A stretch of 64,000 bases of DNA from contig NZ_CP114903.1 of assembly GCF_027497255.1 (NCBI RefSeq), forward strand, positions 620,001 through 684,000. Reading direction: 5' to 3'. Both the position numbers and the translations under genes were made by a program. Every line of letters starts with the position of its first letter. Positions within the stretch are counted from its first letter, which is position 1. Of the stretch, positions 1 to 64,000 are shown piece by piece. Origin of the DNA: Micromonospora sp. WMMD882 (lineage in GTDB: Bacteria > Actinomycetota > Actinomycetes > Mycobacteriales > Micromonosporaceae). Under the pieces are notes generated by a model. That model ran no database searches and was not told the origin of the DNA. It saw only the letters and a list, made by a program, of their open reading frames with translations.

Positions 1-1
1 G

Positions 2-2554
2 GCCGGGAGCCGGATCGGGATCGCCCTGGACCGCTCACCGGAGCTGATCGCCACCGTGCTCGGGGTGCTCCGGGCGGGCGCGGCCTGCGTGCCGCTGGAC
101 GTGAGCTATCCGGCGCGCCGGCTGGCCCTGATGGTCGCCCAGGCCCGGCCACTGCGGGTGGTGACCCAGCGCCGGCACGTCGGCCTGATCGACGACGCGT
201 CACTGGCGCTGCCGGTGGAGTCGATCCTCGACCCGCCGGACCTCGACACCCGGGGCGGCGTCGACGCCCCGGAGGACGCCGACCGGCCGCCGCTACCGGA
301 CATCGCCCCGGAGAGCACCGCGTACCTGCTCTTCACCTCCGGCTCGACCGGTCGGCCCAAGGGGGTGCCGATGCCGCACCGGGCGCTGGCCAACCTGGTG
401 CGGTGGCAGCTCGGGCAACCCAGCGGCACGGGCGCCCCGGCCACCCTCCAGTTCGCGCCGCTGAGCTTCGACGTCTCGTTCCAGGAGATCTTCGCGACCC
501 TCTGCGCCGGCGGCCGGCTGCACCTGGTCGGCGAGGAGGACCGGCAGGCGCCGGCGGAGCTGCTGCGCATCCTCGACCGCGAGGAGGTGGAACGGGTCTT
601 CCTGCCGTACGTGGCCCTGCAGGAGCTGGCCCGCACCGGGCAGGCGCTCGGGTTGCGTCCGCGCCGGCTGCGGGTGCTCGTCTCGGCCGGCGAGCAACTG
701 CGGGTCACCGAGGAGATCCGCGCCTTCTGCGCCGGGCTCGACGGCGTGCTGCTGGAGAACCAGTACGGGCCGACCGAGACGCACGTGGTGACCAGCCATC
801 CGATGACCGGCGATCCGGCCGGCTTCCCCGTCCTGCCGCCGATCGGCCGACCGGTGGACGGCAGCGAGGCGCTGGTGCTGGACGCCCGGATGCGCCCGGT
901 GCCGGTGGGCGTGCCGGGGGAGCTGTACCTGGGTGGGATCTGCCTCGCCGACGGCTACCACGACGATCCGGAGCTGACCCGACGACGGTTCGTCGACCGC
1001 CCCGGCGGCGGTCCGACCGCGCGCCTGTTCCGCACCGGTGACCTGGCCCGCGTCCTGCCCGACGGCAGCATCGTCTGGCTGGGCCGCGACGACGACCAGG
1101 TCAAGGTACGCGGCTTCCGGGTCGAGCCGGCCGAGGTGGAGATGGCCGTCCTGTCGCTGTCGCCGGACGACGCCGCGCTCCGGCAGGTCGCGGTGGTGGC
1201 CCGCCGGCGCGGCGACGCGGACGCCTTCCTGGCCGCCTTCCTGGTCGGTGACGCGGACCGGGTCGATCTCGGTGACCTACGGTCCCGGCTGCGGGCGCTG
1301 CTGCCGGAGCACCTGGTGCCGGCCCGGTTCGAGTGGCTGCCGGAGCTGCCGAGGACCGCCAGCGGCAAACGGGACGACGCCGCGCTGCGGGCGCTGCCGC
1401 TGGCCGCCGTGTCGCGCGTCGACGCCGCGCCGCCCCGGGACCCCTACGAGCGCCACCTGGTCGAGATCCTCGCGGAGCTGCTGCACCTGCCGACGGTCGG
1501 CGTCCGGGACGACTTCTTCGACCTGGGCGGCACGTCGCTGACCGCGATGCGGCTGATCGTGCTGATCGAGCACCGGTACGACGTACGGCTGCCGTTGGCC
1601 ACCTTCGTCGCCGGCCCGACCGTCGAGCAGTTGGCGGCCTGGCTGCGTACGGCGGGCACGGCGGCGACCCCGGCCTACGACCCGGTGGTGCCGATCCGCG
1701 TCGGCGGCGCCCGCCGGCCGATCTTCGTCGTCCATCCACTCGGCGGCAACGTGCTCTGCTACGCCCGGTTGGGTCGTGAGCTGCCGGACGACCAGCCGCT
1801 CTACGCCCTCCAGGCGGCCGGTATCGAGCCCGGCACCGAGCCGCTGACCAGCGTGCCCGAGCTGGCCCGGGCCTACCTCGCGGCGATCCGGCGGGTGCAG
1901 CCCGACGGGCCGTACACCCTGGCCGGCTGGTCGTTCGGCGGTTTCGTGGCCTTCGAGATGGCCCGGCAGTTGCGGCAGGGCGACCCGGACGCGGTGGCGC
2001 ACCTGATCCTGCTCGACCCGATCGCCCGGGACTTCCGGCAGCGCCCACCGGCGGACGACCACGCCCTGCTGGAGTGGTTCTTCTGGGAGCTGATCTGGCA
2101 GGAACGCGGCGGTCGGGCGCCGGTGGTGGGGATCCCGGCGGAGCTGGACGACGAGGCGAAGTTCGACTTCATCGCCGGGCGCGCGGTGGCGGCGGGGCTG
2201 CTGCCGTCCGGGGCCTCGACCGCGCCGGTCCGCCGGCTGTACCGGGTCTTCCGGGCCAACTGGCAGGCCATCCTCGACTACCGGCCGCCCGTGACCGACC
2301 AGGACATCGTCCTGCTCCGCGCGAGCGGCGCGCTGCCCGACGTGCTCGCGCCGATGCACCGGGCGGCCGGCAGCCGGCACCTGGACGCGACCAACGGCTG
2401 GGCGGACCTGACCCGGGGCCGGGTCGACGTGATCGATGTACCCGGTGACCACCTGGTACTCCTCGAAGAGCCGCACGTGAGCGCGGTGGCAAGGGAGGTC
2501 GTGGCCGTGACGACAGGACGACGGACGACGCTGCTCGGAGGTTCCGGATCATGA
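2..2554 (+). CDS. NRPS terminal module (A-PCP-TE), 5' partial
   Basis: Terminal module of a nonribosomal peptide synthetase; the reading frame is open from base 2, so the start lies outside the window. Adenylation core motifs appear in order: LLFTSGSTGRPKG (about 330-365), NQYGPTE (about 760), the GELYLGG block, FRTGDLAR and the final Lys in TASGK (about 1360). A carrier domain follows with DDFFDLGGTSL (Ser about 1535), then a type I thioesterase with GWSFGG (about 1924-1941) and a late GDHLVLLEEP histidine. Aligned by eye to GrsA, the specificity residues read D-V-Q-F-V-A-Q-V-V-K, close to proline-type codes (DVQxxAHVVK) but with Gln where His is usual. The protein activates an amino acid, probably proline-like, loads it on the carrier, and the TE releases the finished peptide. 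Its stop overlaps the next ATG (ATGA). Domain calls are firm; the substrate is inferred. Confidence 0.93.
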   Translation, partial: AGSRIGIALDRSPELIATVLGVLRAGAACVPLDVSYPARRLALMVAQARPLRVVTQRRHVGLIDDASLALPVESILDPPDLDTRGGVDAPEDADRPPLPDIAPESTAYLLFTSGSTGRPKGVPMPHRALANLVRWQLGQPSGTGAPATLQFAPLSFDVSFQEIFATLCAGGRLHLVGEEDRQAPAELLRILDREEVERVFLPYVALQELARTGQALGLRPRRLRVLVSAGEQLRVTEEIRAFCAGLDGVLLENQYGPTETHVVTSHPMTGDPAGFPVLPPIGRPVDGSEALVLDARMRPVPVGVPGELYLGGICLADGYHDDPELTRRRFVDRPGGGPTARLFRTGDLARVLPDGSIVWLGRDDDQVKVRGFRVEPAEVEMAVLSLSPDDAALRQVAVVARRRGDADAFLAAFLVGDADRVDLGDLRSRLRALLPEHLVPARFEWLPELPRTASGKRDDAALRALPLAAVSRVDAAPPRDPYERHLVEILAELLHLPTVGVRDDFFDLGGTSLTAMRLIVLIEHRYDVRLPLATFVAGPTVEQLAAWLRTAGTAATPAYDPVVPIRVGGARRPIFVVHPLGGNVLCYARLGRELPDDQPLYALQAAGIEPGTEPLTSVPELARAYLAAIRRVQPDGPYTLAGWSFGGFVAFEMARQLRQGDPDAVAHLILLDPIARDFRQRPPADDHALLEWFFWELIWQERGGRAPVVGIPAELDDEAKFDFIAGRAVAAGLLPSGASTAPVRRLYRVFRANWQAILDYRPPVTDQDIVLLRASGALPDVLAPMHRAAGSRHLDATNGWADLTRGRVDVIDVPGDHLVLLEEPHVSAVAREVVAVTTGRRTTLLGGSGS

Positions 2555-3723
2555 CGGACCGCCGACGACCCAAAGTGATCGTGATCGGCGCCGGTATCGG
2601 CGGGCTGACGGCGGCGGTGGCGCTGCGCCGGGTCGGGATCGAGGTGGAGGTCTACGAGCGGGCCACCCGGTTGCGCCCGGCCGGTACGGCGCTGTCGCTG
2701 ATGTGCAACGCGCTGGCCGCGCTGCGTACCCTCGACATCGACCTCCGGTTGGACAAGCACGGCCAGGTCTTCGAGGAGTTGCGGTTCCTGACCACCCGGG
2801 GCCGGCCGATCCGTACCCTGCGGTTCAAGGAGATCGGCGACCGGCTGGGCGAGACCAACGTGGCCATCCACCGGGCCGACCTGCAACAGGCGCTGCTGAC
2901 CGAGGCGGGTGACTGCCCGATCTTCCTGGGCGCGACCGCCGAGCGGGTCGAGACCGGCGCCGACGGCGTCCGGGTCACCTTCGCCGACGGCCGCGAGGCG
3001 TACGGCGACGTGCTGATCGGCGCGGACGGCTTCCACTCTGCGGTCCGCCGTCACCTGTTGGGCGCCGAGACGCCGCAGGAGGCCGGCTACGTCTGCTGGC
3101 TGGCCACCATCCCGTTCACCCATCCCCGGATGACGCCGGGATACGTCGGGCACTACTGGGGCGCCGGTCAGCGGTTCGGACTCATCGACATCGGGCAGGG
3201 CCGGGCGTACTGGTGGGGCACGAGGAACATGGCCCCGGACGAGGCCCGGCGGTGGCGGGGCACGGTGGACGACATCGCCCGGGTCTACCGGGGCTGGGCG
3301 CCCGAGGTGCGCGCGGCGATCGACGCGACGCCGCTGGAGGCGATCGTGACCGTACCGGCCCAGGACCGTCCGTTCCTCGAACGCTGGGGTGCGGGGCCGG
3401 TCACCCTCCTCGGTGACGCCGCGCACCCGATGCTGACCAGCCTGGGTCAGGGGGCGGCGATGGCGGTCGAGGACGCGGTGGTGCTGGCCACGGTGCTCGC
3501 CGACGCGCCCGACCCGGTCGCCGGTCTGCGCGAGTACGAGGACCGGCGTCGCAACCGCGCCCGCCAGGTGGTGGCGACGTCCCGCGAGGTGAGCCGGATC
3601 GAGCAGTTGGCGGCGCTGCGGCCCCGCCTCGGCCGCAACCTGTACTTCCGGTTCGCGCCGATGGCCCGGTTGAACGCGGCGAACGAGGCGGTCCTGTTGA
3701 CCTTCGATCCCGCCGGGTCCTGA
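2551..3723 (+). CDS. FAD-dependent aromatic-hydroxylase-type monooxygenase
   Basis: 390 residues, the usual length for the p-hydroxybenzoate hydroxylase (PHBH) flavoprotein monooxygenase family. The N-terminus carries the FAD dinucleotide motif IGAGIGGLTAAV (about residues 11-23), and the second FAD motif GDAAHP sits near residue 287 in LLGDAAHPMLTSLGQG. The family uses NAD(P)H and O2 to hydroxylate or epoxidise a substrate. The start overlaps the NRPS stop by four bases, so it is translationally coupled and probably tailors the peptide or a building block. There is no signal peptide or membrane segment; it should be cytosolic. The substrate cannot be read from sequence. Confidence 0.9.
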   Translation: MTDRRRPKVIVIGAGIGGLTAAVALRRVGIEVEVYERATRLRPAGTALSLMCNALAALRTLDIDLRLDKHGQVFEELRFLTTRGRPIRTLRFKEIGDRLGETNVAIHRADLQQALLTEAGDCPIFLGATAERVETGADGVRVTFADGREAYGDVLIGADGFHSAVRRHLLGAETPQEAGYVCWLATIPFTHPRMTPGYVGHYWGAGQRFGLIDIGQGRAYWWGTRNMAPDEARRWRGTVDDIARVYRGWAPEVRAAIDATPLEAIVTVPAQDRPFLERWGAGPVTLLGDAAHPMLTSLGQGAAMAVEDAVVLATVLADAPDPVAGLREYEDRRRNRARQVVATSREVSRIEQLAALRPRLGRNLYFRFAPMARLNAANEAVLLTFDPAGS

Positions 3724-3725
3724 CG

Positions 3726-5171
3726 ATGACCCTCTCGCGCCCCGGTGACCGGCGGACGGCGGCGGACGCCACCGGGGCCGGGCCCGCCCGGCCACTGAGC
3801 CCGGTCGAGCGCTGGTACTGGATCGCCGACCAGGTCTCCACGTTGAACGTCGTCGGTCGGGTCCGGGCCGACGGCCGGCTCACCCTGCCCGACCTGCGCC
3901 GGGGCCTGGACGCGCTCCAGCGGCGGCACCCGCTGCTGCGGGTGGCCATCGCGGTGGACGGCAACTCGGCCGACCCCCGGTTCGTGTCGACCGGCAGCCC
4001 GATCCCGCTGCGCCACGTCCCGGCGGACGACGCCCGGCCCGGACCGCCGGACCGGTGGTGGGAGCAGGAGGTCGACCGGCGGGAGCTGGCCGAGCCGGTG
4101 GACTGGCGTCGTGGCCCGCTCGTCCGGGCGGTGGTCCTCGACCACCCGGCCGGTGGCCACGACCTGCTGGTGACGGTGCCGCACTGCGTCGCCGACGGCA
4201 CGACGGTGCTCGCGCTGCTGCGCGACTGGGTGGAGTTCGCGGCGCGGCCCGCCGCCGTCACCGACGGCGCGGTGACCCCCGACGTCGAGTCGGCGCCGGT
4301 ACGGCCGCCGGCGGAGCGGATGCTGCCCTGGCGACACCGGGGGTGGGCCGGTCGGCTCGCGCTGGCCCGCAAGCAACGGCGGGACGGTCGCGACCTGGTA
4401 CGGCACCGACCGCGCCGGGTGGAGCCGAGCCTGGCGGTACCCTTCGCGCAGCGGCAGACCCGGCTCGTCCACCGGGAACTCACCCGCGGGCAGGTCGACG
4501 CGCTGGCGCGGGCGTGCCGGCGGGAAAACACGACCGTGCACGGCGCGCTCGCCGCCGCCATGGTGGCCGCCGTGGCGCGGGACGCCGGGCCGGTCACCCC
4601 GGGCGCCTTCTCCATCGGCTCGCCGATCGACTTCCGGTCCGCCCTGACGCCACCGGTCTCCGACCGCGAGGTGGGCAGCTACGTGGCGACCGTACCGTCG
4701 ATCGTCGGGTACCGGCCGGACGGGGGACTCTGGCCGATGGCCCGGACGGTCAGCCGTGACCTGGCGCGCCGGCGGGCCCGGGGCGAGCACTTCGCGATGG
4801 TCAACCTGGTCACCCGGGCCTGCCCGCCCACGGTGGCCGCGGCGGCGCCGTTCCTGGAGTTCATGGAGGCGAGCGGGCCGATCAACCTCTGCCTGTCGAA
4901 CCTCGGCCGGTACGACTTCCCGGCCGAGGTCGGCCCGGTACGACTCTCCGGCGCCCAGTTCGTCGCCGGCATCTCGGTCAGCGGCTACCTGGTGGGCACG
5001 GTCAACACCAGCCACGACCGGCTCTTCTGGAACTTCACCTACATCGACCGGGCCATGCCCACCGGACGGGTGGAACGGATCGCCGACGACGCCGTCCACG
5101 CTGTCCTGTCCGCCTGCGACGGCCCGGCCGGGAAGCAGATCCTCGATGGTAGCCCCAGGGAGGCCCGATGA
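3726..5171 (+). CDS. Stand-alone condensation/PapA-like acyltransferase
   Basis: 481 residues of the CoA-dependent acyltransferase/condensation superfamily. The catalytic HxxxDG motif is seen as HCVADG (His about residue 153), and the N-terminal LSPVERWYW block resembles PapA5-type and free-standing C-domain proteins. The C-terminal half has SNLGRYDFP and a late NTSHDRLFWNFTY stretch typical of the second lobe. Such proteins make an ester or amide between a carrier-bound acyl group and an alcohol or amine. It starts two bases after the monooxygenase stop and its own stop overlaps the next gene (ATGA), so it belongs to the NRPS operon and likely acylates or offloads the product. The choice between condensation and acyl transfer is open. 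Confidence 0.8.
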   Translation: MTLSRPGDRRTAADATGAGPARPLSPVERWYWIADQVSTLNVVGRVRADGRLTLPDLRRGLDALQRRHPLLRVAIAVDGNSADPRFVSTGSPIPLRHVPADDARPGPPDRWWEQEVDRRELAEPVDWRRGPLVRAVVLDHPAGGHDLLVTVPHCVADGTTVLALLRDWVEFAARPAAVTDGAVTPDVESAPVRPPAERMLPWRHRGWAGRLALARKQRRDGRDLVRHRPRRVEPSLAVPFAQRQTRLVHRELTRGQVDALARACRRENTTVHGALAAAMVAAVARDAGPVTPGAFSIGSPIDFRSALTPPVSDREVGSYVATVPSIVGYRPDGGLWPMARTVSRDLARRRARGEHFAMVNLVTRACPPTVAAAAPFLEFMEASGPINLCLSNLGRYDFPAEVGPVRLSGAQFVAGISVSGYLVGTVNTSHDRLFWNFTYIDRAMPTGRVERIADDAVHAVLSACDGPAGKQILDGSPREAR

Positions 5172-5635
5172 CCGACACCACCACCGAGGCGCGTCGCGAC
5201 GGGTCGCGCGCGGTCTTCGCCCGGCAGTTGAAGCTGCTGGAGACCGGGGGCATCACCGAGTGGGTGGCGCTGTTCCACCCCGACGGGGTCCTGGAGTTCC
5301 CGTACGCGCCGCCCGGCTTTCCCCGCGAGGTGCGCGGGACGGAGGCGATCCACGCGCACATGCGGAACTTCCCCGAGCAGCTCGACGTGACCTTCTCCGG
5401 GGTGGTCCACCACGACACCGTCGACCCGGAGCTGGTCGTCGCCGAGTTCGAGGCGGTCGGCACGGCGCTGGTCAGCGGTCGCCCGTTCCGGCAGCGCTAC
5501 GTCTCGCTGCTCTGGCTGCGCGACGGCCGGATCACGCGCTACCGCGACTACTGGAACCCGCTGGCGGTGCTGGCCGCGATCGGCGGCCCGGACACCTTCC
5601 GGGAGCTGTTCGCCGACCCGGCCGCCGGAGGCTGA
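5168..5635 (+). CDS. SnoaL-like / NTF2-fold protein
   Basis: 155 residues with the pattern of the SnoaL/ketosteroid-isomerase NTF2-like fold: an N-terminal helix (FARQLKLLETGGITEWVALF), then HPDGVLEFPYAPPG and a long C-terminal sheet ending in LLWLRDGRITRYRDYWNP. Members act as small cyclases, isomerases or ligand-binding proteins in natural product clusters. Its ATG overlaps the acyltransferase stop (ATGA), and it is the last gene of the NRPS operon before an inverted repeat at 5647-5664. The precise role is unknown. Confidence 0.85.
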   Translation: MTDTTTEARRDGSRAVFARQLKLLETGGITEWVALFHPDGVLEFPYAPPGFPREVRGTEAIHAHMRNFPEQLDVTFSGVVHHDTVDPELVVAEFEAVGTALVSGRPFRQRYVSLLWLRDGRITRYRDYWNPLAVLAAIGGPDTFRELFADPAAGG

Positions 5636-5646
5636 CCGCCCACCAG

Positions 5647-5664
5647 CCGGTCCCCGACGACCGG
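5647..5664. terminator. Small hairpin between converging genes
   Basis: CCGGTC - CCCGAC - GACCGG forms a six-base stem with a six-base loop in the gap between the NRPS operon and the converging dehydrogenase gene. It has no T tract; the terminator role is inferred from position. Confidence 0.4.
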
Positions 5665-5683
5665 TCGCTGACTCCGCGCGGCG

Positions 5684-6901
5684 TCAGGACGCGCCGGTCC
5701 GGTCCCCGCGCCAGGCCGCTTCGAGGATCGCGGTGAGGCTGGCCGTGTCGGTCGGGCCCGGATGGTTCTGGATCAGGCGGGTGACGCCACCGGCCAGCTC
5801 CGCGAAGCGCGGGAGGTCGGCGCGGGCCACGCCGATGTCCGCCAGGCTGGCAGGGATGCCGATGTCGGCGAGGAGCCCGTCCAGCCAGGTGAGGAACACG
5901 TCCGTGGCCTCGGCGTCCGAGGCGTCGGCCACGTCGAGCCCGCACACCCCGGCGAGGACGGCCAACCGGTCGCCGATGGCGTGCCTGGCCGCGTCCAGCG
6001 CGTAGGGGAGCAGCAGCCCGACGCCCAGGCCGTGCGGCGTGTGCGTGGCCGCGCCGATGGGGTACTGGAGAGCGTGCGGGGCCGCGTTGCCCGCGTGGGA
6101 GAAGGCCAGCCCGGCCAGCATGGACCCGTAGGACATGTCCGCGCGCGCGTCCGGGTCGCCGCCGTCGGTGACCGCACGGCGCAGGCTACGGGCGATCCGC
6201 TCCGCGGCCCGGAGCGCGTAGTGGTCGGTGATCGGGTTGCGACCGAGGAACACCTGCTCCACCGGGTCACGCGGCCCGTGGGGCCGGGGCCGCGCGGTGT
6301 AGCTCTCCACCGCGTGGCAGAACGCGTCGATGCCGGAGTGGGCGGTGACGGTCGGCGGGCAGGTGTAGGTCAGCTCGGGGTCGACGATGGCGAAGTCGGG
6401 GATGATGTGGACGCTGGAGACGCCCACCTTCAGCTCGCGGTCCGGGTCGGTCAACACCGAGACGGGGGTGAGCTCGGAGCCGGTGCCCGACGTCGTCGGG
6501 ACCGCGACGAGCGGAATGCTCCGCCCCGGCACCTTCGACTCGCCGTAGTAGTCGCGCGGCGTCCCACCGTGCCGCCGGACGACGCCGACGATCTTGGCGA
6601 GGTCGATCACCGTGCCACCCCCGACGGCGAGGATCACGTCCGCGTCCACCCCGGCGGCGACCGAGACGGCCAGGTCGACGTCGGCGAGTGGCACGTCCGG
6701 AGTCGCGTCGGAGAACACCTCGACGGCTTCGACCCTCTCCCGTACGGCGGCCACGATCGCGGCCACGCCCGGCTGCCCCAGGAGAACCTGGTCGGTCACG
6801 ACGAGGACCCGCGAGCCCAGCTCGGCCACCACCCGTGGGATGTTCTGCGCGACCCCTTCGCCCACTATCAGTTGGCGTGGTCCGCGGACGGTCTCGAGCA
6901 T
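5684..6901 (-). CDS. Iron-containing alcohol dehydrogenase
   Basis: 405 residues of the Fe-dependent (group III) alcohol dehydrogenase family. The NAD(P) site is seen as AVGGGTVIDLAK followed by PTTSGTGSELTPVSVL; metal-ligand segments are HSGIDAFCHAVESY and FSHAGNAAPHALQYP with a later THTPHG. The start ATG at 6901 was chosen because GGGGAGG precedes it by seven bases; the longer open frame upstream runs antisense to the neighbouring gene. With the adjacent aldehyde dehydrogenase it probably oxidises an omega-hydroxy acid or alcohol (for example 4-hydroxybutyrate to succinate semialdehyde). Maleylacetate reductases share this fold, so that is an alternative. Confidence 0.88.
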   Translation of the reverse strand: MLETVRGPRQLIVGEGVAQNIPRVVAELGSRVLVVTDQVLLGQPGVAAIVAAVRERVEAVEVFSDATPDVPLADVDLAVSVAAGVDADVILAVGGGTVIDLAKIVGVVRRHGGTPRDYYGESKVPGRSIPLVAVPTTSGTGSELTPVSVLTDPDRELKVGVSSVHIIPDFAIVDPELTYTCPPTVTAHSGIDAFCHAVESYTARPRPHGPRDPVEQVFLGRNPITDHYALRAAERIARSLRRAVTDGGDPDARADMSYGSMLAGLAFSHAGNAAPHALQYPIGAATHTPHGLGVGLLLPYALDAARHAIGDRLAVLAGVCGLDVADASDAEATDVFLTWLDGLLADIGIPASLADIGVARADLPRFAELAGGVTRLIQNHPGPTDTASLTAILEAAWRGDRTGAS

Positions 6902-6921
6902 GTCAGCGCCTCCCCGCGACG

Positions 6922-8409
6922 TCACGGCAGGTCGATCGCCGCGTAGGTGAGGTCGAGGTACTCCAGGATGCCCTCGTGCGCCCCCTCCCTGCCGATCCCG
7001 GACTGCTTCACGCCGCCGAACGGGGCTGACGGATCCGAGATCAGACCACGGTTGACGCCGAGCATGCCGGTGTCCAGCCCCTCGGTGAACCGGAGCGCCC
7101 GCCGCAGGTCCCGGGTGAAGACGTAGCCGACCAGGCCGTGCTCGGTGTCGTTGGCCCTCGCCAGCACCTCCTCGTCGGACGTGAACGACATGATCGGCGC
7201 CACCGGGCCGAAGATCTCGGCCTTGAGCATCCGCGCGTCGTCGGGCACGTCGACCAGGACGGTGGGCGGGTAGAAGTGGCCCGGCCCGTCCGGACGCTCG
7301 CCGCCCACCAGGACCCGGGCGCCGCGATCGACCGCGTCGGCGACGAGCGCGTCGATCCTGGTGACCGAGGCCCCGTCGATCAACGCCCCGACCTGCACGC
7401 CGTCGTCGAGACCGTGGCCCATCGACAGCGCGCCCATCCGCTCGGCGAAGCGGGCCGTGAACTCCTCGCGTACCGGCTCCTCGACGTAGATCCGGTTGGC
7501 CGCGACGCAGGACTCCCCGATGTTGCGCATCTTGGCCACCATCGCGCCGTCGAGCGCCACGTCCAGGTCGGCGTCGGCGCACACGATCAGGGCCGCGTTG
7601 CCGCCCAGCTCCATGGACGTGCGCAGCACGTTGTCCGCGGCCTGTCGCAGCAGCGTCCGTCCGACCTCGGTCGACCCGGTGAACGACAGCTTGCGGGTCC
7701 GGCCGTCGGCCAGCAGCGCGGAGACCACCTCGCCGGCACGCCTGGTGGTCACCACGTTGACGACGCCCGGGGGAACGCCGACCTCCTCCATGACGCGGGC
7801 CAGCAGCAGCATGGTGAGTGGCGTCTGGGCCGCCGGCTTGGTGATCGTCGTGCAGCCGGCGGCCAGCGCGGGAGCGATCTTGCGGGCGCCCATGGCCAGC
7901 GGGAAGTTCCAGGGCGTCACGAAGACGCACGGTCCGACCGGCTTCGGGACGGTGAGGATGCGGTACCCACCGGCGGGAGCGGTGCGGTAGCTCCCCTCGA
8001 CGCGGACCGCCTCCTCGGCGAACCAGCGGAAGAACTCCGCGCCGTAGGTCACCTCCGCCCGAGCCTCGGCGAGCGGCTTGCCCATCTCCAGCGTTATCAG
8101 CCGGGCGATCTCCTCGGACCGCTCGGTCAGCGCCCGGTACGTCGCGGTCAGCAACTCCGACCGTCGCCGCGGCGGGGTCGCCGCCCACTCCGTGGTCGCC
8201 CTGCTGGCCGCGTCCAGAGCGGCGAGTCCGTCGACGACGTCGGCGTCCGCCACCTCGGCGACGGTCCTGCCGGTGGCCGGGTCCTCGACGGCGAAGGTGG
8301 CGCCGCCCGCGGCGTCGCGCCAGCCGTCGCCGATCCGGAGCCGCCGGTGCCCGGGGGCCAGGACGGTCATCGGGTCACCCCACCGAGCAGGGGCGTCGAG
8401 CATGCTCAT
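6922..8409 (-). CDS. Aldehyde dehydrogenase, succinate-semialdehyde type
   Basis: 495 residues, the normal length for an NAD(P)-dependent aldehyde dehydrogenase. Visible motifs: VTPWNFPLAMGARKIAPALA in the cofactor domain, SFTGSTEVGR, the MELGGNAAL glutamate block, and the catalytic Cys near residue 301 in GESCVAANRIYV; family members usually have GQxC here. The overall pattern matches GabD-like succinate-semialdehyde dehydrogenases. The start follows a GGAG-containing leader. It lies 20 bases upstream of the iron alcohol dehydrogenase and is probably co-transcribed, giving a two-step alcohol-to-acid oxidation. It is divergent from the GntR regulator at 8581. Confidence 0.9.
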   Translation of the reverse strand: MSMLDAPARWGDPMTVLAPGHRRLRIGDGWRDAAGGATFAVEDPATGRTVAEVADADVVDGLAALDAASRATTEWAATPPRRRSELLTATYRALTERSEEIARLITLEMGKPLAEARAEVTYGAEFFRWFAEEAVRVEGSYRTAPAGGYRILTVPKPVGPCVFVTPWNFPLAMGARKIAPALAAGCTTITKPAAQTPLTMLLLARVMEEVGVPPGVVNVVTTRRAGEVVSALLADGRTRKLSFTGSTEVGRTLLRQAADNVLRTSMELGGNAALIVCADADLDVALDGAMVAKMRNIGESCVAANRIYVEEPVREEFTARFAERMGALSMGHGLDDGVQVGALIDGASVTRIDALVADAVDRGARVLVGGERPDGPGHFYPPTVLVDVPDDARMLKAEIFGPVAPIMSFTSDEEVLARANDTEHGLVGYVFTRDLRRALRFTEGLDTGMLGVNRGLISDPSAPFGGVKQSGIGREGAHEGILEYLDLTYAAIDLP

Positions 8410-8580
8410 GGGAGGCTCCAGGTGATCGGTGGAGAGCGATGGCGGGCGGTCTGCGCGATGCCGCAGGATGGCTGGCGTCCGTCATTTTTCCTATACGATC
8501 CGGTCGGGCCGTCAGCATGTCGCAGCGTGGTGACCGATGTCAACAGGCGCACGGAGACCAGGAGAGGACCGCACGTCACG
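8410..8580. promoter_or_regulatory. Divergent promoter region of dehydrogenase and GntR genes
   Basis: 171-base gap between divergent genes. A locally AT-rich stretch holds TACGAT at 8494-8499, a possible -10 for the regulator gene, but no convincing -35 is seen at the right spacing. AGGAGAGG near 8560 is the likely ribosome site for the regulator. By analogy with GntR loci, the regulator probably binds here; no clear operator palindrome was found. Confidence 0.4.
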
Positions 8581-9318
8581 ATGGGCGACGAAGCGATGAT
8601 CGCGGGGGGCCGTCGGGTGCCGCCGGGCGGAACGTCGTCGGGAAGACCCGGCGGCCGGCTCGCCGACGAGGTGTACGACACGCTGCTCGGGCAGTTGATG
8701 TCGCTACGGATCGAGCCTGGATCCCGCGTCACGATCGACGTCCTGGCGCGCGAGCTGGGGGTCTCGCAGACGCCGATCCGGGACGCGCTGAACCGCATGG
8801 AGGCCGAGGGCCTGGTGGTGCGGGTGCCGCATGCCGGCTACCGCATTCCACCCCAGATCACCCGGCGCCGGTTCGAGGACATGCTGGAGGTCCGCCTGCT
8901 CCTCGAGCCGGCGGCGGCGCGCCGGTGCGCCGAACGCGCGTCCCCGGCGCAGGTGGCCGGTCTGCGCCGGATGCTGGCGGAGATGGCGGAGCTGGAGGGG
9001 GGCGACGGGCCCACCGCCTACGGCGCCTTCGGTCTGCGCGACGCCGCCCTCCACGACCTCGTCGCCCGCAGCGCGGAGAACCAGGTCATCCGGGAGGCGC
9101 TCGCCCGCCTGCACAGCCACGTGCACCTCTTCCGGCTGCACCACGACACCCAGGTCACCCACCTGGCGATGGCCGAGCACGAGGAGGTCGTGGCCGCGAT
9201 CGCCGCGCGTGACCCCGACGCCGCCGCCTACGCGATGCGTCGGCACATCCTGCGCTCCGGCGAGCGCTTCCGACGACTGTTCGACGAGATCGGGGACGCG
9301 GTGGCGGTGGAGGCTTGA
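8581..9318 (+). CDS. GntR-family (FCD) transcriptional regulator
   Basis: 245 residues. The N-terminal winged helix-turn-helix is seen in LADEVYDTLLGQLMSLRIEPG and ELGVSQTPIRDALNRMEAEGLV (about residues 25-80), followed by an alpha-helical FCD-type effector domain containing RLLLEPAAARRCAERA and ending with the MRRHILRSGERF helix. FadR-subfamily proteins with this layout repress catabolic genes and release DNA on binding an organic acid. The ATG at 8581 follows AGGAGAGG; the longer open frame upstream is antisense to the aldehyde dehydrogenase. Its position divergent from the two dehydrogenases suggests it controls them. An alternative start is the ATG at 8596. Confidence 0.88.
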   Translation: MGDEAMIAGGRRVPPGGTSSGRPGGRLADEVYDTLLGQLMSLRIEPGSRVTIDVLARELGVSQTPIRDALNRMEAEGLVVRVPHAGYRIPPQITRRRFEDMLEVRLLLEPAAARRCAERASPAQVAGLRRMLAEMAELEGGDGPTAYGAFGLRDAALHDLVARSAENQVIREALARLHSHVHLFRLHHDTQVTHLAMAEHEEVVAAIAARDPDAAAYAMRRHILRSGERFRRLFDEIGDAVAVEA

Positions 9319-9408
9319 CGGGCGGGCGGGGCCGGGTAATGCTGACTCAATCGGATTCGATCGGATTGGATCTACCTCACCCGCGCCCCCAGATGCGAGG
9401 AGAAGCAG
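9319..9408 (+). promoter_or_regulatory. Leader of DJ-1 gene with 10-bp tandem repeat
   Basis: The gap between the regulator and the DJ-1 gene contains two adjacent copies of TCGGATTNGA (9351-9360 and 9361-9370), an unusually AT-rich pair in this DNA. GAGGAGAAG just before 9409 is the ribosome site. The repeats could be a binding site for the upstream regulator; that is inference. Confidence 0.35.
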
Positions 9409-9978
9409 GTGCCCAGAGCGCTGCTCCTGACCGGCGACGCCGCGGAGGAGCTCGACACCATGTATCCCTACTACCGCGTGCAGGAGGGCGGCTGGGACGT
9501 CGACGTCTCGTCACGGACGCTGCGTGACGTGCAACTGGTCATCCACGAGTTCGACCCCAACTCCGACGCCTACGTGGAGAAGGACGGCCGGAAGCTGCCG
9601 GTCGACGTGCCCTGGGCCGAGGTCGACGTCGAACGTTACGACGCCCTCATCATCCCCGGGGGCCGCGCCCCCGAGTGGATCCGGGTCGACGCCGACGTCA
9701 GGCGCATCACCGAGCACTTCTTCGCGCGCAACCTCCCCGTCGCGCTGGTCTGCCACGGCGCGCAGGTGCCAGCGGTGTACGGGCTGCTGAAGGGGCGCAG
9801 GACGGCGTGTTTCCCCCCGATCACCGGCGACATGGAGAACGCGGGCGCGACGGTCGTCGACGCTCCCGACGTCGTGGACGGCAACCTCGTCTCCTGCCGG
9901 GGTTGGCCCGACATGCCGCAGTTCGGCCGGGCGATGATGGAGGTCTTCTCGAAGTCCGTCGACCCCGCGTCGGCCTGA
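9409..9978 (+). CDS. DJ-1/PfpI family protein
   Basis: 189 residues with the class I glutamine amidotransferase-like fold of the DJ-1/PfpI group. The nucleophile-elbow cysteine is residue 115 in ALVCHGAQVP, and the preceding YDALIIPGGRAPEW block is typical. Members include proteases, chaperones, glyoxalases and isonitrile hydratases. The GTG start follows a good GAGGAGA ribosome site. It lies between the GntR regulator and an alpha/beta hydrolase, so it probably works in the same small-molecule catabolic module. A specific reaction cannot be assigned. Confidence 0.85.
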   Translation: MPRALLLTGDAAEELDTMYPYYRVQEGGWDVDVSSRTLRDVQLVIHEFDPNSDAYVEKDGRKLPVDVPWAEVDVERYDALIIPGGRAPEWIRVDADVRRITEHFFARNLPVALVCHGAQVPAVYGLLKGRRTACFPPITGDMENAGATVVDAPDVVDGNLVSCRGWPDMPQFGRAMMEVFSKSVDPASA

Positions 9979-9997
9979 GCGCGCCCGACGGACCCCG

Positions 9998-10819
9998 GTG
10001 ACGGCGCCTCGGACGGTCGCGGTCGACGGGTCCCCCGTCCACGTCCTGGACAGCGGCACCGGGCCCGCGGCGCTGCTGCTGCACGGCTCCGGACCCGGCA
10101 CGACCGGGTCCGGAGCCTGGGCGACGACGGCGCAGGCGCTGGGTCCGTCCTGGCGTCTGGTGGTTCCTGACCAGGCGGGGTTCGGCCGCACACCCGTCCC
10201 GGCGGGCGCCCGGGGCGGGCTCCGGCTGTGGACGGAGCAGGCCGCGGGCCTGATGGACGCGCTCGGTGTCGGGCACTACGCCGTGGTGGGTCACTCCATG
10301 GGCGGCGCCGTGGCGCTGGCGTTGGCGGCGGCCCGCCCCCGGCAGGTCACCCGGGTGGTGGCGGTCTCCACGATGGGCGCCCCCGGGGCGACGCTGTCCG
10401 CCGAGCTCGACGCGGTCTGGGCCGCCCCCGCCGGCCCGCTCGGGGCCCGGGACATGCTGAGCCGTCTCGTCCACGACCAGGCGCTCGTGACCGACTCGGC
10501 CGTCGAGGCCCGCGCGACCGCGATGCGGGCGGGGGCGGCCACGTTCGCGTCGTTGTTCCCGCCACCCCGGGCCCGATGGTTCGACGCGCTCACCCTCTCG
10601 GCGCGGACGCTGGCCGCGGTCCGCGCGCCGGTGCTGCTCGTGCACGGCGCCGAGGACCGGGTCACCCCGCTGGCGACGGCGGCCCAGCCCCTGCTCGGAC
10701 ACCTGGCCGACGTCCGCCTGCACGTGTTCGGCCGATGCGGGCACGTGCCGGCGATCGAGCATCCGTACGAGTTCCGGCAACTGCTGTCGTGCTTCCTCCG
10801 CCCGGATCACCGGCACTGA
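9998..10819 (+). CDS. Alpha/beta hydrolase, meta-cleavage-hydrolase-like
   Basis: 273 residues with a complete alpha/beta-hydrolase triad: Ser100 in GHSMGG, Asp220 in GAEDRVTP and His249 in CGHVPAIEHP. The oxyanion segment LLLHGSGPGTTG resembles the HGxGPG motif of BphD/TodF-type carbon-carbon hydrolases of aromatic meta-cleavage products. The gene starts 19 bases after the DJ-1 stop with a GTG and is likely co-transcribed. The ring-cleavage context is suggestive only, because no dioxygenase gene is present nearby. Confidence 0.85.
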   Translation: MTAPRTVAVDGSPVHVLDSGTGPAALLLHGSGPGTTGSGAWATTAQALGPSWRLVVPDQAGFGRTPVPAGARGGLRLWTEQAAGLMDALGVGHYAVVGHSMGGAVALALAAARPRQVTRVVAVSTMGAPGATLSAELDAVWAAPAGPLGARDMLSRLVHDQALVTDSAVEARATAMRAGAATFASLFPPPRARWFDALTLSARTLAAVRAPVLLVHGAEDRVTPLATAAQPLLGHLADVRLHVFGRCGHVPAIEHPYEFRQLLSCFLRPDHRH

Positions 10820-10844
10820 CCGCTGCGGCAGGTCCTCCGGAGCG

Positions 10845-11405
10845 TCAGGCGCGGTCGACGGCTCCGTCCTCGTTGCCGTCCAGACCTGGGAAATCCAGCG
10901 GCGTCGTCTTTTCGGAGGTGATCTCGTGTCGCTGCTCGGAGCCTCCCACGATGCGGCACCAACTGTCGACGACCAGGCGGACGGGGCCGTCCCGCGTTTC
11001 CAGGTGGTAGCTGAACCCGCCGTACATGCCGGGGACCGGAAACCACATCCGCATCCGGTCCAGGTCCAGCAGGACATCGAGCAGGTGGTGGTGTCCACGG
11101 CGCGTGGCGATGTCGACCGGTCGCTCTCCTGCGGCGTCGCGCAGCCGTCGCCACGCGCCGCGGGCGATCAGCCGGCCGGCGGTCTCGGTCGACGCTCCGC
11201 CGTGGGCCGCCTGATGCAGCGGCGCGTACCAGGATCGACCGTCCGGGCGTGTCGAGTTCACGAGCTCCGGGTCGCGGTCGACGGCCGCGAAGACCTCCGC
11301 CCAGTCGTACCGCCTGGCGCTGTCGGCGAGTCGGGCACGCGCATCCGCCGCCCACGGGCTCAGCGTCGCCCGCCGGGTCACTCCGTCCCAGATCTGTTCG
11401 ACCAT
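10845..11405 (-). CDS. Ankyrin-repeat-like protein
   Basis: 186 residues. The middle part resembles ankyrin repeats: PLHQAAHGGASTETAGRLIA, then ERPVDIATRRGHHHLLDVLL (roughly residues 60-115), which form helix-turn-helix protein-binding modules. The C-terminal third (YGGFSYHLETRDGPVRLVVD) looks like a separate beta-rich domain of unknown role. There is no signal peptide. It lies six bases downstream of the GIY-YIG gene on the same strand and is probably co-transcribed. Homologous short ankyrin proteins are common in actinomycetes and have no assigned function. Confidence 0.75.
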   Translation of the reverse strand: MVEQIWDGVTRRATLSPWAADARARLADSARRYDWAEVFAAVDRDPELVNSTRPDGRSWYAPLHQAAHGGASTETAGRLIARGAWRRLRDAAGERPVDIATRRGHHHLLDVLLDLDRMRMWFPVPGMYGGFSYHLETRDGPVRLVVDSWCRIVGGSEQRHEITSEKTTPLDFPGLDGNEDGAVDRA

Positions 11406-11411
11406 CGTCGG

Positions 11412-12011
11412 CTACGGCGTTCGCGGCGGCTCGGCCGGCGGACGGCTGCTGGCGTTGTACGAGCTCTTGGCGGCGATCACGGCCGCCTGGAGATGCTCGG
11501 GGTCGACGCCGTGCACGTTGAGCGGCGGGCGCGTCCGCCGGACGAGCACGCCCTCGAGGGTCGCCGGATCCGCGTCCTCGGCCCAGGTCAGGCGCAGGTG
11601 CGTGTGCATCCACGCGGTCAGCCGCGCCTCGTCCTCGGGGACCAGGACGACCCGGTCGGTCCAGGTCGTCCGGTAACCTTCGCTGACCAGTAGCCCGGCC
11701 AGGGTGCGGCGCAGGGTCGAGCTGCCCGAACGCCTCAGGTGGTTGCGCAGGATCCGACCCCGCAGGCTGGTCGCCCGTCCGAGGTACAGCAGCCGTAACG
11801 ACGGGACCTGCTCGTTCGGCGGCCCGGGAAGGTCGGGAAAGACCGAGGGGGCAGCCCACCAGGCGTAGACGCCGCTGCCCCGGCTCAGCCGTCTGCCGGC
11901 GACATCGAGCTCGACCGGGGCGCCGGAGAGCAGCCGCAGGGCCTCGTCGATCCGGGCTTCGTCGATCCGGGCTTCGTCGGGTCGCCGTTCGGGATTGGTC
12001 ATCCGGACCAT
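11412..12011 (-). CDS. GIY-YIG-domain protein
   Basis: 199 residues. The segment GSGVYAWW followed by LLYLGRATSLRGRILRNHL matches the GIY-YIG nuclease fold, with the second Tyr motif as YLG and the conserved Arg at SLRGRI. A later DEARLTAWMHTHL could hold the metal-binding glutamate. The ATG at 12011 is chosen because upstream in-frame sequence is low-complexity; ATG 12002 is possible. Residues 10-22 repeat DEARI twice because of a 15-base in-frame duplication. It lacks a recognisable DNA-recognition domain, so its role (repair, restriction-like or none) is unknown. Confidence 0.75.
   Translation of the reverse strand: MVRMTNPERRPDEARIDEARIDEALRLLSGAPVELDVAGRRLSRGSGVYAWWAAPSVFPDLPGPPNEQVPSLRLLYLGRATSLRGRILRNHLRRSGSSTLRRTLAGLLVSEGYRTTWTDRVVLVPEDEARLTAWMHTHLRLTWAEDADPATLEGVLVRRTRPPLNVHGVDPEHLQAAVIAAKSSYNASSRPPAEPPRTP
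11940..11985 (-). repeat. In-frame 15-base repeat in GIY-YIG gene
   Basis: The top-strand unit GATCCGGGCTTCGTC occurs twice in tandem, with a partial copy beside it, producing DEARIDEARIDEAL near the protein N-terminus. It is a simple slippage-type expansion. Confidence 0.8.
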
Positions 12012-12225
12012 GGTAGGTCCCGGGCGGATCGTGGCCGGGACCGGAGGGACCGGGCGTCGTGCCGTACGTGACAAGTTCGTCACGGATCGCCGCGTGGGTC
12101 TGCCTCGCCGGCAGTTGTCGCTTTCCCCGGCAGCCCTACGAGCCCTGTTCCGTCGACGGCCCCCGTGCTTCCATTGTGGATGCCCTGCGATCAGGGCAAT
12201 CAATCAACTGGGCTGGGAGGTCGTC
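12012..12225 (+). promoter_or_regulatory. Upstream region of the lanthipeptide precursor gene
   Basis: 214 bases between the divergent GIY-YIG gene and lanA. It holds an inverted repeat CGTGAC-AAGTTC-GTCACG (12067-12084), a candidate operator, and a perfect hairpin TGCCCTG-CGAT-CAGGGCA (12181-12198) just before the ribosome site GGGAGG (12215-12220). No clear -10/-35 pair was identified. A regulatory role is inferred. Confidence 0.45.
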
Positions 12226-12423
12226 ATGAGCATCGACGTGCTGGAGCGCGCGGAGGCGGAGCAGTTGGTGGCCCGCTGGCGGGAGAGCGCCGACGGGGAC
12301 AACCCGGCCGGCGCCCTCTACACCGGCGGCGCGTACGCCGAAGCCGACATCGTCGCCGCCGCCTGGGCCGAGACCGTCCGCTGCTCGAGCTGTACCGCGT
12401 CCCTGACCCGGCTCTGCTGCTGA
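12226..12423 (+). CDS. lanA: Class II lanthipeptide precursor (LanA)
   Basis: 65-residue peptide starting MSIDVLERAE; the start is fixed by GGGAGG five bases upstream. The first ~47 residues act as leader: a W-R-E-S...D-N-P-A-G segment (about 19-29) matches the (N/H)PAG signature of mersacidin/actagardine leaders. The C-terminus is rich in modifiable residues: CSSCTASLTRLCC (53-65) has four Cys, three Ser and two Thr. If processing follows the actagardine pattern after an Ala-rich stretch, the core would be WAETVRCSSCTASLTRLCC (19 residues); cleavage after GG35 is another option. The stop is one base before the LanM start. The usual lipid-II-binding CTxTxEC motif is absent. Recognition rests on the adjacent LanM and peptide composition. 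Confidence 0.88.
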   Translation: MSIDVLERAEAEQLVARWRESADGDNPAGALYTGGAYAEADIVAAAWAETVRCSSCTASLTRLCC

Positions 12424-12424
12424 C

Positions 12425-15286
12425 GTGCCCGGCAACCCGGACGACGCGTTCGCGCCGGCGCTGGGCTGCCTGGTCGAGCCGCACCTGGCCGATCTGACAG
12501 CCCAGCTCCGGACCGTCGGGGCCCTGGGTCGCGCGGAACGGGTCGCCCTGGTCGCCTCCCTACGTGAGCAGCTCTACCAGAGCGTGCACCGCCGGGTCGC
12601 CCGCGTGCTGGTGCTCGAACTCCACGCCGCCCGGGTCACCGGCGCCCTGCACGCGCCCGATCCGGCCGGGCGCTGGGACGAGTTCCTCGCCCGCGCCGCC
12701 GGGCCCGACTACTGGCGTCAGCTCGGCAGCCACTACCCGACCCTGCTGCCCCGGCTGCGGACGCTGATCGGTAACCGCTGCGCCGCGGCCCGTGCGCTGG
12801 CCGGCCGGTTCGCCGTCGACCGTCCCGCCCTCGCCGCCCTGGTCCCCGACGGCCCCGGCGACCTGACCCGGGTGGATCTCGGCGCCGGCGACAGCCACCG
12901 GAACGGGCAGACCGTGGCGATCCTGCGCTGCCACGGTGGTCCGGTCGTCTACAAGCCACGTTCGGTCGTCGTCGACACCGCCCTGGCCGACCTGCTGTCC
13001 TGGTTGCTGCCCGACGAGCCGGCGACGACCCGGGTCCGGGTGCCGGCCGCGCTGCCCCGGGACGGCTACGGCTGGACCGGGTACGAGGTCCACCGCTACT
13101 GCGCCGACGACGCCGAACTCGCCGCGTTCTACCGGGGCCTGGGCCACTGGGCGGCGCTGATGCGGCTGCTCGGTGGCACCGACCTGCACGCCGAGAACGT
13201 CATCGCGGTCGGGCCGGTGCCGGTGGTCGTGGACTGCGAGACCCTGTTCACCCCGTTGCCGCCGCAACCGCCTTCCGGTTACGGCCGGGCCGTCGACCGG
13301 GCGACCGCGCTGATCGAGGGGACCGCGCTGCGGACCGGGCTGCTGCCGGGCCGGGGCGTGGCGCTCGGCTGGCGCGGGGTCGACATGTCCGCCGGGGGCT
13401 CGCTGCCCGGGCAACAGCCCATGGTCGAGCAACCGGTGATCGTGGACGCGGGCACCGACCGGGCCCGGCTCGGGACCGCGTCGTTCGAGGTGACCCCGGC
13501 GGCCAACCATCCCAGCCCGGCCCCGGCCCTCGCCGCCCACTGGCGGCACGTGCTGGCCGGCTTCGACGAGCTGACCGAGCGGTTGGCCGCCCAGGACCGG
13601 GCGGGCCGGTTGGCCCCGCGCCTGGCCGCCTTCGCGGACTGCCCGGTACGGGTGGTGCCCCGCGGCACCGAGGTGTACGCCGAGCTGGGACGGATGCTCT
13701 GGCACCCGGTCTCCCTGCACGACGAGCCAGCCGCCGTGGCCCGGGCGACCCGGTTGCTCACCGCCATGGCCCGGTACGCGCCGCTCGCCCCGGCCGACCC
13801 GGAGGTGGTCGGCGCGGAGGTCGCCGAACTGCTCGACGGGGACGTGCCCTTCTTCGACACGGTGCCCCGGGACGGACGCCTGACCGGTCCGCGCGGCACC
13901 ACCTGGCTGCCCGCCGAGGACCTGGTCGACGGCGCGCTGCGCCGCTGGCGGCAGGCGGACCTCGACCGGGAACGCGAGGTCATCCGGGCCACCCTGGTCA
14001 GCGCGTACCTCAACGAGGGGTACCTGCCCCGGTCCACGCCGATGCCCCGGGCCAGGCCGGTCCTCGACGACCTGGACCGGCGTCGCCGCCGCCTGGCCGC
14101 GGCGACGGTACGTCGGGTCGCCGCCACGGCGGTCCACGCCGACGACGGCACCGTCACCTGGATAGCTCCCGTGCTCAACGCCACCGGTTGGGCCGTCCAA
14201 CCGCTCAACCCGGACGTCTACAACGGCGCGGCCGGGGTGGCGGTGCTGCTGGCCGGCTACCAGCGTGAGGTGGACCGGGGCCGGGCCGATCCGGTGGACG
14301 GGGTCGACGCCCTGCGTGACGCCGTGCTCCGCACCCTGCGGCTGGCGCCGGAGCAGCGGTCCGCGCAACGCCGCGCGGGCGCCCCGCTGCGTCCGCCGCC
14401 GTCCGGCGGCTACGTCGGCGCGGGTTCCCAGATCTGGGCCTGGCTGCTGTTGGACCGGTGGGGGGTGGCCGGCCCGGACGGCCTGGGCCGCGCGGTCGCC
14501 GCCGCCGCCGAGATCGACCCCGACGACGGTGACGTCGATCTGCTGACCGGGGCCGCCGGAGCGGTCGTGCCGCTGCTGTGTCTGGCCGAGCGGACCGGTG
14601 ACCCGAGGTGGCGGTCGTTGGCGACCACGATCGGTGACCGGCTGGTCGCCGCCGCGACGGTCACCGACGGGTTGGCCCGATGGCCCAGCGCCCGCTGGCC
14701 GGAGGGGCTCGGCGGGTACGCCCACGGGGCCACCGGGGTCGGCTGGGCGCTGTGTCGGCTCGCGACGGCCACCGGCCTGCCCCGCTTCGCGGCCGTCGCG
14801 GACGCCGCCCGCGGGTACGAGGAATCGCTGTTCGACCCGGTCGAGGGCGGTTGGCGGGACCTGCGGAACACCGGGATCACCGCGGCGGCCTGGTGCCATG
14901 GCGCGGTCGGGATCGGCCTGGCCGCCCTGGACAGCGCCCCGGCCCCGGACCGGATCGACCGGGGCCTGCTGCGCCGGGCGGCCGACGCCACCTGGGCGAC
15001 CGGGCTCGGCTGGGGGCACAGCCTCTGCCACGGCGATCTCGGCGCGTGGGAGCTGCTCGACGCCGCCGTGGCGCACGGCGTCGGCCCGGCCGGCCTGGAC
15101 CGGCGGACGCTGGCCGCCTGCGTGATCGGCGGGTTGGAGGAGCACGGGCCGGTCACCGGGCTGGCCCGGGAGGCGTTCTCGCCGGGGCTGATCAGCGGCG
15201 AGGGCGGGATCGCCTACCAGTTGCTGCGTATGCACCCCGACTGCGACCTGCCGTCGGTGCTGCTCCCCGGGGGTGGTACGCGCTGA
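12425..15286 (+). CDS. lanM: Class II lanthipeptide synthetase LanM
   Basis: 953 residues, normal for a bifunctional LanM. The N-terminal half is the kinase-like dehydratase: GGPVVYKPRS, a GTDLHAENVI loop and VVVDCETLF. It phosphorylates and eliminates Ser/Thr of the precursor to dehydroamino acids. The C-terminal half is the LanC-like cyclase with zinc ligands Cys824 (AAWCHGAVG) and Cys868-His869 (SLCHGDLG), which adds Cys thiols to make (methyl)lanthionine. The GTG start lies one base after the precursor stop, so translation is coupled. Its substrate is the peptide encoded immediately upstream. All key motifs are intact. Confidence 0.96.
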   Translation: MPGNPDDAFAPALGCLVEPHLADLTAQLRTVGALGRAERVALVASLREQLYQSVHRRVARVLVLELHAARVTGALHAPDPAGRWDEFLARAAGPDYWRQLGSHYPTLLPRLRTLIGNRCAAARALAGRFAVDRPALAALVPDGPGDLTRVDLGAGDSHRNGQTVAILRCHGGPVVYKPRSVVVDTALADLLSWLLPDEPATTRVRVPAALPRDGYGWTGYEVHRYCADDAELAAFYRGLGHWAALMRLLGGTDLHAENVIAVGPVPVVVDCETLFTPLPPQPPSGYGRAVDRATALIEGTALRTGLLPGRGVALGWRGVDMSAGGSLPGQQPMVEQPVIVDAGTDRARLGTASFEVTPAANHPSPAPALAAHWRHVLAGFDELTERLAAQDRAGRLAPRLAAFADCPVRVVPRGTEVYAELGRMLWHPVSLHDEPAAVARATRLLTAMARYAPLAPADPEVVGAEVAELLDGDVPFFDTVPRDGRLTGPRGTTWLPAEDLVDGALRRWRQADLDREREVIRATLVSAYLNEGYLPRSTPMPRARPVLDDLDRRRRRLAAATVRRVAATAVHADDGTVTWIAPVLNATGWAVQPLNPDVYNGAAGVAVLLAGYQREVDRGRADPVDGVDALRDAVLRTLRLAPEQRSAQRRAGAPLRPPPSGGYVGAGSQIWAWLLLDRWGVAGPDGLGRAVAAAAEIDPDDGDVDLLTGAAGAVVPLLCLAERTGDPRWRSLATTIGDRLVAAATVTDGLARWPSARWPEGLGGYAHGATGVGWALCRLATATGLPRFAAVADAARGYEESLFDPVEGGWRDLRNTGITAAAWCHGAVGIGLAALDSAPAPDRIDRGLLRRAADATWATGLGWGHSLCHGDLGAWELLDAAVAHGVGPAGLDRRTLAACVIGGLEEHGPVTGLAREAFSPGLISGEGGIAYQLLRMHPDCDLPSVLLPGGGTR

Positions 15287-17160
15287 ACGACGACCGGGAC
15301 GATCCACAGCTCGACGCCCCGTACTGGCGGCTGGACGACCCGGGGGACGACCGGGCCGGGCTCCTGCGCCGGACCCGTACCGCCGTCCGGCCGGTGTGGG
15401 ACGTCGTCCGGGCGGCGGCGCCCCGCGCGGCGGCGGTCGTGCTGGTCGCGCACGTCCTCTCCGGTGTCGTGTCGGCCCTCGGGCTGCTGGCCACGACCGA
15501 CGTGCTGGCCGGTCTGCTCGCCCCGGGCAGCGCCCGGCACCGGCTGGCCGCCGCTCTGCCCGCGCTCACCCTGGTCGTCGTCGCCCTGGTCGTCCGGGGC
15601 GCGTTGGACACGGTGGCCGAGTCGGCCCAGGCCCGGCTGGTGCCGACGGTGCGGCTGGTGGCCGAGGAACGTCTGGTCGACGCCGCCCTGCGGGCCGACC
15701 TGGCGGCCTTCGACGACCCGTCCTTCTACCACCGTCTGCACCGGGCCGGGGAACGCGGCCTGATGCGACTGGAGGAGTCGACGCAACACCTGCTGGCCCT
15801 GGTCGGCGCGGCCACCGCCATGGTCGCGGTCGCCGGTACCCTCGGCGTGCTGCATCCGGCGCTGCTGCCGGTGCTGTTACTGGCGGCGCTGCCGCAGGGC
15901 TGGGCGGTCCTGCGGTCCGCCCGACTGGAGTACGCGAGCCAGAGCCGCACGGTGACGCTGCAACGACGGATCGACATGGTCGGCGAACTGGCCGTCCGCC
16001 GGGAGTCCGCCGCCGAGATCCGGTCCCACCAGGCCGAGCCGCTGGTGCGGGCCGAGTACCGGCAGGCGGCCGGCAGGTTGCACGGGCACTGGGTGCGGCT
16101 CGGCGTCGCCCAGGCCCGGACCCGGGCGGTGGGGCGGGCCCTGGCCGGTGTCGGCCTGGCCGCGACGTACGCCGGGCTGGGCCTGCTGGTGCGCTCCGGC
16201 TGGGTGCCGCTGGCTGTCGCCGGGGCCGCCGCGATCGCCGTGCAGGTGGGGGCCAGCGCTCTGGCCCGCCTGATCGTGGCGGCCAACCACCTGGCCGAAC
16301 AGGGCCTCTACATCGCCGACTACCAGGAGTTCCTGGCCGACGCGGCGAGCCGGGCCCGGCCGTCGACCGGCCGACCCGCGCCCGCCGTGCCGGCCCGCAT
16401 CGACCTGCTCGGGGTCGGGTTCCGCTACCCGGGCAGCGAGGGGACGCCACCGGCCCTGCGTGGGATCGATCTGACCATCCGGGCCGGCGAGACCATCGCC
16501 CTGGTGGGGGAGAACGGCTCCGGCAAGACCACCCTGGCCAAGCTCCTCGGCGGACTGTACCGGCCCACCAGCGGCCGGATCACCTGGGACGGCACGGACC
16601 TCGCCGACCTCGACCCGACGAGTGTGGCCGACCGGGTGACGACCGTGTTGCAGGAACCGGTGCGCTGGCCGCTCAGCGCCCGGATGAACGTCCGGGTCGG
16701 CCGGCACGACCGGGTCGACCCGCACGACCACGCGTTGCTCGCCGCCGCCCGTCAGGCGCGGGCCGACGAGGTCGTCGACAGCCTGCCCCACGGGTGGCAC
16801 ACCGTGCTGTCCGCGTACTTCCTGGGTGGGCGGGACCTGTCCGGTGGGCAGTGGCAGCGCGTCGCCGTGGCCCGTGGCCTGTACCGGGACGCGCCGGTGC
16901 TCATCTGGGACGAGCCCACCGCGCCGCTGGACGCGCGGGCCGAGCACGCCGTGTACGAGTCGCTGCGCGAGCTCGCCGGGGGCCGTACCGTCGTGCTGAT
17001 CACCCACCGGTTGGCCAGCGTCCGCCACGCGGACCGGATCTACCTGCTGCACGAGGGCCGCATCGTGGAACAGGGCACCCACCAGGAACTGCTCACCGCC
17101 GGCGGTCGTTACGCCGAGCTGCACGCCCTGCAGGACCGGCTCCGCGAGGTGGGCGCCTGA
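15283..17160 (+). CDS. ABC exporter of the lanthipeptide operon
   Basis: About 625 residues: an N-terminal six-helix membrane domain (first helix AAAVVLVAHVLSGVVSALG) fused to a nucleotide-binding domain with GENGSGKTT Walker A, LQEP Q-loop, LSGGQWQRVAVAR signature, and a WDEPTAPLD Walker B where Leu is usual before DEPT. It should export the modified peptide or give immunity. It has no N-terminal C39 peptidase domain, so it cannot remove the leader as LanT proteins do. The start is uncertain: no ATG or GTG lies in frame near the LanM stop; CTG at 15283 overlaps that stop (CTGA) and is preceded by GGGGGTGG. A GTG near 15394 is the alternative. Confidence 0.9.
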   Translation: MNDDRDDPQLDAPYWRLDDPGDDRAGLLRRTRTAVRPVWDVVRAAAPRAAAVVLVAHVLSGVVSALGLLATTDVLAGLLAPGSARHRLAAALPALTLVVVALVVRGALDTVAESAQARLVPTVRLVAEERLVDAALRADLAAFDDPSFYHRLHRAGERGLMRLEESTQHLLALVGAATAMVAVAGTLGVLHPALLPVLLLAALPQGWAVLRSARLEYASQSRTVTLQRRIDMVGELAVRRESAAEIRSHQAEPLVRAEYRQAAGRLHGHWVRLGVAQARTRAVGRALAGVGLAATYAGLGLLVRSGWVPLAVAGAAAIAVQVGASALARLIVAANHLAEQGLYIADYQEFLADAASRARPSTGRPAPAVPARIDLLGVGFRYPGSEGTPPALRGIDLTIRAGETIALVGENGSGKTTLAKLLGGLYRPTSGRITWDGTDLADLDPTSVADRVTTVLQEPVRWPLSARMNVRVGRHDRVDPHDHALLAAARQARADEVVDSLPHGWHTVLSAYFLGGRDLSGGQWQRVAVARGLYRDAPVLIWDEPTAPLDARAEHAVYESLRELAGGRTVVLITHRLASVRHADRIYLLHEGRIVEQGTHQELLTAGGRYAELHALQDRLREVGA

Positions 17161-17192
17161 CCGGCGGCCCGGACGGGTCGTCCCGGTGGCCG

Positions 17193-17210
17193 CCGGTGGA
17201 CGACCACCGG
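17193..17210. terminator. Terminator hairpin between converging genes
   Basis: CCGGTGG - ACGA - CCACCGG is a perfect seven-base stem with a four-base loop, 33 bases after the exporter stop and 10 bases from the stop of the converging secreted-protein gene. It probably serves both strands. Confidence 0.6.
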
Positions 17211-17219
17211 GAGCGCCGG

Positions 17220-17627
17220 TCAGTTGGCCGGGAGGGGCGGCAGCTCGTAGAGGTACGCCGGCGCCCGGTACGACAGGTAGGTGCCCTTCGACCAACTGTG
17301 GAAGCTGTTGAGGTTGTCCGCCCGGCCGCCGCAGTCGGCGGTCCGGTAGCCGGGGACGACGTGGAAGCCGCCGCTCCAGCCGAGCGCCCAGGTCGCGTCG
17401 GCCGGGACGGGACGGCAGACGTCGTCCGGGGTGGCCTGCCGGCCGACCACCTCGGTCGGGTTGCTGGAGTAGAAGACGAGGCCCTGGTCGGGGTACTGGA
17501 CCGGCTCACCGGCGGATGCCGGCGAGCCCGGCACGGTGACGGTCGACGTGGCGACCACGGCGGCGGCGACGCCTGCGGCGATCCGGGCGGCGACGCCTGC
17601 GGCGATCCGGGTGGCGGGTCCGGGCAT
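17220..17627 (-). CDS. Small secreted protein of unknown function
   Basis: 135 residues. An N-terminal signal peptide of about 39 residues ends in PGSPASA before GEPVQY. The mature part has two cysteines (DVCRPV, TADCGG) and aromatic-rich segments FHVVPGYRTAD, FHSWSKGTYLSY and APAYLYELPP. The ATG at 17627 is preceded by GGAAGGA. The signal peptide is lengthened by a perfect 24-base tandem duplication that repeats RIAAGVAA. I recognise no family; it may be a cell-wall or spore-associated protein. It converges on the lanthipeptide operon and is not clearly part of it. Confidence 0.7.
   Translation of the reverse strand: MPGPATRIAAGVAARIAAGVAAAVVATSTVTVPGSPASAGEPVQYPDQGLVFYSSNPTEVVGRQATPDDVCRPVPADATWALGWSGGFHVVPGYRTADCGGRADNLNSFHSWSKGTYLSYRAPAYLYELPPLPAN
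17563..17610 (-). repeat. 24-base perfect tandem duplication in signal peptide
   Basis: Two identical 24-base copies (17563-17586 and 17587-17610) encode a repeated RIAAGVAA in the hydrophobic core of the signal peptide. The frame is kept. Confidence 0.9.
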
Positions 17628-17808
17628 GGCTGTCCTTCCGGGGCGGTGTGCGGGGAAGGGGAGGATGTGATCCCGAGCCGGGATCATGGTCACCTCTGTC
17701 TATGCCAACGATCCATCGGGATGGTTTCGCTGTCAACTGATCGAGGCGGGTCCGCGCCGGGTCGATCTGGTCGAGCAGGGCGCGGTGGGGCCCGGCGAGC
17801 CGCTTCGG

Positions 17809-17837
17809 TTGATGGTCCGCAGGAGCAGCGGTACGAT
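17809..17837 (+). promoter_or_regulatory. Sigma-70-type promoter of the ABC-F pair
   Basis: TTGATG (17809-17814) and TACGAT (17832-17837) are separated by exactly 17 bases, close to the HrdB/sigma-70 consensus. The predicted start near 17844 leaves about 125 bases of leader before the first ABC-F gene. The rest of the 341-base gap from 17628 shows no other clear signal. Confidence 0.7.
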
Positions 17838-17859
17838 CACCTCGTGATCTACTGACACC

Positions 17860-18000
17860 ATGCCCCGCTCGTGCCGGTGGCGCTCCCTGCTCTGGTCAGG
17901 GGCGCTCGCGCGGGCATCCGGATCCGAATCGCCTTTCAGGTTCGATCTCTTCTGGTGGCAGGTGTCCTGTGTCAGACAGTGTCTTTCTGTGCGCCCGTGA
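17860..18000 (+). CDS. Possible leader peptide upstream of ABC-F gene
   Basis: ATG-initiated 46-codon frame beginning MPRSCRWRSLLWSG about 16 bases after the predicted transcription start and ending inside the ABC-F coding start (GTG 17969). It lacks a clear ribosome site, so it could only be read from a near-leaderless mRNA. Antibiotic-resistance ABC-F genes are often controlled by translated leader peptides that sense stalled ribosomes; position and overlap fit that idea. It contains a WW pair late in the peptide. This is a weak call and could be a chance frame. Confidence 0.3.
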   Translation: MPRSCRWRSLLWSGALARASGSESPFRFDLFWWQVSCVRQCLSVRP

Positions 18001-19579
18001 CGTGGCGAAATCCTATGGTGACCGGCAGGTGTTCGACGGGACGTCCCTCTCCGCGTCCCCGGGCCAGCGCATCGGCCTGGTGGGGGAGAACGGCGTCGGC
18101 AAGTCGACGCTGCTGCGGCTGCTGGCCGGGGTGGAGGAGCCCGACGCCGGCGAGGTGCGACGCCCGGCCGACTGCGGCTTCCTGTGGCAGGAGTCGCCGT
18201 TCGCGCCGGACGCGACGGTGCAGGACGTCGTCGACGACTCGCTCGCCGAGCTGCGGGCCGCCCGGACCAGGCTGGACCAGCTCACCGCAGAGCTGGAGCG
18301 ACGGCCGGACGACGCCGACGTGCTCGCCGCCTACGGCGACCAGATCGAGTGGGCGCAGGACCACGACCTCTGGGACGCCGACCGTCGGGCCGAGCTCGTG
18401 CTGGCCGGGCTCGGGCTGGCCGCCACGGATCGGTCGCGACCGCTCGCGACGCTCTCCGGAGGCCAACGTTCCCGGCTGGGTCTGGCCGGGCTGCTGATCC
18501 GGCAACCGCGGGCGATGTTGCTGGACGAGCCGACGAACCACCTCGACGACGAGGCGGTCGGTTTCCTGGAGGAGCGGTTGCGGGGGCTGCCCGGGGTGGT
18601 CGTCGTCGCCTCGCACGACCGGGTGTTCCTGGACGAGGTCTGCACCGACATCGTCGACCTGGACCCGACCCGCGGCACGGCGAGCCGCTACGGTGGCGCG
18701 TACACCGAGTACCTGCGGGCCAAACGCCGGGAGCGGATCCGCTGGCAGGAGCAGTACGCGGCCGAGCAGGTACAGCTCGACGAGCTGCGCGAGGCGGTGC
18801 GGACCACGGCGCGGGCGGTCAACCACGCGCGGACCATCAGGGACAACAACAAGGTCGGGTACGACCGGCACGGTGGCCGGGTGCAGAAGCAGGTTTCCCG
18901 ACGGGTGCGCGACGCCCGGCAACGCCTGGACGAGTTGACCCGCGACCAGGTGCGCGAACCCCCGAACCCGCTGGCTTTCGCGGCGACGCTCACCGGCAGC
19001 CCGGCAGACGACCGGGTCGCGGTGTCGCTGTCCGGGGTGGCGGTGGCCGGGCGGCTGAACGTCGACCGTCTCGACGTCTCCACATCGGAGCGGCTGCTGG
19101 TCACCGGCCCGAACGGCGCCGGCAAGTCCACCCTGCTGCGGGTGATCGCCGGTCGTCTCGTGCCGGACGCCGGAGCGGTGCTGCGGGCCGGCGGCGTCCG
19201 CATCGGCCTGTTGGAGCAGGAGGTGCGCTTCCCCGACGACGAACAGACCCCGCGGCAGGTCTACGACGCGGCGGCCGGACCCGACCCGGTGTCGTTGGCG
19301 CAACTCGGTCTGCTGGCCCCGCGCGACGTGGACCGCCCGCTCGGCCGCCTCTCCGTCGGGCAGCGACGGCGGCTGGCGCTCGCGCTGCTGGTGGCCACGC
19401 CACCGGACGTGCTGCTGCTCGACGAACCGACCAACCACCTGTCGCTGAGCCTGGTCGAGGAGCTGGAGGACGCGCTGCGGACGGCGCCCGGCGCGGTCGT
19501 CGTCGCCTCGCACGACCGCTGGCTGCGGCGCGGCTGGAAGGGCGCCGAGCTCTCCCTGTTGAACGGCGCGATCGTCTGA
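17969..19579 (+). CDS. ABC-F ribosome-protection-type ATPase (first of pair)
   Basis: 536 residues with two ATPase domains and no membrane segment, the ABC-F layout. Domain 1 has GENGVGKST, LSGGQRSRLGLAG and LLDEPTNHLDD; domain 2 has GPNGAGKST, LSVGQRRRLALALL and LLLDEPTNHLS. The linker (about residues 240-320) is the charged helical region that enters the ribosome, containing VNHARTIRDNNKVGYD. The NHLS in place of NHLD and the LSVGQ signature resemble OleB/TlrC/CarA-type macrolide self-resistance proteins. Such proteins displace ribosome-bound antibiotics. The GTG start follows a weak AGG-containing site. The drug protected against is unknown. Confidence 0.9.
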   Translation: MSDSVFLCARDVAKSYGDRQVFDGTSLSASPGQRIGLVGENGVGKSTLLRLLAGVEEPDAGEVRRPADCGFLWQESPFAPDATVQDVVDDSLAELRAARTRLDQLTAELERRPDDADVLAAYGDQIEWAQDHDLWDADRRAELVLAGLGLAATDRSRPLATLSGGQRSRLGLAGLLIRQPRAMLLDEPTNHLDDEAVGFLEERLRGLPGVVVVASHDRVFLDEVCTDIVDLDPTRGTASRYGGAYTEYLRAKRRERIRWQEQYAAEQVQLDELREAVRTTARAVNHARTIRDNNKVGYDRHGGRVQKQVSRRVRDARQRLDELTRDQVREPPNPLAFAATLTGSPADDRVAVSLSGVAVAGRLNVDRLDVSTSERLLVTGPNGAGKSTLLRVIAGRLVPDAGAVLRAGGVRIGLLEQEVRFPDDEQTPRQVYDAAAGPDPVSLAQLGLLAPRDVDRPLGRLSVGQRRRLALALLVATPPDVLLLDEPTNHLSLSLVEELEDALRTAPGAVVVASHDRWLRRGWKGAELSLLNGAIV

Positions 19580-19591
19580 ATGAGGTGTCCC

Positions 19592-21211
19592 ATGTCAGCT
19601 CAGCTCACGTTGCGGGCCGTCAGCAAGTCCTTCGCCCACCGCCGCGTGTTCGACGCCGTCTCCTGCGCCGTCCGGCCCGGCGAGCGGGTCGGCATCGTGG
19701 GGGAGAACGGCGTCGGCAAGTCCACGCTCCTGCGGATGATCGCCGGCCGCGACGATCCGGACGACGGCGAGATCATCGTGACGGCGGCCGGCGGCGTGGG
19801 GCACCTGGGCCAGGTGGTCGACCTGCCGGACGACTCGACCGTCGGCGACGCGATCGACGCCGCGCTCGGCGAGATCCGCGAGCTGGGGCGGCGGATCGCC
19901 GCCGCCGAGCGGGAGCTCGGGTCCGCCACCGACGAGCGGATGGCCGAGTACGGCGCGCTGCGGACGGCCTTCGAACTGCGGGACGGGTACCGGGCCGACG
20001 CCAAGGTCCAGGCGGCGATGTCCAGACTCGGCGTCGGCGACCTCGACCGGGATCGTCGGCTCGGCACGCTGTCCGGTGGTCAGCTCGCCCGGCTCGCGCT
20101 GGCCGGCGTGCTCTCCGCCGAGCCGGAGCTGCTGCTGCTCGACGAGCCGACGAACGACCTCGACCAGGAGGCGGTGGCCTGGCTGGAGGGCCGGTTGCGT
20201 GGCCACCACGGCACGGTCGTCGTGGTCACCCACGACCGGCTGCTGCTGGAGCGGGTCGCGACCGCGATCGTCGAGGTCGACGGCGACCGGCGCACGGTGC
20301 GCCGGTACGGCGACGGCTACGCCGGCTATCTCGCCGAGAGGCGCGCCGCCCGGCAGCGCTGGGAGCAGGCGTACGCGGAGTGGGTGGGTGAGGTCGAGCG
20401 TTGGACGGAGTGGGGCGCGACCACCGCCTACCGGGTGGCCCCCGGTCGCGCCATCAGGGACCACAACAAGTGCAAGTACAACGGTGACGGCAGACGGGTG
20501 CAGGAGTCCATCTCCACCCGGGTGCGCAGCGCGGCCGAGCGACTCGGGCGGTTGCGGGCCGAGCCGGTGCCCGAGCCGCCCGAGCCGCTGCGCCTGCACG
20601 CTCCGCTGGACGCCGACGGCCTCGACGGACCGGTGCTGGAACTGCGCGACGTACGGGTCGACGGCCGGCTCGACGTCGACGAGCTGGTGTTGTCCGCCGG
20701 CCAGCGGCTGCTGGTGTCGGGTCCCAACGGGGCGGGCAAGTCCACGTTGCTGGAGGTGGCGTCGGGCCGGCTGCGCCCGGACCGGGGCGCCGTCGTACGC
20801 CACGGCCGGATCGGATACCTGCCGCAGGACGTCCCGCCGCCCCGGCCGGACGTCAGTCTCCTGACCGCGTTCAGCCAGGGTCGGGTGGGCGCCCCGGAGG
20901 AGCACCGGGAACGTCTGCGGTCGATGGGTTTGTTCCGGCCGGACGACTTCCGTACGCCGGTCGGCGCGCTGTCGGTCGGGCAACGGCGTCGGCTCGCGCT
21001 GGCCCGCCTGCTGGACCGGGACGCCGACCTCCTGCTGCTCGACGAGCCGACGAACCACCTGTCCCTGACGCTGGTGGAGGAGTTCGAGGCCGCGCTGGAG
21101 GGCTACCCCGGCGCGGTCGTCGTGGTCTCGCACGACCGGATGCTGCGCCAGCGGTGGCGGGGCGGCGAGCTCACCCTGCGCTCCGGGCGGCTGAGCCGCC
21201 GGACGGCGTAG
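19592..21211 (+). CDS. ABC-F ribosome-protection-type ATPase (second of pair)
   Basis: 539 residues, same layout as the preceding gene: GENGVGKST and LSGGQLARLALAG with LLDEPTNDLDQ in domain 1, then GPNGAGKST, LSVGQRRRLALARLL and LLLDEPTNHLS in domain 2. The inter-domain helical linker has RAIRDHNKCKYNGDG, parallel to the first copy. ATG 19592 is preferred because GAGGTG lies just upstream; an in-frame ATG at 19580 overlaps the previous stop (TGAATG). The two genes are an ancient tandem pair, clearly diverged in sequence. Both are probably translated from one mRNA and protect the ribosome, perhaps against different ligands. Confidence 0.9.
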   Translation: MSAQLTLRAVSKSFAHRRVFDAVSCAVRPGERVGIVGENGVGKSTLLRMIAGRDDPDDGEIIVTAAGGVGHLGQVVDLPDDSTVGDAIDAALGEIRELGRRIAAAERELGSATDERMAEYGALRTAFELRDGYRADAKVQAAMSRLGVGDLDRDRRLGTLSGGQLARLALAGVLSAEPELLLLDEPTNDLDQEAVAWLEGRLRGHHGTVVVVTHDRLLLERVATAIVEVDGDRRTVRRYGDGYAGYLAERRAARQRWEQAYAEWVGEVERWTEWGATTAYRVAPGRAIRDHNKCKYNGDGRRVQESISTRVRSAAERLGRLRAEPVPEPPEPLRLHAPLDADGLDGPVLELRDVRVDGRLDVDELVLSAGQRLLVSGPNGAGKSTLLEVASGRLRPDRGAVVRHGRIGYLPQDVPPPRPDVSLLTAFSQGRVGAPEEHRERLRSMGLFRPDDFRTPVGALSVGQRRRLALARLLDRDADLLLLDEPTNHLSLTLVEEFEAALEGYPGAVVVVSHDRMLRQRWRGGELTLRSGRLSRRTA

Positions 21212-21224
21212 CCACCACCCGCCC

Positions 21225-21259
21225 GACCAGCACCGGGTCACCTCGGCCCGGTGCTGGTC
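21225..21259. terminator. Strong bidirectional terminator
   Basis: A perfect 13-base stem (21225-21237 with 21247-21259) around a nine-base loop lies 13 bases after the second ABC-F stop. It separates this operon from the converging giant secreted gene. Confidence 0.75.
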
Positions 21260-21323
21260 GTGACGTTCCCTTCCAGCCTGCCCGGCGGCGTCTCAGCGCA
21301 GGGCCACCGGCGGCCTCGCAGGG

Positions 21324-24300
21324 TCAGCAGCGGTTGGCGACGCAGAGCGGCAGGTCCGGGCTGTCGCCGGGAAGCGGCGGGTCAGGGGCGCCCGGCAGCG
21401 GTGTGGGGTTGCCTGGCGTGGGGCCGCCGGCCGCGCCGTTGTTGAACCAGGCGCGGATGCCGCCCTGATCGTCGAGGACGAGGTAGTCGGCCCGGCGATC
21501 GCCGTTGATCTCGGCGAGTTCCACCCGGTCACCCGGGTAGCCGGCGCCCGAGGCGACCTCGCCGAGCGACAGCCAGGCCGAGCCGGGTCCGCCCCGGTTG
21601 TTGAGCCAGGCCCGGATCTGCCCGCGCCCACCGATGACCAGGTAGTCGTCGCGGCGGTCGCCGTCGAGGTCGGCGAAGGTGACGGTGTTCCCGGCCGCGC
21701 CGACGCCGGCGGCGATCTCGCCCTGGGCCGCCCAGGTGACGGCGCTGCCGACGCCGGTGTTGAGCCAGGCCTGGACCTGGCCGAGGTCGCCGACGAGCAG
21801 GTAGTCGTCGCGTCCGTCGCCGTTGACGTCGGCGAAGCGCACCTGGCTCCGGGGGCCGGCGCCGGTGGCGACCTGACCCGACGACGTCCAGGCCACGGCG
21901 TCGCCGGTTCCCGTGTTCCGCCACAGCCGGATCTGTCCCTGGTCGCCGACGAGCAGGTAGTCGTCGCGTCCGTCGCCGTCGAGGTCGGCGAAGCGCACCT
22001 GCTCACGTGGGCCGGCGCCGGTGGCGACCTCACCACGCCAGTTCCAGCCGACCCGGCCACCGTCGCGCACGTTGAGCCAGGCCCGCACCTGGCCCTGCTC
22101 ACCGACCGCGAGGTAGTCGTCGCGTCCGTCGCCGTTGAGGTCGGCCAGCCGTACCTGCTCCCGGCCGACGCCGCTGGTCGCGATCAGGCCCTGCCAGTCC
22201 CACGGGTCGGGGCGACCGTACCGGTCGTTGAGCCAGGCGCGGACCTGCCCCTGCTCGCCGACGACGAGGTAGTCGTCGCGGCCGTCGCCGTTGACGTCGG
22301 CCAGGGCGAGCTCGGCGCTCGTCGCGCCGACGCCGCCGGCGACGTCACCCTGATAGATCCACGGTCGCTCGGATCCGACGTCGTTCAGCCAGCCACGGAT
22401 CTGCGCCTGGTCGCTGACGGTCAGGTAGTCGTCGCGGCCGTCGCCGTCGAGGTCGGCGAACCGGACGCGGTCCCGGGTCGAGCCCACCCCGGTGGCGACC
22501 TCGCCCTGGTAACTCCACCCCGGGCCGCCGGCGCCGTACGCGTTCAGCCAGGCTTTCACCTGGCCCTGGTCACCGACGACGAGGTAGTCCACCCGACCGT
22601 CCACGTCGATGTCGGCGAAGCGCACCTGGTCGCGGGTCGCGCCGACCCCGGGGGCGACCACGCCCAGGGCCGTCCAGGACACCGCGTCGCCGACGCCGGC
22701 GTTGCGCCACGCCTGCACCTGGCCCTGGTCGCCGACGAGCAGGTAGTCGTCGCGGCCGTCGCCGTCGAGGTCGGCGAACCGGACCTGCTCACGCGGCCCC
22801 GCGCCCGAGGCGACCTCGCCCCGGAACTGCCAGCCGAAACTGTCACCACTGCGCCGGTTCAGCCACAACCGGACCTGCCCCTGGTCGTCGACGAGCAGGT
22901 AGTCGTCCTGGCCGTCGCCGTTGAGGTCGGCGAACCGGACCTGCTCGCGGGGGCCGGTGCCCGGGGCGATCTCACCGACCCAGTTCCAGCCGGCCGGCCG
23001 GGGGGTGCCGGGAGGCGGGTTGCCCGCCGGGCTGCCGCACGGGGAGGAGTCACCGGCGACCGGGGGACGGATGAGCCCTTCGGCGAGGGCGTCGGTGACG
23101 GCCCGACCGAACGCGTCGGCCATCTTGCGGTAGCCGGTGTTGTTCGGGTGCAACGAGTCGGTCAGGTCCGCGGCGGTCACCGCGCTCATGCTGACCAGCC
23201 GCACCGGCCGCCCCTCGGCGCGCAGCTCGTCGACGATGCCGGCGACCCGCGCGTTGTACTGCTGGATCCGGTTGTTGGTCACGCTCGTCAGTGACGGCAC
23301 GAGAGTGGCCACCAGCACGGTGGTCTCCGGGGCCAGCCGGAGGATGTGTTCGACGAGCGCCTGCAACCGGGCCGGCGCCGACGCGACGTCGACGTTGTTG
23401 GCCAGGTCGTTGGTGCCGATGTGCAGGGTGACCACGTTGGGCCGGTAGCGGCGCACCGTGCAGTCGCCGACCAGGTTGTCGATCTGGCTGATCCGCCAGC
23501 CCGGGTGCCCTTCGTGGTCGGTGTCGGGCAACTGGCCGGAGTCCACCGAGCCGACGAAGTCCAGCGCCCCGGGCTTGGCCGACAGTTGATCCCACAGCCG
23601 GGCCCGGTAACCGGTCCCCGCCGGGCTCCCGCCGACCCCGTGGGTGATCGAGTCGCCCAACGGAAGCACCCGCAGATCCACGTTGCCCGGCGCCGGCGTC
23701 ACCGACGGCGGCGTCGGCAACGGACCGTCCGGATCCTCGGTCATCCCGAAGCTGTAACCGGTGTCGACGTTCGGGCCCGGGACGTTCTGCCGGGCGTAGG
23801 GGACGGTGTTCCACCAGGTGAAAGCGCCTTCGTACCAGACCCGGTTCTCCCACTTGTAGGTCATGCCCGCCGGCACCCCGTGGTACAGGAACCGGCCTCT
23901 CGACCCGGCCGGCACGCCGTTGCGCGCATCGCCGCCGGGCAGGGCGAAGCTGTGGTGGCCGGGACCGTCGGCGTTGCGGATGGCACGGTACCCGGACATC
24001 ATGGTCGCCGGGTCCGAGCCGAACACGCAGCCGTTCGACTTGTACCAGTCCCACACGTACGTCGGGTCGCCGCCCTTGCGCAGCCGCAGGTCACCGAGGC
24101 AGTACTTGTCGCTCCACGAGCCGTTGGCCGAGTACGCGATGTGCAACTGCCCGTTCGGGTCGACGATCGGCTCGGGCGCCTCGTTGACGAACGGGTCACC
24201 GACCACCCGTTCCCACGACTCCCGGGGCTGGGAGATCCGGTACCTCGGCCCGGTCGTGGTGGTGGGGTTGGTCATCCGGGCGAGGTAGATGTTCTGCTCG

Positions 24301-25547
24301 ACGTTCGTGGCGCCCTCCCAGCCCGACCAGACGAACCACAGTTGGTTGTCGAAGGTGAACGCCGTGCCGTCGATCGCCCACCGGTCGTCGGGCAGGCTCA
24401 GCTTCTGGTGGCTGCCGTAGCCGCCGGTCGGCGACGACGAGCTGATCACGTACATCCGGTGGGCGGCGCCCGCCCCGGCGGTGAAGTACACGTGGTAGCG
24501 GCCCGAGACGGCGACCAGTTGCGGCACCCACAGCTCGGCCAGGCCCGGGTTGCTCCAGATCCGGCGGGGCGGGGCGTCACCCAGCGCGGCCAGGCTGGCC
24601 GCCGACCTCGTGTAGATGCCGTCCCCACCGGACTCCACCGAGTGGTAGGTGTCGCCGACCCGGATCACGCTCGGGTCGGCGCCCCGGACGAACAGTCGCC
24701 CCGGGGTGGGCGGCGGCAGCAGGTCCGGTAGCGGCTGACCCTCGACGTTCCAGCCGCGCATCTCCCAGGCCAGGTGCTCCTCCAGCTCGATGGCCAACTC
24801 GGCGGCCTCCTCCGCGGCCACCGCGAACGGCACGCCGAAGGCCGACTGCAACGCGGGGACCTTGACGAGTAGCCAGTTGCCGAAGTTCTTCAACGCGCCC
24901 GGCAGGTAGTCCTTCGCGAAGCCCGTCGCGTACCTCTCCCAGACGAAGCCGACGACCAGGCCGACGACCGTGCGGATGATGATGTCCGCCCAGGCCCCGG
25001 CGGTCGCCAGGTCGCCCGCGAAGGCGTGTACGATCAGACCGCTGACGAAACCGGTCACGGCGCCCTGCATGGGGGTGCAGATCAGCGGCACTGTCGCCGC
25101 GCCCACGCCGGTGCTCAACAACGCGCCGACGCACAGCACCCGTAGCCCGTAGCCGGCGAGAGCGCCGATCGCCAGGGCGATGAGCTGGATCCACCACGAC
25201 GACGACCGGACCTCCGTGGCCGGCACGGTGAGCGTCATCCCCGCCCCGTCCGGGGTCAGCGTCAACGTGCCGTCGAAGTCCGGCACCGAGGAGACGTCGA
25301 GGGCGGCGACCCCACCGGGCGGATTCTCCCGTAGGTCCTTCTTGATGGATGCGCCGAGCCCACCGTCCTGGCGGATCTCGGCCTGGATCTGCGGCACGAC
25401 CTGACGGATGACCGCGGGGTCCAGGCCCATGTCCGCCGCGGTGAGGGTGAGGGTGAGATCAGTGGCGGCCCGCGCGGGCACGGCACCGAGGGACGCCACC
25501 AGCACCGCGACGAGCAATGCGGATATCGCGAACCGGATTTTCTGCAC
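21324..25547 (-). CDS. Secreted GH43 / SGNH-esterase / FG-GAP repeat protein
   Basis: About 1407 residues from the GTG at 25547 (signal peptide KIRFAISALLVAVLVASLG ending AVPARA). In order: a small N-terminal domain; a strongly hydrophobic Gly/Ala-rich part (about 110-215); a GH43-like five-bladed propeller (about 280-610) with catalytic-looking Asp in GADPSVI, Asp in WAIDGT and Glu in NEAPEPI; an SGNH/GDSL esterase (about 625-800) with LGDSITHG, GTNDLANN and SLHPNNTGY; and ten FG-GAP repeats of about 53 residues. It likely cleaves arabinose or xylose side chains and acyl esters on plant polysaccharide. A GTG at 25637 in frame would add 30 residues before the signal peptide and seems less likely. 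Confidence 0.85.
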   Translation of the reverse strand: MQKIRFAISALLVAVLVASLGAVPARAATDLTLTLTAADMGLDPAVIRQVVPQIQAEIRQDGGLGASIKKDLRENPPGGVAALDVSSVPDFDGTLTLTPDGAGMTLTVPATEVRSSSWWIQLIALAIGALAGYGLRVLCVGALLSTGVGAATVPLICTPMQGAVTGFVSGLIVHAFAGDLATAGAWADIIIRTVVGLVVGFVWERYATGFAKDYLPGALKNFGNWLLVKVPALQSAFGVPFAVAAEEAAELAIELEEHLAWEMRGWNVEGQPLPDLLPPPTPGRLFVRGADPSVIRVGDTYHSVESGGDGIYTRSAASLAALGDAPPRRIWSNPGLAELWVPQLVAVSGRYHVYFTAGAGAAHRMYVISSSSPTGGYGSHQKLSLPDDRWAIDGTAFTFDNQLWFVWSGWEGATNVEQNIYLARMTNPTTTTGPRYRISQPRESWERVVGDPFVNEAPEPIVDPNGQLHIAYSANGSWSDKYCLGDLRLRKGGDPTYVWDWYKSNGCVFGSDPATMMSGYRAIRNADGPGHHSFALPGGDARNGVPAGSRGRFLYHGVPAGMTYKWENRVWYEGAFTWWNTVPYARQNVPGPNVDTGYSFGMTEDPDGPLPTPPSVTPAPGNVDLRVLPLGDSITHGVGGSPAGTGYRARLWDQLSAKPGALDFVGSVDSGQLPDTDHEGHPGWRISQIDNLVGDCTVRRYRPNVVTLHIGTNDLANNVDVASAPARLQALVEHILRLAPETTVLVATLVPSLTSVTNNRIQQYNARVAGIVDELRAEGRPVRLVSMSAVTAADLTDSLHPNNTGYRKMADAFGRAVTDALAEGLIRPPVAGDSSPCGSPAGNPPPGTPRPAGWNWVGEIAPGTGPREQVRFADLNGDGQDDYLLVDDQGQVRLWLNRRSGDSFGWQFRGEVASGAGPREQVRFADLDGDGRDDYLLVGDQGQVQAWRNAGVGDAVSWTALGVVAPGVGATRDQVRFADIDVDGRVDYLVVGDQGQVKAWLNAYGAGGPGWSYQGEVATGVGSTRDRVRFADLDGDGRDDYLTVSDQAQIRGWLNDVGSERPWIYQGDVAGGVGATSAELALADVNGDGRDDYLVVGEQGQVRAWLNDRYGRPDPWDWQGLIATSGVGREQVRLADLNGDGRDDYLAVGEQGQVRAWLNVRDGGRVGWNWRGEVATGAGPREQVRFADLDGDGRDDYLLVGDQGQIRLWRNTGTGDAVAWTSSGQVATGAGPRSQVRFADVNGDGRDDYLLVGDLGQVQAWLNTGVGSAVTWAAQGEIAAGVGAAGNTVTFADLDGDRRDDYLVIGGRGQIRAWLNNRGGPGSAWLSLGEVASGAGYPGDRVELAEINGDRRADYLVLDDQGGIRAWFNNGAAGGPTPGNPTPLPGAPDPPLPGDSPDLPLCVANRC
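21440..22990 (-). repeat. Ten FG-GAP/VCBS-type coding repeats
   Basis: Ten tandem units of roughly 155-160 bases, each encoding a variant of RFADLDGDGRDDYLLVGD followed by GQVRAWLN and a Trp-containing spacer. The DxDGxxD loop is a calcium-binding signature of beta-propeller blades. Units 9 and 10 have drifted (DGDRRDD, NGDRRAD). Confidence 0.9.
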
Positions 25548-25667
25548 AGTGGCATTCAACTGTCTTGACGCCCGGCGGCAGTGTCGCCCAGGTGAACATT
25601 GCCCGGCAGCGCATGGCGATCGGGACGTCGTGACCACCCGAGCAGGTCGACGGCGCCGGCCGTGCGC

Positions 25668-26039
25668 TCAGCCGGTCGGGCCGAGCTGGCCGGCGAGCGC
25701 TTCGGGGGCGCGCATCCGCCAGGCGTCGGTGACGAGCTCGTCGAGACGGTCGACGTCGACCCGGTCGAGTCGCAGCATCACCAGGGGAAGCCCGTCGTAG
25801 CCGGGGGTGGTGAAGAAGAGGTCGGGCTCGCCGAGGAGCAGCGCCTGCTTCTCGGCCTCGTCGCCGACGTAGAGCACGGCGATGTCGGTGCGGATGACGC
25901 GCGGCCCGCCCGGCCGACGCTCGGGGTAGGACCAGACGAAGCCCTTGTCGGCCACCCGGAAGTCGAACCCGTCGCTGTCGACCTCGGTGACGTGCGGCAA
26001 CGCCAGGGCCAGTCGACGTACGTCGGCGGCGTCAGCCAT
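25668..26039 (-). CDS. MmcQ/YjbR family protein
   Basis: 123 residues of the YjbR/CyaY-like fold: N-terminal ADVRRLALALPHVTE, the FRVADKGFVWSYPER strand, then FFTTPGYDGLPLVMLRLDRVD and a closing helix with LVTDAWRMRAP. These are small DNA-binding-like or unknown-function proteins common in actinobacteria. ATG 26039 is preferred over GTG 26045 because GAGAGG sits five bases upstream of it. It is a single gene, and nothing nearby explains its role. Confidence 0.85.
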   Translation of the reverse strand: MADAADVRRLALALPHVTEVDSDGFDFRVADKGFVWSYPERRPGGPRVIRTDIAVLYVGDEAEKQALLLGEPDLFFTTPGYDGLPLVMLRLDRVDVDRLDELVTDAWRMRAPEALAGQLGPTG

Positions 26040-26100
26040 CGGCACCTCTCAGGGGCGTCACCTGCGGCATGTCGACAGGCTAACCGCCGGGTCCGACATC

Positions 26101-26138
26101 GTGACCCGGCCGCCCGGGTACGCGGGCGGCCGGGTCAC
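26101..26138 (-). terminator. Terminator of the proline-rich membrane protein gene
   Basis: A perfect 16-base stem (26101-26116 with 26123-26138) and six-base loop GGTACG lies 22 bases beyond the stop at 26161 on the minus strand. Confidence 0.75.
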
Positions 26139-26160
26139 GGACGGGCCGGTCACCGGGTGG

Positions 26161-27639
26161 TCAGTCGGCCGGGAACTCGTCCGGGTCGACGCTGCTGGTG
26201 CTGGCGTTGCCGCCCACCACGGGGGTGAGGGAGATCGTCCACCCGCTGTACGTCCGCGAGGTGGTGGTGAACTTGAGCGACTCGTCGAACTTCTCGAAGT
26301 CGCAGTCCCGGCTGAACGCCTTGTTCCTGGCGTCCCAGTCCTTGCCGCTGGTCGTGAAGATCTGGTAGCTGCCGTCCTTGATGCCGTACACCGTGAAGTC
26401 GCTCTTGCCGCGGACGTAGACCCGGGTGACCGCGGTCTTGCCCCGGACGATGCTGATCACCGTGTCGGCGCCGCCGTTCTCGATCTTGAGTTGACCGAGC
26501 CCGCCCCTGGTCCGCTTGACGTACGCGCCGTTGCCGAGCCGCCGGTTGCCGTCCTTGGTCGTCTTCGGCACGAAGGCGCCGACCCGGTAGGCCCGGCTGG
26601 GGTCGGCGGTCGCCAGCGCCTGGGCGGCGACCCGGAGCTGGGTGGCGGCCGCCTCCCGACTGACCCGCGCGACCGCCGCCGACCCGAGGCAGACCTTCCC
26701 CGACGTGGCGGCGGAGCCGGTGTCGGCCAGCGCCGAGGAGAGGTAGCCCAGCGCCTCGACCAGCGTCGCGTGGGCGGCGCTCACGCCCGTCGGGGGAAGC
26801 ACCGCGGCCAACGCCCGGCGCTGGTCGTCGGCGGTCGTCGCCAGGCTGGACGAGGCGGCGCGTACCGCGGTCGGGTTCTTCGCGCCGCCGAGCGTGCGGA
26901 AGCCCCGGTTCAGCGCCTGGTCGGCGCGGGCCAGCGCCGCCTGGTAGTCGTCCGGGCTCAGCGGCACGACACTGGGGGACGGCGTGACCGACGGTCCCCC
27001 GGTGGTGGTGATGACCCCGCCGACCGGTCTGCCGTCCTCGTCGCCGCCGCTGAGCAGGAACGCCAGCGGCAGCACGCCGCACGCCAGCACCGCCACGACC
27101 ACCACCCCGGCGATCACGCCGACGTTCCTGCGCCGCGCCGGCCGGCCGGGCGCCGGCATCGGCGGGCCGTACGGTGCCGGGCCGTACTGCGGGCCGCCCG
27201 GCGGCGAATACTGCGGCGCGCCGGGCTGGACGCCGCCCGGCGGCGGGTACTGCGGCGTGCCGGGCTGGACGCCGCCCGGCGGCGGGTACTGCGGCGTGCC
27301 GGGCTGGACGCCGCCCGGCGGCGGGTACTGCGGCGCGCCGTACGGCGGCGGGCCCGGTGGGGGAGCGTACGGCGGCGGGCCGTACTGCGGGGCGCCGGGC
27401 GGGGGAGCGTACGGCGGCGGCAGCGTGCTCCGCCGGACCAGGACGTAGGCGTCCTGGGGTGATCCGTCTGGCCCCGGCGGTCCCATACCGGGCAGCCGCA
27501 GCACCGAGCCGTCGGCGGCGCCGGCCGGCACCCGGACCGTCAGCGTCTGACCGGACCAGGGCAGGACGACGGTCCTCAGGGTTTCGGCGCTGGCCTCGTG
27601 CGGCCCAAGTTCGATCGTCAGGTGCGCCTCGGGTTGCAT
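26161..27639 (-). CDS. Proline-rich single-span membrane protein with DnaJ-C-like N-terminus
   Basis: 492 residues. Residues about 1-55 include VRVPAGAADGSVLRLPGMG, which resembles the DnaJ C-terminal substrate-binding repeat. A Pro/Gly/Tyr/Gln-rich region (about 70-165) has three 13-residue repeats of the PPPGGVQPGTPQY type. One membrane helix (VGVIAGVVVVAVLACGVLPLA) follows an RPARRRN positive patch, so the C-terminal ~290 residues should lie outside. That part is a helical segment followed by a beta-rich domain (TVYGIKDGSYQIFTTSGKDW) of unknown function with two Cys. The start ATG at 27639 was chosen because the frame further upstream is antisense to the next gene. Role unknown. Confidence 0.75.
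   Translation of the reverse strand: MQPEAHLTIELGPHEASAETLRTVVLPWSGQTLTVRVPAGAADGSVLRLPGMGPPGPDGSPQDAYVLVRRSTLPPPYAPPPGAPQYGPPPYAPPPGPPPYGAPQYPPPGGVQPGTPQYPPPGGVQPGTPQYPPPGGVQPGAPQYSPPGGPQYGPAPYGPPMPAPGRPARRRNVGVIAGVVVVAVLACGVLPLAFLLSGGDEDGRPVGGVITTTGGPSVTPSPSVVPLSPDDYQAALARADQALNRGFRTLGGAKNPTAVRAASSSLATTADDQRRALAAVLPPTGVSAAHATLVEALGYLSSALADTGSAATSGKVCLGSAAVARVSREAAATQLRVAAQALATADPSRAYRVGAFVPKTTKDGNRRLGNGAYVKRTRGGLGQLKIENGGADTVISIVRGKTAVTRVYVRGKSDFTVYGIKDGSYQIFTTSGKDWDARNKAFSRDCDFEKFDESLKFTTTSRTYSGWTISLTPVVGGNASTSSVDPDEFPAD
27209..27325 (-). repeat. Three 39-base coding repeats
   Basis: Three full tandem 39-base units (27209-27247, 27248-27286, 27287-27325) plus partial flanking copies encode the PPPGGVQPGTPQY repeats. 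They are in frame and nearly identical, which suggests recent expansion. Confidence 0.9.
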
Positions 27640-27780
27640 GCGTCGAGTATGGACACGTCGCGCAACCCGCTCGGCGTCGTGTGACCGCCGTGCCGCCCGC
27701 GCCGCCGAGCGGGCCCGCCCGGCCCTGCCAGATAGTGGGATACGTTGGTAAGCATCGATGCGTTGCGGCATTGTGGACGC

Positions 27781-28998
27781 ATGGTAGGCGTCTCTGTGTC
27801 CGCGTCGCTCCGTCGCCTGCGGCCCGGTCTGCCGGCCCTCGCCGTGCTGTCCGTCGCGCTGCTCGGGATCGGTCTGGTCGCCGCGCCGCCGGCCGACGCC
27901 GACGCCGCCGCGCCCGGCGGGCCGGCAGCCGTCGGGTACCCCGAGGTCGCCCCGGCGCCCGGCAGCGCCCCGGGGTCGGCCGCGACCACCTCGCCGCCGA
28001 CGCCCAGCACGACGCCCAGCACGCCGGGCACCTCGCCCTTCCCGCCGGGCGTGCCGACGAACCTGGCCGCCAGTCAGGTCCGCACGACGTCGATCACCCT
28101 CACCTGGACGGCCTCCACGCCCGGCTGCTGCCCGGTCGACGGGTACGACATCGTGTACTACCAGGAGTTCAGCGACGTCGTCTTCAGCGCCAACGTCGGG
28201 CCCGTCACCACTGTCACCATCACCAACTACATCTCGGCCGGCCGGCAGTACTCCTTCCGGATCTCCGCCCGTGACAGCCTCGGTCACCGCTCCACCTTCT
28301 CGAACCTGCTGACCGTGGTCACCCCGGTGACGGACACCGGCCCGGACACCACCCCGCCGAGCGCCCCGCAGAACCTGACCGTCGGCGACGTGACCGACTC
28401 GACAGCAGTGCTCTCCTGGTCCCCGTCGACCGACGACGTCGGCGTCATCGGGTACGACGTCTACCGGTTCGACGGCTGGTACACCTCACGGTTGGTCGCC
28501 ACCGTGTCGGCGACGACGTACACGGTGCCGCTGCTGCAGCCGCAGCCGCCGACGCAGCGGCTCCTGTACTACGTGCGGGCCCGGGACGCGGCGGGCAACG
28601 TGTCGATCGCGTCCAACACGGTCAACGGGCCCCTTCCGGGCACCCCGCCGACGACTCCGCCGCCGTCTCCGTCGCCGTCGACCTGTCGGGTGACGTACCA
28701 GAAGCAGTCCGAGTGGCAGGGCGGGTTCGTCGCGGCCGTGACCGTCCAGAACACCGGGACGGCCCCGATCGACGGCTGGACCCTGTCCTTCGGCTTCCCG
28801 GGTGACCAGGAGGTCACCTCCGCGTGGAACGCCACGGTCAGCCAGAGCGGCGCCACGGTGACGGCCCGCAACGTCGACTGGAACCGGGTGCTCACGGCGA
28901 ACGGCTCCGCGAGCTTCGGCTTCCAGGGACGGTGGAGCGCCGGCAACGCCGCGCCGACCGGCTTCACGCTCAACGGCGTCCCCTGCGCCGTGGGCTGA
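27781..28998 (+). CDS. Secreted Fn3-Fn3-CBM2 protein without catalytic domain
   Basis: 405 residues from the ATG at 27781. A signal peptide (LPALAVLSVALLGIGLVAA) is followed by a Pro/Ser/Thr-rich segment, two fibronectin type III domains (PTNLAASQVRTTSITLTWT and PQNLTVGDVTDSTAVLSWS), a short PTTPPPSPSPS linker and a C-terminal family 2 carbohydrate-binding module from CRVTYQKQSEWQGGF to PCAVG with the expected end cysteines and tryptophans. It should bind cellulose or xylan outside the cell. No enzyme domain is present. It is divergent from the proline-rich protein across a 141-base gap. Confidence 0.87.
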   Translation: MVGVSVSASLRRLRPGLPALAVLSVALLGIGLVAAPPADADAAAPGGPAAVGYPEVAPAPGSAPGSAATTSPPTPSTTPSTPGTSPFPPGVPTNLAASQVRTTSITLTWTASTPGCCPVDGYDIVYYQEFSDVVFSANVGPVTTVTITNYISAGRQYSFRISARDSLGHRSTFSNLLTVVTPVTDTGPDTTPPSAPQNLTVGDVTDSTAVLSWSPSTDDVGVIGYDVYRFDGWYTSRLVATVSATTYTVPLLQPQPPTQRLLYYVRARDAAGNVSIASNTVNGPLPGTPPTTPPPSPSPSTCRVTYQKQSEWQGGFVAAVTVQNTGTAPIDGWTLSFGFPGDQEVTSAWNATVSQSGATVTARNVDWNRVLTANGSASFGFQGRWSAGNAAPTGFTLNGVPCAVG

Positions 28999-29040
28999 GG
29001 ACGGACCGCGCGGACGCCGGTCGACGACCGCCTCGCCGGG

Positions 29041-29056
29041 CCGTCGCCCTCGACGG
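29041..29056. terminator. Small hairpin between converging genes
   Basis: CCGTCG - CCCT - CGACGG forms a six-base stem directly beside the stop of the converging gene at 29057. It may end transcription on either strand. Confidence 0.45.
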
Positions 29057-29602
29057 TCACGCCGGGGCGGCGGTGGACGCCGGACGGCGGCGCGCCTCGC
29101 GGACGACGCCGTGCCGCTTCAGTGCCCAGAGCAGGCGACGGGCGGGACGGTGCCGCAGGAGCAGCGACGCCGCCTCCCGGACCAGGGTCAGTCGACGGCC
29201 ACGGAACTCGTCCTCCGCCACCTGCCACACCAGGGCCCGGATCGCCGTTGATTCGAGGCAGTGGCGGAGCTCGGCGCGTACGGCGGGATCGTCCACGGCG
29301 GACCGGATCGCCGCGGCGAGGCCCGGGCGGTCGGTGAGGTTGGCCGAGATCGCGGCGGCGAGGCCGTGCCGGATCTCGGCGGTCTCGATCAGCAGCAGGA
29401 CCGCCCCCCGGATCTCCGCTGTCTCCAGCGCCGATCGCAGGAGCTCCGTCGCCCGGCGGCGTACCTCGTCGTCGTGATCGTCGACGGCCAGCGCGGCGAG
29501 CAGGGACGTCACCTCGTCCAGGTCGATCAGGTGGCGCAGGCCGGCCCGGAAGTCGGGTCGTTCCCAGGCGGCGAGCAGCACCCTGATCATGTCGCGGTCC
29601 AC
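29057..29602 (-). CDS. HEAT-like helical-repeat protein of unknown function
   Basis: About 181 residues, almost entirely alpha-helical with loosely repeated ~20-residue units such as EIRGAVLLLIETAEIRHGLAAAI and AAIRSAVDDPAVRAELRHCLES, reminiscent of HEAT/armadillo-type protein scaffolds. There are no catalytic motifs, signal peptide or membrane segment. The C-terminus is basic (RRLLWALKRHG...RRR). GTG at 29602 is taken as start because GGTGGA lies just upstream; ATG 29590 is possible. It is a single gene and I cannot assign a role. Confidence 0.65.
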   Translation of the reverse strand: MDRDMIRVLLAAWERPDFRAGLRHLIDLDEVTSLLAALAVDDHDDEVRRRATELLRSALETAEIRGAVLLLIETAEIRHGLAAAISANLTDRPGLAAAIRSAVDDPAVRAELRHCLESTAIRALVWQVAEDEFRGRRLTLVREAASLLLRHRPARRLLWALKRHGVVREARRRPASTAAPA

Positions 29603-29780
29603 AGCCTTCCACCTACCCGACCGACCCGGAAGTCGAAACAAGCGGGCTCCGATTGTTTCGGTACCCGCACCGCCGTCGACGCCGGTGATCGCGGCTCGCG
29701 CTCCTGTCGACGTCTGTCGGCCCGGAGCTGTCCCCGTCCCACCTGCGCATGACCTGCTCTCGGGCGCTCCACCGGGCGCT

Positions 29781-29805
29781 GGAAGTTTCCGAAATGTTTC
29801 CGGAA
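29781..29805 (+). promoter_or_regulatory. Operator-like repeats upstream of xylanase
   Basis: Two near-identical 10-mers, GTTTCCGAAA (29785-29794) and GTTTCCGGAA (29796-29805), with an overlapping GGAAGTTTCC, sit directly before the -35 of the xylanase promoter. The 11-base spacing places both on one DNA face. GAAA/TTTC-type elements are known upstream of actinomycete xylanase genes. Binding by a sugar-responsive regulator is inferred. Confidence 0.55.
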
Positions 29806-29809
29806 GTCG

Positions 29810-29839
29810 TTGACAGTGTGTCCGGCAGGTATCGATACT
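29810..29839 (+). promoter_or_regulatory. Xylanase promoter
   Basis: A consensus -35 TTGACA (29810-29815) and GATACT -10 (29834-29839) are 18 bases apart. The predicted start near 29846 leaves about 54 bases of leader with an AGGAGA ribosome site before the GTG at 29900. Confidence 0.75.
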
Positions 29840-29899
29840 GGCCGTTCGTAAGGCATAAACACGAATCGATCGCTTGTGGCCACGTACCGAGGAGAGCCT

Positions 29900-31432
29900 G
29901 TGAGCAGCAGCCTGAGACAGCGCAGGACGATCATCAGAGCGGCCCTGCCCGCGGCGGTGTTGATGCTGGTGAGCGGCGCGGTCGCGGTCCAGTCCGGCGG
30001 TCCGGCCGTCGCCGCCGAGACCACGCTGCGGGCCGCCGCCGCCAAGGCCGGGATGTTCTTCGGCGTGGCCGCCTCACCCAACCGGCTCTACCCGAGCGTC
30101 GGTCAGGAATTCGGTCAACTGACCCCCGAGAACGACATGAAGCCCGACCGGATCGCCACGTCGAGCGGTGGGCTGCAGAACACCAGCGGCGCGGACACCC
30201 TGGTCAACCACGCCCAGAGCAACAACATGCTGGTCCGGGGGCACACGCTGGTGTGGCACTCGCAGGCCGGCGCGTTGCAGGGCGCCAGCCAGGCGACCCT
30301 GAACACGTTCATCGGCAACGCCATCAACCGCTGGGGCAGCCGGATCGCCTACTGGGACGTCGTCAACGAGGCGCTGGAGGACAACAACACCGGCCGCCGC
30401 CGCAACCAGTGGCCGCACACCATGAACCGGGACGCCAACGGCGACGGCGACTTCTTCGACGCCGGCGACACCGACGTCATCCGGGACTCGTTCATCCGGG
30501 CCAGGCAGGTCGTCCAGGCCGGCGGGTACACCACCAAGCTCTGCATCAACGACTACGACGTCGAGGGCCTGACCGTCCAGGGTGGTGGCCCGAACCGCAA
30601 GGCCAACGCGCTGTACGACATCGTCCGCAACTACCGGCAGTACATCGACTGCGTCGGGTTCCAGGCGCACTTCAACGACAACCCGAACAGCGTCATCACC
30701 AACGACCTCCAGGCCAACATCCAGCGCTTCGCCGACCTCGGCGTCGAGGTGCACATCTCCGAGCTGGACATCGACGACGACCTGAGCAACAACGACATCG
30801 GCGCCGGTCAGGCGGAGAACTACCGCAAGGTCGTCCGGGCCTGCCTGAACGTCGCCAAGTGCACCGGCATCACCGTGTGGGGCATCTCCGACAGCGAGTC
30901 GTGGCGCTCCTCGGAGCGGGGCCTGCTGTTCACCGGCAGCAACGGCAGCTACCAGAAGAAGGCCGCCTACCACGCGGTCCTCGACGAGCTGAACAAGGGC
31001 CGTGGCACCACCACGCCGACCACCCCGCCGGTGACGACCCCGCCGCCGACCACCCCGCCGGTCGACCCGACCACCCCGCCGCCGACCACCCCGCCCGTGA
31101 CGACGCCGCCGCCGACCACGCCGCCGGTGACGCCGCCGGCCGCCGGCTGCTCGGCCACGGTCTCGCTGAACTCGTGGAACGGCGGCTTCGTCGCCACCGT
31201 ACGGGTCACCGCCGGCACGTCGCCGATCAACGGGTGGACCGTCCGGCTCACCCTGCCGTCCGGGGCCACGGTGACCAACACCTGGAACGCCAATGCCAGC
31301 GGCGCCAGTGGCGCGGTGCAGTTCAGCAACGTCGCCTACAACGGCGCGGTGGGCGCCGGCCAGTCCACCGAGTTCGGTTTCCAGGGCACCGGGGCCGCCA
31401 CCGGCCTGACCCCGGTCTGCGCCGCCTCCTGA
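29900..31432 (+). CDS. Secreted endo-1,4-beta-xylanase, GH10-CBM2
   Basis: 510 residues from the GTG at 29900. A signal peptide of about 40 residues ends at PAVAA. The GH10 barrel (about 42-360) starts AAAKAGMFFGVAAS and carries the acid/base Glu157 in WDVVNEAL and the nucleophile Glu288 in VHISELDID; GHTLVWHSQ is also typical. A Thr/Pro linker of TTPP repeats (about 365-415) joins a family 2 carbohydrate-binding module (CSATVSLNSWNGGF to the terminal Cys). The enzyme cuts internal beta-1,4-xylosyl bonds outside the cell and the module holds it on insoluble polysaccharide. Its own promoter, repeated operator-like sites and terminator make it monocistronic. Confidence 0.96.
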   Translation: MSSSLRQRRTIIRAALPAAVLMLVSGAVAVQSGGPAVAAETTLRAAAAKAGMFFGVAASPNRLYPSVGQEFGQLTPENDMKPDRIATSSGGLQNTSGADTLVNHAQSNNMLVRGHTLVWHSQAGALQGASQATLNTFIGNAINRWGSRIAYWDVVNEALEDNNTGRRRNQWPHTMNRDANGDGDFFDAGDTDVIRDSFIRARQVVQAGGYTTKLCINDYDVEGLTVQGGGPNRKANALYDIVRNYRQYIDCVGFQAHFNDNPNSVITNDLQANIQRFADLGVEVHISELDIDDDLSNNDIGAGQAENYRKVVRACLNVAKCTGITVWGISDSESWRSSERGLLFTGSNGSYQKKAAYHAVLDELNKGRGTTTPTTPPVTTPPPTTPPVDPTTPPPTTPPVTTPPPTTPPVTPPAAGCSATVSLNSWNGGFVATVRVTAGTSPINGWTVRLTLPSGATVTNTWNANASGASGAVQFSNVAYNGAVGAGQSTEFGFQGTGAATGLTPVCAAS

Positions 31433-31451
31433 ACGACCCGGGCCTGAACGA

Positions 31452-31493
31452 GCCCCGGCCTGGGCGGGCGCTGTCGCCCGTCCAGGCCGGGGC
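31452..31493 (+). terminator. Strong xylanase terminator
   Basis: A 19-base stem (31452-31470 with 31475-31493, one G-T pair) around the loop CTGT starts 20 bases after the xylanase stop. Confidence 0.8.
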
Positions 31494-31921
31494 CGCTTCT
31501 CCGGATCGAGGTGTGGTGGTCGCCTGAGCGACGGCGCACCTCGGGTTCAGGGATGTCGGATCAGGCCGAGGGCGGTGGCCAGTCGGGTGACGTCGGCCGC
31601 TGCCGCTCCGCGCCGGATGATCCCGGTGAGCAGAGGTACCTGCGGCAGGGCGGTCGCGGACTCCGGCGGTGGCGTCGACCGTCTCCGCCGGACAGACGTG
31701 GCTGGTGCGGGAGGGACAGGACCCGGTCGCCGTGATCACGCTGACCGCCCCCCTCGTCGGCAGGGGTTCCGTCACGTCCGTACCGTCTAGTCCCGCGTCT
31801 CCGGCGCGTGCTTCCGACGCTCCGCGCAGCCCCTGCGCCAACGGTCGTCGCAAGACCGGAGCCGCCCGATCCGGGCGCCCCTGCCCGCCGGGCACGGGTA
31901 GGCCGGCGGGGGTGCGTCGCG
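31494..31921. other. Gene-poor stretch with possible acetyltransferase remnant
   Basis: About 430 bases with no convincing intact gene. The plus-strand segment 31669-31800 encodes ASTVSAGQTWLVREGQDP and AVITLT, which resembles the beta-strand region of GNAT acetyltransferases, but no complete domain can be assembled in one frame. It may be a decayed gene or chance. Confidence 0.3.
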
Positions 31922-32143
31922 ATGATCCCGACCCTGCTCCTGTTCGGCGCCCTGTGCGGACGCTGGTGGCGGGCGGCGCTCGTCGTCGCGGCTGTGGGCT
32001 GGCCACTTCGGCTGGTCGTCGGGGGCGTGCCGAGCGCCGGGCCGGGGTTGCCCGGCGGGTCCGGGCTCGCCGTGGTCAACACCGCGGGCCGCGTGCCGGC
32101 CCACCAGGGCGTCCTGCGGATGGTCCGGGCGGCCCGGTCCTGA
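31922..32143 (+). CDS. Small hydrophobic membrane protein
   Basis: 73 residues starting MIPTLLLFGALCGRWWRAAL. Two hydrophobic stretches (PTLLLFGALCG and AALVVAAVGWPLRLVVGGV) suggest one or two membrane spans separated by GRWWR. Similar short proteins with a LLLFG...GRWWR start occur in actinomycetes without assigned function. GGGGG lies about seven to ten bases upstream of the ATG. It sits alone between the xylanase and the GntR gene. Confidence 0.55.
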   Translation: MIPTLLLFGALCGRWWRAALVVAAVGWPLRLVVGGVPSAGPGLPGGSGLAVVNTAGRVPAHQGVLRMVRAARS

Positions 32144-32244
32144 CCTGCCCGGGTGGTGGCGCGTCACGTCGTCGTAGGTCCCGCCCACCGGTCACCGGAG
32201 CTGTGCGCGCCTCCTCGCCCGGGTCGGTCGTGGTCGCGTACCCG

Positions 32245-33081
32245 TCAGGTCTGTCGCGGCGCCGGGCGGACCGGCGTCGGCGGGCGGACGTCGCCGCCGG
32301 CCGGCGTCACCAGGGTCCGGGTGGCGGCCGGACGGTCGGACGTCGACCCGGTGTCACCGACGCCCACCGTACGGGCGTCGCCCGGCTCGGTGTCGTCGAT
32401 CTCCTGCCGTAGCCAGTCCTCGACGTTGAGGATGTGCACGGCGGCCCGCAGTCGGGCGTGCTCGGCGTTGCCGGCGGCCAGCGCGGCGATGATGTCGTGA
32501 TGTTCGGTGACGGCCGACGCCGCGGTGCTGGCGTGCACCGCGAGGCGGAGGCTGCGCGCGGGCGCGGTCTGTCCGCCGAGCATGTCGGTGAGCGCGGCGA
32601 GGGCCAGGTTGCCGGAGGCGGCGGCGATCGTGGCGTGGAACTGCCGGTCCACGGTGACCAGTTGTTCGGTGTCGAGAGGGTCGTCGCTGGCGAGGGCGTG
32701 GATCCGCTCGTTGAGCGCGCGCAGCTCGGCGATCTGGGTGGGGGTGATCCGGGTGGCGGCGCGGGCGGCGGCCTCCGCCTCCAGGACGCGGCGCACCTCG
32801 AGGAAGTCGATCGCGGTGTGCGGGTCGTGGAAGTTGACGATGAAGCTCACCGCGTCGAGCACCAGGCCGGGCGCGAGGCTGGTGACGAAGGTGCCCGCCC
32901 CCTGTCGGGTCTCCAGCACGCGCAGCACGCTGAGCGCGCGGATCGCCTCGCGTAGCGAGTTGCGGGAGAGGCCGAGACGCTGCGCCAGCGCCTTCTCCAC
33001 GGGCAGTCGGTCGCCCGGTCGCAGCTCGCCCGAGAGGATCATCGCCTTGATCTTCTCGATCGCCTCGTCGGTGATGGCCAC
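32245..33081 (-). CDS. FadR-subfamily GntR regulator of the sugar-acid operon
   Basis: 278 residues. A winged helix at the N-terminus (EAIEKIKAMILSGELRPGDRLP, then LGLSRNSLREAIRALSVLRVLE) is followed by an FCD helical domain (about residues 90-220) with DRQFHATIAAASGN and HHDIIAALAAGN. The C-terminal ~45 residues are disordered-looking (TGSTSDRPAATRTL). GTG 33081 is chosen because GGAGGG lies eight bases upstream. It is divergent from the large operon at 33481, so it very likely represses that operon and responds to a sugar acid or keto-acid intermediate. An ATG at 33120 lacks a ribosome site. Confidence 0.9.
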   Translation of the reverse strand: MAITDEAIEKIKAMILSGELRPGDRLPVEKALAQRLGLSRNSLREAIRALSVLRVLETRQGAGTFVTSLAPGLVLDAVSFIVNFHDPHTAIDFLEVRRVLEAEAAARAATRITPTQIAELRALNERIHALASDDPLDTEQLVTVDRQFHATIAAASGNLALAALTDMLGGQTAPARSLRLAVHASTAASAVTEHHDIIAALAAGNAEHARLRAAVHILNVEDWLRQEIDDTEPGDARTVGVGDTGSTSDRPAATRTLVTPAGGDVRPPTPVRPAPRQT

Positions 33082-33480
33082 GTGATGAACCCTCCGCTTC
33101 CGCTGTGCATCCGAGAACATGGTGACTCATCACGGAGGTTGTCGGATGAATCGGGGTGCGGGTCACCGTACCTGAGTTCGCGGGCGTGCAACACCATGCC
33201 CACTGTGTGTGACTCGGGGGGCCGGTCGCTGGCCGGGCGGTCAGTGGACGGCGACCGCCCGTCATGGACAAAGCAGCAGCTCACCAGGGTTTGCGCCCGG
33301 CTGGGCGGTTCGCCCTCGGCTGGGGTGTCCGCCGAGGCGATCAGTTAACACGTTCGAAAAGAAAGCCTTGACTGCTCCGGAAGCATCCCCCTAGCATCCC
33401 AACCTAAGCCCGATTCATCGGGTCAATTGGACGGGCTTCGATAGCGGCCCGACAGGTCCACAGATGCGGGGGAGCCAGCG
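33082..33480. promoter_or_regulatory. Divergent control region of the sugar-acid operon
   Basis: 399-base intergenic region. It contains an inverted repeat CATCCGA (33108-33114) ... TCGGATG (33142-33148), a likely regulator-binding site close to the GntR gene, and GTGACTCATCAC between the arms. An AT-richer block around 33345-33365 precedes the operon promoter. GGGGGAG at 33468-33474 is the ribosome site of the first operon gene. Nothing else is evident. Confidence 0.5.
33368..33397 (+). promoter_or_regulatory. Promoter of the sugar-acid operon
   Basis: TTGACT (33368-33373) and TAGCAT (33392-33397) are 18 bases apart. The AT-rich bases just upstream could act as an UP element. The predicted start near 33404 leaves about 77 bases of leader. 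Confidence 0.65.
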
Positions 33481-35616
33481 GTGGCCCTTGAACAGCCCAC
33501 CTTCCAGCGCAACACCCATCGGCTGCTACGCGACATGCACATCCCCGACTGGGACCCGGGGTTCCTGGCCGACTACGACCCCGAGCGGCTCGCGGCCCGC
33601 TGCCAGGAGGCCGGCCTCAACGCGGTGATGCTCTACGCCAAGTCGCACGTCGGCCTCTGCGCCTACCCGACGGGCGTCGGACGGATGCACGGCAACCTCG
33701 CCGGCCGGGACGTGATGCGGGAGCTCAACGACGCGCTGCGCGCCCGGGGCATCTCGACCGCCGCCTACCAGAGCATCACCTTCGACAACTGGGCCGTCGA
33801 GACGCACCCGGACTGGGCGCAGATCGACCTGGAGTCCGGCCGGCCCATGCACGACCTCACCCGCTACGGCGTCTGCTGCCCGAACAACCCGGACTACCGG
33901 GCGTACGAGCTGGCGATCATGGAGGAGATCCTCTCCGGGTACGAGTTCGACGGCATCTGGCTGGACATGATCTTCTTCCTGGCCTTCTGCTCCTGCCCGG
34001 CCTGCCGGAGCCGGCTGCGGGCCGAGGAGGGCATCGAGATGCCGACCGTGGTCGACTGGACCGACCCGGCCTGGGCCGCGTTCCAGGAGGCGCGCCGCCG
34101 GTGGATCGGGGAGTGGACCACGATCCTCATCGACCGGGCCCACGAGCTGCGGCCGGAGATCGTGGTCACCCACAACCTGGCCAACGCGCTCTCCGGCTGG
34201 CGGTGCGGGCAGCCGCTGGCCGCTGGCCGGCTGGACACCTACACCTCGGCGGACCTCTACGGGGACCGGTTCGAGCACCTGGTCGTCACGAAGATGGCGC
34301 AGCACCTGAGCGCGAGCCAGCCCGGCGAGCTGATGGTCAGCGTCGGCACCGACCTGATCGACCACGTGGCCCTCAAGACGGCCGGGCAGCTCGCCACGGA
34401 GGCGCTCGCCGCGACCGCCGCCGGGTCGGCGTTCATCGTCATCGACGGCATCGACCCCGCCGGCACGGAGCAGCCCGGCAACTTCGCCACCATCCGCGCG
34501 GCGTTCGAGGCGATCAAGCCGTACGAGCCGGACATGGGCGGCCGTCCCGTGGAGGACGTCGCCGTCTACTTCTCCGACAACTCGTTCATGGACTTCGCCG
34601 ACAACGGGATCCCCGCCGGACCGCCCACCAGGCTCGGCGGCGCCCCGTTCCCGCACGTGACCGCCGCCCGGGGCGCGGCGCAGGCGCTGACCGAGGCGCA
34701 CGTCGCCTTCGGCGTCGTCACCGAACAGGACCTCGACCGGTTGGCGGACTACCGCGTGGTGATCCTGCCGGACGTCTCCCGGATGACCGGCCGCGAGGTC
34801 GACGCGTTCCGCGCCTACGTCACCGGCGGCGGGCGGCTGTACGCCAGCGGCTACACCTCGCTGGTCGGCGTGGACGGGGTCCGCCACGACGACTTCATGC
34901 TCGCCGACGTGTTCGGGGCGGCGCTGGCCGGCGAGGAACACGGCCGGGTCGCCTACCTGACCCCGGACGACGACGAGGTCCGCGCGGCGGTCGCGCCGCA
35001 GGCCGTCGTCAGCCAGCCGTTCAACGACCGGTGGGGCGAGCGGTACGAGCCGAGGCCGCTGTGCACGGCGCCCCGGGTCACCGCGACCACCGGCCGCCGG
35101 CTCGCCCACCTGACCCTGCCCTACGGCGACCCCCGGTGGGGCAGCGTCAACGACAGGTCCTGGGCGGCCATCCACTCCGCCCCGCCCTGGACCGAGACCG
35201 AACACGCGGCGCTGACCCGCAACGAGCTCGGCGCGGGCGTCGCCGTCTACAGCACGTTCGTGCTCGAACGCTCGCCCGCGGCGGCGAACCGTGCCCTGTT
35301 CACCAGCCTGGTGCGCGGGCTGCTGGGCGACCGGCCGACGCTGTCGGCCACCGCCCGCAGGAACGTCTGGCTCAGCGCGTACGACCAGCAGGACCGGTCC
35401 CGGGTGCTGGTGGCGCTGCACCACTACGGCGTCGAGCAGCCGGCCCCGGCGGAGCCGGCGACGGTCACCGTACGGCCGCCCGCCGGCCGCACGTTCCGGC
35501 GTGCCGCCGACGGGCCGGGCGCCCGGGTGGTCGAGGCGGAGCTGGGCGACGGGACCGCGGTGCTGCGGGTCGAGCTCGCCGCCGAGCTGGGCTTCGTCAC
35601 CGTCGAGTACGCGTGA
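33481..35616 (+). CDS. Putative intracellular glycoside hydrolase (GHL6 / beta-galactosidase-trimerisation type)
   Basis: 711 residues, no signal peptide. The N-terminal ~330 residues look like a TIM barrel of the hypothetical glycoside hydrolase group related to GH29/GH42: AGLNAVMLYAKSHVGLCAYP, YEFDGIWLDMIFF, a CSCPACRSR cysteine cluster and RPEIVVTHNL. The middle has the glutamine-amidotransferase-like beta-galactosidase trimerisation fold (DYRVVILPDVSRMTGREVDAF, GGRLYASG). It is the first gene of the sugar-acid operon, so it probably cleaves an imported oligosaccharide to release the sugar oxidised by downstream enzymes. An alpha-L-fucosidase or D-arabinosidase activity fits the context; neither is proven. 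Confidence 0.7.
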   Translation: MALEQPTFQRNTHRLLRDMHIPDWDPGFLADYDPERLAARCQEAGLNAVMLYAKSHVGLCAYPTGVGRMHGNLAGRDVMRELNDALRARGISTAAYQSITFDNWAVETHPDWAQIDLESGRPMHDLTRYGVCCPNNPDYRAYELAIMEEILSGYEFDGIWLDMIFFLAFCSCPACRSRLRAEEGIEMPTVVDWTDPAWAAFQEARRRWIGEWTTILIDRAHELRPEIVVTHNLANALSGWRCGQPLAAGRLDTYTSADLYGDRFEHLVVTKMAQHLSASQPGELMVSVGTDLIDHVALKTAGQLATEALAATAAGSAFIVIDGIDPAGTEQPGNFATIRAAFEAIKPYEPDMGGRPVEDVAVYFSDNSFMDFADNGIPAGPPTRLGGAPFPHVTAARGAAQALTEAHVAFGVVTEQDLDRLADYRVVILPDVSRMTGREVDAFRAYVTGGGRLYASGYTSLVGVDGVRHDDFMLADVFGAALAGEEHGRVAYLTPDDDEVRAAVAPQAVVSQPFNDRWGERYEPRPLCTAPRVTATTGRRLAHLTLPYGDPRWGSVNDRSWAAIHSAPPWTETEHAALTRNELGAGVAVYSTFVLERSPAAANRALFTSLVRGLLGDRPTLSATARRNVWLSAYDQQDRSRVLVALHHYGVEQPAPAEPATVTVRPPAGRTFRRAADGPGARVVEAELGDGTAVLRVELAAELGFVTVEYA

Positions 35617-35659
35617 TCGCGCGGAACAGCCGAGTACGCGTGATCGCGCGCGGAACAGC
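35604..35659 (+). repeat. Tandem duplication spanning a stop codon
   Basis: A 27-base unit (35604-35630) including the last codons and stop of the hydrolase gene is repeated directly after it (35631-35659), the second copy with two extra bases. The duplicate is non-coding and lies between the stop and the next ribosome site. Confidence 0.9.
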
Positions 35660-35682
35660 AGCAGCGGAAGGAGGTGGGAGCC

Positions 35683-36759
35683 ATGCGGGGAGCCGTGTTC
35701 GTGGGCGTTGACCGCGACCTGGAGCTGACCGACGTCGAGCCGGTCCGACCCGGACCGTCCGACGTGGTGGTTTCCGTGGGCGCGACCGGGGTGTGCCACA
35801 GCGACCTGTCGGTGGTGAACGGGGCCCGGCCCTTCCCGGCGCCGGCCCTGCTCGGCCACGAGGCCGCCGGGACGGTGGTCGAGGTGGGCGCCGACGTGCG
35901 GCTGGTCCGGGTCGGTGACCGGGTCGTCACCAGCTTCATCCCCGCCTGCGGGCGGTGCTTCTGGTGCCTGCGCGGCCAGTCGAACCTGTGCCAGCTCGCC
36001 GCCGACGTGGTCACCGTGCCCAGGGCGACCCTGCCGGACGGCCGCGCCGCGACCGGCTTCCTCGGCCTGGGCACGTTCGCCGAGCAGATGACCGTGCACG
36101 AGGCGTCCCTGGTGCCGGTGCGCTCGGACCTGCCCGACGAGCAGCTGGCGCTGCTCGGCTGCGGCGTCACCACCGGGGTCTGCGCCGTGCTGCGCAGCGC
36201 CCGTGTCGAGGCCGGGGACACGGTGGCGGTGCTGGGCTGCGGCGGCGTGGGACAGGCCGTGGTGCAGGGCGCCAGGCTGGCCGGCGCGGCGCGGGTCGTC
36301 GCCGTCGATCCGGTCGGCTGGAAGCGGGAGGTCGCTCTCTCGCTCGGCGCCACCGACGCGCTGGACCCGACCACGGACGACGTACGCGGGGCGGTCCTGG
36401 CCGCCACCGGCGGGCGCGGCGTGGACCACGCCTTCGAGGCCGCCGGTCTGCCCGCCGTCACGCAGCAGGCGCTGACCCTGACCCGGCGCGGCGGCGCGGT
36501 GATCATGCTCGGCATGCCCGCCTTCGACGCGACGCTCCAGATCCCGGCGCTGCCCCTGTTCGCCGAGGGCAAGCGGGTCGTCGCCGGCAAGTTCGGCGAC
36601 GCGCAGGTGCGCCGGGACGTGCAGCGGCTGATCGACCTGGCCGAGACCGGCCGGCTCGACCTCGCCGCGCTGGTCACCCGGCGGGTCGGGTTGGCCGACG
36701 TCAACGAGGCACTACGGGCCATGGCCGGTGGGGAGGTGATCCGCAGTGTCATCGTCTGA
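35683..36759 (+). CDS. Zinc-dependent alcohol dehydrogenase (MDR)
   Basis: 358 residues. Catalytic zinc residues appear as GVCHSD and GHEAAG; the structural zinc lobe is CGRCFWCLRGQSNLC with four cysteines; the NAD(P) fold is VAVLGCGGVGQAVVQGA. ATG 35683 is chosen because AAGGAGGTG lies six bases upstream. In the operon it may oxidise the free sugar at C1 (the Sulfolobus D-arabinose dehydrogenase is of this family) or a sugar alcohol. It overlaps the next gene by 14 bases. Class III-type formaldehyde or aryl-alcohol dehydrogenases are alternatives by sequence alone. Confidence 0.87.
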   Translation: MRGAVFVGVDRDLELTDVEPVRPGPSDVVVSVGATGVCHSDLSVVNGARPFPAPALLGHEAAGTVVEVGADVRLVRVGDRVVTSFIPACGRCFWCLRGQSNLCQLAADVVTVPRATLPDGRAATGFLGLGTFAEQMTVHEASLVPVRSDLPDEQLALLGCGVTTGVCAVLRSARVEAGDTVAVLGCGGVGQAVVQGARLAGAARVVAVDPVGWKREVALSLGATDALDPTTDDVRGAVLAATGGRGVDHAFEAAGLPAVTQQALTLTRRGGAVIMLGMPAFDATLQIPALPLFAEGKRVVAGKFGDAQVRRDVQRLIDLAETGRLDLAALVTRRVGLADVNEALRAMAGGEVIRSVIV

Positions 36760-37783
36760 GCGGACCGCGGGGCGGCAGGGCCCGCCGACCCTGCCGGCGT
36801 TCGGGATCGGCACCGCCGCCCTGGGCGGCATGTTCGACCCGGTCTCCGCCGACCAGGCGCAGGCCGTGCTGCGCGGCGCGGCACAACGGGGCATCCGGTA
36901 CGTCGACACCGCGCCGATGTACGGGCTGTCGACCGCCGAGCGGCGGGTCGGCGCGCTGCTCGACCACGTCCGTGGCGACGGGGAGATGCTGGTCAGCACC
37001 AAGGTCGGCCGGCTGATGCGGCCCCGGAACTGGCCCGGCGTCCCGAAGCGGGACGACACCTTCGGTTGGCGTAACGCCGGCGACTTCGTCCAGGTCTACG
37101 ACTACAGCCACGCCGGCATCCAGCGGTCGCTGGAGGACAGCCTGCAACGCCTCGGCGTCGGCGTCGTCGACGTGGCCTTCGTGCACGACATCGGCCGGGA
37201 CACCCACGGCGACCGCAACGACGGGTACCTGGCCCAGTTGCGCTCCGGCGGGTACCGGGCGCTGGCCGAGCTGAAGGACGCCGGCGTGATCCGCGCGGTC
37301 GGCGTCGGCGTCAACGAGATCCCGGCGCTGCGTGACTGCCTGGCCGACACCGACCTGGACTGCGCCCTGCTCGCCAACCAGTTCACCCTGCTCAGCCAGC
37401 CCGACTCCGACGAGGTGTTCGCCGAGTGCGCCCGCCGGGGCGTGCAGCTCGTCGCCGGCGGCGTCTACAACTCCGGGGTGCTGGCCGGCGGCGACCACTT
37501 CGGCTACCAGCGGACGCCGCCGCAGGTGCGCGATCGGGTCGACCGGCTGCGGGCGGTGTGCGACCGGTTCGGGGTGCCGCTCAAAGCCGCCGCCCTGCAG
37601 TTCGTCACGGGCAGCGGCTACTTCGCCTGCGTCATGCTCGGCGCCCGCGACCTGGCCGAGCTGGACGACTCGCTGGCGATGGCGGCGCTGCCGGTGCCCG
37701 AGGAGCTGTGGGCCGAGCTGGCCCGCCAGGGCCTGGTGGCCGAGCGCTGGATCGCCGCCCGCGGCAAGGGGGTGGCGACGTGA
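36746..37783 (+). CDS. Aldo/keto reductase, L-fucose/D-threo-aldose 1-dehydrogenase-like
   Basis: 345 residues of the AKR TIM-barrel family. The tetrad is visible as Asp/Tyr in VDTAPMYGLS, Lys in VSTKVG and His in AFVHDIG. The sequence pattern (FGIGTAALGG, WRNAGDFVQVYDYS) fits the D-threo-aldose/L-fucose 1-dehydrogenase group that oxidises L-fucose, L-galactose or D-arabinose to the lactone. The GTG start overlaps the previous gene, and its stop overlaps the lactonase start (GTGA), so the dehydrogenase and lactonase are coupled as expected for consecutive steps. Confidence 0.88.
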   Translation: MSSSERTAGRQGPPTLPAFGIGTAALGGMFDPVSADQAQAVLRGAAQRGIRYVDTAPMYGLSTAERRVGALLDHVRGDGEMLVSTKVGRLMRPRNWPGVPKRDDTFGWRNAGDFVQVYDYSHAGIQRSLEDSLQRLGVGVVDVAFVHDIGRDTHGDRNDGYLAQLRSGGYRALAELKDAGVIRAVGVGVNEIPALRDCLADTDLDCALLANQFTLLSQPDSDEVFAECARRGVQLVAGGVYNSGVLAGGDHFGYQRTPPQVRDRVDRLRAVCDRFGVPLKAAALQFVTGSGYFACVMLGARDLAELDDSLAMAALPVPEELWAELARQGLVAERWIAARGKGVAT

Positions 37784-38640
37784 TCGACGCGCACTTCCAC
37801 GTGTGGCGGATCGCCCGCGGGGACTACGACTGGCTGGCCGGCGAGGACGCCCGGCTGCGGCGGGACTTCACCGTCGACGACTGGGTGGCGGCCGGCGTGC
37901 CGACACCGGTCCGCGCGGGCGTGCTGGTCCAGGCCGCCCCGACCGACGCCGAGACCGAGTTCGTGCTGTCCGTGGCCCGGGAGCGCCCGGAGCTGGTGGC
38001 GGGCGTGGTCGGCTGGGTGGACCTCGCCGCGGACGACGCGGCGGCCCGGGTGGAGCGCCTCGCCGCGCAGCCCCGCCTGGTCGGGCTGCGCCCCTGGCTG
38101 CAGGCGCTCGACGACCCGGACTGGGTGCTCACGCCCTCGGTCGCCCGGGGGCTGGCCGCGATCGAGTCCGCCGACCTGGTCTACGAGGCGCTGGCGCGCC
38201 CGGTGCACCTGGGTCGCCTGGTGGAGGTCGCCCGACGTCGTCCCGGCCTGCGGATCGTGGTCGACCACGCCGCCAAGCCCGACATCGCCGCCGACGCCTT
38301 CGAGCCGTGGGCGTCGGACCTGCGCCGGCTGGCCGAGGCGCCGAACGTGGTGTGCAAGCTGTCCGGCCTGCTCACCGAGGCCGGCGACCGGGTCGACGCC
38401 GCCGCGCTGCGGCCGTACGTGGAGACCGTGCTGGACGCGTTCGGCCCCGGGCGGGTGCTGTGGGGCAGCGACTGGCCGGTGGTCACCACCGTCGCGGACT
38501 ACGCGTCGTGGCTGGCCACCGCGACCTCCCTGGTGCCGCCGCGGGACCACGAGGCCGTCTTCACGACCAGCGCCGTCGCGGCGTACCGACTGACCGTGTC
38601 CGCGACGGCGGACCAGACCGGACCGGAGGAGCAGCGGTGA
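37780..38640 (+). CDS. Amidohydrolase-family sugar lactonase (L-fuconolactonase-like)
   Basis: 286 residues of the amidohydrolase-2 / COG3618 group. Metal-binding segments are IDAHFHVW at the N-terminus, VVDHAAKPD in the middle and LWGSDWPVV near the C-terminus. Family members open L-fucono-, L-rhamnono- or related lactones to the acid. The GTG at 37780 overlaps the aldose dehydrogenase stop by four bases; the longer open frame upstream is an artefact. It should hydrolyse the lactone made by the preceding enzyme. Confidence 0.9.
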   Translation: MIDAHFHVWRIARGDYDWLAGEDARLRRDFTVDDWVAAGVPTPVRAGVLVQAAPTDAETEFVLSVARERPELVAGVVGWVDLAADDAAARVERLAAQPRLVGLRPWLQALDDPDWVLTPSVARGLAAIESADLVYEALARPVHLGRLVEVARRRPGLRIVVDHAAKPDIAADAFEPWASDLRRLAEAPNVVCKLSGLLTEAGDRVDAAALRPYVETVLDAFGPGRVLWGSDWPVVTTVADYASWLATATSLVPPRDHEAVFTTSAVAAYRLTVSATADQTGPEEQR

Positions 38641-40244
38641 CCGCGATCCCACAGGCGGGCGGCGTGTCGGGGGCGACCCCGCAGCCGGACCGGACGGTGC
38701 CGGTGGCGCTGGCCCGCTCCCGCCGTACCACCATCCGGTTGCACCCGGACGACGACGTCGTGGTCGCCTGCTACGGCCTGACCCCGGGCGACCGGCTCGA
38801 CGGCGAGGGCGTGACCGTGCGGGACCCGCTCCCGGCCGGTCACAAGATCGCCACCCGGGCCATCGCGGCGGGGGAGCGCGTGCTGCGGTACGGGCAGATC
38901 ATCGGGGTGGCGACCCGGGACATCGCGCCCGGGGCCCACGTGCACGTGCACAACCTGGGCATGGTGGAGTTCGAGCGGGAGCTCGCGCCCGCCGTCGACG
39001 CCCGGCCGACCGGGTACGTGCCGACGCCGGCCACCTTCCTCGGCCTCCGGCGGGCCGACGGTCGCGCCGCGACCCGCAACTACATCGCGCTGATCAGCAG
39101 CGTCAACTGCTCGGCGACCGTGGTGCGGGCGATCGCCGACCACTTCCGCCGCGACATCCACCCCGAGGCGCTGGCCGACTACCCGAACGTCGACGGCGTC
39201 GTGCCGATCACCCACGGCGTCGGCTGCGCCGTCGACCCGCAGGGCCTCGGCCTGAAGGTCCTCCAGCGCACGCTGCGCGGGTACGCCCAGCACCCGAACT
39301 TCGGGGCGGTGGTGGCGATCGGGCTCGGCTGCGAGACCAACCAGCTCGACGATCTCCTGGAGGTGGACCTCAGCGCCGTCGACCGGCCGGTGGCCAGCTT
39401 CAACATGCAGGACGTCGGCGGCACCGCCAGGAGCATCCGCCGGGGCATCGAGCTGGTCACGTCGCTACTGCCCGAGGTGAACGACGTGCGCCGCACGCCG
39501 GTGCCGGCCGCCGAGCTGGTCGTCGGCCTGCAGTGCGGCGGCTCGGACGGTTACTCCGGCATCACCGCCAACCCGGCGCTCGGCGCCGCCGTCGACCGGC
39601 TGGTCCGGCACGGCGGCACCGCGATCCTCTCGGAGACCCCGGAGATCTACGGCGCCGAGCACCTGCTGGCCCGCCGGGCGCACACCCCGGCCGTCGCCCG
39701 GCGGCTGCTGGACCGCTTCGCCTGGTGGCAGGAGTACGCGGACCGGATGCAGGCCGAGCTGAACAACAACCCGTCCGCCGGCAACAAGGCCGGCGGTCTG
39801 ACCACCGTCCTGGAGAAGTCGCTCGGCGGCGTCTCCAAGGGCGGCAGCACCGACCTCATGGAGGTCTACGAGTACGCCGAGCGGGTGCGCGAGCACGGGC
39901 TGGTCTTCATGGACACGCCCGGTTTCGATCCCGTCTCGGCCACGGGCCAGGTCGCCGGAGGAGCGAACCTGATCTGTTTCACCACCGGCCGCGGGTCCGC
40001 CTACGGCTGCCAGCCGACGCCCTCCCTCAAGCTCGCCTCCAACAACGAGCTGTGGCTTCGGCAACGCGAGGACATCGACATCAACTGCGGCGACATCGTC
40101 AGCGGGTTCAGCACGGTCGACGAGGTCGGGGAGCAGATCTTCCAGCGGATGCTCTCCTGCGCCTCCGGCCAGCGCTCGGTGAGCGAGTTGTTCGGCTACG
40201 GGCAGAACGAGTTCGTGCCGTGGCAACTGTCCGCCGTGATGTGA
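38637..40244 (+). CDS. UxaA-family sugar-acid dehydratase
   Basis: 535 residues of the altronate/galactarate dehydratase family. The N-terminal ~100 residues are the SAF-type domain (HKIATRAIAAGERVLRYGQIIG); the main domain has SVNCSATVVRAIADHF, HGVGCAVDPQGL, LGCETNQ, LQCGGSDGYSGITANPALG and CQPTPSLKLASN, with conserved Cys and Glu for iron. The GTG overlaps the lactonase stop (GTGA) and follows GGAGGAG. UxaA homologues act as the dehydratase in the Campylobacter fucose locus, where N- and C-terminal parts are split; here they are one chain. It should convert the aldonate to a 2-keto-3-deoxy acid. Confidence 0.9.
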   Translation: MTAIPQAGGVSGATPQPDRTVPVALARSRRTTIRLHPDDDVVVACYGLTPGDRLDGEGVTVRDPLPAGHKIATRAIAAGERVLRYGQIIGVATRDIAPGAHVHVHNLGMVEFERELAPAVDARPTGYVPTPATFLGLRRADGRAATRNYIALISSVNCSATVVRAIADHFRRDIHPEALADYPNVDGVVPITHGVGCAVDPQGLGLKVLQRTLRGYAQHPNFGAVVAIGLGCETNQLDDLLEVDLSAVDRPVASFNMQDVGGTARSIRRGIELVTSLLPEVNDVRRTPVPAAELVVGLQCGGSDGYSGITANPALGAAVDRLVRHGGTAILSETPEIYGAEHLLARRAHTPAVARRLLDRFAWWQEYADRMQAELNNNPSAGNKAGGLTTVLEKSLGGVSKGGSTDLMEVYEYAERVREHGLVFMDTPGFDPVSATGQVAGGANLICFTTGRGSAYGCQPTPSLKLASNNELWLRQREDIDINCGDIVSGFSTVDEVGEQIFQRMLSCASGQRSVSELFGYGQNEFVPWQLSAVM

Positions 40245-40287
40245 CGACGTCTCGCCGACCACGAATGGGACAAAGGGAGTGAAGCAC

Positions 40288-41559
40288 ATGAAGGCTCACC
40301 GTTTTCTGGTCGCCACCACGGCGGCCGCGATGGCGGTCGCCCTGGCGGCCTGCGGGACCTCCGGTCCCGGGGACTCCGGCGACGGCGACCAGACCCTCAA
40401 CCTGTGGTACCTGTCGGACAACCCGACGGTGCCGGACGCCGCCAAGCGGTTCGAGGCGGCTAACCCCGGGTGGAAGGTCAACCTGACCGACACCCCGAAC
40501 GACCAGTACAAGACGAAGCTGCGGGTGGGCCTCGGGACCCCCAACGGCCCGGACGTCTTCTTCAACTGGGGCGGCTCGGACCTCGTCGAGTACGAGAAGT
40601 CCGACCTGGTCGTCCCGCTCGAAGACATGATGCGGGAGAAGAAGCTCAACGACGTGTTCGGCCCGGCGGTGCTGCGGCAGGGGCAGGTCGACGGCACGCA
40701 GTACGGGCTGGCGACCGCGGTCGAGGCGTCGATGGTCTGGTACAACAAGGACATCTTCGCCGAGCTCAACCTGTCGGCGCCCACCACCTGGGAGCAGTTC
40801 CTCGACGTCATCGCGAAGACCAAGGCGGCCGGCTACACCCCGATCGCGATGGCCAACTCCAGCCAGTGGCCCGGTAGCCAGTGGTGGTCGGAGCTGGTGG
40901 CGCTCTCCTGCGGCCCGGACTTCTGGGCCACCCTCGGCACCGAGCCGAAGATCCGGCTCGACGACCCCTGCGTGGTCGCGGGGCACCAGAAGATCGTCGA
41001 GCTGGTCCAGGCCGGCGCGTTCAACCAGGGCTTCAACGGCCTGGACTACGACAAGGGCGAGTCCCGGCAACTGTTCTGGTCCGGCAAGGCCGCGATGAAC
41101 CACATGGGCAACTGGACGCTCACCTCCGCCAAGGAGGAAGCGCCCGAGATGATGTCCAAGATGGACTTCTTCACGGTGCCGGCCTGGTCGGGCGCCAAGG
41201 GGACCAGCGACATGATGACCGGTGGCCTGGCCCCGATGTACTCGGCGGCGAAGTCCGACAAGTCGGACAAGGCGGCCGATTTGCTGTACTACCTGGTCGA
41301 CCAGGACTCCGCCAAGGCCATCACCGAGCTCGGCCGGGTGCCGGTCTACGAGGGGACCGAGATCAGCGAGCCGCTGGTGAAGAAGGTCTCCGACGCCATC
41401 GCCGCCGCTCCCGCCCTGGCCCCGTGGCCGGACCACGTGCTCGCGCCGGAGTGGACCACGGAGATGCTGCAGACCGTGCAGAGCCTGTTCGGTCTGAGCG
41501 TCAGCCCGCAGGACGCGGCCTCCCGGCTGCAGACCAAGTACGAGCAGGTCAAGCAGTAG
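40288..41559 (+). CDS. Sugar ABC transporter substrate-binding lipoprotein (CUT1)
   Basis: 423 residues. A lipoprotein signal ends with VALAAC (Cys22), followed by a linker and a family 1 extracellular binding domain: LNLWYLSDNPTVPDAAKRFEAANP, FFNWGGSDL, EASMVWYNKDIFAEL and GKAAMNHMGNW. ATG 40288 is preferred to GTG 40279 because the AAGGGAG ribosome site lies next to the latter. It is anchored outside the membrane and delivers the sugar, probably a di- or oligosaccharide, to the two permeases that follow. No ATPase gene is present in the operon. Confidence 0.93.
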   Translation: MKAHRFLVATTAAAMAVALAACGTSGPGDSGDGDQTLNLWYLSDNPTVPDAAKRFEAANPGWKVNLTDTPNDQYKTKLRVGLGTPNGPDVFFNWGGSDLVEYEKSDLVVPLEDMMREKKLNDVFGPAVLRQGQVDGTQYGLATAVEASMVWYNKDIFAELNLSAPTTWEQFLDVIAKTKAAGYTPIAMANSSQWPGSQWWSELVALSCGPDFWATLGTEPKIRLDDPCVVAGHQKIVELVQAGAFNQGFNGLDYDKGESRQLFWSGKAAMNHMGNWTLTSAKEEAPEMMSKMDFFTVPAWSGAKGTSDMMTGGLAPMYSAAKSDKSDKAADLLYYLVDQDSAKAITELGRVPVYEGTEISEPLVKKVSDAIAAAPALAPWPDHVLAPEWTTEMLQTVQSLFGLSVSPQDAASRLQTKYEQVKQ

Positions 41560-41592
41560 CGCGCGGCCCAGGACGAGAGGACTCGGCACACC

Positions 41593-42483
41593 ATGATTCG
41601 TAGTGAACGGCTGAAGTGGGCGGCCTTCCTGGCTCCGGCGCTCGCGGTGTACGCGGTGTTCCTGATCTACCCGGTCGTGCAGTCCGGTGTGTTGAGCTTC
41701 TCGTCCTGGGCGGGGCCCGGCCGCCCGTCGGTCCCGGTGGGACTGGCGAACTACCGTGAGCTGTTCGGCGACCCGATCTTCTGGCGGGCGCTCGGTAACA
41801 CCGCGATCCTGCTGGTGGTGAGCGTCTTCGTCCAGTTGCCCATCGGGCTGGGGCTGGCGCTCATCATCACCAGCGCCCGGCGGGGGATGCGGTTCTGGCG
41901 GGGCGTCTACTTCGTGCCGACGCTGATGTCGACGGTCGCCGTGGGCATCCTCTGGCGCTTCGTCTACAGCCCCGACTACGGAATCGTCAACGGCTTCCTG
42001 CGCGGTGTCGGCCTCGACGGGCTCGCGCAGGGCTGGCTCGGCCAGACCAGCACCGCGCTGGCCGCGGTGATCGGCGCGAACGTCTGGCAGTGGGCGCCCT
42101 TCTACATGATCATCTACGTCGCCGCGCTCGTCGGACTGGACCCGGAGGTCTACGAGGCGGCGGCCCTGGACGGCGCGGACGGCTGGCAGAAGTTCTGGTA
42201 CGTCACGCTGCCGCTGCTGCGCCCGGTGCTGTTCACCACGGCGATCCTGTCGCTGGCCGGGTCCATCAAGGCGTTCGACCTGGTCTACATCATGACCGAC
42301 GGCGGGCCGAGCAACTCCACCGAGCTGCTGGCCACCTACATGTTCCGCCAGGGCTTCACGAACTACCAGCTCGGCTACGCCAGCTCGATCGCGATGGTCA
42401 TGTTCCTGCTCACGCTCGTGCTGACCGTCGTGGTGCTGGCCCGCTCGAACCGGCGCGAGGGCGCCGAGAAGACGAGGGGTTGA
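41593..42483 (+). CDS. Sugar ABC transporter permease (MalF type)
   Basis: 296 residues with six predicted membrane helices, beginning AAFLAPALAVYAVFLIYPVV. The cytoplasmic EAA loop that contacts the ATPase is YEAAALDGADGWQKFWYVTLPLL (about residues 192-214). It forms a channel with the following permease for the sugar bound by the lipoprotein upstream. The start lies 33 bases after the binding-protein stop. Confidence 0.93.
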   Translation: MIRSERLKWAAFLAPALAVYAVFLIYPVVQSGVLSFSSWAGPGRPSVPVGLANYRELFGDPIFWRALGNTAILLVVSVFVQLPIGLGLALIITSARRGMRFWRGVYFVPTLMSTVAVGILWRFVYSPDYGIVNGFLRGVGLDGLAQGWLGQTSTALAAVIGANVWQWAPFYMIIYVAALVGLDPEVYEAAALDGADGWQKFWYVTLPLLRPVLFTTAILSLAGSIKAFDLVYIMTDGGPSNSTELLATYMFRQGFTNYQLGYASSIAMVMFLLTLVLTVVVLARSNRREGAEKTRG

Positions 42484-42484
42484 G

Positions 42485-43375
42485 ATGACCAGTGCTGTGG
42501 TGGACCGTACCGTCACCGGCCGGCCGCCGGCGAAGGACCGTCGTCCCCGCCGGCCCCTGCGCTGGTCCGGGGCCGCGCGACTGGTCGTCGCGATCGTCGC
42601 GGCGGTGCTGTCGCTGTTCCCGTTCGCGTTCATGGCGCTGAGCTCGCTGAAGACCCGCAGCGACTTCCTCGACCGTCCGTTCGGCCTGCCGCGTGAGCTG
42701 ACCCTGGCCAACTTCACCGGGCTGTTCTCGGCCGACTTCGGCCGCTACTTCGTGAACAGCATCGTGATCGCCGCGGTGACCGTCACCGGAACGGTCGTCC
42801 TGGCGATCCTGGCGGCCTACCCGCTGTCACGCTTCCGCACCCGGCTCAACACGCCGATGATGCTGCTGTTCCTGGCCGGAATCATGGTGCCGGTGCACGT
42901 CACGCTCATCCCGATCTACGTCCTGACCCAGCAGCTGACGATGTACGACTCGATCGCCGCGCTGTTCGGCCCGTTCATCGCGTTCAACCTGCCGATGGCC
43001 GTCTTCGTGCTGGCCAGCTTCTTCCGGCAGATCCCCGAGGCGCTGTTCGAGGCCGCGAGGATCGACGGCGCGGGCCACTGGCGGATCCTGCGCAACGTGG
43101 TGATGCCGGTCTCCGGACCGGCGATCTCCACCGTCGGGATCATCACGTTCATCTTCGTCTGGAACGAGTTCGTCTTCGCGCTCGTCCTGCTCTCCTCGCA
43201 GCCCAACTATCCGCTGCCGCTGGGCCTCAACGCGTTCTACGGCCAGTTCAGCGTGAACATCCCCGGCATGATGGCGGCCCTGACGCTGGCCACCATCCCG
43301 TCGATCCTGTTCTACCTGTTGGCCCAGGAGCGGGTCGTGTCGGGCCTCGCGGCCGGCGCCCTGCGCGGCGAGTAG
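42485..43375 (+). CDS. Sugar ABC transporter permease (MalG type)
   Basis: 296 residues, six predicted helices; first helix LVVAIVAAVLSLFPFAFMAL. The EAA loop is FEAARIDGAGHWRILRNVVMPVSGP. The start is one base after the previous permease stop, so both are made together. Like its partner it must use an ATPase encoded elsewhere, as is common for actinomycete sugar importers that share MsiK. Confidence 0.93.
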   Translation: MTSAVVDRTVTGRPPAKDRRPRRPLRWSGAARLVVAIVAAVLSLFPFAFMALSSLKTRSDFLDRPFGLPRELTLANFTGLFSADFGRYFVNSIVIAAVTVTGTVVLAILAAYPLSRFRTRLNTPMMLLFLAGIMVPVHVTLIPIYVLTQQLTMYDSIAALFGPFIAFNLPMAVFVLASFFRQIPEALFEAARIDGAGHWRILRNVVMPVSGPAISTVGIITFIFVWNEFVFALVLLSSQPNYPLPLGLNAFYGQFSVNIPGMMAALTLATIPSILFYLLAQERVVSGLAAGALRGE

Positions 43376-43412
43376 CGCCCCGACGGGCCCCGACCAGCGA
43401 CCAGGAGACGCC

Positions 43413-43820
43413 ATGCTGCTCAACATCAACCCGCTGCTCACCGGCGAGCTGCTCAAGCGGCTCGACGAGATGGGCCACTCGGACTACGTCCTGATCGCCG
43501 ACGCGAACTTCCCGGCGCACCGCCTCGACCCGCGCGCCGTCGAGTACCCGGGGACGACGGTGCCCCAGGTGGCCGCCGCGATCTGCGAGGTCCTGCCGCT
43601 GGACGCCGACCTGGCCCCGGTGCTCATGGACAGCGGGCGGACGCCCGCGCCCACCGTCCAGGACGACATCCTCGCGGCCGTCGGCCACCCGTCGCCGCCC
43701 CGGACGGTGGACCGCTGGGCGTACTACGACCTGGCCGCCGGGGCCAGCGTCGTGGTGTCCACCGGCGAGCTGCGGCTCTGGGCCAACGTCATCCTCCACA
43801 AGGGGCTGGTGACCGGGTGA
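43413..43820 (+). CDS. fucU: RbsD/FucU family sugar mutarotase
   Basis: 135 residues of the RbsD/FucU family. The N-terminus LLNINPLLTGELLKRLDEMGHSDYVLIADANFPAHRL holds the catalytic His near residue 22, and the C-terminus ends in the typical strand LRLWANVILHKGLV. FucU interconverts alpha and beta anomers of fucose and related sugars. Its presence in this operon supports a free sugar with fucose-like configuration as intermediate. The stop overlaps a short downstream GTG frame (GTGA). Confidence 0.9.
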   Translation: MLLNINPLLTGELLKRLDEMGHSDYVLIADANFPAHRLDPRAVEYPGTTVPQVAAAICEVLPLDADLAPVLMDSGRTPAPTVQDDILAAVGHPSPPRTVDRWAYYDLAAGASVVVSTGELRLWANVILHKGLVTG

Positions 43821-43945
43821 CGGCCGCCGCGCCCGCCGGCACGACCCGGGCCGCCGCGCCCGCCGGCGACGTGCGCCGGGTCACCGTCGCCGATTCCCCG
43901 GTCGCCGAGACCGTCATCCACTCGCAGAACAGGAGATCGACGTGA
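43817..43945 (+). CDS. Short coupled ORF, possible gene remnant
   Basis: 42-codon GTG frame overlapping the FucU stop by four bases (GTGA) and ending inside the start of the next dehydrogenase. It begins MTAAAPAGTTRAAAPAGD and ends IHSQNRRST. It contains a perfect 19-base direct repeat (43823-43841 and 43850-43868). The overlaps look like a real operon gene that has been shortened, or a translational coupler. No family is recognised. Confidence 0.35.
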   Translation: MTAAAPAGTTRAAAPAGDVRRVTVADSPVAETVIHSQNRRST

Positions 43946-44967
43946 CCACGCAGACGATGCGGGCCAGCGTACTGGTGGAGCAGGGCCGCCTCCGGGTGGA
44001 CGAGGTACGGATCCCGGAACCCGCCGCGGACCAGGTGCTGGTGCGTATCGCCTCGGTCGGGGTGTGCGGGTCGGACGTGCACTACTTCCAGCACGGCCGG
44101 ATCGGCGACTTCGTGCTGGACTCGCCGATGATCCTGGGCCACGAGGCGGCCGGCGTCATCGTCGCGGTCGGCGCCGGCGTGTCGCCGGACCGCGTCGGCC
44201 GGCGGGTCGCGATCGAGCCGCAGCGCGCGTGCCGGGTGTGCGAGCAGTGCAGACACGGCCGGTACAACCTCTGCCCGGCCATCGAGTTCTACGCGACGCC
44301 ACCGATCGACGGCGCGTTCGCCGAGTACCAGGCGATCCAGGCGGACTACGCGTTCCCCGTCCCCGACTCGATGAGCCTGGAGGCGGCGGCCCTCTGCGAG
44401 CCGCTGTCGGTGGGCATCTGGAGCAACCAGAAGGCCGGCACCGCGCCGGGCTCACGCGTCCTGGTCGCCGGCGCGGGACCGGTCGGCGTGATCATCACGC
44501 AGGTGGCGCGGGCCTTCGGGGCCAGCGAGGTGATCGTCTCGGACGTCTCCGCCGGCCGTCGGGAGGCGGCGCTGCGCTACGGGGCCAGCCGGGTCGTCGA
44601 CCCGGCCGCCGAGGACATCGCGACGCTCGGTCTGGAGGTCGACGCGTTCATCGACGCCAGCGGCGCGGAGGCGGCGGTCCGGGACGGGGTGCTGGCGGTC
44701 CGACCGGCCGGCCGGGTCGTCCTGGTCGGCATGGGCGCGGACGACGTGACCCTGCCGGTGTCCCGGATCCAGAACCGGGAACTGATCCTGACCGGCGTCT
44801 TCCGGTACGCCAACACCTGGCCGCTGGCGATCGAGCTCGCCGCGTCCGGCCGGGTGGACCTCGACTCGATGGTCACCGGTCGGTACGGCCTCGACGACGT
44901 CGAGGCGGCGTTGACCGCCACCACCGACCCCCGGACGCTCAAGGCCGTCGTCCGTCCGGGCGACTGA
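43942..44967 (+). CDS. Zinc sugar-alcohol/polyol dehydrogenase (sorbitol-dehydrogenase-like)
   Basis: 341 residues of the MDR family. Catalytic zinc motifs are GVCGSDVHYFQHGRIGDF and GHEAAG; structural zinc cysteines are CRVCEQCRHGRYNLC; the cofactor fold is VAGAGPVGVIITQVARA. The HYFQHGRIGDF segment is typical of L-iditol/xylitol/sorbitol 2-dehydrogenases. AGGAGA precedes the GTG. In this operon it may bring a related polyol into the pathway or oxidise the sugar. The exact substrate is not predictable. Confidence 0.88.
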   Translation: MTTQTMRASVLVEQGRLRVDEVRIPEPAADQVLVRIASVGVCGSDVHYFQHGRIGDFVLDSPMILGHEAAGVIVAVGAGVSPDRVGRRVAIEPQRACRVCEQCRHGRYNLCPAIEFYATPPIDGAFAEYQAIQADYAFPVPDSMSLEAAALCEPLSVGIWSNQKAGTAPGSRVLVAGAGPVGVIITQVARAFGASEVIVSDVSAGRREAALRYGASRVVDPAAEDIATLGLEVDAFIDASGAEAAVRDGVLAVRPAGRVVLVGMGADDVTLPVSRIQNRELILTGVFRYANTWPLAIELAASGRVDLDSMVTGRYGLDDVEAALTATTDPRTLKAVVRPGD

Positions 44968-45066
44968 CGGCGACGTACCCCAGCGGCCCGGTCGGACCGG
45001 CCGCCCGACCGCGTGCCGGCGAGACGGCGACCCGGCACCTGCTCGGCCAACGAACGGAGAGAGAAC

Positions 45067-45960
45067 ATGCACATCGTGCGCTACACATCGGCGGACGGGA
45101 GCGCCGCCGGCGTCGCCGTCCGGGACGACGACGGCGCCCTGCGGCAACTGCCCTTCCCGTCCCTGGCCGCCGCGCTGCGGGTCCCCCTGGCCGAGCTGCG
45201 CGAGGCGGTGACGGCGGCCGACCGGCCGGCGCCGCCGGACGTGCGCCTGCTGCCGCCGGTGGACGGCCGGACCGAGGTGTGGGGCGGGGGCGTCACCTAC
45301 CAGCGGTCCCGGCAGGCCCGGATGGAGGAGAGCGCCGCCGCCGACGTCTACGCGCGCCTGTACGACGCCGAGCGGCCCGAGCTGTTCCTGAAGTCGGTGG
45401 CCTGGCGGGTGGTGACCGACGGGGAGCCCATCGGCGTCCGCGAGGACTCGGCGCTGAACCTGCCGGAGGCCGAGCTGGGCGTGGTGGCGAACGCGGCCGG
45501 CGAGCTGGTCGGCTACACGGTCGTCAACGACGTCACCTCCCGCAGCATCGAGGGGGAGAACCCGCTCTACCTGCCGCAGGCGAAGGTGTACGCGGGGTCC
45601 TGCGCCATCTCTCCGGGGATCCGCCCGGCGTGGGAGGTCGACCGACCGGACGACCTGGCGGTGTCCTGCACGGTGCTGCGCGACGGGCGGCCGGTCTGGT
45701 CGGAGGCCACCTCCACGGCCCAGTTGCGCCGGCCGCCGACGGAGCTGCTGTCGTGGCTCTACCGGCAGGACACCTACCCCGACGGGGTGGTCCTGAGCAC
45801 CGGCACCGGGCTGGTGCCGGAGCTCGACTTCACCCTCCGGGAGGACGACATCGTGGAAATCGACATCGCCGAGGTGGGCCGGTTGCGTAACCATGTGGCG
45901 CGGGGCGTCGCGGCCTTCACCTGGCTGCGGGACGACGCCACGGGACGGGGGCGCGCATGA
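45067..45960 (+). CDS. FAH-family 2-keto-3-deoxy-sugar-acid dehydratase (KdaD-like)
   Basis: 297 residues of the fumarylacetoacetate hydrolase superfamily. Metal-site and lid residues are visible in WGGGVTYQRSRQARMEES, AERPELFLKS, EAELGVV and NDVTSRSIEGENPLYLPQAK. The GENPLYLPQAKVY block closely resembles KdaD, which dehydrates 2-keto-3-deoxy-D-arabinonate to 2,5-dioxopentanoate. The ATG follows GGAGAG; its stop overlaps the next dehydrogenase start (ATGA). The pairing with a ketoglutarate-semialdehyde dehydrogenase supports a dehydratase over the diketo-acid hydrolase seen in other fucose pathways. Confidence 0.88.
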   Translation: MHIVRYTSADGSAAGVAVRDDDGALRQLPFPSLAAALRVPLAELREAVTAADRPAPPDVRLLPPVDGRTEVWGGGVTYQRSRQARMEESAAADVYARLYDAERPELFLKSVAWRVVTDGEPIGVREDSALNLPEAELGVVANAAGELVGYTVVNDVTSRSIEGENPLYLPQAKVYAGSCAISPGIRPAWEVDRPDDLAVSCTVLRDGRPVWSEATSTAQLRRPPTELLSWLYRQDTYPDGVVLSTGTGLVPELDFTLREDDIVEIDIAEVGRLRNHVARGVAAFTWLRDDATGRGRA

Positions 45961-47399
45961 CCGGGGACAGCACGACGTCGGAGCTGGACGTGATCCTGGA
46001 CGCGGCGGTGGCCGCCGCCCCGGCGATGGGCGTGGCCCCGCCGGACGAGCGGGCCCGGTGGCTGGTCGCGGTGGCCGACGCCCTCGACGCCGCCGCGGAG
46101 CGGCTGATCCCGATCGCGGAACGCGAGACCGCCATCCCGGCGGGTCGGCTGACCGGCGAGGTGGCCCGCACGACCGGGCAACTGCGGCTGTTCGCCGACG
46201 TCTGCCGGGAGGGGTCCTTCCTGGAGGCGATGATCGACAACGCCGATCCGGGCGCGACGCCGCCGAGGCCCGAGGTCCGGCGGACGCTGATGCCGCTCGG
46301 CCCGGTCGCCGTCTTCGCGGCCAGCAACTTCCCCTTCGCCTTCAGCGTCGCCGGTGGGGACACCGCGTCCGCCCTGGCCGCCGGCTGCCCGGTCGTCGTC
46401 AAGGCCCACCCCGGTCACCCGGCCCTGTCGGCGGCCACGGCGGAGGTGGTCGTCGACGCCCTGCGCGGGGCCGGCGCGCCCGCCGGCGCGTTCGCCCTGG
46501 CGTACGGCACGGAGACCGGCCGCCGGCTGGTGACCGACCCCCGGGTGCGGGCGGTCGGCTTCACCGGCTCCCTCGCGGGCGGCCGGGCGCTGTTCGACCT
46601 GGCGTCCGCCCGCCCGGACCCGGTGCCGTTCTACGGCGAGCTCGGCAGTCTCAACCCGGTGTTCGTGACCGGCGCGGCGGCGGACGAGCGCGCCGAGGAG
46701 ATCGCCAGCGGATTCGTCGCCAGCTACACGCTCGGCGTCGGACAGTTCTGCACCAAGCCCGGCCTGCTGTTCGTGCCGGCGGGCTCGCCGATCGCCAGGC
46801 TCGCCGCCGACCACTGCGCCGACGTACGGCTCGGCCGGATGCTGGGGGAGCGGATCGAGGAGGGCTTCCACACGGTCGTGGCGCGGCTGCGCGCGGTGCC
46901 GGGCGTACGGACGCTCACCCCCGCCCCGTCCGGGGCGGAACCCCGACCGCTGCTGCTCGGCGCCGACGTGCCGACCCTGCTCGACCACGCCACCGAGCTG
47001 CTCGAAGAGGCGTTCGGGCCGGCGTCGCTGGTGGTGGAGTACGCCGACGCCGGCGAGCTGCGGGCGGCGGCCGGGGCGCTGCCCGCCTCGCTCACCGCCG
47101 GCGTCTTCGCCCGGGGCGACGAGCCGGAGCTCGCCGGTCTGCTGCCGCTGCTGCAGGACCGCGCCGGTCGTCTGGTGTGGAACGGCTGGCCCACCGGCGT
47201 GGCGGTCACCTGGGGGATGCACCACGGCGGCCCGTACCCGGCCACGACCGCGCCCCTGCACACCTCCGTCGGCGCGACGGCGGTACGCCGCTGGCTGCGT
47301 CCGGTCGCCTTCCAGAACTGGCCGCAGGACCTGCTGCCGGCAGCGTTGCGCGACGGCACGGCCTCGCCGGTACGCATCGACGGGGTACGGCAGGGGTGA
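45957..47399 (+). CDS. 2-Oxoglutarate-semialdehyde dehydrogenase-type aldehyde dehydrogenase
   Basis: 480 residues of the aldehyde dehydrogenase family. The NADP-binding segment is FAASNFPFAFSVAGGDTASALA; GFTGSLAGGRALFDL and FYGELGSLNPVF follow, and the catalytic Cys lies in VGQFCTKPGLLF. The GELGS(L/I)NPVF and GQFCTKPGL pattern is characteristic of alpha-ketoglutarate-semialdehyde (2,5-dioxopentanoate) dehydrogenases. It is coupled to the KdaD-like gene by ATGA and would feed 2-oxoglutarate into the TCA cycle. It is the last gene of the operon, before a perfect inverted repeat. Confidence 0.9.
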   Translation: MTGDSTTSELDVILDAAVAAAPAMGVAPPDERARWLVAVADALDAAAERLIPIAERETAIPAGRLTGEVARTTGQLRLFADVCREGSFLEAMIDNADPGATPPRPEVRRTLMPLGPVAVFAASNFPFAFSVAGGDTASALAAGCPVVVKAHPGHPALSAATAEVVVDALRGAGAPAGAFALAYGTETGRRLVTDPRVRAVGFTGSLAGGRALFDLASARPDPVPFYGELGSLNPVFVTGAAADERAEEIASGFVASYTLGVGQFCTKPGLLFVPAGSPIARLAADHCADVRLGRMLGERIEEGFHTVVARLRAVPGVRTLTPAPSGAEPRPLLLGADVPTLLDHATELLEEAFGPASLVVEYADAGELRAAAGALPASLTAGVFARGDEPELAGLLPLLQDRAGRLVWNGWPTGVAVTWGMHHGGPYPATTAPLHTSVGATAVRRWLRPVAFQNWPQDLLPAALRDGTASPVRIDGVRQG

Positions 47400-47432
47400 G
47401 TCGATCGCCGTGACCGGCCCGGACACCCCTAC

Positions 47433-47453
47433 CCGGGGCCGGGCCGGCCCCGG
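47433..47453. terminator. Bidirectional terminator between two operons
   Basis: Perfect inverted repeat of 10-base arms (CCGGGGCCGG, 47433-47442; mirrored 47444-47453) around a single base, directly beside the stop codon at 47454. It lies between the converging sugar-acid operon and the dre-controlled operon. Confidence 0.6.
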
Positions 47454-48512
47454 TCAGCGTCGGGCGGTCTGCACCGGGGCGCCGACGCGCAGCGACTCGA
47501 CGATGGCCTCGGCCGCCTCGACGCCCCAGCAGGCCTGCTCCAGCGGCATCAGGTCGGGCTCCCGCCGGCCGGTGAAGACCGCGAGGGCGTAGCCGATCTC
47601 GCGGCGCAGCGCCCCGCCGACCAGCCCGTCCTCCTCCGGCCACAGCGACAGGTCGGGCACCTGGACGCCGGCCGTCGTCCACTCCACCAGCGCGTCGCTG
47701 ACCAGCCGCTGCTTCAGGATCCCGTCCAGACCCAGCACCTCGGCCTCGCCGACGATCGCCCCGTCGAGGTCCAGCGGCCCGTCGTCCAGGGTGCCCGGTC
47801 CCGCCGCCGGCACGAGCCAGGCGGACTCGACGGTGGCGATCACGCCGTTGTCGAACTCGAGCAGCGCGCTGACCACGCTGGGCGCGGCGTCACCGGCGGC
47901 GGCGCTGCGCATCGCCATCACCCGGCGGACCCGGGCGCGGGCGAACGAGATCGCCAGGTCGATGTCGTGGACGCAGGACTCCCAGACCGGGTCGACCCGG
48001 TCGCCGAAGCTGAGGAACCAGGCCCGGCTGAAGTCGCGGCGCAGCCGCAACGCGCAGAGCCGGCCCACCGCGCCGCGTTCCACCCCGGCCCGCATCCGGC
48101 TCATCTGGGCGGTGAACCGGGAGATGTGCCCGGCCACCACCTGCCGGTCGTGGGCCCGCGCGGTGTCGGCGATCCGCCACGCGTCGGCGGCGGAGAGCGC
48201 CAGCGGCTTCTCGACGAAGACGTGGCATCCGGCGGTCAGCGCGGTCACCGCCAGCCCGGCGTGGGACGCCTCGTCGGAGGCGACCACCACGATGTCCGGC
48301 CGGACCTGGTCGAGCAGGGCGGCGAGGTCGGTTCCGGTCCGCTCGACCCGGTGGGCGCGGGCCGTCCCGGCCAGCCGGTCGGCGTCCGGGTCCACCAGGC
48401 CGACGATCCGGGCGCCGGCCTCGGCCCAGGCGCGGGCGTGCAGGGCACCGAAGCGTCCCACCCCGGCGATGGCCACGGTCGGTCCGGTCGTCCGGTCGGC
48501 TGCTCCGGTCAC
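47454..48512 (-). CDS. Gfo/Idh/MocA-family oxidoreductase
   Basis: 352 residues. The NAD(P) Rossmann motif is AIAGVGRFGALHARAW; the family catalytic Lys is in VFVEKPLALS; HDIDLAISF holds the expected Asp/His. Members oxidise or reduce ring hydroxyls of sugars, inositols and related compounds. The GTG overlaps the previous gene stop (GTGA). It is the tenth and last gene of the operon started at 58119, so it probably modifies a sugar fragment from the imported substrate. Confidence 0.9.
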   Translation of the reverse strand: MTGAADRTTGPTVAIAGVGRFGALHARAWAEAGARIVGLVDPDADRLAGTARAHRVERTGTDLAALLDQVRPDIVVVASDEASHAGLAVTALTAGCHVFVEKPLALSAADAWRIADTARAHDRQVVAGHISRFTAQMSRMRAGVERGAVGRLCALRLRRDFSRAWFLSFGDRVDPVWESCVHDIDLAISFARARVRRVMAMRSAAAGDAAPSVVSALLEFDNGVIATVESAWLVPAAGPGTLDDGPLDLDGAIVGEAEVLGLDGILKQRLVSDALVEWTTAGVQVPDLSLWPEEDGLVGGALRREIGYALAVFTGRREPDLMPLEQACWGVEAAEAIVESLRVGAPVQTARR

Positions 48513-49672
48513 GGGGTGCTCCCATCGGTGCGGGTGGACGGTTCCTTGGCGCCGTGCCCGGTGAGCACCGCGACCACCCCGAACGGGCCGGTGGCGGAGG
48601 CGGCGACGGCGGAGGTCTCCAGGGCGGCCAGGGCGGCGGCGGCGGCCGGCTCCACGAACAGCCCCTGCCGGGCCAGCTCGTGTCCGGCCGAGGCGATCGC
48701 CGGCTCGCCGACGGCGACGACCTCCCCGCCGCTGCGCCGTACCGCGTCGAGGGTCAGCAGGCCCTCGTCGGCGTAGCCGCGCAGCGCGTCCGCGATGGCC
48801 GCGGCGGCGGTCGGGCGCACCTCGACCGGCTCGCGCAGCGCGGTCGCCCACTCCCCGGCGTCCCGGTCGCCGGCGCCCCAGGCGTGGGCGAGCGGCGCAC
48901 AGGCGTCGGCCTGCACGCCCACCATCCGGGGGACGGTGCCGGTGCGGCCGGCGGCGCGCAGGTCGGTGAAGCCGAGCCAGACGCCCCGCAGCAGCGGGCC
49001 CGCGCCGACCGGCACCACCACCACGTCGGGCACGCCGCCGAGGTCGTCGACCAGCTCGGCGGCGACCGGCCGGTACGCCTCGGTCAGCAGCGGGTTCCGG
49101 TAGGTGGTGGTGACGTTGAGCCAGCCGTCGCCCTCGGCGCGGGTCGCCGCCTCGTACGCGTCGCTGTAGTGGCCGGGCACCAGCCGGATCTCGGCCCCGT
49201 GCGCGCGGGCGACGTCGAGCTTGCCGCCGGCGTTCGAGCCGGTCGCGCAGAAGACCCGGCAGCGCAGCCCGGCGGCGGCGGCGTAGGTGGCGGCCGAGAC
49301 GGCGGCGTTGCCGGTCGAGGCCAGGACCAGGCCCGTCGACCCGAGGTCGAGCGCCGCCGACGCGGCCAACGCCATCGCCCGGTCCTTGAACGACAGTGAC
49401 GGGTTGACCGACTCCAGTTTCGCGTGGACCGTCGCGCCGTCGCGTCGCAGCGGCAGCAGCGGCGTCGAGCCCTCGCCGAGGGTCACGGCGTGCCCGGTGC
49501 GGGGCAGCAGGCCGGCGTGCCGCCAGATGCCCCGACCCGTGGTGGGGCGGCAGCCCGCGGCGGTGACCGGCGTCAGGTCGAGCACGAGCGGGGACGCGCA
49601 GACCGGGCAGCGGTACGCGGGGTACGTCGTGCCGTGCCCGCACCGGACACAGCCGACGGTGGGCTCCCTCAT
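48509..49672 (-). CDS. Threonine-synthase-like PLP enzyme
   Basis: 387 residues of the tryptophan-synthase-beta/threonine-synthase fold. An N-terminal zinc-ribbon-like segment has CVRCGHG and CPVCASPL; the PLP lysine is in NPSLSFKDRA; STGNAAVSAA binds substrate carboxylate and PVGAGPLLRG binds phosphate. Such enzymes perform beta-elimination or replacement on hydroxy or substituted amino acids. Since it sits among sugar-catabolic genes and RidA is encoded nearby, a lyase releasing an enamine is more likely than threonine biosynthesis. It overlaps both neighbours by four bases. Confidence 0.82.
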   Translation of the reverse strand: MREPTVGCVRCGHGTTYPAYRCPVCASPLVLDLTPVTAAGCRPTTGRGIWRHAGLLPRTGHAVTLGEGSTPLLPLRRDGATVHAKLESVNPSLSFKDRAMALAASAALDLGSTGLVLASTGNAAVSAATYAAAAGLRCRVFCATGSNAGGKLDVARAHGAEIRLVPGHYSDAYEAATRAEGDGWLNVTTTYRNPLLTEAYRPVAAELVDDLGGVPDVVVVPVGAGPLLRGVWLGFTDLRAAGRTGTVPRMVGVQADACAPLAHAWGAGDRDAGEWATALREPVEVRPTAAAAIADALRGYADEGLLTLDAVRRSGGEVVAVGEPAIASAGHELARQGLFVEPAAAAALAALETSAVAASATGPFGVVAVLTGHGAKEPSTRTDGSTP

Positions 49673-50511
49673 CCGGACCCCCGGGTCTGGGTGGGCGTCC
49701 GGGGAGCCCGGGGCGGGGCCGGGACCTCGGCGACCGGGCCCGTGGTCCAGCCGAGCTGGCCGGAGACGTCGGCGGCGGCGGCGGCGACCTGCGGGCCGAG
49801 CCGGGCCACCCCCACCGCGTCGAACCGCGCGGCGGGCGCGGAGACGCTCAGGCCGGCGACGACGTGTCCGGTGTGGTCGAAGATCGGGGCCGCCACGCAG
49901 GAGATGCCGAGCTCGTTCTCCTGCAGGTCGCAGGCGTAGCCGTCGGCGCGTACCCGGGCCAGCAGCGCGTCGAGGTCGGCGCGGGGGACCGGCTCGCCGG
50001 TGAGCCGGCCGTGCGCCAGCGCCACCTCGTCGACGACGTGCCGGGGCGAGTGGGCGAGGATGGCGCGACCGATCGCGGTGGTCAGCGCCGGGTTGGTCTG
50101 ACCGACCCGGCTGTGCATCCGTACCGGCTTCGGGCTGTCGATCTTCTCGATGTAGACGATGTGGGTCAACGCGAGCACGCCGAGGTGGCTGGTCTCGCCG
50201 AGCCGTTCGGCCAACGGCCGCATCACCGCGAGCGCCTCCTGGCGCAGGTCCAGCCCGTCCAGGTAGGCGCGGGCGAGGGTGAGGGTCCCGGCGGCCAGCG
50301 CGTACCGGCCGTCGGCGGTCTCCCGGACCAGGGCGATGCCGCGCAGCACGCCGAGGATCCGGTGCAGCGTGGTGGTGGGGATCCCGGTGGCCTTGCCGAG
50401 CTCGGTCAGCGCGGCGCCCTGCGGGCAGTCGGCGAGCGCGTGGAGCACGGCGACGGCCCGCTCCACCGCCCGCAGGCCGTCGGGTCCCCGTTCGATGTTG
50501 GGCATGCTCAT
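49669..50511 (-). CDS. IclR-family regulator within the operon
   Basis: 280 residues. The N-terminal helix-turn-helix is AVERAVAVLHALADCPQ with LTELGKATGIPTTTLHRILGVL; the C-terminal effector domain contains LGVLALTHIVYIEKID, GRAILAHSP and ELGISCVAAPIFDHTGHVVAGLSVS. It overlaps genes on both sides (ATGA), which makes it an internal gene of the operon. The start could also be the ATG at 50505, which has better ribosome-site spacing. It may fine-tune the downstream part in response to an intermediate. Confidence 0.88.
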   Translation of the reverse strand: MSMPNIERGPDGLRAVERAVAVLHALADCPQGAALTELGKATGIPTTTLHRILGVLRGIALVRETADGRYALAAGTLTLARAYLDGLDLRQEALAVMRPLAERLGETSHLGVLALTHIVYIEKIDSPKPVRMHSRVGQTNPALTTAIGRAILAHSPRHVVDEVALAHGRLTGEPVPRADLDALLARVRADGYACDLQENELGISCVAAPIFDHTGHVVAGLSVSAPAARFDAVGVARLGPQVAAAAADVSGQLGWTTGPVAEVPAPPRAPRTPTQTRGSG

Positions 50512-51722
50512 ACCTCTACTACCTCGGCGTCGGCGTGGCGCGGGCGCACCGAGAGCATCCGCTCCGCCATTGCAAGGTAGACCTCGGCCGCGCCGTGGAG
50601 CTGGTCGAGGGCGACCCACTCCCGCAACGAGTGCGCCTGGGCGATGTCACCCGGTCCACACACGACCGCCGGGGTGCCGGCGGCGGCCAGCAGCGCGCCG
50701 TCGGTCCAGAACTGCAACCCCACCGGCTCCGGGTCCGGCGCGACGTCGCAGAGCATCCGCAGGTACGGGTGCTCCGGCGGGCAGTCGAGCGGGGCGTGCA
50801 CGAAGGTCGCCGTGCCGGCCATCTCCTCGACCGTCGCGTCGACGGCCGGGTCTGCGCGGCGCAGCCCGGCGACGACCTCCCGCAGCTCGGCCAGCACCTC
50901 GTCGTGCCGCTCCGAGGGCAGCCAGCGGCGGTCGAGAGCGACGACGCAGGACGCGGGCACCATGGGCGGGCGGTCGCCCCCGGCGACCACTCCCACGTTG
51001 ACGGTCGCCGTGCCGAGCAGCGGGTGACGGCGCTGGTCCAGGGCGGCGGTCAGGTCCCGCTCGACGGCGGTGATGAACCGCGCCGCGTGGTAGACGGCGT
51101 TGATCCCGTCCCGGGGGACGCTGCCGTGGGTGGCGACCCCCCGGAAGGCCACCTGCGCCCACATCGCGCCCTTGTGCGCCCGTCCGACCCGCAGCGACGT
51201 CGGCTCGCCCACGATCGCGAAGTCGGCGGTGACGCCCGCCTCGACCAGCGCCCGCATGCCGGGGCTGCCGTTCTCCTCCCCGGCGACGCCGGTGAGCAGC
51301 AACTCCCCGGCGAAGTCGAGGTCCGCCCCGGCGAGCAGCTCGACGACGGCGATCATCGCCGCCAGGGCGCCCTTCATGTCGGCCGCGCCCCGACCCCACA
51401 GCTTGCCGTCGGCGATCCGGGGCCGCAGGCCGTCGGTCATCCCGTACGGCGGCACGGTGTCCAGGTGCGCGTTGAGCATCAGCGTCGGGCCGGGTCGGCC
51501 GCCGCGCAGCCGGGCGACCACGTTGACCCGGTCGCCGGTCACCGGTCGCAGCTCGACGTCCGCCCCGCAGGCGCGTAGCCGGTCGGCGACGTGCTCGGCG
51601 ACGGCGCGTTCCTCCGCCGGATGGTCCTGGTGGCCCTCGATCGCGATGAGTCGGGCCGCCTCCGCGACGATCGCGTCGGGATCCAGTCGGGCCGCGAGGG
51701 TCCGGCCGGTGGGGTCCTTCAT
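50508..51722 (-). CDS. M20-family metallo-amidohydrolase (ArgE/DapE-like)
   Basis: 404 residues. The dinuclear metal site is visible: LNAHLDTVPP (His, Asp), GRGAADMKGALA (Asp), AGEENGSPG (catalytic Glu-Glu) and VGEPTS; a late GPGDIAQAHSLREWV holds the last histidine. The dimerisation domain occupies about 190-300. The family removes an acyl group from N-acyl amino acids or splits small peptides. Coupled by ATGA to the kinase and the IclR gene. Here it probably deacylates the amino-acid part of the imported compound; that is inference. Confidence 0.9.
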   Translation of the reverse strand: MKDPTGRTLAARLDPDAIVAEAARLIAIEGHQDHPAEERAVAEHVADRLRACGADVELRPVTGDRVNVVARLRGGRPGPTLMLNAHLDTVPPYGMTDGLRPRIADGKLWGRGAADMKGALAAMIAVVELLAGADLDFAGELLLTGVAGEENGSPGMRALVEAGVTADFAIVGEPTSLRVGRAHKGAMWAQVAFRGVATHGSVPRDGINAVYHAARFITAVERDLTAALDQRRHPLLGTATVNVGVVAGGDRPPMVPASCVVALDRRWLPSERHDEVLAELREVVAGLRRADPAVDATVEEMAGTATFVHAPLDCPPEHPYLRMLCDVAPDPEPVGLQFWTDGALLAAAGTPAVVCGPGDIAQAHSLREWVALDQLHGAAEVYLAMAERMLSVRPRHADAEVVEV

Positions 51723-53251
51723 CGGTCTGCTCCGTCGTCGTCGGGGAGGGCGGGGTCACGGGGGAGCGCGGCGATCGCGGTCGCGGCGGCGTCGTAGCGT
51801 CGGCGGGCCCGGCGGTAGCCGGCCCGGCGTCGGTCCATGCTGGGCAGCGGCTCGCTGTCGTCGAGGGCGTCGCACGCGGTCGCGACGTCCGGCCACACCC
51901 CGGCGCCGAGCCCGGCCAGCGCGACGGCGCCGCGCGGCGAGGCGTCCTGGCGCAGTCGCGACACCGGAACGTCGAACATGGCGGCGAACGCCTCGCACCA
52001 CAGCGCCGACCGGGTCACCCCGCCACCGACCCGGATCCCGGTCACCGCCTGCGCGCCGCCGAGAAGCTGCTCCACGGCGGCGGCGGAGGCGTACGCGACG
52101 CCTTCCAACGCGGCGCGGGCGACGTCGGCCGGGCCGTGCTCCGGGCCGGCGCCGAGCAGCGCGGCCCGCACGTCCGGGTCGTGGACCGGGGCGCTCGCGC
52201 CGAGCAGGTACGGCAGGAAGGTCAGCCCGCGCGCGCCCGGCCCGCTGTCGCGGGCCAGCCGGTCCGCCGTCCCGTCGGTGTCGCCGCCGGCCTGGCCCGA
52301 GCCGCCGGGCAGCAGGTTCCGCTCGCACCAGCGGATCGCCAGACCCGCGGCGTACGAGGAGACCATCCCGAGGAAGCCGTCCTGGCCGGCGCGGGCGAAG
52401 ACGAACCGGTCGACGTCGCCGTGCGGCGCGTCCACCGGGGTGACGATCTGCGCGGCGGTGCCGACGTTGACGTAGACCCGGCCGCTGGTCACCGCGCCGG
52501 CGCCGAGCGCCGCGCAGGAGACGTCGCCCGCTCCGGCGACCACCGGGGTGCCGGCCCGCAGCCCGGTCGCCCCGGCCGCCGCCGGCAGCACCGTGCCGAC
52601 GATCTCCGTCGGGTCGGAGACGGTCGGGGCGAGCCGTTCGTCGGCCCCGCACAGCGCCCACAGCTCGGGCGCCCACCGCCGCCGGCGTACGTCGTACAGC
52701 AGGGTGCCGGCGGCGTCGGTGTGGTCGGTGCCCCAGTCGCCGGTGAGGTGGTGCCGGAGCACGTCCTTCGGTTGGACCAGCCGCACGGCCCGGCGTACCG
52801 CGTCGGGCTCGTGGGCGGCGAGCCAGGCCAGCTTGGGCGCGGTGAACGCCTCCACCACCGGGTTCCCGGTCAGCTCGCCGACCCGCGCGCCGTGCCGGCG
52901 CAGCGCCCGCACCTGCTCGGCGGCCCGCCGGTCGGCCCAGGTCAGCGCCGGCCGTACCGGGCGGTCGTGCGCGTCGAAGAGCGCCGCCGCGTGCATGTGC
53001 CCGCTCAGGCCGACCGCGACGACGGCGTCGGCGTCGACGCCGACCAGCGCCTCCCGCAGCGCGTCGGCCGACGCCGTCCACCAGCGCGCCGGGTCCTGTT
53101 CGTGCCGCCCGGCGCGGCTGGTGTCCGACGGGTAGTCCCGGTGGGCCCGGGCCACCGTGTCGCCGGTGGCCGCGTCGACGACCACCGCCTTCACGCCGGT
53201 GGTGCCCAGGTCCAGACCGACGAGGGTGGCCGCGGGTGGGCGGCCGGTCAA
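51719..53251 (-). CDS. FGGY-family carbohydrate kinase (xylulokinase-like)
   Basis: 510 residues. The phosphate-binding start is LVGLDLGTTGVKAVVVDA; AVGLSGHMHAAALFD and the ALTWADRR block form the sugar site; AGAGDVSCAALG and GGGVTRSALWCEAF bind ATP; these are typical of xylulo-/gluconokinase relatives. It phosphorylates a keto-sugar or polyol. The TTG start overlaps the preceding stop (TTGA) and its stop overlaps the M20 gene (ATGA). It is likely paired with the TIM-barrel isomerase encoded just before it. Confidence 0.9.
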   Translation of the reverse strand: MTGRPPAATLVGLDLGTTGVKAVVVDAATGDTVARAHRDYPSDTSRAGRHEQDPARWWTASADALREALVGVDADAVVAVGLSGHMHAAALFDAHDRPVRPALTWADRRAAEQVRALRRHGARVGELTGNPVVEAFTAPKLAWLAAHEPDAVRRAVRLVQPKDVLRHHLTGDWGTDHTDAAGTLLYDVRRRRWAPELWALCGADERLAPTVSDPTEIVGTVLPAAAGATGLRAGTPVVAGAGDVSCAALGAGAVTSGRVYVNVGTAAQIVTPVDAPHGDVDRFVFARAGQDGFLGMVSSYAAGLAIRWCERNLLPGGSGQAGGDTDGTADRLARDSGPGARGLTFLPYLLGASAPVHDPDVRAALLGAGPEHGPADVARAALEGVAYASAAAVEQLLGGAQAVTGIRVGGGVTRSALWCEAFAAMFDVPVSRLRQDASPRGAVALAGLGAGVWPDVATACDALDDSEPLPSMDRRRAGYRRARRRYDAAATAIAALPRDPALPDDDGADR

Positions 53252-54189
53252 CGACCCCGCCGGGGCACGAAGCCGAACTCCGTCAGGTACTCGAGGGACT
53301 CCTCGGCGACCCGGTCGAAGTCGGCCAGCCCCACGCCGGCCGGCTCGCCGACGCCGATCGGACCGCCGACCTGCCAGCCCTCCCACTCGACGCTCACGTA
53401 CCCGTCGAAGTTGATCTCGGCGAGGGCCTCGTAGGTCTCCCGGAAGTCGACCAGCCCGCCGCCGAACCAGATGTGGTTGCTGTGCACGATGGTCGGCAGA
53501 CCCACCTCGTCCTTGATCTGGACGATGTCGATGTACGGCGCGAGCCGCCTGACCGCCTGCCTGACGTTCATGAACGGCTTCACCGCGACGTAGAACGCGC
53601 CGGTGTCCATCGTCATCCGCAGGTTGCTCGCGCCGACCTCGTCGAACATCCGCTCGATCAGCTCGACCCGGTTGAGGATGGTGCCCTGCAACAGCTCGAC
53701 GCTGACGTTGAGGCCGAGACCGGAGGCGTGCGCGCAGACCTCGGTGATCGCCTCGCGGCACTGCCGCCAGGCGTCCTTGCGGGTCATCAGGACGTTCAGC
53801 GGCGGGTCGTAGTAGCCGTCCCCGATCAGCGTGCAGACCGACTTCGCGCCGAGCACGGCCGCCGCGTCGAGGGCCTTCTTGAACGACTCGATGCCGCGTT
53901 CCCGGTCGAACTCCCGGGGGCTGACGAAGGTGGTGTGGTGGCCGAGGTAGCCGATGTCGATGCCGGTCCGCTCGGCGGCGGCGCGGACGTCGCGCAGTTG
54001 CTGGTCGTACTCGGCCTTCGGCGCCTCCAGCAGCTTCGCGAAGATGAAGTCGACGCCGTCGTAGCCGTATTTGGCGGTCTGCTCGACGCACCAGGCCGCC
54101 GACTTGTCCCCCCAGGAGTTCCAGGCCGGGCCGGCCGCCTCCAGGCGTCCCCACGGCATGTTCGGCCAGACCTCAAAGCTGATCTTCAC
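53248..54189 (-). CDS. Sugar phosphate isomerase/epimerase (TIM barrel)
   Basis: 313 residues of the xylose-isomerase-like TIM-barrel family. Metal-site glutamate and aspartate segments: LNVSVELLQGT, MTMDTGAFY, DIVQIKDEVG and YVSVEWEGW. It begins KISFEVWPNMPWGR. The family interconverts aldoses and ketoses or epimerises them. The GTG start is preceded by AAGGAGA. It lies 15 bases after the SIS gene, the only gap larger than an overlap in this operon. Confidence 0.9.
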   Translation of the reverse strand: MKISFEVWPNMPWGRLEAAGPAWNSWGDKSAAWCVEQTAKYGYDGVDFIFAKLLEAPKAEYDQQLRDVRAAAERTGIDIGYLGHHTTFVSPREFDRERGIESFKKALDAAAVLGAKSVCTLIGDGYYDPPLNVLMTRKDAWRQCREAITEVCAHASGLGLNVSVELLQGTILNRVELIERMFDEVGASNLRMTMDTGAFYVAVKPFMNVRQAVRRLAPYIDIVQIKDEVGLPTIVHSNHIWFGGGLVDFRETYEALAEINFDGYVSVEWEGWQVGGPIGVGEPAGVGLADFDRVAEESLEYLTEFGFVPRRGR

Positions 54190-54204
54190 GGTGGTTCTCC
54201 TTCG

Positions 54205-55008
54205 CTACAGGTGCGGGACGAGGTGGGACAGCCGGCGGGCCGAGGCGGCGTTGTGCTCGGCCGCGCCGGGCATGTTGGCGCTCATGAACACCTCGGGTGT
54301 CTCACCGCGTCGGAGCTGGATGCCGAACGCCTCGACGATGATCGCGTCGAGCAGGGTCATCCCGACCACGGTGGACGCCGGGCCGGCGGAGGGCAGGCCC
54401 GGCCCGAGCGGCACGAGCGCGTCACCGGGCGGGCAGTGGTTGTCGATCACCACGTCCGCGATGTCGTGCAGGCGCGGCCCGGAACGCTCGATCGACGAGG
54501 CGTACCGGCGGGAGGTGATCGCGATCAGCGGCAGGCCGCGCGCCTTCACCGCCTGGGCCACCTCCACCGGGAACGCGTTCGCGCCCGAGTTGGAGACGAC
54601 GAGCATGACGTCGCGGGCCGGGTCCAGCCGGTACCCGTCGAGCAGCGGCTCGGCGTGGCCGCTCTGCCGCTCCAGCACGGTGCTGTGCACGGCGCCCTCG
54701 TGCAGCATGTGCGCCGGCTTGAGGATCGGGCAGACCCGTACCGCGCCGCCGGCCCGGTAGAACGCCTCCTCGCCGAACATGTGCGAGTGCCCGCTGCCGA
54801 AGACGTAGAACAGGCCCTCCGCGGCGAACGCGCGGGCGACCAGCTCCGCCGCCCGGCGTACCGCCGGGAGCTCCGCGCGCAGCGCGTCGGCGAGCACGGA
54901 CTGGACCCCGGCGGTGTAGCCGGCGGCGGTGACGTCCGCCGCCGACCGGTCCGCCGGGTCGGCGGCGGTCGACTGCTCGACGGTGGACGTGGGTCGTGGT
55001 GCGGTCAC
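54205..55008 (-). CDS. SIS-domain sugar isomerase (UPF0309 type)
   Basis: 267 residues. The SIS fold is shown by FYVFGSGHSHMFGEEAFYRAGGA, LVVSNSGANAFPVEVAQAVKARGLPLIAITSR and VIDNHCPPGDALV. SIS proteins bind phosphosugars and include isomerases and etherases such as MurQ; this subgroup (GSGHSHM) is usually annotated as uncharacterised. The GTG overlaps the permease stop (GTGA). Its place directly after the importer suggests that it acts early on the sugar moiety. Confidence 0.85.
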   Translation of the reverse strand: MTAPRPTSTVEQSTAADPADRSAADVTAAGYTAGVQSVLADALRAELPAVRRAAELVARAFAAEGLFYVFGSGHSHMFGEEAFYRAGGAVRVCPILKPAHMLHEGAVHSTVLERQSGHAEPLLDGYRLDPARDVMLVVSNSGANAFPVEVAQAVKARGLPLIAITSRRYASSIERSGPRLHDIADVVIDNHCPPGDALVPLGPGLPSAGPASTVVGMTLLDAIIVEAFGIQLRRGETPEVFMSANMPGAAEHNAASARRLSHLVPHL

Positions 55009-55835
55009 TTGAGCGCTCCCGTGGTCAGGCCACCGACGAAGTAACGCCCGGCGAAGAGGAACGGGACGATGGCGGGGATGATCGTGCAGACCGTGCCGGC
55101 CATCAGCAGGCCCCAGTTCACGGTGTACTGGCCCATGATCGCGCTGAGCCCGATGGGCAGGGTCTTGAGCTGGTCGCTGACGACGAGCTGCGAGGCGAAC
55201 ACGAACTCCGTCCAGGAGAAGACGAAGGCGTAGACGGCGACGGTGGCGATCCCCGGCGCGAGCAGCGGCAGGACGATCCGCAGCATCATCCGGACCGGCC
55301 CGGCGCCGTCGACCGCGGCGGCCTCGTCGATGTCCCGGGGGATCGCCATGAAGAAGCCGCGCAGCAGCCAGGTGCAGAACGGCGCGGTGAACGCCACGTT
55401 CACGATCACCAGCGCGTTGCGGGTGTCGATCAGCTCCACCGCCGCGAACGTCTGGTAGAGCGGCACCAGCAGCAGGGTCCCGGGGATCATGTACGCGACC
55501 AGGATCAGCCCGGCCAGCTTGTTGCCGCCCGGCACGCGCAACCGGTAGAGCCCGTACGCCGCCGCGAACGACACCAGCACCGTGAACAGCGCGGTGAGCA
55601 ACGCGACGGCGAAGCTGTTGGTCAGGTAGCTCGGGTAGTCGGTGGCGGTGAAGAGCTGCCGGAAGTTGTCCAGCGTCGGGTTCACCGGCACCAGGGTCGG
55701 CGTCGACCGCAGGATCTCCTCGCGGTCCTTGAACGACGAGATCGTGACCCAGTAGAGGGGGCCGATCACGACCAGGGTGAGCAGGGTCCAGGTGACCAGG
55801 CGCGGCAGCCGCGCCCAGGGCAGGCGGGACGTCAC
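55005..55835 (-). CDS. Sugar ABC transporter permease (MalG type)
   Basis: 276 residues with six predicted helices (first: LVTWTLLTLVVIGPLYWVTI). The EAA loop is DEAAAVDGAGPVRMMLRIVLPLLAP. It overlaps the upstream permease and the downstream SIS gene by four bases each. Partner of the next permease and of the lipoprotein at 56797-58119. Confidence 0.93.
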   Translation of the reverse strand: MTSRLPWARLPRLVTWTLLTLVVIGPLYWVTISSFKDREEILRSTPTLVPVNPTLDNFRQLFTATDYPSYLTNSFAVALLTALFTVLVSFAAAYGLYRLRVPGGNKLAGLILVAYMIPGTLLLVPLYQTFAAVELIDTRNALVIVNVAFTAPFCTWLLRGFFMAIPRDIDEAAAVDGAGPVRMMLRIVLPLLAPGIATVAVYAFVFSWTEFVFASQLVVSDQLKTLPIGLSAIMGQYTVNWGLLMAGTVCTIIPAIVPFLFAGRYFVGGLTTGALK

Positions 55836-56800
55836 TGGTCCTCCTTCGGCCTCGCGGCCCGGATGTAGACGGCGGCGACGGCGGCCAGCAGGATGATGGT
55901 GACCACGCTGGCGGCGGCGGCGTCACTGGCCTGGAACTGGTTGAACGCCTTGTTGTAGATGAACACCGGCGCGGTCAGCGACGCGTCGGCGGGCCCGCCC
56001 TTGGTCACCAGGTAGATCGAGTCGACGATGTTGAACGACCAGAGCGACCCGACCAGGCCGAGGGCGAAGAGCACCGGTTGCAGCAGCGGGAAAGTGATCT
56101 TCCAGAACATCCGCCACGAGTTCGCGCCGTCCACCCGGGCGGCCTCGTAGATCTCGTCCGGGATGGTCTGCAGCGCGCCGAAGATGACGACCGCGCCGAG
56201 CGGGAACCAGTGCCAACTGTTCATCAGGATCAGGGCCGGCAACGCCAGGGCGCTGTCACCGAACGGGCTGCCGAGACCGTCGATGCCGACCGCGCCGGCG
56301 ATCTTCGGCAGGATGCCGTAGTTGCTGTTGCTCATCCACTGCCAGATGACCGCGACCGCGACGGTCGGGATCACCCAGGGGAAGAGGATCCAGGTCCGGG
56401 AGGCCCGGGACCAGCGGCTACGCCCTCCGATGATCAGCGCGGTGCCGAAGGCCATCAGCGTCTGCACCAGGAGGTTGCCGAAGAGCCAGATCCCCGAGCG
56501 GCCGATGGACCCCCAGAACGCGCCGTCGCCGAGCGCCTGGGTGTAGTTGTCGATGCCGACGAAGGTCGAGTCGCTGCCCACCACGCCCTGGTCCTGCAGA
56601 CTCAGCAGCACGGTGTTGAGCAGCGGATAGCCGATCACGGCGAGCATCAGCAGCCCGAGCGGCGCGACGAGGGCGTACCCGAGCAGGTGGAAGGTCCACG
56701 GACGGCGGCGGGTGCGGCCCGCCGCCGGGGTCGGAGCGCCCGGGGGCCGGGCCCGGAGGATGCCCTCCGGGCCCGACGCCGGCGCGGCGGGCGCGCTCAT
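55832..56800 (-). CDS. Sugar ABC transporter permease (MalF type)
   Basis: 322 residues. After a disordered N-terminus, six predicted helices start with LLGYALVAPLGLLMLAVIGYPLL; the EAA loop is YEAARVDGANSWRMFWKITFPLL. The start overlaps the binding-protein stop (ATGA). No ATPase gene follows, so a shared MsiK-like ATPase is expected. Confidence 0.93.
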   Translation of the reverse strand: MSAPAAPASGPEGILRARPPGAPTPAAGRTRRRPWTFHLLGYALVAPLGLLMLAVIGYPLLNTVLLSLQDQGVVGSDSTFVGIDNYTQALGDGAFWGSIGRSGIWLFGNLLVQTLMAFGTALIIGGRSRWSRASRTWILFPWVIPTVAVAVIWQWMSNSNYGILPKIAGAVGIDGLGSPFGDSALALPALILMNSWHWFPLGAVVIFGALQTIPDEIYEAARVDGANSWRMFWKITFPLLQPVLFALGLVGSLWSFNIVDSIYLVTKGGPADASLTAPVFIYNKAFNQFQASDAAAASVVTIILLAAVAAVYIRAARPKEDQ

Positions 56801-58119
56801 TCAGCGATCGCCGCCTGCATCCGCTCTTGGCCCCAGCGGGCCGCCGCCTCGGGCGACTCACCGGTGCTGTACATCCGCTGCACGACCTGGGCCAGCACGT
56901 TCTGGCCGGAGATCTTGCCGACGGTGTCGATGTACTGGCCGTCGGTGAAGCCGAACAGCGCGCCCGTCTCCGACTGCTTCAACATCGCGTCGACGCAGGA
57001 GCGGTACTTCTGGACGACCTCGTTGCTGGTCCACGACTCGGCCGTGGCGCCGTCGGCGGTCAGCGGGAGGAACAGACCCGGCTCGGCGTTGAGCAGGGTG
57101 CCGTAGTTCTCCGGCTGGAGGACGAACTTCAGGAACTCCTCCGCGCCGGCGGCCTTCGCGTCGTCGTTCGACATGATCATCGCGGCGTTGGAGTAGTAGA
57201 TGCTGCCGGGCTGGCCGCCGGACTCCGCCGCCGGGATCGGCGCGCAGCCCAGGTCGCTGGCGGGGCGGCCGGACTCCTGCTCGAACGGGGCCAGGTACTG
57301 CCCCTTCTCGATCGCCATCGCCGCCGCGCCGCTGTTGAACGCGGCCTGCGGCTCGCCCCAGGAGTAGTTGCCGCTGTCGCTCGGCGAGAACTTCAGCAGG
57401 TCCCGGTAGAGGGTGAGCGCCCGGACCGTCTCCGGGGTGTTGAAGTTGACCTCACCGGACTCGGTGAAGATGTTCCCCGCGCCGGCGGTCAGCATCAGGC
57501 TGTAGAGGACCTGGTCGGTGGCGAGGTTGCGACCGGCCGGCAGGGCGATCCCGCTCTGGTCGCCGGTGTTCAGCCGCTCGGCCGCGGCCAGCAGCTCGGC
57601 GTGGGTCCGCGGCGGCTCGGAGATGCCGGCCGCCTGGAGCAGGTCGGCGCGGTACCACAGCATCTGCACCATGCCGAACAGCGGCACGGCCCAGTACTCG
57701 TCGTCGTCCCGGTACGGCGCGGTGGCCGCCTCGCCGAAGTCGTGCTGCTGGTCGAGCTCCTCCACGAGCGACGTCACCGGCCGGACCCCGCCGATCGGAC
57801 GCACGTAGGTGGTGAAGTCGGGAATGGTGAAGAGGATGTCGGGCTGGGTGTCCGACTGCACGGCGCCGGAGATCTTGGTGTAGATCTGGTTCCAGTCCTG
57901 CACCTGCGCCTGGACCTCGTACTCCGGGTCGGTGGCGTTGTAGGCGTCGATGAGCTGCTGGAACCCGGCGACCCGGTTCGGCGGCTGCTCCATGTGCCAC
58001 AGCACCAGCGTCTTGTCGTTGTCGGCCGCCCCGCCCGATCCACCGCAGGCGGCGGCCGTGAGGGCCAACGTCGAGACCGCGGCGACGGCGGTCAGCCGCT
58101 TGAACTTTCCGTATCTCAT
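56797..58119 (-). CDS. Sugar ABC transporter substrate-binding lipoprotein
   Basis: 440 residues. A lipoprotein signal peptide with ALTAAAC (Cys25) precedes a family 1 binding domain: LVLWHMEQPPNRVAGFQQLIDAYN, ILFTIPDFTTYV, GMVQMLWYRADLLQAAG and AAMAIEKGQYL. ATG 58119 is chosen because AAGGAG lies nine bases upstream. It is the first gene of a ten-gene operon whose promoter contains a dre-type operator, an arrangement like the Streptomyces dasABC-dasR region. The ligand is probably a sugar or amino-sugar derivative. Confidence 0.92.
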   Translation of the reverse strand: MRYGKFKRLTAVAAVSTLALTAAACGGSGGAADNDKTLVLWHMEQPPNRVAGFQQLIDAYNATDPEYEVQAQVQDWNQIYTKISGAVQSDTQPDILFTIPDFTTYVRPIGGVRPVTSLVEELDQQHDFGEAATAPYRDDDEYWAVPLFGMVQMLWYRADLLQAAGISEPPRTHAELLAAAERLNTGDQSGIALPAGRNLATDQVLYSLMLTAGAGNIFTESGEVNFNTPETVRALTLYRDLLKFSPSDSGNYSWGEPQAAFNSGAAAMAIEKGQYLAPFEQESGRPASDLGCAPIPAAESGGQPGSIYYSNAAMIMSNDDAKAAGAEEFLKFVLQPENYGTLLNAEPGLFLPLTADGATAESWTSNEVVQKYRSCVDAMLKQSETGALFGFTDGQYIDTVGKISGQNVLAQVVQRMYSTGESPEAAARWGQERMQAAIAE

Positions 58120-58197
58120 GAGCTGCCACTCCTTCAGGAATTCCGCGACCTCTGGGGGGATCGTCACGTCCCGCGTGACGCGGCTGGTGACTCCGCT

Positions 58198-58209
58198 GCG
58201 GGCTAGACG
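58198..58209. promoter_or_regulatory. Weak second dre-like half site
   Basis: GGGCTAGACGGG shares CTAGAC with the main operator 52 bases away (58203 versus 58255). It could be a second weak contact for the same regulator. Tentative. Confidence 0.25.
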
Positions 58210-58238
58210 GGATTGTGGGCTTTGGAATAGTGTTCCGA

Positions 58239-58267
58239 ACGCTACCCGGGCGGTCTAGACCAGTCAA
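58239..58267 (-). promoter_or_regulatory. Promoter of the dre-controlled operon
   Basis: On the minus strand TTGACT (plus-strand 58262-58267) and TAGCGT (58239-58244) are separated by exactly 17 bases. Transcription would start near 58232 and run into the binding-protein gene at 58119. Confidence 0.75.
58249..58264. promoter_or_regulatory. dre (DasR-type) operator
   Basis: The perfect palindrome GGTCTAGACC (58252-58261), extended on one side by AGT, closely matches the 16-base dre consensus of DasR (ACTGGTCTAGACCAGT). It fills the spacer between -35 and -10 of the minus-strand promoter, so a bound regulator would block RNA polymerase. A HutC-type GntR regulator is encoded 78 bases away. Confidence 0.85.
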
Positions 58268-58341
58268 CCCTCAGGGCCCGGATCCACCGGTGGCGGACCT
58301 GGTGGGTGGGGCTCGAACGGGAGATACGGGATGATCACGTC

Positions 58342-59067
58342 ATGTCAACGCCGAAACACGTCGCGATAACGAAGGCCCTCCGGGAACAGTGCCGGGAGCT
58401 GCCGGTCGGCGCCCGGCTGCCCGCCGAGAAGGAGCTGGCCGCCCGCTTCGAGGTCAGCCGGATGACGGTCCGGCAGGCGCTCGACGCCCTGGCCAACGAC
58501 GGACGGGTGGAACGCGTCCCCGGCCTGGGCACGTTCGTCCGCCGCCCCACCGTCGCGATGGGGCCGAACCTGACCTCGTTCAGCGAGGACATGCGCGCCC
58601 GTGGCCTGCGCCCGACCAGCCGGCTCATCGCCATCGAGGAGATCGCCGCCGCCGGAGACGTCGCCGCCGACCTCGCCGTCGAGGCCGGCGCCCCGGTCAT
58701 CCGGCTGGAACGACTGCGGTTCGCCGACGACGAGCCGATGTGCCTGGAGGACGCCTACCTTCCCGCCCGGTTCCAACGCGTGCTCGACGACGCCGACCTG
58801 GAGCAGTCACTGCACGAGGCCCTCGCGGCGGCGGGCGTCGTCATGTCCTCCGCCCGCCGGCTGGTACGCGCGGTGCCCGCCCCGTCCCGCGACGCCCGGC
58901 TGCTCGGCCTGGCCGAGCACGCCCCGGCGCTGGAGATCGTGGACGTCTTCTACGACGCCAACCGCCGCCCGGCCCACCGGTCCCGGTCCCGCTACCGCCA
59001 CGACCGGTACGAGGTCCGCTCCGACCTGTTCCGGAACGCCCACAGCGCCCCCGGGGCGCACCTCTGA
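58342..59067 (+). CDS. HutC-subfamily GntR regulator (DasR-like)
   Basis: 241 residues. The winged helix has ARLPAEKELAARFEVSRMTVRQALDAL and a wing GLGTFVRRP (about residues 20-75); the UTRA effector domain follows with LTSFSEDMRARGLRPTS, VIRLERLRFADDEPMCLEDAYLP and ends RYRHDRYEVRSDL. LTSF.EDMRA.GL.PTS and the RLRFADDEPM block are shared with DasR, whose effector is glucosamine-6-phosphate. The dre site lies in the intergenic region, so it probably represses the divergent operon. It is followed closely by RidA. Confidence 0.9.
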   Translation: MSTPKHVAITKALREQCRELPVGARLPAEKELAARFEVSRMTVRQALDALANDGRVERVPGLGTFVRRPTVAMGPNLTSFSEDMRARGLRPTSRLIAIEEIAAAGDVAADLAVEAGAPVIRLERLRFADDEPMCLEDAYLPARFQRVLDDADLEQSLHEALAAAGVVMSSARRLVRAVPAPSRDARLLGLAEHAPALEIVDVFYDANRRPAHRSRSRYRHDRYEVRSDLFRNAHSAPGAHL

Positions 59068-59082
59068 GCAAGGGAGACCACC

Positions 59083-59481
59083 ATGAGCTGGACCGCACGG
59101 ACCAGTGCCGACCTGCCGAAGCCGGCCGGACCGTACAGCCACGTCGTCGACACCGGGAAGTTCGTGTTCACGGCGGGCTTCGGACCGCAGGACCCGGCCA
59201 CCGGCGTCGTCCCGGAGGGCATCACCGCGCAGACCGAACAGGTGCTCGACAACGTCGAGGGCGCGCTGGGCGCCGTCGGCCTCGGTCTGGGTGACGTCGT
59301 CAAGGCCACCGTCCACCTCCAGCACCTCGACCGGGACTTCGCCGACTACAACGAGGTGTACGCGCGGCGCTTCCGGTCGCCGTACCCGGTCCGGACCACC
59401 GTCGGCAGCACCCTGGCCGGGATCCTGGTCGAGGTCGACGTGGTGGCGGTCCGGCCCGACGGCCCGGCGGCCGGGAGCTGA
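59083..59481 (+). CDS. ridA: RidA/YjgF-family enamine deaminase
   Basis: 132 residues. The family features are present: KPAGPYSHVVDTGKFVFTAG, an ADYNEVYARRF helix and PVRTTVGSTLAGILVEVDVVA with the key Arg. RidA hydrolyses reactive enamine/imine intermediates formed by PLP lyases such as threonine dehydratase. Fifteen bases after the regulator, with its own AAGGGAG site. Its presence beside an operon that encodes a threonine-synthase-like PLP enzyme and a deacylase makes functional sense. Confidence 0.9.
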   Translation: MSWTARTSADLPKPAGPYSHVVDTGKFVFTAGFGPQDPATGVVPEGITAQTEQVLDNVEGALGAVGLGLGDVVKATVHLQHLDRDFADYNEVYARRFRSPYPVRTTVGSTLAGILVEVDVVAVRPDGPAAGS

Positions 59482-59483
59482 CC

Positions 59484-60233
59484 GTGGGCGCCGTCGAGAT
59501 CGTCGACTCCGTCTGGCTGGTCGGCAGCGGAACCCAGCCCGACGCGCTGACCGACCCGCACGACTGTCACTGCTACCTGATCTGGGACGGCGCCGACGGG
59601 CTCCTGGTCGACACCGGGACCGGCCTCGGCGCGCAGACGTGGCTGGCCAACGTCGCCGAGGTCTGCGACCCGGGCGCGCTGGCCGGGGCAGTCGTCACGC
59701 ACTACCACGCCGACCACGCGGGCGGCGCCGCCGCGGCCGGGGCCGTGGGGCTGCCCGTCATCGCCAGCGCCGAGACCGGCGCGGCGCTGAGCAGCGGTGA
59801 CGAGTCACGCACCTCGCTGGCGGCGGCCCGCGCGGCCGGGATCTACCCGCCCGGGTACCGGCTCTCCCCGGTCACCGTCGACCGGGTCGTCGGCGACGGC
59901 GACACCGTCCACGCCGGCCGCCTGGCCGTCGAGATCGTCGCCGCGCCCGGACACTGCGACGGTCACCTCGTCGTGCTGGCCCGGGTCGCCGGCCGCGACA
60001 TCCTGTTCGGCGGCGACTGCCTCTTCGCCGGCGGCCGGGTCAGCATGCAGGCGATCCACGACTGCCGGCTCGACCGGTACGCCGAAACCGTCGTCGCGCT
60101 GGCCGGCCGGGACGTCGACGTGCTGCTCCCCGGCCACGGCGAGCCGGTGCTGCGGGACGCCGGCACGGAGATCCGGGAGGCGGCGGACTCCTTCCGTCGC
60201 CTCGTCCCACCACCCAACGTGCTCACCGGCTGA
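59484..60233 (+). CDS. Metallo-beta-lactamase-fold hydrolase
   Basis: 249 residues. The zinc-binding motif is THYHADHAGG, with later histidines in APGHCDGH, Asp in FGGDCLF and His in LLPGHGEP. The family hydrolyses thioesters, lactones or phosphoesters. The GTG follows the RidA stop by two bases. In this locus it might open a lactone or thioester from the sugar-amino acid pathway; the substrate is unknown. Confidence 0.87.
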   Translation: MGAVEIVDSVWLVGSGTQPDALTDPHDCHCYLIWDGADGLLVDTGTGLGAQTWLANVAEVCDPGALAGAVVTHYHADHAGGAAAAGAVGLPVIASAETGAALSSGDESRTSLAAARAAGIYPPGYRLSPVTVDRVVGDGDTVHAGRLAVEIVAAPGHCDGHLVVLARVAGRDILFGGDCLFAGGRVSMQAIHDCRLDRYAETVVALAGRDVDVLLPGHGEPVLRDAGTEIREAADSFRRLVPPPNVLTG

Positions 60234-60256
60234 GCCGCGCCCCGGGGCGGCGCGGC
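60234..60256. terminator. Hairpin terminator between converging genes
   Basis: GCCGCGCC (60234-60241) pairs with GGCGCGGC (60249-60256) around a seven-base loop, directly after the hydrolase stop and before the converging kinase stop at 60264. Confidence 0.6.
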
Positions 60257-60263
60257 GGGGTCC

Positions 60264-61745
60264 TCAGCTCCGCACGAGCGCGTCGTAGACCTCGGCGAAC
60301 CGGGCGCGCCGGTGCGCGTAGTGGTCGACGTGCGCGGGTCGGGGCTCGTACGTCGCCCCGGTGGCCCGGGTCGCGCGCGGGACGTCCGGCGCCAGCACGT
60401 CGAGCGCGAGCAGCGCCGTGCCCCGCTGCGTGGCCCGCCGCCGGGTCACCTGCGTGACGGGGCTGCCGAGCACGTCGGCGAGGATCTGCAACCACTCCGG
60501 GTGGTCGTTGCTGACCCGACCCGCCGCCGCGACCTCCAGGATCCGCGGGGCGGCCGGGCGCAGCTCGTCGGCGACCCGCGCGTAGGTCATGGCCACACCC
60601 TCGACGATGCCGCGGAACAGGGCGTCGGCGTCCGTGGCGGCCGACACCCCGCCGAACACGGCGCGCGCCCCGCCGACCCAGCCCGGCGCCCGTTCCCCGG
60701 TGAGGTACGGCAGCGCCAACGGCGTGGCGTCGGTCGGCGGCGCGGTGAGGACGTCGGCGAGCGACGGGCTGAGCCGTAACGTGTCCTGCGCCCAGCTCAC
60801 GGCGCGACCGACGTCGTTGATCGCCCCGCCGAGCAGCGTGCGTCCGGCGTCGACCCGGTAGTTCCACAACCCGAACGGCAGGGGATCGGCCGGACCGTCG
60901 AGCAGCACCCGCAGCGCGCCACTGGTGGACGTGGCCGCGGTGAGCACCGTGGCGTCGGTCGCCCCGGACCCGACGTTGCTGGCCAGCCCGTCGGTGACGA
61001 CGGGGAACCAGACGGCCCGGGCGAGGGCCGGCCAGCGCCGGGGCGTCGCCGTCGGCGCCGGATCCGTGCCGTCCCGTGGCGGGGAGAGGTGCCCGGGGTC
61101 GACGCCCGCGGCAGCGAGCAGCTCGGCGTCGAACCCGCCGGTGCGCCGGTCGAGCAGACCGGTCCACGCCACCGTGGACGTTCCGGCGAGCGGCTGCCCG
61201 ACCAGCCGCGCCAGGACGTACTCACCCAGGGACCACCAGGCGGCGGCCCCGGCGAACACCCGCGGCTGCGCGGCGGCGAGCCAGCGCAGCCGCGGGGCGT
61301 GGTAGCTCGGGTGCAGCCGGGCGCCGGTCCGCTGCTGCGTCGCCTGCTCGTCGAGCTCCTCCCGCAGCGCCCGGACCGCGTCCGCGCTGCGGGAGTCGGC
61401 GTACGTCAGACACGGGGTGAGCGCGCGTCCGGCCGCGTCCACCGCGATCAGCGAGGCGGCGAAGGTGTCCATCGCGACGCCGGCGATCCTGGTGCCCAGC
61501 CGGCGGTCCCCGGTCACCGCGTCGAGAATCTGCCCGACCTCGGCGGTCACCTGGTCGGGGTCGATGACCGAGGTGCCGTCCGACGCGACCGTGAAAGCGT
61601 GCGGCACCTTGTGCTGCAGGCCGTGGACCCGCCGGCCGGAGGCGTCGTGCACGCCGCCACGGGTGGCGGTGGAGCCGACGTCCAGCGCCAGCACCAGCGG
61701 GTCCAACGCCGAGTCGAGGGCGATGTCGTCGTCGGTCCGGGTCAT
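60264..61745 (-). CDS. FGGY-family carbohydrate kinase (gluconokinase-like)
   Basis: 493 residues. LVLALDVGSTATRGGVHDA is the N-terminal phosphate motif; AGVAMDTFAASLIAVD, TYADSRSADAVRAL and WTGLLDRRTGGFD shape the sugar site; GLASNVGSGATD and AAAGRVSNDHPEWLQ are in the ATPase core. It resembles gluconokinase-type kinases but the sugar is not defined. It is on the opposite strand to the RidA pair and starts at 61745, so it is a separate unit. There may be functional overlap with the kinase at 51719. Confidence 0.88.
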   Translation of the reverse strand: MTRTDDDIALDSALDPLVLALDVGSTATRGGVHDASGRRVHGLQHKVPHAFTVASDGTSVIDPDQVTAEVGQILDAVTGDRRLGTRIAGVAMDTFAASLIAVDAAGRALTPCLTYADSRSADAVRALREELDEQATQQRTGARLHPSYHAPRLRWLAAAQPRVFAGAAAWWSLGEYVLARLVGQPLAGTSTVAWTGLLDRRTGGFDAELLAAAGVDPGHLSPPRDGTDPAPTATPRRWPALARAVWFPVVTDGLASNVGSGATDATVLTAATSTSGALRVLLDGPADPLPFGLWNYRVDAGRTLLGGAINDVGRAVSWAQDTLRLSPSLADVLTAPPTDATPLALPYLTGERAPGWVGGARAVFGGVSAATDADALFRGIVEGVAMTYARVADELRPAAPRILEVAAAGRVSNDHPEWLQILADVLGSPVTQVTRRRATQRGTALLALDVLAPDVPRATRATGATYEPRPAHVDHYAHRRARFAEVYDALVRS

Positions 61746-62065
61746 CGGCGTCCTCGTCGTCGGCGGCGCGGTCTCCCGGCAACCCTAGCCGGGGTCGTGC
61801 CCGGCCGCCGTGTCCGCGGGGCCGACGGTCGGGCCCGCACGCCGGCGCGGCGGCGTACGGAAATGGCGACGACGCCCGCCGGCCGCGTGGAATCCGATCG
61901 AGGACCGCCGGTGGGACGGTGGCCGTGAACTGCGGCCAGGTCGGCGGGAGGATATGCGCGGACGCGCCAGGACGGGGACGCCCGAGCCGGTTTCGCCACG
62001 GCCCGGCAGATCAGTCGCGAAATGATGAACGACGGGTTTCGGACCCGCTGCGGCGGAACAATTTC
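61746..62065. other. Intergenic stretch without recognised gene
   Basis: About 320 bases between the kinase start and the terminator of the next minus-strand gene. A 65-codon plus-strand frame around 61919-62116 has Arg-rich, non-conserved-looking sequence and runs into the neighbouring gene; I do not call it. An AT-richer patch near 62000-62060 (CGAAATGATGAACG, CAATTTCCC) might contain a promoter, but none is clear. Confidence 0.5.
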
Positions 62066-62084
62066 CCGCCGGCCAGGACGGCGG
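62066..62084 (-). terminator. Hairpin after the AMP-binding gene
   Basis: CCGCCG - GCCAGGA - CGGCGG forms a six-base stem directly beyond the stop codon at 62085 on the minus strand. Confidence 0.5.
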
Positions 62085-63161
62085 TCAGTAAAGGCCCTCG
62101 GGCGCCGTCGAGGTGATCTGCAACGGGCGGACGTTGGCGACCCCGTCACACGGCCACGCGGCGCCGGTGTCGTAACGCAGCGCCTGATCTCTCTCCAATA
62201 TGTTGGGAAGGAACAGGTCGTCGTGCAGGACGGTCAGCCGGACCTGGCCGGTCGCGCCGTACCCGACCGTGGTGGACCAGTCCGCGCGGTCCACGACCGA
62301 CATGGTGACCTGCGGGTAGTTCGGGACGTACGGGAGGATCTCGCCTTCCTGCTCCGGCGGCAGGCCGGCGGCGTTGCCGAAGGTGTTGCCGTAGCTGCGG
62401 CCGCAGATGCCGCCGTCCAGGGCCTTGGTGAAGTCGCGGAACATGCCGGGGCTGATCTGGGTGCCGCTGAGCCGTACGCCGTCCAACGCGGCGACCGGGC
62501 CGGGGTGCCGGCGCGCCAGGATCTGGAAGACCGCGGGGGTGGTGGTCAGGTAGTGGACGCGTCCGCCGCGCAGCACGTCGGCGATCTGGTCGACCAGGTG
62601 GGCGCTGTAGTCGTTGGCGTCGGCCAGCCGACCGGCCCGGATCAGGCTCTTCACCCAGCGGGGATCCATGTCGATCGCGTACACCAGTCCCTGGTGCAGG
62701 TCTGCCGACTCCCAGACGCCGTTGCCGATCAGGTGCGGACCGGTGGGGGTGGCCTGCAGCCAGGCGCGCCCGGGCCGGAAACCCTCGGTGACGAACGACC
62801 AGCGTCGCCACGCGCCGCGGTGCAGCAGCATCCGCGGGGTGTAGAAGACCCGGCACGGGGTGCCGGTCGTGCCTCCGCTGTCCCAGACGCGGCCGGTCAG
62901 CGGACGCGGGACGGCCAGCGGGACCAGGTCCGCCGGGTCCTGGGCGCGCAGCACGTCCACCGGGAACGGGCCGAACGCGGTGAGCTGGTCGTAACGGGTG
63001 AGGTCACGCGGATCGAAGTCGAGGTCGGCCGCGCGCCGCAGCCAGTACGGCGAGCCGGTCCGCGGGTCGAAGTGACGGCGGACGACGCGCCGCGTCCACT
63101 CGTCGAGGTCGGTGGCCAGACAGCGGTCGACGAGCGCGTCGCAGGCGTCGGCGGAGGTCAT
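62085..63161 (-). CDS. Adenylate-forming enzyme (phenylacetate-CoA ligase-like)
   Basis: 358 residues, shorter than the usual ~430 for this group. The AMP-binding phosphate loop is DSGGTTGTPCR; RSYGNTFGNAAGLPPE resembles the A5-type aromatic/Gly motif; VGYGATGQVRLTVLHDDLFLPNILERD is the region before the hinge. The C-terminal swivelling domain seems reduced, ending soon after ANVRPLQITST. Such enzymes activate a carboxylic acid as adenylate for transfer to CoA or a carrier protein. It overlaps the FabD-like gene by four bases (ATGA), so it probably belongs to a biosynthetic cluster extending beyond the window. Confidence 0.8.
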   Translation of the reverse strand: MTSADACDALVDRCLATDLDEWTRRVVRRHFDPRTGSPYWLRRAADLDFDPRDLTRYDQLTAFGPFPVDVLRAQDPADLVPLAVPRPLTGRVWDSGGTTGTPCRVFYTPRMLLHRGAWRRWSFVTEGFRPGRAWLQATPTGPHLIGNGVWESADLHQGLVYAIDMDPRWVKSLIRAGRLADANDYSAHLVDQIADVLRGGRVHYLTTTPAVFQILARRHPGPVAALDGVRLSGTQISPGMFRDFTKALDGGICGRSYGNTFGNAAGLPPEQEGEILPYVPNYPQVTMSVVDRADWSTTVGYGATGQVRLTVLHDDLFLPNILERDQALRYDTGAAWPCDGVANVRPLQITSTAPEGLY

Positions 63162-64000
63162 CGGGTCGGGGTGAGGTCGATGCCGAGCTCGAACGCCGTG
63201 GTCACGGCGAGCTCGACGTGCTCGGGATGGTCGACGTGCACCACCGGGAACGGGAAGCGCAGGATGCCGTCGGGGATGGAGCCGCCCATCACCAGGCCGA
63301 GGCGGACGCCCTCGTCCCGCATCGCGTCGTAGAGGTGGACCAGGTTGATCGGGTCGGTCGGGTTGCGGTGGAACGCGTCGCGCACGTCCGCCGCGGTGAC
63401 CAGGATCCGGCGGTCGAGACAGGACACCAGGGTCAGCTCGGGGTCGGTGAACGGCATGGCGTCCAGGTAGGGCGCCATGAACTCGCGGAACGGCATGCGC
63501 AGCGGGGAGTGGATGGCCATCGACCGGCCGGGCATCTCGACCGTCGAGCCCTGCGGCAGGTCGGCGGCCAGCTCGTCCAGGGCCGCCTTCTCGCCGGAGA
63601 GCATCAGGATCCTGGTCGCGCCGTCGGCGGTCGGGCCGAACTGACCGGCCAGATACACCCCCGGGCGGCCGTCGCCACGGTAGGGGCCGAGGTCGCCGCC
63701 GGTCGGCGCGAACGACAGGGCGAGGCCCTGCTCGGGCGCGTCGGCGGGTCGTTGCGGCGCGCCGCGGGCGTGCGCGAGCATCTCGAACAGCGCCCGCCGG
63801 CTGACCGCGCCGGCGAGGCTGGCCGCCGACATGCCGCCGAGGCTGAGCCCGCCGAGCACCGTCGGCCGCAGCCCGTGCCGCGCCAGCACGTCGTGTACGG
63901 CGATCGCGTGGGCCGCCTCGCGTACCGTGCCGACGCTCTGCCGCTCCTCGGGCGCCCGGGGCAGGTCCTCGTCGAGGATCTGCCCGACGGTCAGGCCGGT
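63158..64000 (-). CDS. FabD-like acyltransferase, 5' partial
   Basis: At least 280 residues, open to the window edge, so the start is outside. The nucleophile elbow reads GLSLGGMSAASL, where malonyl-CoA:ACP transacylases normally have GHSxGE; the serine is kept but the preceding His is Leu. A second-half SMAIHSPLRMPFREFM fits the catalytic His. Upstream residues TVGQILDEDLP and VGTVREAAHAIAVHDVLARHG are typical of the N-terminal helices. It may load a carrier protein with an unusual extender or act as an editing hydrolase. It is coupled to the adenylating enzyme downstream. Confidence 0.8.
   Translation of the reverse strand, partial: TGLTVGQILDEDLPRAPEERQSVGTVREAAHAIAVHDVLARHGLRPTVLGGLSLGGMSAASLAGAVSRRALFEMLAHARGAPQRPADAPEQGLALSFAPTGGDLGPYRGDGRPGVYLAGQFGPTADGATRILMLSGEKAALDELAADLPQGSTVEMPGRSMAIHSPLRMPFREFMAPYLDAMPFTDPELTLVSCLDRRILVTAADVRDAFHRNPTDPINLVHLYDAMRDEGVRLGLVMGGSIPDGILRFPFPVVHVDHPEHVELAVTTAFELGIDLTPTR

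What the first reader, a model, noticed from the sequence alone, without database searches (positions are those of the whole stretch)
12226..15286. Undescribed-looking class II lanthipeptide with a CSSCTASLTRLCC C-terminus
A 65-residue precursor lies one base before an intact LanM. Its leader has the NPAG signature of mersacidin/actagardine-type precursors, but the core lacks the CTxTxEC lipid-II motif and ends in two adjacent cysteines. Four Cys and five Ser/Thr could give up to four rings or a mix of lanthionine and disulfide. This may be a new ring topology with a different target.
Basis: partly seen in the sequence, partly recalled or inferred. Interest (0 to 1): 0.78.

Follow-up and report, generated by a model that had tools for sequence, protein, structure and literature searches.

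The report
Widespread rhodanocin-like ring-forming lanthipeptide precursor
The gene encodes a small peptide that a neighbouring enzyme should staple into several sulphur-bridged rings; it belongs to a known but little-studied family found in many bacteria, and comparing its relatives suggests which residues are joined, including one bridge not reported for the one relative whose rings have been solved.

Summary
In detail: a 65-residue precursor (12226-12423) lies one base before an intact LanM (12425-15286), followed by a LanT-like ABC exporter with no C39 peptidase match. It is not undescribed: it is a clear DUF6229 (PF19740) member, a family already recognised as class II lanthipeptide precursors (PMC9576775). 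One member, rhodanocin, has NMR-solved rings Thr6-Cys11, Cys8-Ser14 and Thr12-Cys23. The window core carries the same residues in nearly the same register, which predicts T50-C56, C53-S59 and T57-C64 or C65. Of 329 anchored relatives, 278 carry this scaffold. Swaps support C53-S59: of 17 cores with Cys in place of that Ser, 16 have Thr/Ser or Cys at the partner position, in about four sequence clusters. The extra C-terminal Cys goes with Ser/Thr (270 of 272) or Cys (2) two residues before C56; the 6 scaffold cores without CC have neither. This predicts a fourth bridge, S54-C65 or S54-C64. New variant of a known kind. The topology is inferred from sequence, the target is unknown, and the mersacidin label is not supported.

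The parts
12215..12220 (+). Shine-Dalgarno-like GGGAGG, five bases before the ATG
   Evidence: read in sequence
12226..12423 (+). lanA: 65-residue DUF6229 precursor peptide gene, stop included
   Evidence: PF19740 E 4e-21; 637 relatives at E<=0.01, best 120 listed
12301..12312 (+). NPAG leader motif, residues 26-29
   Evidence: P27, A28, G29 invariant in the 10-sequence alignment; N26 is Ser in some
12373..12420 (+). core TVRCSSCTASLTRLCC, residues 50-65. Predicted bridges: T50-C56, C53-S59, T57-C64 (or C65), S54-C65 (or C64). The N-terminal end of the mature core is unknown.
   Evidence: register match to the rhodanocin rings; conservation and co-variation in 329 anchored unique segments
12425..15286 (+). 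lanM: class II lanthipeptide synthetase, 953 aa, dehydratase plus LanC-like cyclase domain
   Evidence: TIGR03897 518 bits; PF13575 and PF05147; aligned to LicM2 6st5 over residues 44-946 and to CylM 5dzt over 43-607; motifs GDSHRNG, YKPR, DLHAEN, DCET, RVVPRGTEVY, WCHG, SLCHG present
15283..17160 (+). lanT-like ABC exporter without a C39 peptidase match; start uncertain (CTG 15283 overlapping the LanM stop, an upstream start inside lanM, or GTG 15394)
   Evidence: PF00005 matched and no peptidase C39 at E<=1; similarity to relatives' transporters starts at residue 6-10 of the CTG-started version in most; start candidates

Best explanation
The locus is a minimal class II lanthipeptide cassette (precursor, LanM, exporter). 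LanM is expected to bind the DUF6229 leader, dehydrate Ser/Thr in the C-terminal part and add Cys thiols to them, making the rhodanocin scaffold (T50-C56, the reverse-direction C53-S59, and T57 to one of the two C-terminal cysteines) plus a fourth bridge from S54 to the other terminal Cys. The ABC exporter would secrete it, and an unlinked protease would cut the leader somewhere between about residues 42 and 50. Shown here: the genes, intact LanM motifs, family membership, conserved positions and their co-variation. Taken from a paper: the ring pattern of one relative, rhodanocin. Inferred: the ring pairs in this peptide, secretion, leader removal and an antibacterial or signalling role.
For: PF19740 match; LanM and exporter. 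Rhodanocin is a DUF6229 product with MeLan 6-11, Lan 8-14, MeLan 12-23 and Dhb18 (passages). Its Cys-Cys spacing (8 to 11), Thr right after the second Cys (12), Ser at +3 (14) and terminal Cys match C53, C56, T57, S59, C64/C65; the upstream Thr is two residues before the first Cys there and three here. Of 350 unique segments, 329 could be anchored and 278 carry the scaffold; 275 of the 278 have Ser/Thr within 4 residues before C1. C1 and Ser at +3: both in 278, C1 only 6, Ser only 13, neither 32; one representative per 70% cluster, 57 clusters: 39, 2, 4, 12. With Cys at +3 (17 cores), position -3 is Thr/Ser in 11, Cys in 5, other in 1. Position -2 is Ser/Thr in 270 and Cys in 2 of 272 CC-ending scaffold cores, and neither in the 6 scaffold cores without CC; by 70% clusters 33, 0, 2, 4 (P 0.00018). 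Four Corallococcus-type cores with 5 Cys and 3 Ser/Thr in the stretch shown balance as three thioethers plus one C1-C(+3) disulfide.
Against: No chemistry was done. The rhodanocin sequence itself was not seen, only the residue positions stated in the text. Many of the 32 'neither' cores are plainly other core types (such as TTCSFGGGCACC) on which my anchor rule has little meaning, so that association is partly a contrast between core types and not co-variation within one. The swaps are few events: at 70% clustering the Thr/Ser swaps fall in two clusters (10 and 1 cores) and the Cys-Cys cases in two; P0172, one of the Cys-Cys cases, has 6 Cys and 4 Ser/Thr and does not balance in the simple way. 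Four of the six non-CC cores come from one genome. At 60% clustering the -2/CC association is not significant (4, 0, 1, 2; P 0.14). 13 anchored cores keep Ser at +3 without C1, so another pairing exists in the family. S55 and T61 are further possible partners. Part of the sample was gathered with CC-type or swap-type queries.
Confidence: 0.68

Rival explanations
1. Three rhodanocin-like thioethers form but the fourth Cys stays free or makes a disulfide (within the molecule or between two molecules).
For: Rhodanocin makes three thioethers only; Archangium LanII-2B left one of three Cys free; 6 of 202 scaffold-type cores have fewer Ser/Thr than Cys.
Against: The extra Cys goes with Ser/Thr at -2 in 270 of 272 CC cores, absent in the 6 non-CC scaffold cores; 196 of 202 scaffold-type cores (Ser or Cys at +3) have at least as many Ser/Thr as Cys.
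Confidence: 0.18
2. Non-crossing, epidermin-like pattern: short local rings, with S59-C64 and T61-C65 at the C-terminal CC.
For: The spacing of S59, T61 and CC resembles the C-terminal end of epidermin (recalled). Cores that keep Ser at +3 without C1 (13 of 329) must use that Ser otherwise, if they use it.
Against: Ser/Thr at the T61 position in only 143 of 278 scaffold cores; it explains neither the swaps at C1 and +3 nor the rhodanocin NMR rings. No LanD-type gene was named next to LanM, but LanD was not specifically searched for and not every neighbour was annotated.
Confidence: 0.08
3. The cassette is silent or decayed and makes no modified peptide.
For: No transcription or product data; the exporter start codon is unclear.
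Against: Precursor and LanM ORFs intact, LanM motifs present; a close relative precursor (P0002, 88% identical) keeps every Cys and every Ser/Thr proposed as a partner.
Confidence: 0.06

Closest known systems
Rhodanocin (LanII product of Dyella sp. 333MFSha, DUF6229; PMC9576775)
   Same: Same precursor family; Thr-x-C-xx-C-T-x-S...C register of the ring-forming residues
   Different: The reported product has 3 thioethers and one Dhb and ends in one ring-forming Cys (Cys23); the window core ends in CC and has a Ser two before the second Cys, giving a predicted fourth bridge
DUF6229 class II precursors of Lysobacter (PMC11451712, preprint)
   Same: 21 of 27 unique precursors there are DUF6229, in class II clusters (passage)
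   Different: Cores there fall in six groups said to differ in topology; their sequences were not seen by me, and none is reported as characterised in the passages read
Mersacidin/actagardine lantibiotics
   Same: Class II, LanM-modified, NPAG-like leader element (recalled)
   Different: No TxTxEC motif; no mersacidin-family model matched
Epidermin/gallidermin (recalled)
   Same: C-terminal CC with Ser close by
   Different: Class I LanB/LanC enzymes and a LanD decarboxylase (recalled); here LanM

Membership tests
DUF6229 (PF19740) | profile match over the curated cut-off | tested here: met
   75.1 bits, cut-off 25
Class II lanthipeptide cluster | LanM with DUF4135 dehydratase and LanC-like domain beside the precursor | tested here: met
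   TIGR03897 518 bits, PF13575, PF05147; one-base gap
Class II lanthipeptide cluster | LanM catalytic and zinc motifs intact | tested here: met
   motifs found; dehydratase motifs aligned to LicM2 and CylM, cyclase motifs to LicM2; their roles are recalled
Class II lanthipeptide cluster | (methyl)lanthionines in the product | not testable with these tools
   needs mass spectrometry
Rhodanocin-type scaffold | T, C, C, T, S, terminal C in the register of the solved rings | tested here: met
   positions from PMC9576775 passages; spacing of the first Thr differs by one; the rhodanocin sequence itself was not seen
Rhodanocin (three-ring product) | three ring-forming Cys, a single terminal one | tested here: not met
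   window core has four Cys, ending CC
Mersacidin/actagardine family | family model match and TxTxEC core motif | tested here: not met
   no NCBIfam match at E<=1, Pfam only DUF6229; motif absent
Epidermin/gallidermin (class I) | LanB/LanC type synthetase | tested here: not met
   the adjacent synthetase is a LanM
Epidermin/gallidermin (class I) | LanD decarboxylase making AviCys | not tested
   no specific LanD search was made

The most novel reading that the evidence does not exclude
The CC-type DUF6229 peptides are one ancient, multi-phylum lanthipeptide scaffold with four interlocked crosslinks (T50-C56, C53-S59, T57-C64/65, S54-C65/64), in which evolution has exchanged thioethers for reversed thioethers or disulfides at fixed pairs; such deep conservation would point to one conserved target or signal rather than ordinary antibiotic diversification.
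Probability: 0.4. Interest if true: 0.68.

Novelty: new variant of a known kind. Interest (0 to 1): 0.48.

Why it matters
One DUF6229 product with a solved structure was found in the papers searched, yet the CC core is found in named records of Actinomycetota, Myxococcota, Pseudomonadota, Acidobacteriota (MAGs) and one Verrucomicrobiota MAG (phylum names recalled). A co-variation-based ring map makes the topology directly testable with co-expression and tandem MS, and gives a natural series of thioether, reversed-thioether and disulfide candidates at the same position.

Tried and rejected
Mersacidin-type assignment: rejected, no model match. Two-peptide system: the genome holds one PF19740 match, so a second DUF6229 partner is unlikely; a partner of another family was not excluded. 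Neighbouring genes as part of the cluster (two ABC-F, GIY-YIG protein, alpha/beta hydrolase, small protein at 17220-17693): none found at E<=1e-20 in 59 related loci (with LanM in 56 and LanT in 31 of 59 as positive control; at least three record pairs are counted twice: L028/L053, L032/L059, L036/L083). At E<=1e-3 the two ABC-F queries hit 32 and 19 loci, probably other ABC ATPases, not checked one by one; the other three had no hit. Signal-peptidase AXA cleavage (AWA in the leader): not seen in several relatives by eye, dropped. A search for recurrent neighbours gave LanM and exporter; smaller groups, several of which lie antisense to these genes, were not annotated. Literature: DUF6229 (2 papers) and rhodanocin (1 paper) were followed into passages; PMC11251773 and PMC7268733 were seen as passages only. 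Of the further searches and a core-string search (16 papers, taken for chance DNA strings) I saw listings only; none showed a characterised CC-type product. Supplementary files could not be read. A phylum-wide sample of 396 genomes gave one match over the cut-off, the window's own genome, so the family is sparse there; the genome searches scored a capped number of candidates per genome, so their counts are lower bounds.

Full report
What is there. The precursor gene is at 12226-12423 and LanM at 12425-15286, one base apart. LanM matches TIGR03897 at 518 bits, holds the DUF4135 and LanC-like domains, aligns to the solved LicM2 over nearly its whole length and to CylM over the dehydratase part, and keeps the motifs GDSHRNG, YKPR, DLHAEN, DCET, RVVPRGTEVY, WCHG and SLCHG (their roles are recalled). 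An ABC exporter without a C39 peptidase match follows directly; its start is uncertain: CTG 15283 overlapping the LanM stop, a start further upstream inside lanM, or GTG 15394.

What family it is. The precursor is a DUF6229 (PF19740) member at 75.1 bits against a cut-off of 25; no NCBIfam family matched it at E<=1. The window's genome has one such match. Searches of whole genomes at E<=0.001 found PF19740 in 13 of 300 genomes of the same taxonomic family (12 over the cut-off), 3 of 396 in the phylum sample (1 over the cut-off, the window's own genome), 27 of 117 in the Dyella family, 23 of 297 in the Lysobacter family, 17 of 200 in the Nonomuraea family and 29 of 96 in the Pyxidicoccus family. 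A profile search of predicted proteins gave 637 relatives at E<=0.01, of which the best 120 were listed; all 120 listed end in CC. The query was itself of CC type, so this share is biased.

Named relatives. A scan of genome contigs returned 44 loci: Luteimonas, Vulcaniibacterium, Xanthomonas, Dyella, Lysobacter, several Burkholderiales and an alphaproteobacterial MAG; Pyxidicoccus, Myxococcus and Corallococcus; Acidobacteria MAGs; a Chthoniobacterales MAG; and actinomycetes such as Allorhizocola, Hamadaea, Nonomuraea and Streptacidiphilus. Not all are CC type: L062 has CC one residue before its end, and L083, L084 and L085 have other tails. LanM is found within 300 bases after the precursor in 42 of 44; the other two contigs end 96 and 23 bases after it. 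An exporter like the window's follows LanM in 20 of 44; several of the rest are cut by contig ends. Of 15 loci from the window's own taxonomic family, LanM is found in 15 and such an exporter in 8, one of them (L027) some 1.6 kb further on at 41% identity.

Link to a solved structure. PMC9576775 (abstract, section 9 in full, and passages of sections 7, 15, 16, 38 and 39 seen; supplement not seen) reports the DUF6229 product of Dyella sp. 333MFSha, rhodanocin: MeLan Thr6-Cys11, Lan Cys8-Ser14, MeLan Thr12-Cys23, Dhb18, with an MIC of 126 uM against Klebsiella pneumoniae for an AspN fragment that is probably not the native product. [quoted passage not shown] The window core T50-V-R-C53-S-S-C56-T57-A-S59-LTRL-C64-C65 carries the same ring-forming residues, with the first Thr one residue further off. 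Some Dyella-family cores, such as DIALISNCSSCTASRPGVCC in L107, have S6, C8, C11, T12 and S14 in the same numbering when counted from an Asp; that comparison is mine.

Conservation and co-variation. Precursors were picked out of the fetched loci with a leader-only profile, but the loci themselves had been found with the full PF19740 model or, so core sequence played some part. Only the last 130 residues of each frame were scanned, so precursors with very long tails (such as L084 and L085) were missed. With the listed proteins this gave 350 unique PxG-to-end segments; 21 had no anchor by my rule and were left out, leaving 329. Of these, 278 have C1, two or three residues, C2, Ser/Thr, any residue, Ser; 275 of the 278 have Ser/Thr within four residues before C1. 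C1 and Ser at +3: both in 278, C1 only in 6, Ser only in 13, neither in 32. One representative per cluster gives 7, 1, 0, 6 at 60% identity, 39, 2, 4, 12 at 70% and 119, 2, 8, 17 at 80% (the representative is the first listed, and 2, 7 and 2 clusters are mixed). Against this: many of the 'neither' cores are other core types (TTCSFGGGCACC and the like), so the association is partly between types.

Swaps. Among 17 cores with Cys at +3, position -3 is Thr or Ser in 11 and Cys in 5; the one other (L015) is probably misanchored. The Thr/Ser cases (as in ITSVCTGCGTIHCC) fall in two clusters at 70%, of 10 and 1 cores; the Cys-Cys cases are Corallococcus (3 named, 1 unnamed look-alike) and P0172. The Corallococcus type has 5 Cys and 3 Ser/Thr, which balances as three thioethers and one disulfide; P0172 has 6 Cys and 4 Ser/Thr. 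In the Nonomuraea family, five cores have lost both C1 and the +3 Ser (SSCTGA, TACTGA or SSCTAG), while two otherwise similar cores keep the Ser without C1.

The fourth bridge. Among the 278 scaffold cores, 272 end in CC (within two residues of the end); in these the residue two before C2 is Ser/Thr in 270 and Cys in 2. The 6 without CC have Gly, Ala or Leu there. The Ser/Thr equivalent to T61 is present in 143 of 278, and any Ser/Thr in the tail in 186 of 278. This points to S54, rather than T61, as partner of the extra Cys. By clusters (Ser/Thr with CC, Ser/Thr without CC, neither with CC, neither without) the counts are 4, 0, 1, 2 at 60% (P 0.14, not significant), 33, 0, 2, 4 at 70% (P 0.00018) and 111, 0, 2, 6 at 80%. 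Which of C64 and C65 pairs with T57 cannot be told.

Function. An exported antibacterial or signalling peptide is the likeliest role, by analogy with rhodanocin. The recurrent neighbours identified were LanM and the exporter; no immunity gene was recognised, but the neighbours were not all annotated. Conservation of one core across phyla seems unusual for an antibiotic and is unexplained.

Novelty. In the papers searched (mostly listings) I found no characterised CC-type DUF6229 product; subscription papers and supplements were not searched. The thing is a member of a known family with a predicted extra crosslink, hence a new variant of a known kind.

Noticed in passing
L084 and L085, about 9001-9522 (Nonomuraea basaltis, N. 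candida): A DUF6229-type NPAG leader is joined to a long Cys-free tail of NTR repeats, directly upstream of a LanM; a LanM substrate that could be dehydrated but not make lanthionines.
   Followed up: no
window 17969-21211: Two tandem ABC-F genes closest to the TlrC/CarA/OleB/SrmB ribosomal-protection group but below its cut-off; not clearly linked to the lanthipeptide cassette.
   Followed up: partly
G1175:C23:201051-202771 and L014-L023 (G037:C1:7976282-7978132): Arrays of seven and five DUF6229 matches in a row, with differing cores; one in G037 lacks Cys.
   Followed up: no
L156, L157, L158, L160: Very short cores SSCTCSRFCC from the Nonomuraea family, in L156 and L157 next to a second precursor SSCTGAxTIACC; possibly a different ring pattern.
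   Followed up: no
L052: A record labelled Comamonas carries a cassette whose precursor is very close to that of Myxococcus vastator (L050); the label may be wrong.
   Followed up: no
window 21324-25637, minus strand: Large secreted-looking protein with FG-GAP/VCBS-like repeats and a GDSL-type stretch (by eye); its only NCBIfam match at E<=1e-10 is weak (FusH, 54.6 bits against 999).
   Followed up: no
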